Below, one piece after another: positions 1 through 20,242 of a DNA stretch of 20,242 nt. Source of the stretch: a virus; the IMG/VR virus record IMGVR_UViG_3300043786_000218, positions 1 through 20,242 of that record. The stretch is one strand, 5' to 3'. Below the pieces are notes generated by a model. That model was not told where the DNA came from and made no database searches. It saw only the letters and a list, made by a program, of their open reading frames with translations. Position numbers and translations under genes: made by a program. The first letter of the stretch is position 1, and every line of letters begins with the position of its first letter.

Positions 1-285
1 CTCGCTAGGAGCCGATTTGCGGCCCGATCGCTTCCCGGCCTGTGGTGGTAGCCCCCCGTCGTCGATCGTGGCAGGCGCGGGCTTCTGGCGGCCTTTCCGG
101 CCCTTCCGCGCAGCCTTCAGCTTCCGGGCGATGGCCTCCTGCCGCTTGCTCGCCCTCGCACGCTGGCACGGCACGCACTGACCGTACGCGGTGTAGCGCC
201 ACAGACTTCCGCAGATGCGGCAGGGGTGGACACCTTCGTACACAACCAGACCGCTCGCGGCGGCCTCCATGCGACTCATCGGCAT
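1..285 (-). CDS. Small basic zinc-ribbon protein, 3' end cut by window edge
   Basis: The frame stays open from an ATG at 285 to the window edge, giving at least 95 residues. Two CxxC pairs (C22/C25 in PCRICG and C37/C40 in CVPC), 12 residues apart, look like a four-cysteine zinc ribbon. The rest is rich in Lys, Arg, Pro and Gly and is probably disordered. The start is supported by a GAGGG ribosome site at 292-296, six bases upstream; two further in-frame ATGs (279 and 270) follow. Small CxxC...CxxC proteins with basic tails are common in phages and may bind nucleic acid, but the function is unknown. It is the last gene seen in the left-going operon, 152 bases after the preceding gene. That gap holds the alternative hairpins at 336-375. 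Confidence 0.72.
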   Translation of the reverse strand, partial: MPMSRMEAAASGLVVYEGVHPCRICGSLWRYTAYGQCVPCQRARASKRQEAIARKLKAARKGRKGRQKPAPATIDDGGLPPQAGKRSGRKSAPSE

Positions 286-335
286 GCCGGACCCTCTACG
301 GCATCGGCATCGTAAGCGCAAGCGGAAAGCGCCGA

Positions 336-375
336 GGTCGCCGTCCTCTGTGGTCGCCGGCCCTAAACGGCGACC
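336..375 (-). repeat. Leader with one left arm and two equivalent right arms (alternative hairpins)
   Basis: In the gap before the zinc-ribbon gene the octamer GGTCGCCG reads 5' to 3' on the minus strand at 375-368. Its exact reverse complement CGGCGACC occurs twice downstream, at 359-352 and 343-336. The three units are spaced exactly 16 bases apart. The first arm can therefore pair with either copy, giving an 8-bp stem with an 8-base or a 24-base loop, but not both at once. No T-run follows, so it is not a classical intrinsic terminator. It could be an attenuator, an mRNA processing site or a protein-binding operator. The rest of the 286-437 gap shows no convincing promoter or open frame. 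Confidence 0.6.
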
Positions 376-437
376 TTCCTACCGAACCAACATGAACTGG
401 GAGACAGACCGATGCTACGTCTGCGACCTCGGCTCCA

Positions 438-572
438 TCAGCATGCCGCGCGCCAGAGCAGCGTCAACACCGCAAAGCAAGTCACGCAGGCGGCGGCGAC
501 CATGAGGATGCCCAGCGAGGCCATCGGGTCAGGCTGCAGCAGAGGGAGGAGAGTGCGGCGGCGTCGAGCCAT
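438..572 (-). CDS. Putative small single-span membrane peptide (44 aa)
   Basis: This short frame runs from ATG at 572 to TGA at 438. It starts MARRRR, four arginines that would hold the N-terminus in the cytoplasm, and then has one uninterrupted hydrophobic stretch from about residue 17 to 40. That is the layout of small phage membrane peptides such as single-span holins or antiholins. It follows the membrane protein, lipoprotein and terminator-like genes in a possible lysis area. I see no good Shine-Dalgarno site, and the 76-base gap before it holds only a weak GGCGG/CCGCC hairpin (604-617). The plus strand carries an arginine-rich overlapping frame, so the call rests mainly on the membrane pattern. 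Function is a guess. Confidence 0.4.
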   Translation of the reverse strand: MARRRRTLLPLLQPDPMASLGILMVAAACVTCFAVLTLLWRAAC

Positions 573-648
573 GGTCAGTGGCAGCTAGCTTGCGGCGGGG
601 ATGGGCGGGACACCGCCAGCGTCCTCGCCGCCGCGCCGGCAACGTAGC

Positions 649-1047
649 TCACGGCACCTCGGCCGTCCACTCCACGCGAATCGACCGACCGCTCCAGCCG
701 TCGCCGTACACCGGAGCACCGACGAGGCTGCACCGGGTCACGCGCACACTCGGCGACGAGCTGCGGAACCCTCGGTAGGTCAGCGTCACCAAGTCCGTCG
801 TTCCGTTCACGGTCGCATCGCCAGTGCCGCGCGGCGCGTAGATGTCGACCGTCATGGCGCCCTGGTAGCGGTAGCGGTCGCCGATCTGCACCGTGGCTGC
901 CGAGTCCACCGTCGTCACGACGCGCGCCCAGACCACGAAGTAGTCCGGGACAGGCGAGTTGTCGATAACGACGGGGACACCCGTTGCGGCCGCCAGCGTC
1001 AATACCGGCTGCCGGATCGTCGTCAGCACCTGCTGAAGCGTGGTCAC
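649..1047 (-). CDS. Second tail-terminator-like protein (DUF4128-like fold)
   Basis: This 132-residue protein resembles the tail terminator encoded at 16228-16641. Both have an IDNSP or FDNSP motif near residue 30, an ARV strand, a LG or IG turn, a strand of the type 'mtVdiyaPrgtGd' or 'meVrlqqPrerGd', a stretch ending in YRG or FRG, then S-S-P and a final basic beta-strand (SIRVEWTAEV or VVRVPFQADY). Tail terminators of this family cap the last tail-tube ring and join the tail to the head. The GTG start at 1047 overlaps the upstream stop as GTGA, so it is translationally coupled. Its position beside the lysis-like genes is odd for a terminator, so it may have a different virion role. The homology is read by eye. 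Confidence 0.6.
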   Translation of the reverse strand: MTTLQQVLTTIRQPVLTLAAATGVPVVIDNSPVPDYFVVWARVVTTVDSAATVQIGDRYRYQGAMTVDIYAPRGTGDATVNGTTDLVTLTYRGFRSSSPSVRVTRCSLVGAPVYGDGWSGRSIRVEWTAEVP

Positions 1048-1346
1048 AGCGCGGCGATGACCAGGTGCAGGATGCGGACCACGGCGCGCTGCCAGGCCTC
1101 AAGCACCGCTTGCTGAACGCGCACGCGGTGCGTCAGCCCGCGGTTCTTCGCCTCGGCCTTCAGCGCCGCCAGCAGCGGCGCGACATCCTCACCACGCGCG
1201 ATGCGCACCGGGATCAGTGCGGCGTCCTCGGCCATGGCGAGCAGGTCGGCGCGCACCTGCGGGTCGGTGATCTCGGCCTGCAGACTGCCGAGCAGCGCGT
1301 GCAACTCGTCCTTGACGATGCTCTCGACCTGGTTGGGCACGGCCAT
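1044..1346 (-). CDS. Hypothetical helical protein
   Basis: I do not recognise this 100-residue protein. It looks all-helical: an acidic N-terminal half with heptad-like Leu and Ala spacing (SIVKDELHALLGSLQAEI), a basic middle around residues 66-76, and a C-terminal amphipathic helix ending in ILHLVIAAL. ATG at 1346 is preferred because it overlaps the upstream stop as TGATG and has a GGGGTGA purine stretch just before it; a GTG three bases earlier (1349) is also possible. The next gene overlaps its stop as GTGA. Neighbours are a lipoprotein upstream and the second terminator-like protein downstream, so a lysis or late accessory role is conceivable but not shown. Confidence 0.6.
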   Translation of the reverse strand: MAVPNQVESIVKDELHALLGSLQAEITDPQVRADLLAMAEDAALIPVRIARGEDVAPLLAALKAEAKNRGLTHRVRVQQAVLEAWQRAVVRILHLVIAAL

Positions 1347-1588
1347 CACTTCACCCCGGCGGCCAGCTCGTCGGCGGTGATGCGGTCACCCCACGCGCGC
1401 AGGCCGCGCAGGTGCGTCTCCTTGGCCTTCTCGTCGAGCTTCGCGTCGGCGGCGAGGTACGCGACCATCATCGGCGCGAACCAAGCGTAGGTGGCCCGGT
1501 CGGCGGCGATGCGCTGACGGTCAGGACCGCAGCAGCCGGCGACGAGCAGGGACGCCGCAAGCGCGGCACGACGGACGAGGGTGTTCAT
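1346..1588 (-). CDS. Small lipoprotein, possible outer-membrane spanin
   Basis: This 80-residue protein starts with a bacterial lipoprotein signal: two arginines at 6-7, a hydrophobic core (about 8-17) and a lipobox VAGC with the lipidated cysteine at 19. The mature part is about 60 residues and mostly helical. Small lipoproteins next to a membrane protein are often the outer-membrane half of a phage spanin pair, which fuses the inner and outer membranes at lysis. The start ATG overlaps the upstream stop as ATGA, so the pair is translationally coupled. Against the spanin reading, it lacks the proline-rich body of Rz1, and it could instead be an exclusion lipoprotein. The lipoprotein call is firm; the spanin role is inference. 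Confidence 0.65.
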   Translation of the reverse strand: MNTLVRRAALAASLLVAGCCGPDRQRIAADRATYAWFAPMMVAYLAADAKLDEKAKETHLRGLRAWGDRITADELAAGVK

Positions 1589-1941
1589 GCGATGTTCTTC
1601 TTGTGCAGCAGGTCCAACATGCGCTGCTCGCGCTTCTCCGCTTCGTCGCGGACCTCGCGGACCATCGTGTGGGTCGTCTCGGCGAAGGTGCGCGAAATCG
1701 TGCTGGTCGTCTCCAGGTGCTTCTGCGTCAACTCGTCGTGTGCCTTCCGCATCCGCTCCTCGCGCTGCAGAAAGTACCACGCGACGCCGAAGGCCAGGCC
1801 GCCGCTGCCGACGCCTAGGAACTTGTCCCAGGGGATCGCGGCGATGTCGCCTTGCGGTTGCGCAGCACCTGCGACGATGGCGACGCTGCCACCGGCGACG
1901 ATGCCGGCGAGAGTGGAGAGAACGCTGTGAGCCATGTTCAT
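1585..1941 (-). CDS. Two-helix membrane protein with charged helical tail, holin or spanin candidate
   Basis: This 118-residue protein has two hydrophobic segments (about residues 7-26 and 41-58) separated by a short Pro/Gln/Asp loop, then a long, highly charged helix to the end. The charges after the second segment (QREERMRKAH) favour a cytoplasmic tail by the positive-inside rule, giving the N-in, C-in, two-span layout of class II holins. A two-component spanin with a cleaved first segment is an alternative, since the overlapping downstream gene encodes a lipoprotein. An internal ATG at 1935 is a second possible start. A gap of 74 bases separates it from the GVWK-repeat gene, and it holds no clear promoter. 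Confidence 0.6.
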   Translation of the reverse strand: MNMAHSVLSTLAGIVAGGSVAIVAGAAQPQGDIAAIPWDKFLGVGSGGLAFGVAWYFLQREERMRKAHDELTQKHLETTSTISRTFAETTHTMVREVRDEAEKREQRMLDLLHKKNIA

Positions 1942-2015
1942 GCGTATAGCTTCGTCGCCATGGTCGATGCACTTTCTGCGGGGTGATCCAGTTTGCCGCT
2001 AAGAGTTTCCGGGGC

Positions 2016-2177
2016 CTATTTCCAGACCCCGGACACCTTGACGAAGGTTGTGCAGGTCTTCCAGACCCCTGACACTCGCAGCCAGACCGTCGCCTGCTTC
2101 CACACGCCGCCGACCTTCAGCCAGACGACCGTGTTGGTCGGTGGCGGGCCTGATGGCGAAAGCAGCGTGAGGAGCAT
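2016..2177 (-). CDS. GVWK-repeat microprotein (53 aa)
   Basis: After a Pro/Thr-rich start of about 16 residues this small protein is three copies of a 13-residue unit: VWLKVGGVWKQAT, VWLRVSGVWKTCT and a shortened TFVKVSGVWK that ends at the stop. Tryptophans are at 19, 26, 32, 39 and 52. The alternating pattern suggests beta-hairpins with a GVWK turn. At DNA level the unit is 39 bases long, with synonymous differences between copies, which supports selection on the protein. It starts two bases after the stop of the gene above, with no clear ribosome site, so it is probably coupled. Similar short W-K repeat proteins occur near tail genes of other phages; their role is not known to me. A plus-strand frame over the same bases is read as a shadow. 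Confidence 0.7.
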   Translation of the reverse strand: MLLTLLSPSGPPPTNTVVWLKVGGVWKQATVWLRVSGVWKTCTTFVKVSGVWK

Positions 2178-2179
2178 GG

Positions 2180-2341
2180 CTAGCTAGCGCGCAGAGCGAC
2201 GAGCGCCGCCTCAACCTCGGCCAGCTCGGCGTCGATCTGCTCGACGCGGTCCACGTCCCCGATGCGCAGCGCGCAGGTCCGTTGCGTGCCCAGGTTGACC
2301 AGCGCGGCCTCGTACAGCTCGATGCGTTGGGCGGTGTCCAT
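2180..2341 (-). CDS. Small helical, acidic protein (53 aa)
   Basis: The start ATG at 2341 overlaps the stop of the kelch-like gene as TGATG. The protein is rich in Glu, Ala, Leu and Asp, and the stretch VEQIDAELAEVEAALVAL shows coiled-coil-like heptads, so a helical hairpin that oligomerises is likely. Small coiled-coil proteins of this kind occur after tail-fiber genes in other phages, but no function can be assigned. It is followed after two bases by the GVWK microprotein. The tight coupling on both sides and the absence of a better frame here support it as a real gene. Confidence 0.65.
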   Translation of the reverse strand: MDTAQRIELYEAALVNLGTQRTCALRIGDVDRVEQIDAELAEVEAALVALRAS

Positions 2342-3771
2342 CAGATCACCATTTGGCGCAGGTGAATTGCCGCCGTGTTGTGCAGCATGTGGACGTAGAA
2401 GATCTCCGTCGCGCCGTCCTTGTAGACCACGTCGAACGCTGTGTCGCCGACGATCGCCGCGCCCTGCGGGTACAGCATCGTCGACCACGGGAACATCTCA
2501 GACCGGGCGAAGTCGAACGCGAACCAGCGGCCCGTCGCGTCCTTCTGGAGGTAAAGGATGCCGTCGAGCAGCGCGTACTTGCTGCCCGTCGTGAACGTCT
2601 CCGCGTTCGGCGAGTAGGTGATCGTCGCCCAGGTGTTCGCCGCGATGTCGTAGCGGTGCAGGGCCGCCGTGCCCGCGCCCTGGAACGAGTAGATGTACCG
2701 CCCGTTCAGGATTGCCGACTCGTTCGTCCAGTCGCTTTCGGTCGCGCTGTGCACCCAGTGCGCGCTCATGCCCGCGCCAGGAGCCGCCGCACGCGCCGCA
2801 CCAGGCGACAACGTGCTCCAGGTGTTCGCCGTGATGTCGTAGCGGTAGAGCGTGACGGCGTTGTTGCCCAGGTAGTAGAGGAAGTTGTCGTTGCCCTCGA
2901 TCGCGTAGACGCTGGTCGCGTCCGGCGTCGTGGTCCACGTTGCAACGGTGAGCGTGTCGGCGGTGTTCGCCGTGATCGTGCGGATCTGTCCCGCGCCGGT
3001 GCCGCCGGTGATTCGCACCTGCGAGTTGATCCACTGGCTGGCCGTCCAGGTCTTGCCCGTCTGCACGAGCGTCGTGGCTGTCGCGCTCGTCGCGGTGCCG
3101 GTGGCGAACGTCTTGAAGTCGCCGTCGATGATCGACGGCGTGGCCACCAGCTTGCCGTCGGTGCCGAGCGACGCCGCAAGTCCCGTCTGCGACAGCGTCG
3201 TGTAGGTGTTCGTGGCGTAGTCGTAGACGCGGAAGCTGCCGGAGGCGAGCGTGCCCCCAGTCAGCAGATACCAGCGCGGCGTCAGCAGGCGGTACACCGT
3301 CGAGGCCGAGAACGCGCTCGCCTGCGTCGCCACGGTGATAACCGCCGACGCGCCCACCGTGTTGCGCACGATGTCGAGCACCGCACCGTTGTTCGGACCC
3401 GACAAGATGTGGATCTTGTAGCCGCGCAGGTCACGCGCCAACGTCTGGTTGGTCGTGATCGTGCTCGTCGTGCCCGCCGTCGCGGTCAGCGACGCTGCGC
3501 CCACCGTCGAACCCGTGGACCATGCGCTAGCCACCGCCGACGCGCCAGCTGCCAGCGCGGGCGTCAGTGCCGGCGACGCAAGCAGCACCCATCCGTCCTC
3601 GCTCGGATTGTAGATGTACGCCTCCGTCGCGCTGCGGAGGAAGAACTGCTGCTGCCGGAAGTGCCGCGACGAGGCGATGCACGATGCGGTGGCGGTGGCG
3701 AGTGGAGCGGGGTTGCAGAACTCCCACCGCTTGAGGTCGAGGATCTTGCGATTGCCGTTCGTTGTTGCCAT
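2341..3771 (-). CDS. Kelch-like virion protein with two inserted beta-modules
   Basis: This 476-residue protein has repeated blade signatures typical of kelch or WD-like beta-propellers: FRVYDYATNTYTTLS (about 180-194), LYRYDITANTWSTLS (about 308-322) and LHRYDIAANTWATI (about 371-384). Between blades are two copies of a Thr/Ser-rich beta-module, about 84-166 and 224-292. The second has the sequence pattern S-x-V-R-I-T-G-G-T-G-A-G-Q-I-R-T-I-T-x-N-T. The conserved-looking start (MATTNGNRKILDLKRWEFCN) is like that of structural proteins in other phages. Its place after the fiber genes suggests an exposed virion or host-contact protein. There is no signal peptide or membrane segment. The propeller call is strong; the role is inference. 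Confidence 0.7.
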   Translation of the reverse strand: MATTNGNRKILDLKRWEFCNPAPLATATASCIASSRHFRQQQFFLRSATEAYIYNPSEDGWVLLASPALTPALAAGASAVASAWSTGSTVGAASLTATAGTTSTITTNQTLARDLRGYKIHILSGPNNGAVLDIVRNTVGASAVITVATQASAFSASTVYRLLTPRWYLLTGGTLASGSFRVYDYATNTYTTLSQTGLAASLGTDGKLVATPSIIDGDFKTFATGTATSATATTLVQTGKTWTASQWINSQVRITGGTGAGQIRTITANTADTLTVATWTTTPDATSVYAIEGNDNFLYYLGNNAVTLYRYDITANTWSTLSPGAARAAAPGAGMSAHWVHSATESDWTNESAILNGRYIYSFQGAGTAALHRYDIAANTWATITYSPNAETFTTGSKYALLDGILYLQKDATGRWFAFDFARSEMFPWSTMLYPQGAAIVGDTAFDVVYKDGATEIFYVHMLHNTAAIHLRQMVI

Positions 3772-3774
3772 GTG

Positions 3775-4227
3775 TCAGGTCACCGAGATGTTGCGGCGCA
3801 GATTGTCGGACTGCATGTGCAGCAGCGCCGGCATGTAGTCGTTTGCGGCGAAACCGCCGATCTGCGTCTGATTGGTCAGTGTGCTGACGGTCGTGACCGT
3901 CGCGAGCGTCTGTGATCCTGCGATGCTGGCGGTGACGGCGAGGTTGGCGGCCGTCGCTTGCCGCGCTTCCATGATCGGCTGGCCGGATGCGTTCGGAAGC
4001 GCCTGGCCGATGCTGCGCGTCAGCGAGTGAACCGCCATGCGCAGGGCCTCGACGGATTCGACCAGCTCGCCGTACGCGGCGACCGGCAGCGGGTTCGTCG
4101 CGCTGGTGTCCGTCGCGGTGCCGTCCGCACCATGCACGGGCTTCACGCGCTGGAAGAGAACGCCGCCGATCTCGTCGGCTGCGACCGTTGCGCCGGTCCC
4201 TGGGGTGTATCCTACGTTGTCGGCCAT
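3775..4227 (-). CDS. Conserved phage structural protein of unknown role
   Basis: The 150-residue protein has an N-terminal block I associate with a widespread group of phage virion proteins: ADEIGGVLFQRVKPVHGADG followed by a Thr-rich stretch and NPLPV (residues about 17-49). A helical stretch (ELVESVEALRMAVHSLTRSI) follows, then a Thr/Ala-rich beta region and a short basic end. It has no signal peptide and no catalytic motif. It lies two bases after the fiber gene and three before the kelch-like gene, so it is probably co-assembled with them at the tail tip, or serves as a fiber base or chaperone. Function is unknown. Confidence 0.65.
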   Translation of the reverse strand: MADNVGYTPGTGATVAADEIGGVLFQRVKPVHGADGTATDTSATNPLPVAAYGELVESVEALRMAVHSLTRSIGQALPNASGQPIMEARQATAANLAVTASIAGSQTLATVTTVSTLTNQTQIGGFAANDYMPALLHMQSDNLRRNISVT

Positions 4228-4229
4228 GG

Positions 4230-5333
4230 TCAGACGTACTGGAGGTAGATGTCGCCGTCAGCGCCGCCGGTTGGCGACGCGGTGCCTTCGGAGATGTTGC
4301 GGTTGACGGCGGACTTGAAGTTGAGGTTGGCGAAGTCGGTCGAGTTGCCGACTCCCCGAATCACATTCTGAGCCGCCTCGATGCACGGAAGCTCCGTCCA
4401 CGCTGTTCCGGCCGGCCCAACGCCGATGATGCGGTTATCAGCCGTTGGCGGTTCGAGCTTGGCGAACGTCACCGCGCCATCTGCGAGCTTTGATGTATCG
4501 ACTGAGCTTAGACCGATCGACAACACCGTGCCGCCGGCCGTCTTCGTCACGTCGCCCGTGTACGCCGAAGTCCGGATGCCGCCGGCCCCGGTGAACTCGA
4601 TGCCGCCTCCGACCGTCAGAGCTTCTGGCGCCCCCGTTCCTGCCGTGTCGCGGCCGATCAAGTGGTCGGTCGCCAAGTTGGCCATCTTTGCCAACGTGAC
4701 CGCGCCCGTAGCGATCGTGGTCGTGTTGCTGCCGGCGGATGCCTCGACATCGCCAAGCAACTGGCTACGCCTGATGCCGCTACCGTGGAACTCGACACCG
4801 TTGCCAACGCCGACTTCCTGCGGCGACCCGGTGCTACCAGCGTGCCGGCCAACCAGATGCTGGCTGGTGATGTCCTGCATCTTGGCGAACGTGACAGCCG
4901 CATGGTCGATGGTCCACGTTGCGCCAGACGCCGAGACGGTGATGTCACCCTTGTCGCCGTCCGTCACGCCGCCACCAGTCGACGCCAGCGTGGTGCCGGT
5001 CATCGAAAGGCCAGACCCGAGCGTGATCTCCTGCACGTCGCCGGAGCCGCTGTCGCCACGACCCAGCAGCCGCGAGGCCGCCGAGACGTTCTGGATCTTC
5101 GCGTACGTCACCGCGTCGTTGTCGATCGTCCACGTCGCGCCGCCGGCGCTTACCGTGATGTCGCCCTTGTCGCCCGTGGTCAGGCCCGTGCCCGCCGCCG
5201 CCACGACCGCCCAGTACGTCGTCCACGAGCCGCCGACGCCCGGCTCATCGCCGGCGCTGCTCGTGTGGTCCAAGATACAGACGTAGCTGCTGCCACCGTT
5301 CCCGACGACCTGCCCGCGATAGTAGACGGTCAC
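4230..5333 (-). CDS. Repeat-containing tail fiber protein with N-terminal CBM5/12-like half module
   Basis: The 367-residue protein opens with a chitinase-type carbohydrate-binding pattern (TVYYRGQVVGNGGSSYVC, then H-T-S-S...E-P-G...W, residues 2-45). It then carries two GDKGDITVSA repeats (about 54-63 and 126-135) and four units beginning AVTxAK at about 74, 146, 211 and 287, each followed by a L-x-GR or I-x-G turn. The end (TASPTGGADGDIYLQYV) has the 'PTGGxDGD' motif common at fiber ends. The GTG start at 5333 is supported by AAGGAG at 5341-5346, seven bases upstream; the GTG at 5339 is too close to that site. It overlaps the upstream stop as GTGA. The first tryptophan of the CBM module lies in the upstream gene, so the two may have been one protein. 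Confidence 0.78.
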   Translation of the reverse strand: MTVYYRGQVVGNGGSSYVCILDHTSSAGDEPGVGGSWTTYWAVVAAAGTGLTTGDKGDITVSAGGATWTIDNDAVTYAKIQNVSAASRLLGRGDSGSGDVQEITLGSGLSMTGTTLASTGGGVTDGDKGDITVSASGATWTIDHAAVTFAKMQDITSQHLVGRHAGSTGSPQEVGVGNGVEFHGSGIRRSQLLGDVEASAGSNTTTIATGAVTLAKMANLATDHLIGRDTAGTGAPEALTVGGGIEFTGAGGIRTSAYTGDVTKTAGGTVLSIGLSSVDTSKLADGAVTFAKLEPPTADNRIIGVGPAGTAWTELPCIEAAQNVIRGVGNSTDFANLNFKSAVNRNISEGTASPTGGADGDIYLQYV

Positions 5334-5722
5334 GACCACGCTCCTTGGTACTGCGACAGGAAGATGCCGTCGGGGATGGTGCCACCCCACGACCCGGCCC
5401 ACTGGAGATTGCCACCGCCGCCGCCGCCGCCACCCGTGGCATTGGACCACAGCCGCATGGCGCCGTCGGCGTCGCGCGTGACCTCGACCTCCACCGAGCC
5501 CGGCGACTGTGCTCCGTGGTCTCCGACTACCGCCAGAAAGTCCTTCTGCAGGATGACCTTCTCGACGTAGTCGGTGACGACCGGTACGCGAGGCACGAAA
5601 CCCCGTCTGCGGTCCGTCGCCGCCGATCTTGCCACACGCCGGCGCAACGACGCCGTCGCCTCGTCGTCAGCGCGGCGAAGCGCAACGAGCTGCGACAGTC
5701 GGCGAGTGGCCAGCGCGGTCAA
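5330..5722 (-). CDS. Fiber-associated protein ending in a truncated CBM5/12-like module
   Basis: This 130-residue protein has a basic helical N-terminus (to about 40), a beta-rich middle (VEKVILQKDFLAVVGDHG and VEVEVTRDADGAMRLW), an eight-glycine tract at 97-104, then W-A-G-S-W and a final YQGAWS. The last residues match the beginning of the module that continues in the next gene. It starts with TTG at 5722. An AGGAAGG ribosome site at 5728-5734, five bases upstream and inside the end of the previous gene, supports that start. The stop overlaps the next start as GTGA. It is probably the N-terminal, virion-attaching part of the fiber, either as a separate subunit or as the front of a split gene. 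Confidence 0.65.
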   Translation of the reverse strand: MTALATRRLSQLVALRRADDEATASLRRRVARSAATDRRRGFVPRVPVVTDYVEKVILQKDFLAVVGDHGAQSPGSVEVEVTRDADGAMRLWSNATGGGGGGGGNLQWAGSWGGTIPDGIFLSQYQGAWS

Positions 5723-5723
5723 C

Positions 5724-6230
5724 TCAGCCTTCCTGGAAGGTCACGCTCGCGTGCCAGTTCGTGGTGCCGGTCGGCGCAGTCGGGACGCGCATGACGAACG
5801 CCTCGGCGCTGCCGGCGCTGAACGCCAGCTCCTCGCCCGGACCCGGCAGCCACTGGTAGCCGTTGACGTTGTTGAAGGCCTCGTCCACGACCGGCGTGAA
5901 CGTGCCAGCGCCTTCGCTCGTCGACGCCGTGCCGGCCGTGCCAGCTGCGCCGCTGGTGCCGCCCGTGATCGCCGACCCCGCGTCCGCCTCGTCGTGCTTG
6001 GCCAGCAGCGGTTGCGTGCCGCCGCCGACGTTGACCAAGGTCAAGCCCGTTGCGTAGGCGCTGGCCTTGCGGCCGAGCTGCACGCGCACCTGTTCGCTCG
6101 TCGTGGTGCCGCGCTGCGTCAGCGTGACGCGCACGACCTTCACGGGCTGCGTGGTGTTCGGCCGGATGCAGACGAGCGTGGTAGCCGCCGAAATCGTGAC
6201 GGCTCCGGTGCTGATGGTGTAGGTGCGCAT
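5724..6230 (-). CDS. Beta-rich tail-associated protein, unknown function
   Basis: I do not recognise a named family for this 168-residue protein. It is rich in Thr, Ser, Gly and Val, with alternating strands at the N-terminus (VKVVRVTLTQRGTTTSEQVRVQLGRKASAYATG, read as two strands around a Thr turn). A low-complexity Gly/Ala/Thr loop covers about 88-110. The end, PGPGEELAFSAGS then a strand ending in WHASVTFQEG, resembles jelly-roll-like virion proteins. It follows the tip protein by six bases and its last codons carry the ribosome site of the next gene. A role as a tail-tip accessory or fiber adaptor is likely from context only. Confidence 0.6.
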   Translation of the reverse strand: MRTYTISTGAVTISAATTLVCIRPNTTQPVKVVRVTLTQRGTTTSEQVRVQLGRKASAYATGLTLVNVGGGTQPLLAKHDEADAGSAITGGTSGAAGTAGTASTSEGAGTFTPVVDEAFNNVNGYQWLPGPGEELAFSAGSAEAFVMRVPTAPTGTTNWHASVTFQEG

Positions 6231-6236
6231 GATGGT

Positions 6237-9200
6237 TCAGGGTCCGATGCCGTACTGCCCGACCTGCTGCACGGTGAAGATGATGAACGTGCTAGGCCCT
6301 GGCGTGTAGCCGTCAGCAGACTGCTCGGCGGCGGTGTAATCAATCCAGCGGTCGCGCAGCGTGTTGCTGCCGGTCTGGCTGGCCGTGATGGTGCGAACTC
6401 GCCGAACGAACCGCCCCGTCGGGTCGTAGATGGTGAATCGGTACGACTCGAACGGCTCGTCCATCGGATGCGGAGGCTGCGCGAAGACCGGCAGCACCGC
6501 CCGGCACCAGTTGGCCCGGACCAGAAGGCGCGCGCTCAACGTCGTCGGGTGGATCGTCGTGGTAGCCCACCGCACAGGCAGCGGCAGCGCGTTGCGCCGA
6601 CCGTTGACGATCGACACCCCCTCGACGTCGTCCAGCGTCAGGCCCGCCGGCACCACCTTGTACGTCAACGACGTGGGCGTGATCTCGCCCTCGAACTCGT
6701 GCCAGTACGGCGAGTCATCCAGCAGGACGAGCTTGGTGCCAGCCGGCCAGGTGTCGGGAGCTGTCCCACGCAGGCCGCGATACCAGTTGTCGAGCGTGAA
6801 CCGGCCGTCACCCAACGCCGTGACGGAAACAAAGGCTGCGATCTCTGCCGGCCGCCCCGGCGCGATGAGCGCGCACCAGTTGGTCCCGGTTTGTGCCTGA
6901 TAGTTGGTCACGCTGTTGACGCGCGCGGCGGAATGTTCGGAGAACTGGAACGTGACCGGATCAACGAACACGCCGAAGGCTGGCAGGAATGGACTGCCCT
7001 CATATTCGGCTACGACGATCTCGCTGCGGCTGGCGATCGTAAACGCGGTCTCGCTGGTGCCGACAACGCTGCGTTCGTCCGTCGTGCCGAGGAGGCGGTA
7101 GTTGGTGCCGTCTACGCTCTCGTAGATCGCTGCGCCTGCCCAGGGCCCGCCGGTCTGGTCAATGGCGATGTGCAGGCCGGGCCGGTCTTTCTGCGACTCG
7201 CGCACCGCCGGCGCGTCGATGACGACGACCTCAAGGCCGCTGGCACCTCCAGGCACCGGAGGCACGAAGTCGGCCCCCGACTGCGCCGCAGAACCGGTCA
7301 CGGCCAGGTCGACGTCCTCGGCAAGGCAGGTGATGTTCACCCGGAAGTCGCTGCCGACGTCGCGCTGAATGATCCGCGCCGTGTGGTCCTGCCCATCGTC
7401 GTCCGTCCACGTCAGCAAGTCGGATTCCAACAGGTGCAGGTACGACGCCGGCAGCGTGAACCGATAGGTGCGGCGGTTGACCCATGCGCGCCGAAGCATC
7501 GTCGCGGCCAGGTTGCTCGCCTCGCGCCGCGTCAGCACGAGCTGCCGCAGGTCGACGTCCTGCTCGTTCTGGTTGTCGGTGCTCTCTGGCGCCCGAATGC
7601 CGAACGACTGGTACCCGGCAAGCAGCACGTTGTCCGCGTCCTGGTGCCGCACCGAGACGCGCGTCGGCAGGTCTTCCTCGGCCTTGTCCTCGACCGTCCA
7701 CTTGTCGTCTGCGGCGGATTCCGTGTCCAACCGCGTGCCGAAGTCCGTGAACGTCGCGCCGTTGTTGACGCTCACGACGTCGGCGTTGGCGAACTCGGTG
7801 AAGGACAGCACGCCGTCGCGGTCCTGCACCATGAGCTGGCCGGCGATTAGCAGAGGCTGAATCGCCTGCACGACCGGGACAGCGCCGCGCAGGAAGTAGC
7901 CCTGGAAGGGCTTCGGCGTCACGCCCGACGTGTCAATCGCCGGCGACAGCAGGTTGCCGCGCTCGCGCAAGATCGCGTCGATGGCCTGCGGCCAGTCCAT
8001 CTGGTTGTCAACTTCAAGCACGGCCTCGCACGAGTACGGGAGCTGGTCGCCGAACAGCGTTGCGACGAAGCCGTCCAAGACTTGGTACGACAGGCCGCGA
8101 TAGGCCGGCACGTTGGCAGCGCCGAGCGCGTTGGACAGGATCGGGTCGGCCGTCTGCGTTTCGCTACCGGTGTAGTAGTAAACGTCTGGATTCCAGCCGG
8201 CGGCGAAGACGCCGAAGTAGAACGATGGCGACAACGATCGCAGCGTGGCTGGTGAAAAATCCGACAGTGGAATGGATGGATAGGCCGCAGGGTTACCCGA
8301 CCACGACCTTCCATCGATGCCGTTCTCTATAAACGCCCATACGCCGGCCGGTGCAAAAGCTCCTAGCGGATTGGTACTGGTCCCGTCCCCGAGTGCCTGC
8401 TGCTTGCGATACTTGACGGCATCTCCGCCCGGCCAGATGCCGTATATATCCGAACTGACCTGCACAGGCTCTCTTGCCTGAAACACGTTTTGCGGCGGTA
8501 GATGGCTGTCTGTGCGGAACTGTGCATCGCCAATCGGGGTTCCGACTGGTGGCACAGGCCCACTGGAGCGTGACTGGAACGCCTGCACGCTGAATATCGC
8601 ATCGTCAATGCGCTCCACTGCTGCCGGCTGGAAAGGCGATCCGGCTGTAGCTGCAACGCCCGACAACGCAGTTGTGGCATTGAACCGCCGCTGAAGCGTG
8701 AGGCTGCTTGGCGTCGTAGCGCTGTGGTCAGTGATCGCCGTGACCTTGAACGGCTTCAGCAAGACCGGCGTGCCTGCCGTCTGCACCCAATCCCGCAGCT
8801 GGACGTAGTCGTTCAGCTTGAACTTCTCGGTGAAGGCCGGTTGCAGCGTGTCGGCCATCGTCAAGACGACGTCGGTCCCACTCGTCTGCGTCAACGTCAT
8901 CAGATGCGTACGCACCTGGAGCTGGTTGCGCGTGCGGAACAGCATCAGCCGCCCGTTGCCGTAGAGCGTGACCAGCCGTTGCGTCGGGCGGTCGTTGAGC
9001 GCCAGCGCGGCGTCGAAGATGACACGGCGAAGCGACGTGCTGGTGCCGGCCTTGCTGTTCGTCGTCGTCTCCTCGCGCGTCTTGTTGTCCTGCCAGAGGA
9101 TATGCGTCGGCACGCGCACTCGGGTACCGATCGCCCAGACGCGCGGCGCTCCAACGTCGTTGGAGCCGATCGGAGCGTCGAGCAGCCGCTCGGGCTCGCT

Positions 9201-9344
9201 GGCCTCGCCGGGCTTCTTTCGAAGCGCCGGCATGATGTAGTAGTAGTCAACGACAGCCGCGGCGATGCCGACAGCCCAGCCCACCACCGGCACGCCGACG
9301 AACACGCCAGCGGCTGCTGCTCCTTGGACTGCTGCGGATGCCAT
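6237..9344 (-). CDS. Tail tip host-attachment protein (Phage-tail_3 / GTA g15-like, J-like)
   Basis: At 1035 residues this is the largest protein of the window. The N-terminus has a hydrophobic Gly/Ala/Val region (about 5-34) followed by MPALRKKPGE, as in tip proteins of the J and GTA 'megatron' group. The middle (about 430-700) has the phage-tail_3 pattern, including LLSPAIDTSGVTPKPFQGYF, RREASNLAATMLRRAW and a TWTDDDGQDHTARI strand. The C-terminal third carries W-Y-R-G-L-R-G-T motifs and fibronectin-like strands. It follows the NlpC/P60 gene, as g15 follows g14 in GTAs. The start ATG at 9344 has GAGGAG at 9353-9358, eight bases upstream. There is no glycoside hydrolase barrel as in the Rhodobacter GTA protein. 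The region 8200-8700 is poorer in G+C than its flanks. Confidence 0.82.
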   Translation of the reverse strand: MASAAVQGAAAAGVFVGVPVVGWAVGIAAAVVDYYYIMPALRKKPGEASEPERLLDAPIGSNDVGAPRVWAIGTRVRVPTHILWQDNKTREETTTNSKAGTSTSLRRVIFDAALALNDRPTQRLVTLYGNGRLMLFRTRNQLQVRTHLMTLTQTSGTDVVLTMADTLQPAFTEKFKLNDYVQLRDWVQTAGTPVLLKPFKVTAITDHSATTPSSLTLQRRFNATTALSGVAATAGSPFQPAAVERIDDAIFSVQAFQSRSSGPVPPVGTPIGDAQFRTDSHLPPQNVFQAREPVQVSSDIYGIWPGGDAVKYRKQQALGDGTSTNPLGAFAPAGVWAFIENGIDGRSWSGNPAAYPSIPLSDFSPATLRSLSPSFYFGVFAAGWNPDVYYYTGSETQTADPILSNALGAANVPAYRGLSYQVLDGFVATLFGDQLPYSCEAVLEVDNQMDWPQAIDAILRERGNLLSPAIDTSGVTPKPFQGYFLRGAVPVVQAIQPLLIAGQLMVQDRDGVLSFTEFANADVVSVNNGATFTDFGTRLDTESAADDKWTVEDKAEEDLPTRVSVRHQDADNVLLAGYQSFGIRAPESTDNQNEQDVDLRQLVLTRREASNLAATMLRRAWVNRRTYRFTLPASYLHLLESDLLTWTDDDGQDHTARIIQRDVGSDFRVNITCLAEDVDLAVTGSAAQSGADFVPPVPGGASGLEVVVIDAPAVRESQKDRPGLHIAIDQTGGPWAGAAIYESVDGTNYRLLGTTDERSVVGTSETAFTIASRSEIVVAEYEGSPFLPAFGVFVDPVTFQFSEHSAARVNSVTNYQAQTGTNWCALIAPGRPAEIAAFVSVTALGDGRFTLDNWYRGLRGTAPDTWPAGTKLVLLDDSPYWHEFEGEITPTSLTYKVVPAGLTLDDVEGVSIVNGRRNALPLPVRWATTTIHPTTLSARLLVRANWCRAVLPVFAQPPHPMDEPFESYRFTIYDPTGRFVRRVRTITASQTGSNTLRDRWIDYTAAEQSADGYTPGPSTFIIFTVQQVGQYGIGP

Positions 9345-9755
9345 CTACTCGACTCCTCGGATGCGCCAGAACTGTGCCACGGCGTGCGTCAGCCGCGTGC
9401 GCTCCACAGTCTTGGACTTCAGCCAGGCATGTACCACCCACGCGATGCCATCCTGGCCGATCTCGACCGGCACCACGATGTGCCGCGCGTGCCGGCCGAC
9501 GTAGACCTGCGCCATGTGCGCGTCCTCAAGGCGGTCGCAGCGGTCCGCGTACTGCAGCAGCCCACCCGACAGCTCGTCGCCGTGCGGGTGCAGCGAGTAG
9601 TCGCGCGTCACCGGCAGTACGAGACCGCAGGCGGTCGCCGCAGCCCACGGCACGCCAACGCAGTCGAGCGCGCCGCCGATCGTCCGGCCCCGGTGCCCAA
9701 CCTGCGTCCCGATGCACGAGGCAACCGCCGCGAGGTACTGCGCGCGAGGAATCAA
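9345..9755 (-). CDS. NlpC/P60 cysteine peptidase of the tail tip (GTA g14-like)
   Basis: The 136-residue protein has the papain-like peptidase signature: a catalytic cysteine in GGALDCVGVPW (C32) and a histidine in the strand-helix WVVHAWLKS (H108). Such enzymes cleave peptidoglycan peptides and help the tail cross the cell wall. Its place between the hub and the tip protein is that of g14 in gene transfer agents and of the K peptidase domain in lambda-like tails. The start is TTG at 9755, overlapping the upstream stop as TTTGA. The GGAGGAGG ribosome site lies in the last codons of the upstream gene with unusually short spacing. No signal peptide is present, as expected for a virion part. Confidence 0.8.
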   Translation of the reverse strand: MIPRAQYLAAVASCIGTQVGHRGRTIGGALDCVGVPWAAATACGLVLPVTRDYSLHPHGDELSGGLLQYADRCDRLEDAHMAQVYVGRHARHIVVPVEIGQDGIAWVVHAWLKSKTVERTRLTHAVAQFWRIRGVE

Positions 9756-10885
9756 ACCTCCTCCGGCGGACTGATGATGGCCTGCGCCGACGGCGCGTAC
9801 GGGTCGCCGCCGAAGTTGGCCACGTTGTTGAACTTGTCCCGGCAGGTGCTCAACAAGCCGTCGCAGCCGACCTGCACGATGGCTCGATCGCCAACCACGA
9901 TCGGGAACGGCGTCGGCGTGAGCAACGTCAGCTTCCGGTCGCTCGCCCTGTAGTCGGAGATGACGAACTCACGCCCGATGTTCGCTCCCGTGCAGAAGAT
10001 CAGCGAGCCGTCGCGGTAGAACTGGTCAACCTCGGCCGTCATCGCCGTGTTCATCGTGACCTCCAAGCGGCTGCGATTGTTGACGATGCTTGCGACCTGG
10101 AAGCCTTGGCCCACCCGGTATCCGATCGTTTGCGCCGGCGTCGTCTCGAACGGCTCGTCCAGCGTGAGCGTCGTTGCAGTGTTCGACAGGATGCGCCGTA
10201 GCTGCCCGCTGCCGGCCGTGACGCTGCCGTTGGGCCGCAACAGGACGTAGCTGTGGCTGCTCGCCGTCTTTCCGTACAGGTTCGTGGCCCAGCTCTGCGT
10301 GCTGTCCGTGAGCGTGTCGACGCTCGCACTCGTGGCGTTTCCCGTGTTCGTCGGGCTCAACTGCGTCCATTGCCCGATATCCTTCTTGCAGAACGCACCG
10401 CCCAGCTTGTACGGGCACTTCGGGCCGAACGTGCCGGCGAACCGCCCACCCTGCGGCCTCTGCAGCTGCTGCGCGCGGCCCTCCAGCGTGGCCGTGAAGC
10501 TGCTGCCCGTGCGCAGCATCTGCCGAATCCAGCGCCGATGCCGCGCCAGCACGATCCACGGCCGAACCCAATCCACGATGACCTGGCGCACCTCGGCCCC
10601 AAGGTAGGTCTGCGCCTCCAGCTCGCTTGCCTGGATCTGCACCGAGTCGACGATGCCTTTGACCTCCTGGGATCCGGTGCGCAGCGCGGCCTCGCGCCGG
10701 TCCGCCGACAGCGTGCCGAACACGACCGGACGATAGGTGCGGCCTTCGAACGTGAGCTGGCGGTCGTGATCCGTCACCGCGAGCGTGCCGCCGTCCTTGC
10801 GCGTGATCAGCAGCAGGTGCGCAAGCTGCTTGGCGCGGTAGTAGGCCAGCGAGTCCAGGCCGACGACGCCGGGGCGAGTGGTCAT
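9752..10885 (-). CDS. Tail hub protein, DUF2163/TIGR02218 (GTA g13-like) with inserted domain
   Basis: This 377-residue protein has the DUF2163 layout: an N-terminal strand region with LLLITRKDGGTLAVTDHDR (about 24-42), then the cysteine motif GPKCPYKLGGAFC (C157 and C166), and near the end CDGLLSTCRDKFNNVANFGG (C341 and C348). In lambda L the equivalent cysteines bind an iron-sulfur cluster; the same is likely here. Between the two pairs is an inserted Thr/Ser-rich beta-module (about 182-262), which makes the protein longer than the family usually is. It overlaps the Gly-rich adhesin gene (ATGA) and the NlpC/P60 gene (TTTGA). The hub joins the distal tail ring to the tip. Confidence 0.82.
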   Translation of the reverse strand: MTTRPGVVGLDSLAYYRAKQLAHLLLITRKDGGTLAVTDHDRQLTFEGRTYRPVVFGTLSADRREAALRTGSQEVKGIVDSVQIQASELEAQTYLGAEVRQVIVDWVRPWIVLARHRRWIRQMLRTGSSFTATLEGRAQQLQRPQGGRFAGTFGPKCPYKLGGAFCKKDIGQWTQLSPTNTGNATSASVDTLTDSTQSWATNLYGKTASSHSYVLLRPNGSVTAGSGQLRRILSNTATTLTLDEPFETTPAQTIGYRVGQGFQVASIVNNRSRLEVTMNTAMTAEVDQFYRDGSLIFCTGANIGREFVISDYRASDRKLTLLTPTPFPIVVGDRAIVQVGCDGLLSTCRDKFNNVANFGGDPYAPSAQAIISPPEEV

Positions 10886-11988
10886 GCTTCCACCGGTACG
10901 GTTGTCCCCAAGGTGGCACCACCCGCCGCGATGACCGAGTACGGCACGCCGACGACGTAGCCGATGGCGTAGCCCGCTGCGCCGCCCGAAGCGCCCAAGG
11001 CAGAGCCGTTGGAGCCATTGGCGCCAGATGCCGCAAGGCCGCCCGCGCCGCCGGCAGCCGCGCCGAGCGTCGAGATACCGCCCGCACCACCGGCGAAGAT
11101 GGTACCTGGCTGCCCCGCTGTGCTGGGATCGGCGGGCGAGCCGATCGCCGCGCCGCCGGCCCCTCCTGGCGCTCCTGCGCCGCCGCCACCGCTGCCGCCT
11201 GGCCGCATGATGGTAGCCACAATCTGTCGCGACCCGCCGCCGCCGCCGCCGCCGCCGGCCTGGATGGTCCCTGCTCGAAGGATCGTGGTTGGCGTGGCGA
11301 TGCGCAGCGCGTTGCCGCCGGCTGCACCGGCTGTCATGCCAGCACCGCTGGTCTGCATGCCCAGCCCGCCCGCCCCACCAAGGCCTGCGATGTAGGCTCC
11401 CGCTTTCAGGTCGAGCAGGATCGTCGAACCGAAGGGGAATGTCCCCGTGTCGAGCGCGGCTTTCGTAGGCGTGCCGCCGCCGATGACGACGCCGGGCGCG
11501 ATTGTCACTGCCAGCGCCACCGGACCGTCCGCCGACACATAGCCGAACTGCTTGGCCAACTCCTCGCGCAAGTTGACCGGCACCAGACGCGATGCCGTGT
11601 AGTTCAGGGCATATTCAATGCGGGTCTCAACAACCGGCAGACTGATTCCGATCGCGCCGTTGCTCTGCACCACGGCATGCCACGTCTGCGCCGTCGTCGA
11701 CAGCGCCCACAGCTCAGCGAACGACCCCGCGGCAATCGTCGCCACGATCGTTCCTTCGCTGTCGCGCACCGTCGCGGCGGCGAAGCCGGCATTGCAGATG
11801 ACGAAGTTGGGTTCCCGGCCGACCCGAAGGTGCGTCGTCGGCGGCAGGTACATCTCCGACGTGCCGGAGATCTGCTGAACGTACAACCGCGCGCCACCCT
11901 CGCAGCTGTCCAAGCGCATGTAGTAGGGCGAGACGGCCGAGTTGATGACCGCTTCCCCGCGCCACTCCTGCTGTGCCGTACGCGGCAT
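10882..11988 (-). CDS. Gly-rich putative receptor-binding tail protein
   Basis: The 368-residue protein starts at ATG 11988, overlapping the upstream stop as TGATG. Residues about 24-107 form a beta-module (LPPTTHLRVGREPNFVICNAG, V-R-D-x-E-G, TWHAVV) that matches the C-terminal end of the upstream DUF2460 protein. A linker follows, then FPFGSTILLDLKAGAYIAG and a very Gly-rich region from about 200 to 345, with an eight-glycine run at 265-272. Such repeats form polyglycine-II sandwiches in phage adhesins such as gp38 of T-even phages. The end (YVVGVPYSVIAAGGATLG) is less Gly-rich. It lies within the conserved tail-tip gene set, so it is probably a host-recognition protein fixed to the distal tail. 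A 24-base CCG tract (11234-11257, plus strand) encodes the glycine run. Confidence 0.72.
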   Translation of the reverse strand: MPRTAQQEWRGEAVINSAVSPYYMRLDSCEGGARLYVQQISGTSEMYLPPTTHLRVGREPNFVICNAGFAAATVRDSEGTIVATIAAGSFAELWALSTTAQTWHAVVQSNGAIGISLPVVETRIEYALNYTASRLVPVNLREELAKQFGYVSADGPVALAVTIAPGVVIGGGTPTKAALDTGTFPFGSTILLDLKAGAYIAGLGGAGGLGMQTSGAGMTAGAAGGNALRIATPTTILRAGTIQAGGGGGGGGSRQIVATIMRPGGSGGGGAGAPGGAGGAAIGSPADPSTAGQPGTIFAGGAGGISTLGAAAGGAGGLAASGANGSNGSALGASGGAAGYAIGYVVGVPYSVIAAGGATLGTTVPVEA

Positions 11989-12938
11989 CAGTACGCCACC
12001 CAGGAAGACAAGCCGGAGGACCGGATCAAGCCGAGACGGATGGTCTGACCTGGCACCAACAGCCAGACGTTGTTGCCCGCGTCGTCCTTGATCTGCACGC
12101 TCTGGCTGCCGGTCTGATGGATCAGCGTTAGCAGTGCTGGCCCAGTCGATTGATAGGTCGGCACCGGTAGAAACACGTTCAGGTTGCTGGTGTTGCTGCC
12201 CAGGACGTGAAGCGCGCCATCGTTCCAGGCCAACCGCTTGTTGGACGTCAGCGCGCCGTGGAACGTCGCGCCGCCGTTGTACCACCGTTCCGGCTGCTCG
12301 ACCTCGTTCAGCACCTCGACCACGTCGAGCGTCGGCAGGCTCCAGACGTTGAACGAGTCGGCCTGCAGCCGCGTCCATGCGTCGACGTCGGACGTGAACC
12401 GCACCGGCACGTCGAAGCGGCAGCCTGCCGTGATCGTCGCGCCGTTGGCCGGAGCCGTGTTGAAGTTGATCTCCCCGGCGCTGTTGACCGTGAACGACGT
12501 CGTCGGCGTGCCGTTGATCGCCGCCAACACCGTGCCCGACACCGGCAGCGTCAGCGTCCGGATGTATTCGTTCGGGCCGGTGATCTCGTACCGCTTCAGG
12601 AGTTGGTAGTTGGTCTTCGTGCCCGTGCCGGAGCCGATGAGCTGGTCAACCGCCGTCGGTGACGTCTCGCCGTCGCCGTTGGTCGTGAAGTCCGACCAGT
12701 CCTTGATGCGGAAGCTGTGTAGCGCGCCGCGCCGCGCCAGCGCGAACGCCTTCAGCACCTTGGCCTGGCTGCTGCTCTGCAGTTCGCTGCGCAGGCTCAT
12801 GCGGTGTTGTCCCTGCGCCTGACGCGCGACGCGAAACTCGTGGCCGCTGGCCGTCTGCTGGATGATCGTCGAGAAGCCCGCGCCGGCGGCGCTGCCGTAC
12901 TGGAACGAGTCGGGAAGGGTGACGTCGTGGAATGCCAT
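11988..12938 (-). CDS. Distal tail protein, DUF2460/TIGR02217 (GTA g12-like) with C-terminal extra module
   Basis: Residues 1-210 match the DUF2460 pattern: a start with F...G..GF.T.I...ASGHE.R, the middle FALARRGALHSFRIKDWSDF, the stretch YEITGPNEYIRTLTLP and the motif CRFDVPVRFTSDVD (about 173-186). In gene transfer agents this protein is the distal tail ring. Residues about 229-316 are extra. They form a beta-module (LPVPTYQSTGPALLTLIHQTG, K-D-D-A-G, then SSWVAY) that resembles the N-terminus of the next gene. The start ATG at 12938 follows the tape measure stop by three bases, with GGAGG about ten bases upstream. The gene ends in a TGATG overlap with the Gly-rich protein. Confidence 0.83.
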   Translation of the reverse strand: MAFHDVTLPDSFQYGSAAGAGFSTIIQQTASGHEFRVARQAQGQHRMSLRSELQSSSQAKVLKAFALARRGALHSFRIKDWSDFTTNGDGETSPTAVDQLIGSGTGTKTNYQLLKRYEITGPNEYIRTLTLPVSGTVLAAINGTPTTSFTVNSAGEINFNTAPANGATITAGCRFDVPVRFTSDVDAWTRLQADSFNVWSLPTLDVVEVLNEVEQPERWYNGGATFHGALTSNKRLAWNDGALHVLGSNTSNLNVFLPVPTYQSTGPALLTLIHQTGSQSVQIKDDAGNNVWLLVPGQTIRLGLIRSSGLSSWVAY

Positions 12939-12941
12939 GCG

Positions 12942-14228
12942 TTAGCCGCCTCCCGGCGTGGTCATGCCGGTGTTCGCGCGCCCCTGCGTGGCAGTCAGAC
13001 CGCCAACAGCGCCACGGAAGATCGCGCCGCCGATGTCGGCAAGTCCCTGACGCGCGATGCTCGCGACGATGCCCGCGAACGCCTGCCGCAGCGTGGTCGT
13101 CTTCATCAACACGTCCGCGAAGGCCGCGCCGACCGTGCTGCCGATGTTGCCGGCGTAGTTGGCGGCGCGCTCCATGTTCTCGGCGACGCGCTGCGCGTCC
13201 TCGACCTCGCGCTTCTTGTAGGTCGCCAGGACGCTAGCCATCTGCACGCTTTGCTCCAGCGCCGATTGGACGCCGTAGTTCGGCCCTCCTCCCACCTGCG
13301 TCGGCACCGTCTGCGGCTGGAGTGCGCGGTAGCGCGCGCGAAGCACTTCCTGCGTCTGCTCCGGGGACAGTTGGACGCTGGGCAACCCGCGCTCAAACTG
13401 CGTGACCTGCGTGCCCTGCATGCCCGCCGCGTAGTACCGCGTCACGTTCTGGCCGCCGGTGCGCATGTATTCGCGCGCCGCCGCCTGCTGCGCCTCGGTG
13501 CCGCGCGCCACTAGGTAGCGCGCCACGTCCGCGCCGCCGCCGACGCCGCCAGGGCCGAACTGCTGCAGGTTCATGCCCTGGCCAGTCCGCTGCACGTCCT
13601 GGATGGCTTGGAACAGCGCCTGCTGCTGGCCGCTGGCGTCCTGTGGCAGACCGAGGTAAGCGCGCGTCGAGGCGTCCAGCTTGGCCTTCTGCATCGCGGC
13701 CGCGAGCTGGTCGAAGCTGCTGGCGGCCTCCTTGGTGTTGCTGCTGAACACCGACATCAGGCCGCCGATCGTGGACAGCACCGTGACCAGCGTCATGAGC
13801 GGGTGCGCGCGCAGGATCGTACCGAGCGTCGACCAGCGGCTGATGGTTACCTGCGTCGTGTCGTTGACCGTCCGCAGCACGCGCGTACCGAGGCCGTCGC
13901 CGACAGCCTCCAACACCTGGTAGCTGCGCGTGACCTCCTGCGTACGGGCCGACAACTCGCGGAAGTCCTGCACGGTCCTGCCGATCTCCAGCAGCGCCCG
14001 CGACGCGCCGAACGCGCCGGCGGCGACGTTCAGATCGGAGAACGCCTTGGCCGTCTGCGCGATGCCGCCGGCGACCTGCACAGCGCCGCCAGTCGTCTGG
14101 AACGCCTTGCTGATGGCCTGCTGCGACTTCAGTGCCGAGTCACTGACCGAGTCGATCGCCCGCTTCGCCTGCGCCGCGCCCTGCTCCATCGGGCGCGCGT
14201 CGATCGCCAGTTCGAGAACCTCGGCCAC
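12942..14228 (-). CDS. Short tail tape measure protein
   Basis: The 428-residue protein fits a tape measure by position (after the chaperone pair, before the distal tail protein) and by sequence. It has a helical Ala/Gln/Ser-rich N-terminus (QGAAQAKRAIDSVSDSALKS), a hydrophobic segment at about 141-162 (AHPLMTLVTVLSTIGGLM), a Gln-rich helical centre and an ending typical of this group (FAGIVASIARQGLADIGGAI plus a Gly-rich tail). At about 1.5 angstrom per residue the tail would be near 64 nm, short for a siphovirus. The GTG start at 14228 has GAGG at 14235-14238, six bases upstream. Its first 89 bases overlap the GT extension in another frame. Confidence 0.85.
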   Translation of the reverse strand: MAEVLELAIDARPMEQGAAQAKRAIDSVSDSALKSQQAISKAFQTTGGAVQVAGGIAQTAKAFSDLNVAAGAFGASRALLEIGRTVQDFRELSARTQEVTRSYQVLEAVGDGLGTRVLRTVNDTTQVTISRWSTLGTILRAHPLMTLVTVLSTIGGLMSVFSSNTKEAASSFDQLAAAMQKAKLDASTRAYLGLPQDASGQQQALFQAIQDVQRTGQGMNLQQFGPGGVGGGADVARYLVARGTEAQQAAAREYMRTGGQNVTRYYAAGMQGTQVTQFERGLPSVQLSPEQTQEVLRARYRALQPQTVPTQVGGGPNYGVQSALEQSVQMASVLATYKKREVEDAQRVAENMERAANYAGNIGSTVGAAFADVLMKTTTLRQAFAGIVASIARQGLADIGGAIFRGAVGGLTATQGRANTGMTTPGGG

Positions 14229-15023
14229 TATGCACCTCGCTGATGTGCGCCACGTAGGCGCGGTCCATGGCCTTCAGCAGCCGGCACCACCGCCGGCGAC
14301 TGGCGCCCGTGATCTCGTGGTCCTCGCACCACCTCGACACCTCGGACCAGCTCAAGGCCTCGCCGTCCGCGACGTTCCGCCCGTCCATCAGCACGACCCA
14401 CGCTTCCCAGACTGGCTGCAGGTCGGCGTCCAGCGCCGGCGGCGCTGCCTCGGCGGTCTCGCGCAGCTCCTCGGGGATCTTCCGGCCCTTGCGCCGCAAC
14501 CATTCCCGCAGGCCCGCCTCGGCGGCCTTCTTCTGCGGGTCTTGGGTGCGTGTGAGCTGCCATCGCAGGGCCTGGATCAGTTTCCCGCGGCGCGGGCTTC
14601 CTCGTCGGCCAGCAGGGCCGCGCGGTCTTGGGCGATCCGCAGGATGCACTCCAGCAGGTTCGTCCACTCGGGCCGCGCCAGCATCTGCGCCGCCTCGGCG
14701 ACGCGGTACACCAGCGGCTGCCCGCCCACCGTGAGGTTGCGCGCGCCCTTCCAGAGCGTCTGGGCGACCGCCTGGGCGAGGATCGCCCGCTCATCGGCTG
14801 GCGACAGCCGGCGGTCCCGGATCTCCAGCAGGTAGGGCCTGCGGGCTTCCTCAAGGGCGCGCTCGTACTCGACGCCGATCGGGCAGACCAGCACCGCCGG
14901 CCGGTCCTCGTGCTCGCCGCGCGAGGCGACGGCAGAGAGCGTCCCGTCCGGCTGCCGCGACAGCAGCCACCAGACACCGCCGGACAACTTGCCGGCGTCG
15001 AGCTTGCAGGTGTTGAGGTCCAT
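14140..15023 (-). CDS. GT: Tail assembly chaperone frameshift product (GT-like)
   Basis: Slipping one base back at the heptamer 14580-14586 joins the G frame to an open -1 frame that runs to a TGA at 14140. The fusion has 294 residues: the 148 of G plus 146 more. The extension starts LIQALRWQLTRTQDPQKKAA, has ALDADLQPVWEAWVVLMDGR and ends with a basic, Gly-rich tail. It overlaps the tape measure gene by 89 bases in a different frame. In lambda the G to GT ratio is set by -1 slippage at GGGAAAG, and the T part binds the tail tube protein while G coats the tape measure. The extension has no start of its own with a ribosome site. The layout is clear from the sequence; translation is inferred. 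Confidence 0.75.
14577..15023 (-). CDS. G: Tail assembly chaperone, zero-frame product (G-like)
   Basis: This 148-residue protein lies between the tail tube and tape measure genes, where lambda G lies. It starts MDLNTCKLDAGKLSGGVWW, then has the helical features of phage tail chaperones (IGVEYERALEEARRPYLLEI and ERAILAQAVAQTLWKGARNL). It ends EEARAAGN, encoded so that the GGGAAAC heptamer abuts the TGA stop. Chaperones of this kind coat the tape measure during tail tube assembly and are not in the mature virion. It has no clear ribosome site. A fraction of ribosomes should shift into the -1 frame at the end to make the longer product. The gene symbol follows lambda by analogy. Confidence 0.75.
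   Translation of the reverse strand: MDLNTCKLDAGKLSGGVWWLLSRQPDGTLSAVASRGEHEDRPAVLVCPIGVEYERALEEARRPYLLEIRDRRLSPADERAILAQAVAQTLWKGARNLTVGGQPLVYRVAEAAQMLARPEWTNLLECILRIAQDRAALLADEEARAAGN
14580..14586 (-). promoter_or_regulatory. Programmed -1 ribosomal frameshift site, GGGAAAC
   Basis: Read on the minus strand the end of G is GCG GGA AAC TGA. The heptamer G GGA AAC fits the X XXY YYZ rule for -1 slippage: tRNAs on GGA and AAC can re-pair with GGG and AAA. The stop codon follows directly, which favours a pause. Lambda uses GGGAAAG at the same place in G. Downstream, only a small stem is seen (CTGC-GATG-GCAG, about 22 bases on), with no obvious strong pseudoknot. Confidence 0.75.
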
Positions 15024-15040
15024 GCAGCCTAGCTACTGGC

Positions 15041-16225
15041 TCAGTCCCACCGCTGCAACCGCAGCGTGCAGTCCTGCGCCTGCGAGCGATAGCCGGCAAC
15101 CGTCATCGCCCGGAAGATGTCTGCCCCAGGACCGGACACCGGAACCGACAAGTCGGTGATCTTCGCCTGCGGCATCGCCACCGACCACCCGCGCCCGTTG
15201 GCGTCCGTCGTGACAAGCCACAGGTCCGTCGCCGTGTTGCTTAGGAACGTGGTCTGGTCGTCCTGGGTGTCGAAGTAGGCCGAGAGGTTCGCCGAGGCCG
15301 TGAACAGGCCACGGCTCATCGACACCGGGCCGAGGGCGGCGAGCTGCTCGCGCGGGCGGATGTTGTTCGCCATGGACAGCGCCACCGACTGCGCCGGCAC
15401 GTCCTGGCCGACGCCGGCGAAGTTCGACAACTGCACCTCCTGCACGCCGATCGGGTCGAGCGTCGGAGCGAACGTCATGGCCGCGTAGGTCGCGCCGGTG
15501 ATGAACACGTCCGTCGTGCCCGTGTTGCCGGTCACGATGCTGTCTTTCGCCTCCATCTGAAAGGCCACCGTGGCGAGCTGATTCACGGCCAGGTTGATCG
15601 ACGCCGAGTTGAACACGCAGCCCCGGTAGATGTGCGCCCGCTGCAGGTCCAGATGGGCAATCTCGACGGTGAAGCTCTGTTCGCTCAAGGCATTGGTCGC
15701 CCGCGCGCCGCGCGTCACAGTCACGTTGCCCGACGAGCCGGTGAAGTTGGCGACTCGGTCGACGGTCAGCGTGGTCGCTGCAACGTTGGTCACGCGCAGG
15801 TAGCCCATGTCGGCGGCTAGGCCACCGGACAGCCGGATGATGTCGCCTACGGCGAACCCATCCGTGATGAAGCTGGGAGCGGCCCGCGTGATGGTCTTCG
15901 CCGCCGCCGTCGTGGTGCAGCTCGCAACCGTGGCCGCCGCCGCCACCGTCGAGTTGCTCAGGAGCGCGAACAGCGCGGCGTTGAGGCCTTCGCCGCTCGG
16001 CGAGTGCCGCAGCTCGCATGGCAGCGTTCCCGTGGCCCCTCGGCCAGTCCGTACCATGTCCTCGACGTTGCGCGTCTGGTTGATGATGTTGGACGGCGTC
16101 TGCGACACCCTGTCCGCCATCGAATGGCCAGTCACCGGCAGACGCAGCATCGTAGGCGTTGCCGGCGTGACGCCGTAGGTCACTTCTTGAACGATCGAGA
16201 CACGAGTGCGGAATCCGTCAGCCAT
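15041..16225 (-). CDS. Major tail tube protein
   Basis: The 394-residue protein starts MADGFRTRVSIVQEVTYGVTP, the common start of siphovirus tail tube proteins of the Phage_tube family, and continues with a TPTMLRLPVTG strand and RTGRGATGTLPCELRHSPSGE (two adjoining stretches). Residues about 100-170 form an inserted Thr-rich beta-module (FITDGFAVGDIIRLSGG and AATTLTVDRV). The C-terminal half repeats tube-type beta-strands. It polymerises as the rings of the tail tube. It lies two bases after the tail terminator and 17 bases before the chaperone gene, the usual order. It is larger than lambda V because of the inserted module. No ribosome site is evident, so coupling to the terminator gene is likely. 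Confidence 0.85.
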   Translation of the reverse strand: MADGFRTRVSIVQEVTYGVTPATPTMLRLPVTGHSMADRVSQTPSNIINQTRNVEDMVRTGRGATGTLPCELRHSPSGEGLNAALFALLSNSTVAAAATVASCTTTAAAKTITRAAPSFITDGFAVGDIIRLSGGLAADMGYLRVTNVAATTLTVDRVANFTGSSGNVTVTRGARATNALSEQSFTVEIAHLDLQRAHIYRGCVFNSASINLAVNQLATVAFQMEAKDSIVTGNTGTTDVFITGATYAAMTFAPTLDPIGVQEVQLSNFAGVGQDVPAQSVALSMANNIRPREQLAALGPVSMSRGLFTASANLSAYFDTQDDQTTFLSNTATDLWLVTTDANGRGWSVAMPQAKITDLSVPVSGPGADIFRAMTVAGYRSQAQDCTLRLQRWD

Positions 16226-16227
16226 GG

Positions 16228-16641
16228 TCAGATGGTGTAGTCAGCTTGGAAAGGCACGCGCACGACGCGCGTAACGGTAGCCGCCTCGATGTCCAGCGCA
16301 CCGGACACGGTCGGCGGCGGGAAGAAGCGAATCGGGAACGGCGAGGAAAGCTCGACGCCACGGAACGCCACGATGACCGACTCGGCCAACGTCATCACGG
16401 CGGCGTCGCCGCGCTCGCGCGGCTGCTGGAGCCGGACCTCCATCTCGCCCACGGTTCGCCAGCGGCAGGGACGACCTAGCGTGAGCTGTTGCTCCTCGCG
16501 CACGTTGACCGTCACCCGCGCCACGGGCTGGTCGCCGGCGAGGGCCGGGCTGTTGTCAAAGACGGTGTCGATGCCGCCCGGCGTGGCCACCTGGGCGATG
16601 TAGCGGCCTCGCACGGCCTCGATGGCTTGGGCCTGGCTCAT
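16228..16641 (-). CDS. Tail terminator (DUF4128-like)
   Basis: The 137-residue protein follows the family pattern of phage tail terminator-like proteins: a helical start (SQAQAIEAVRGRYIAQV), the VFDNSP motif, an ARVTVNV strand, TLGRPCRWRTVGEMEVRLQ, a P-R-E-R-G-D turn, a helix VMTLAESVIVAF and a last strand VTRVVRVPFQADY. It should form a ring that ends tail polymerisation and docks the tail to the head. The ATG start at 16641 overlaps the upstream stop as ATGA, and the tail tube gene follows after two bases, the standard place for a terminator. A related protein is encoded at 649-1047. Confidence 0.75.
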   Translation of the reverse strand: MSQAQAIEAVRGRYIAQVATPGGIDTVFDNSPALAGDQPVARVTVNVREEQQLTLGRPCRWRTVGEMEVRLQQPRERGDAAVMTLAESVIVAFRGVELSSPFPIRFFPPPTVSGALDIEAATVTRVVRVPFQADYTI

Positions 16642-17129
16642 CGCAGGCCCCCGAAGGTCTGGCGCAGGACGGCCAGCGTCGGGCCGACGACGCCGTTGGG
16701 CGCCTGCCGGCTCCACGGCTTCTTGCCGGGGCCGCCGAACTCGATGACCTGGCCGTACGGCACCGGGCACGAAAACCAGACCAACGACGGCTGCGACAGT
16801 TGCCGAACCGTGGTCATCAGTTCCTGCACGACCTTGGTTCCGTTCGGGTCGACGCCTGGCAGCTCGCCGCGCGCCGGCACGTTGAAGGATGCCTGCCAGT
16901 TGCGCCGCATGTGACCGCCGAGGTAGCCACGCCGGCGCAGGATCGGCAGGCCACGAGCGCGTCGCCCTGCGTTGATCGCCCACGCCTCCTCATTGCCGAC
17001 CGGCGTGTTGAGCACGAGCTGCCGGATGGCCTCGGCGCAGACGCGCTTCTGAAACTCCACCGGCTTACGGCGCAGGTTCTCGGTGGCCCAGTCGTTGAGC
17101 CGCGCCACGAACTGCTGCGCGTTGCTCAC
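16638..17129 (-). CDS. Neck/tail completion protein, HK97 gp10-like
   Basis: This 163-residue protein has the layout of HK97 gp10-like proteins: a helical N-terminus with VARLNDWATENLRRKPVEFQ, a central TPVGN motif followed by RGYLGGHMRRNWQASF, then VWFSCPVPYGQVIEFGG and a short C-terminal helix. The TPVxTGxLRxSW and 'YAxxxEfG' type motifs are characteristic of the family, which works at the neck between head connector and tail. GTG at 17129 is the start and overlaps the upstream stop as GTGA, and its own stop overlaps the terminator start as ATGA. The full set of couplings suggests equimolar production of the neck proteins. Confidence 0.75.
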   Translation of the reverse strand: MSNAQQFVARLNDWATENLRRKPVEFQKRVCAEAIRQLVLNTPVGNEEAWAINAGRRARGLPILRRRGYLGGHMRRNWQASFNVPARGELPGVDPNGTKVVQELMTTVRQLSQPSLVWFSCPVPYGQVIEFGGPGKKPWSRQAPNGVVGPTLAVLRQTFGGLR

Positions 17130-17503
17130 GCCACCACCTTGCCGCAGTCGCAGCGGTAGGACGTCGTAACGCCCTGCACCTGGTACTCCTCCACCTCGAC
17201 GATCTGGTACGGGTTCGCGGTGTCGCCTCCGACGACGATCCGGTCGCCCTTGTCCGGGACGACGGCGAGACCCTGCGCCGGAAGGTAGAACGTGCCCGTG
17301 ATGCTCTGGTCGATGCCCTGCGCGGCGTAGCGGTTCACGTCCCGCACCGGGCCCTCGGCAGTCAAGTTCGTGGACGTCACCGTCTGCGTGACCGTGCCGT
17401 TGGCGTTGTAGCCCAACGCCGTGCGCGTCTCCAAGGTGACGGCCTGGCCGAACGTCGCGGCAAGCTCCGTCTCCAGCGCCAGGAACTCGGCGGAAAGCGT
17501 CAC
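17126..17503 (-). CDS. Putative head-closure (neck) protein
   Basis: The protein has 125 residues from a GTG at 17503 that overlaps the upstream stop as GTGA. It has a helical start (AEFLALETELAATFGQAVTL), a beta-region (GTVTQTVTSTNLTAEGPV), the motif VPDKGDRIVVGG and a C-terminal strand pair, PYQIVEVEEYQVQGVTTSYR, ending CDCGKVVA. The strand pattern 'kGDrivvgg..yqIveve' is like that of small head-closure proteins (HK97 gp7 or SPP1 gp16 type) with the same gene neighbours. The CDC near the end is unusual but alone does not show metal binding. Function comes from order and fold pattern, not from a clear family match. Confidence 0.6.
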   Translation of the reverse strand: MTLSAEFLALETELAATFGQAVTLETRTALGYNANGTVTQTVTSTNLTAEGPVRDVNRYAAQGIDQSITGTFYLPAQGLAVVPDKGDRIVVGGDTANPYQIVEVEEYQVQGVTTSYRCDCGKVVA

Positions 17504-18030
17504 AGGTCCATCCAGCCCCAGCTGGAGGAAGCCCCGATCAAACCCGCCGTCGCAAGCATGCGCTCGGCTTCGACGAGTTGCGTCTCGGCGGGCTTCGTGC
17601 CGGCGTAGGTCACCGACTTCGACGAGCCGGACGCCGAGGACAGCGACTCGGCGCGGATGTCGCCCGTCGTGCGCGTGGTCGGACTCAGCGTGATGCCTTG
17701 GACGTGCAGCGCAGCCAATACCGCCGTCGCCTGCTGCACACGAATGGGCACGACGTCGCTTGCGATCAGCTCGCCGGCGGCGTCGTAGGCGTAGTCGCGC
17801 GGCCAATCCAACGCCTGCGACGCCGAGTAGCGGTAGCCCACCCAGCGACCACCGAAGCGCAGGTCCAGCGCGCGGGTCGCGACCATCAAAGCGGTCTGCT
17901 TCGCGGCACTGTTCGCCGCAGTCCAGGCCGCCGGCGTGCCGTAGTCGGCAAGGTAGGTCGTGGCGAAAGACTCGCTGCAGTAGCTCGTGGCCGTGCTCGA
18001 TCCGCTACCCGTCTCGACTACGAATGCCAT
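17500..18030 (-). CDS. Head-tail adaptor, DnaT-like family protein
   Basis: The 176-residue protein matches the phage family often labelled 'DnaT-like' (a misleading name): a start with VETGSGSSTATSYCSESFAT, an alternation of helices with KQTALMVATRALDLRFGGRW, then YSASQALDWPRDYAYDAAG and SDVVPIRVQQATAVLAALHV. In phage genomes it follows the capsid and decoration genes and acts as connector between portal and neck, although the function is inferred. It starts at ATG 18030 after a 71-base gap holding a hairpin (18056-18092) and no strong ribosome site. It ends in a GTGA overlap with the next neck gene. Confidence 0.7.
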   Translation of the reverse strand: MAFVVETGSGSSTATSYCSESFATTYLADYGTPAAWTAANSAAKQTALMVATRALDLRFGGRWVGYRYSASQALDWPRDYAYDAAGELIASDVVPIRVQQATAVLAALHVQGITLSPTTRTTGDIRAESLSSASGSSKSVTYAGTKPAETQLVEAERMLATAGLIGASSSWGWMDL

Positions 18031-18055
18031 GCGTCTTTGCGATGTCGGAGTGTGT

Positions 18056-18092
18056 GACCCTGCCGCACGGCCCTAGGACGCGCAGCAGGGTC
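18056..18092 (-). other. Intergenic hairpin between head and neck genes
   Basis: In the gap before the DnaT-like gene the octamer GACCCTGC and its exact reverse complement GCAGGGTC form an 8-bp stem with a 21-base loop that holds a CCTAGG palindrome. No T-run follows on the minus strand, so it is not a standard intrinsic terminator. It could be an RNA processing site, or a partial terminator that lowers expression after the highly expressed capsid genes. Confidence 0.45.
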
Positions 18093-18101
18093 GGGCGCCC
18101 G

Positions 18102-18599
18102 TCAGATTGGGACGATCCAAGCGCCAGAGATTTGCAGGTTCGCAGTGCCCGAGCTGTAGAAGGCGACGACCTGCAAACGGATGAACCGCTTGGTGTTCTG
18201 CGTCGAGCCGTCGCTGCCAATGCTCACGTTGTCGACGTAGAACACTTCGCGCCCGGAGGATGGCGTGGCGAACTGGCCGTCGATCTGGGCTGCCGATCCC
18301 AGAATCGAGATGCCGAGGCGCGTTGCCCCCGTGGAAAATGCTGCATCGTCAGCGCCTTGAATCCGCAGCCAGTAGGCCCCGGTGATCGAGGTAGTGATGG
18401 CGGTCCAGTCCACCACGACGGCGAAGCGAGCATAGGGAGCGGTCGACGACGTGTTCACGTTGAACGCTGGAGCCACTTGGCCCAGGTCGATGCTCGCCAC
18501 CGTGCCGTTCACGACGGTGTCCGTTGGCCCCGTGTACGACAACGCCGCCGTCAGGCGGTTGGTGTCGTCCAGGGTGAAGTTGTGGCACTGGTGGACCAT
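18102..18599 (-). CDS. Second capsid cement/decoration protein candidate (Bbp16-like)
   Basis: The 165-residue protein starts at ATG 18599, overlapping the stop of the gene before it as TGATG. It shares motifs in the same order with that gene's product: an N-terminal Asp/Thr-rich lead, the strand SIDLG, a stretch ending YWLRIQGADDAAF, a strand TRLGISILGS, a motif REVFYVDN and a final block ending GAWIVPI. Such beta-proteins resemble capsid cement proteins of the Bbp16 family, which sit on the capsid as decoration. The pair probably arose by duplication and then diverged. A longer open frame extends upstream in the same phase across the capsid genes, but it is a high-GC shadow. Confidence 0.65.
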   Translation of the reverse strand: MVHQCHNFTLDDTNRLTAALSYTGPTDTVVNGTVASIDLGQVAPAFNVNTSSTAPYARFAVVVDWTAITTSITGAYWLRIQGADDAAFSTGATRLGISILGSAAQIDGQFATPSSGREVFYVDNVSIGSDGSTQNTKRFIRLQVVAFYSSGTANLQISGAWIVPI

Positions 18600-19045
18600 C
18601 AGCGCCTCTGGTAGGTGGCGAAGATGCCCGCCGTGCAGCTGCCGGCCGCGCCGCCGCGCACCCAGCTGATGCGCATGTACCGAACCGTCTCCTGCTGCGA
18701 CGCCACCGTCGCGCTCGGGTGCACGACGTTGTTGACGTGCACGACGTGGCGAGTGCCAGGGCAGGAGTCCACCGGCTGGCCGATCGAGGCCGTGTCGCCG
18801 AACGTGATGGTTCCCAGCCGGTACGGCGTGGTGAACGCCGTGTCGCTTGCGCCCTGGATGCTGTAGGCGATGAACTCGCCGGTGCCGACGGCGACTGCCG
18901 ACACGTCGAAGATGACGTCGACTTCCTGGTAGCCGCTGCCGAGGTCCACGACGAGCGTGCCGTTGCCCGTCGTCGTGTTCGTCGTGCCAGCCGCCTGCAG
19001 GACCATTGCCGAGTCCTGCGCGAACTGCATGTTCTGGTGTGCCAT
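18599..19045 (-). CDS. Capsid cement/decoration protein (Bbp16-like)
   Basis: The 148-residue protein follows the major capsid gene directly, the usual place of decoration proteins. It starts MAHQNMQFAQDSAMVLQAAG, then has LVVDLG, YSIQGASDTAF, YRLGTITFGDTASIG, a motif RHVVHVNN and a last strand YMRISWV. The LVVDLG start and the conserved IQGASDTAF segment fit the Bbp16 group of capsid cement proteins. It has the strongest ribosome site of the window, AAGGAGG at 19054-19060, eight bases before ATG 19045, in keeping with a highly expressed capsid component. The role as decoration is inferred from place and pattern. Confidence 0.68.
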   Translation of the reverse strand: MAHQNMQFAQDSAMVLQAAGTTNTTTGNGTLVVDLGSGYQEVDVIFDVSAVAVGTGEFIAYSIQGASDTAFTTPYRLGTITFGDTASIGQPVDSCPGTRHVVHVNNVVHPSATVASQQETVRYMRISWVRGGAAGSCTAGIFATYQRR

Positions 19046-19049
19046 GTGT

Positions 19050-19066
19050 TGATCCTCCTTGGATCA
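19050..19066 (-). promoter_or_regulatory. Ribosome binding site in a hairpin, before decoration gene
   Basis: The sequence TGATCC-AAGGA-GGATCA is a 6-bp inverted repeat. It puts the AAGGA core of the Shine-Dalgarno sequence AAGGAGG in the loop, and the stem carries the capsid stop codon. The site could fold to shield or present the ribosome site, linking translation of the decoration gene to that of the capsid gene. Confidence 0.65.
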
Positions 19067-20032
19067 GGCGATCGCCGTGGCGTCCGAGATGTCGTAGAGG
19101 CGAGCGACGCAACGCGGGTGGATGTCCACGAGGTTGCAGTACCACTCGACGCGGGTGCGGAAGACCGGCTTGCTGTCCTGCTCGCCGAGGTCGCGCACGT
19201 CGATGCTGCCGTTCTGGACCACCTGCAGGCCCATGTCCGACATCGACATGACGTAGATCGAGGTCGAGCTGTCGTTGTTCTCGTTGAAGCCGATCTGCTG
19301 CAGACCGGACGCCGTGCCGAGGACATCGGCTTCCAGGATCGGCAGACCGGCGTAGCTGGTGACGATACGGCCGAACTCGTCGCGGCTGGTCGAGATCGAC
19401 GAGCTGTTGCGCAGGAAGGCCGTCATGTTGACCTTCGTCTTCTTCGCCATCAGCAGGTGCGTCGGGTTGTCGACGGCCTGGATGGCTTCGTCCAGCGACT
19501 TGAGCGACAGCGCCGCGCCGCCGCTGTTCTGGATGATCTGGTCGGCGTTCTCGCCGGTGTCGCTGACGGCGTTGCTGCCGAAGCCAGCGCCGAAGCGCGC
19601 CTGGAGACCGTCGAAGCCGTTGGCGTTCGCGGTCGCGCCGGGGATCGCCGTCGTGCTGCCCTTGATGATCTGGTGGGCGATGGTCTGCGCAAGCAGCGTC
19701 GCCTTCATCGTCTCGTGCGCCGAACGCGCTTCCGGGCCGTGCGTCTGGACCAAGAAGCGGTCGACGTCGAGGTCGCCGCCGATGATCTTGAGCGCCACGC
19801 TGCGCGTCTCGACCGAGCCAGCGGCCTCGGTGTACGCTCCGTTCACGGCGCGGAACTCGACGCTTCCGAGGTTCGCCGCGCGCGTCCAAGCGAAGCTGTT
19901 GCCCTGGATTTGGGTCAGAGGCATGGCCGCGAGAAGCGGCGACGCCTGGGCGAAGGTCTGGAGGATCGCGGCGCGCTTGAACTCGCCGTTGTTCTGCGCG
20001 ATCAGCGCAGACTGGTAGAGACTGACTGCCAT
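19064..20032 (-). CDS. Major capsid protein (HK97-type fold)
   Basis: The 322-residue protein starts MAVSLYQSALIAQNNGEFKR, and has a helical N-arm followed by beta and helical features of HK97-fold capsid proteins, with LGSVEFRAVNGAYTEAAGS (about 55-73), KIIGGDLDVDRFLVQTH, and a C-terminal strand VFRTRVEWYCNLVDIHPRC typical of an A-domain end. It is preceded by the C-terminus of another head gene and followed by the decoration genes. There is no strong Shine-Dalgarno motif before ATG 20032, which instead sits at the edge of a 15-bp hairpin (20032-20075). It forms the icosahedral shell. The identity is clear from order and motifs; the exact subfamily is not. Confidence 0.85.
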   Translation of the reverse strand: MAVSLYQSALIAQNNGEFKRAAILQTFAQASPLLAAMPLTQIQGNSFAWTRAANLGSVEFRAVNGAYTEAAGSVETRSVALKIIGGDLDVDRFLVQTHGPEARSAHETMKATLLAQTIAHQIIKGSTTAIPGATANANGFDGLQARFGAGFGSNAVSDTGENADQIIQNSGGAALSLKSLDEAIQAVDNPTHLLMAKKTKVNMTAFLRNSSSISTSRDEFGRIVTSYAGLPILEADVLGTASGLQQIGFNENNDSSTSIYVMSMSDMGLQVVQNGSIDVRDLGEQDSKPVFRTRVEWYCNLVDIHPRCVARLYDISDATAIA

Positions 20033-20075
20033 TGGTGTTTCTGGTTGCGGTTGTCAGCCCGCAACGGAACACCAA
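20032..20075 (-). promoter_or_regulatory. Hairpin abutting the capsid start codon
   Basis: Just before the major capsid gene, TTGGTGTT (20068-20075, read on the minus strand) pairs with AACACCAA (20032-20039), and inside it GTTGCGG (20059-20065) pairs with CCGCAAC (20044-20050), with an 8-base loop. The two stems add up to 15 bp. The last paired base is the A of the ATG. No ribosome site is visible upstream and no T-run follows, so it looks like an mRNA stability or translation element rather than a terminator. Confidence 0.6.
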
Positions 20076-20092
20076 CGACCGACAGCCCAGAG

Positions 20093-20242
20093 CTAGCGCG
20101 GGTCCGTGTTTGCACGGTTCAGCAGTTCCCTTGCGGGCAGAAGTGTCTGCCCTGGGTTCGCTGCGCGACCGGCACCGCCGGTCTGCGAGCCGCCACCGGA
20201 TCCCCCGGTGCCTTGTGCCACGAACAAGCCGCGCGTCGAAGG
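20093..20242 (-). CDS. C-terminal end of an upstream head gene, possibly scaffold or protease (partial)
   Basis: The frame is open from the right window edge to a TAG at 20093, giving 49 residues. It is rich in Gly, Ser, Gln and Arg, with a GGSGGGSQTGGAGR stretch, and ends in LLPARELLNRANTDPR. A flexible Gly/Ser stretch and a basic helical end fit the C-terminus of a capsid scaffold or assembly protease, which normally lies just before the capsid gene. The start is outside the window. Phase, length and place support a real gene; the function is inferred from position only. Confidence 0.55.
   Translation of the reverse strand, partial: PSTRGLFVAQGTGGSGGGSQTGGAGRAANPGQTLLPARELLNRANTDPR

Follow-up and report, generated by a model that had tools for sequence, protein, structure and literature searches.

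Organization of the tail chaperone locus

The window (the whole 20,242 nt stretch analyzed, from IMG/VR record IMGVR_UViG_3300043786_000218) carries on its minus strand a tail assembly chaperone gene, G, positioned between a tail tube gene (PF18906) and a tape-measure candidate, as in lambda-type G/GT loci. A second open frame, T, extends beyond the end of G in the -1 frame. The features of the region are listed below.

15041 to 16225, minus strand: tail tube protein, the gene directly upstream (PF18906 Phage_tube_2, E 2.3e-25; phrog_290)
14577 to 15023, minus strand: G, tail assembly chaperone, 0 frame (ORF from ATG 15023, 148 amino acids, C-terminus ...EEARAAGN and stop)
14598 to 14603, minus strand: GAGGAA, a purine-rich Shine-Dalgarno-like stretch and putative stimulator, 11 nt 5' of the heptamer and kept in close relatives
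14580 to 14586, minus strand: slippery heptamer G_GGA_AAC (5'-GGGAAAC-3'), read directly and in phase in relatives
14577 to 14579, minus strand: G stop codon TGA, read directly, immediately 3' of the heptamer
14140 to 14580, minus strand: T extension, -1 frame (LIQALRWQLTR...), with its stop at 14142-14140 and its conserved part at 14227-14580
14251 to 14496, minus strand: Phage_TAC_18 (PF23812) domain inside T (Pfam E 6.4e-10, 39.5 bits, cut-off 27)
12942 to 14228, minus strand: tape measure protein candidate, the next gene downstream, assigned from position and ORF and overlapping the T frame

Direct reading of the minus strand across the junction gave ...GCC GCG GGA AAC TGA TCC..., with the heptamer in the X_XXY_YYZ phase relative to G. 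The original prediction of a perfect heptamer adjoining the G stop was confirmed, GGGAAAC at 14586-14580 being followed by TGA at 14579-14577, as was its claim of an open -1 frame from upstream of the site to 14140. This frame, which reads GGG AAA CTG ATC ... (GKLIQALRWQLTR...), is free of stops from GTG 14667 down to the stop at 14142-14140. The T frame runs for approximately 29 codons into the tape-measure gene, which starts at GTG 14228, and conservation as T is confined to the part preceding this overlap. No ATG, GTG or TTG was found in the -1 frame of the window from the heptamer to TTG 14499 (29 codons in), which is the first usable start 3' of the heptamer and lies inside the conserved T sequence. 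Since GGGAAAC occurs twice in the window where 1.33 copies were expected from shuffling, the string by itself proves nothing and the weight lies in its phase, place and conservation.

Identity of the encoded proteins

In addition to its Pfam domain, T matched the phrog_3817 tail chaperonin (E 8.6e-12) and corresponds to the second half of phrog_8233, a 271-position profile of fused tail assembly chaperones (E 4.3e-7). The T-extension model was entirely helical (pLDDT 84), and what had been described as a sensible helical extension was thereby placed in a known family, PF23812.

Family matches for G by sequence were very weak in Pfam and PHROG profile searches. The AlphaFold model of G (pLDDT 84) gave as top row of the VIA list 2ob9, the HK97 tail assembly chaperone (Z 6.4, rmsd 5.2, 99/107 residues; next row 3.5); this match came from the VIA list alone, Foldseek against PDB returning nothing significant, and comparison with BFVD retrieved tail assembly chaperones (E 1e-5). 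With Z under 8, the model gives moderate support to a resemblance of G to the HK97-type tail assembly chaperone fold. The G model and the T model each matched the same single predicted fused proteins, from Acinetobacter phage Loki (262 aa) and Caulobacter phage CcrColossus (268 aa).

The 428-aa ORF downstream had no significant family match in Pfam or PHROG profiles and is called a tape measure by position only; provided that it is one, its length indicates that the tail should be short. Searches at the DNA level and with the tape-measure candidate gave no match among isolated phages. At 6237-10885 of the window, tail-tip genes matched the phiJL001 Gp84 / BR0599 and Rcc01698-like families, some of which are known from gene transfer agents, and the tail tip therefore belongs to this type.

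Conservation of the junction in close relatives

GGGAAAC was present at the same place in all IMG/VR relatives of G and T and in a contig binned as a Phycisphaerales metagenome-assembled genome (MAG), and TGA adjoined the heptamer in each of these close relatives except L047 (GGGAAAC TCG TAG). The G C-terminus ...EE..A.GN was invariant among relatives at 26-100% identity. Residues L1, L5, W7 and L9 of T were likewise invariant, the conserved T sequence beginning at the heptamer, and pairwise changes in T showed an excess at third positions, which fits a translated frame.

The MAG contig (L051 / L075, JADCJE010000143.1) is 33.9 kb in length, and the same heptamer-stop cassette was found in a second Planctomycetota genome, L097. 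These carriers offer a lead to the host, short of proof.

Survey of the chaperone family

A survey of 110 loci, grouped in 50 clusters at 70% T identity, was then assembled and the junctions were parsed mechanically. The main survey queries consisted of T starting after the heptamer, and the site was therefore not selected for; the earliest relative sets and the KL1 query did contain the GK residues. Two Planctomycetota genome matches to PF23812 were added. A broad alignment of T contained too much diversity to serve for scanning.

In the comparison of homologous chaperone genes called for by the original prediction, XXXAAAC stood in phase in 49/50 clusters (GGGAAAC in 32, AAAAAAC in 15, both in 2), and about 110 loci keep the -1 frame. 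Across clusters the first triplet was either GGG or AAA, its three bases switching together, a change that alters the 0-frame residue (G or K) and preserves the slipperiness. The stop adjoined the heptamer in 40/50 cluster representatives and lay 3 to 63 nt away in the remainder, with UGA, UAA and UAG all used among the abutting stops. The AAC last codon and the abutting stop, which had been singled out for attention in this one phage, are therefore a rule in the chaperone family. The fetched DNA contained 1012 distinct long ORF ends, of which 60 consisted of a slippery heptamer and a stop; all 60 were XXXAAAC and all belonged to a G-type gene.

The exceptional cluster was that of EBPR siphovirus 3 (JF412298.1; L030:2863-2869), where an in-phase GGGAAAG lies in gp12, 63 nt 5' of its stop, and the -1 frame is open into gp13. 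These two genes are annotated separately, and their sequences point to a likely unannotated frameshift. L172 (IMGVR_UViG_3300009431_000318), a distant relative, was excluded from the 50 clusters when the mechanical parse scored its heptamer as absent. By eye, positions 1165-1200 of this locus contain an in-frame TAG one codon before GGGAAAC-TGA (...ADT, stop, GN, stop), for which a sequencing error, breakage of the gene or decoding of TAG as an amino acid by the phage are candidate causes.

Proposed expression of the fused chaperone

We consider it very probable that a lambda-type programmed -1 ribosomal frameshift joins G to T. This reading, already put forward in the original prediction, is strongly supported by the gene order, the domain families, the predicted folds, the conservation over about 110 loci and the lack of alternative starts. 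Points that weigh against it are the low slipperiness of AAC in E. coli, the ordinary stability of the RNA 3' of the site and the very weak sequence matches of G. The majority of ribosomes would read G to TGA and yield the short chaperone. A minority would undergo a tandem one-base backward slip on G_GGA_AAC, with tRNA-Gly re-pairing on GGG and tRNA-Asn on AAA, and would read on as ...A-G-(N or K)-L-I-Q-A-L-R..., translating the T domain and so producing a G-T fusion. If lambda is a guide, the tape measure would be coated by many G and few GT, and T would recruit the tail tube subunits. That slippage occurs, how often it does so and what G and GT each do are our inferences.

Expression of T as a separate gene appears very improbable, whether T had a ribosome site to itself or was coupled to termination of G; candidate starts would be a CTG overlapping the G stop (CTGA) or TTG 14499. 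The CTGA overlap does resemble the common ATGA coupling, and the GenBank records of many relatives give T an ORF of its own with assorted downstream starts. However, the codon following AAA varies (CTA, CTC, CTT, CTG; L047 carries CTC), which leaves no conserved start at that point, and the onset of T conservation lies 5' of every usable start. ATG, GTG and TTG were absent from the -1 frame before the heptamer in 82/109 loci, many of which have CTA, CTC or CTT after it, and in L027 the -1 frame meets stops a few codons upstream without any start. Independent initiation of T is unlikely since so many loci lack a start codon in its frame. A change of frame through RNA polymerase slippage is the least credible explanation, the six consecutive A of the AAAAAAC relatives being set against the runs of only three in the GGGAAAC of the window and most clusters, where the lack of a long homopolymer argues against transcriptional slippage, and against the block interchange of the two heptamer forms, which fits tandem tRNA slippage.

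The programmed ribosomal frameshift could be assisted by neighboring signals. Across clusters, anti-SD affinity at 11-14 nt was modestly above that of synonymous shuffles (z about -2 to -2.7) and immediately beside the heptamer it was below them, so that a Shine-Dalgarno-like stimulator upstream of the heptamer, such as GAGGAA, is suggestive only. An unusually stable 3' RNA structure was not found in the window, where folding without pseudoknots gave z of about 0.2, -0.4 and -0.75 for 40, 60 and 90 nt; a few relatives showed scattered low 3'-fold z values which were not common to all.

Possible role of the abutting stop codon

We lean to the view that the abutting stop would most likely act as a release-factor-sensitive limiter. 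The shift would compete with the release factor and the fusion would stay scarce, which suits a low supply of GT.

It is possible, if somewhat doubtful, that the stop is instead a stimulator, slow termination holding the heptamer in the E and P sites and promoting the slip. Its position is kept as its identity varies, and a case of strong stimulation by a stop 3 nt downstream is known from pea enation mosaic virus (PMC5009743). In bacteria, on the other hand, a passage of PMC4373837 states that shifting at the HIV site fell when the next codon was a stop and that extra RF2 abolished the shift. The YuA-like phages L081, L082, L087 and L089 also manage with the stop 30-39 nt downstream of a retained GGGAAAC.

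That the stop is a by-product we regard as unlikely. On this view the conserved Leu (CTN) would force the base 3' of the heptamer to be a thymine, and the 0 frame, having no further use, would end early. This Leu is near-invariant, being found right after the heptamer in 109/110 loci. Yet other T-frame CTN Leu codons overlap a 0-frame stop in only 66/333 cases (20%) compared with 80% at the site, where UGA, UAA and UAG all occur; for this excess the nominal binomial P of 1e-19 takes no account of shared ancestry and is too small.

Returning to the limiter, we tentatively propose, as a fair possibility, that all of the Phage_TAC_18 chaperone family uses one cassette of XXXAAAC and an immediate stop, in which release-factor activity against slippage would set the G:GT ratio. 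If this is true, release-factor levels or stop context would tune tail assembly.

Relation to known systems

The lambda G/GT system resembles the window: its chaperone gene precedes the tape measure and has, close to its end, a -1 shift on an X_XXY_YYZ heptamer with GGG AAA. The lambda heptamer is GGGAAAG, with G as its last base in place of the C of the window site.

The closest arrangement was that of Burkholderia phage KL1 gp18/gp19 (JF939047, PMC3483164), in which GGGAAAC lies directly before TGA, the fusion begins GKLI and the joined CDS is annotated. KL1 T is homologous to the window T (hhalign prob 95.6, E 1e-8), but identity is only about 25% and in KL1 an extra gene separates the chaperone from the tape measure. 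In phage Loki gp12/gp13 (PMC5313236) the heptamer also adjoins the G stop, and the Loki protein shares the fold of the G and T models, but its heptamer is AAAAAAC. Sites have been predicted in the pre-tape-measure chaperones of the Caulobacter phages CcrColossus (GGGAAAC) and phiCbK (AAAAAAC) (PMC3556154); the fused CcrColossus protein matches both the G and T models, but these are large phages. G_GGA_AAC is also found in haloarchaeal HCTV-1 (PMC5009743). A passage of PMC4373837 describes eukaryotic cases in which a stop immediately follows the slippery sequence; these involve eukaryotic ribosomes, other heptamers and other genes.

In E. coli the AAG-ending form is far more slippery than AAC, which is the poorer last codon because the shift leaves a mismatch, and the E. 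coli rules place heterogeneous codons such as AAC under AAG (PMC4066793). The present chaperones are thus a bacterial frameshift family fixed on a codon that those rules rank as weak. Reporter assays with HK97-like chaperone genes gave 6-7% shift (PMC3711429). In annotated SEA-PHAGES genomes the slippery site and the stop are on average 26 nt apart, the corresponding mean in the Xu set being 36 nt (PMC10885494), which indicates that tail chaperones do not generally have the two side by side.

It is well supported that the individual site is mostly an ordinary G/GT frameshift, the same arrangement having been predicted before in KL1 (GGGAAAC-TGA) and Loki (AAAAAAC-stop). The slip itself is a known phage device, and what is added here is the conservation of AAAAAAC or GGGAAAC with an adjoining stop throughout a widespread chaperone family. 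No earlier statement of this family-wide rule (AAC and abutting stop) was found in the open-licence literature, and one may exist elsewhere. The family provides a natural set of UGA, UAA and UAG stops, abutting or displaced, for studying a stop beside a slippery site, with the YuA-like phages as a contrast.

The pattern should also help annotators to recover fused chaperones missed or split in records. The records for L077, L084, L091, L092, L095 and further phages list T as an independent ORF that starts late, even though XXXAAAC-stop joins it to G, and in many GenBank entries the annotation of the chaperone could apparently be corrected.
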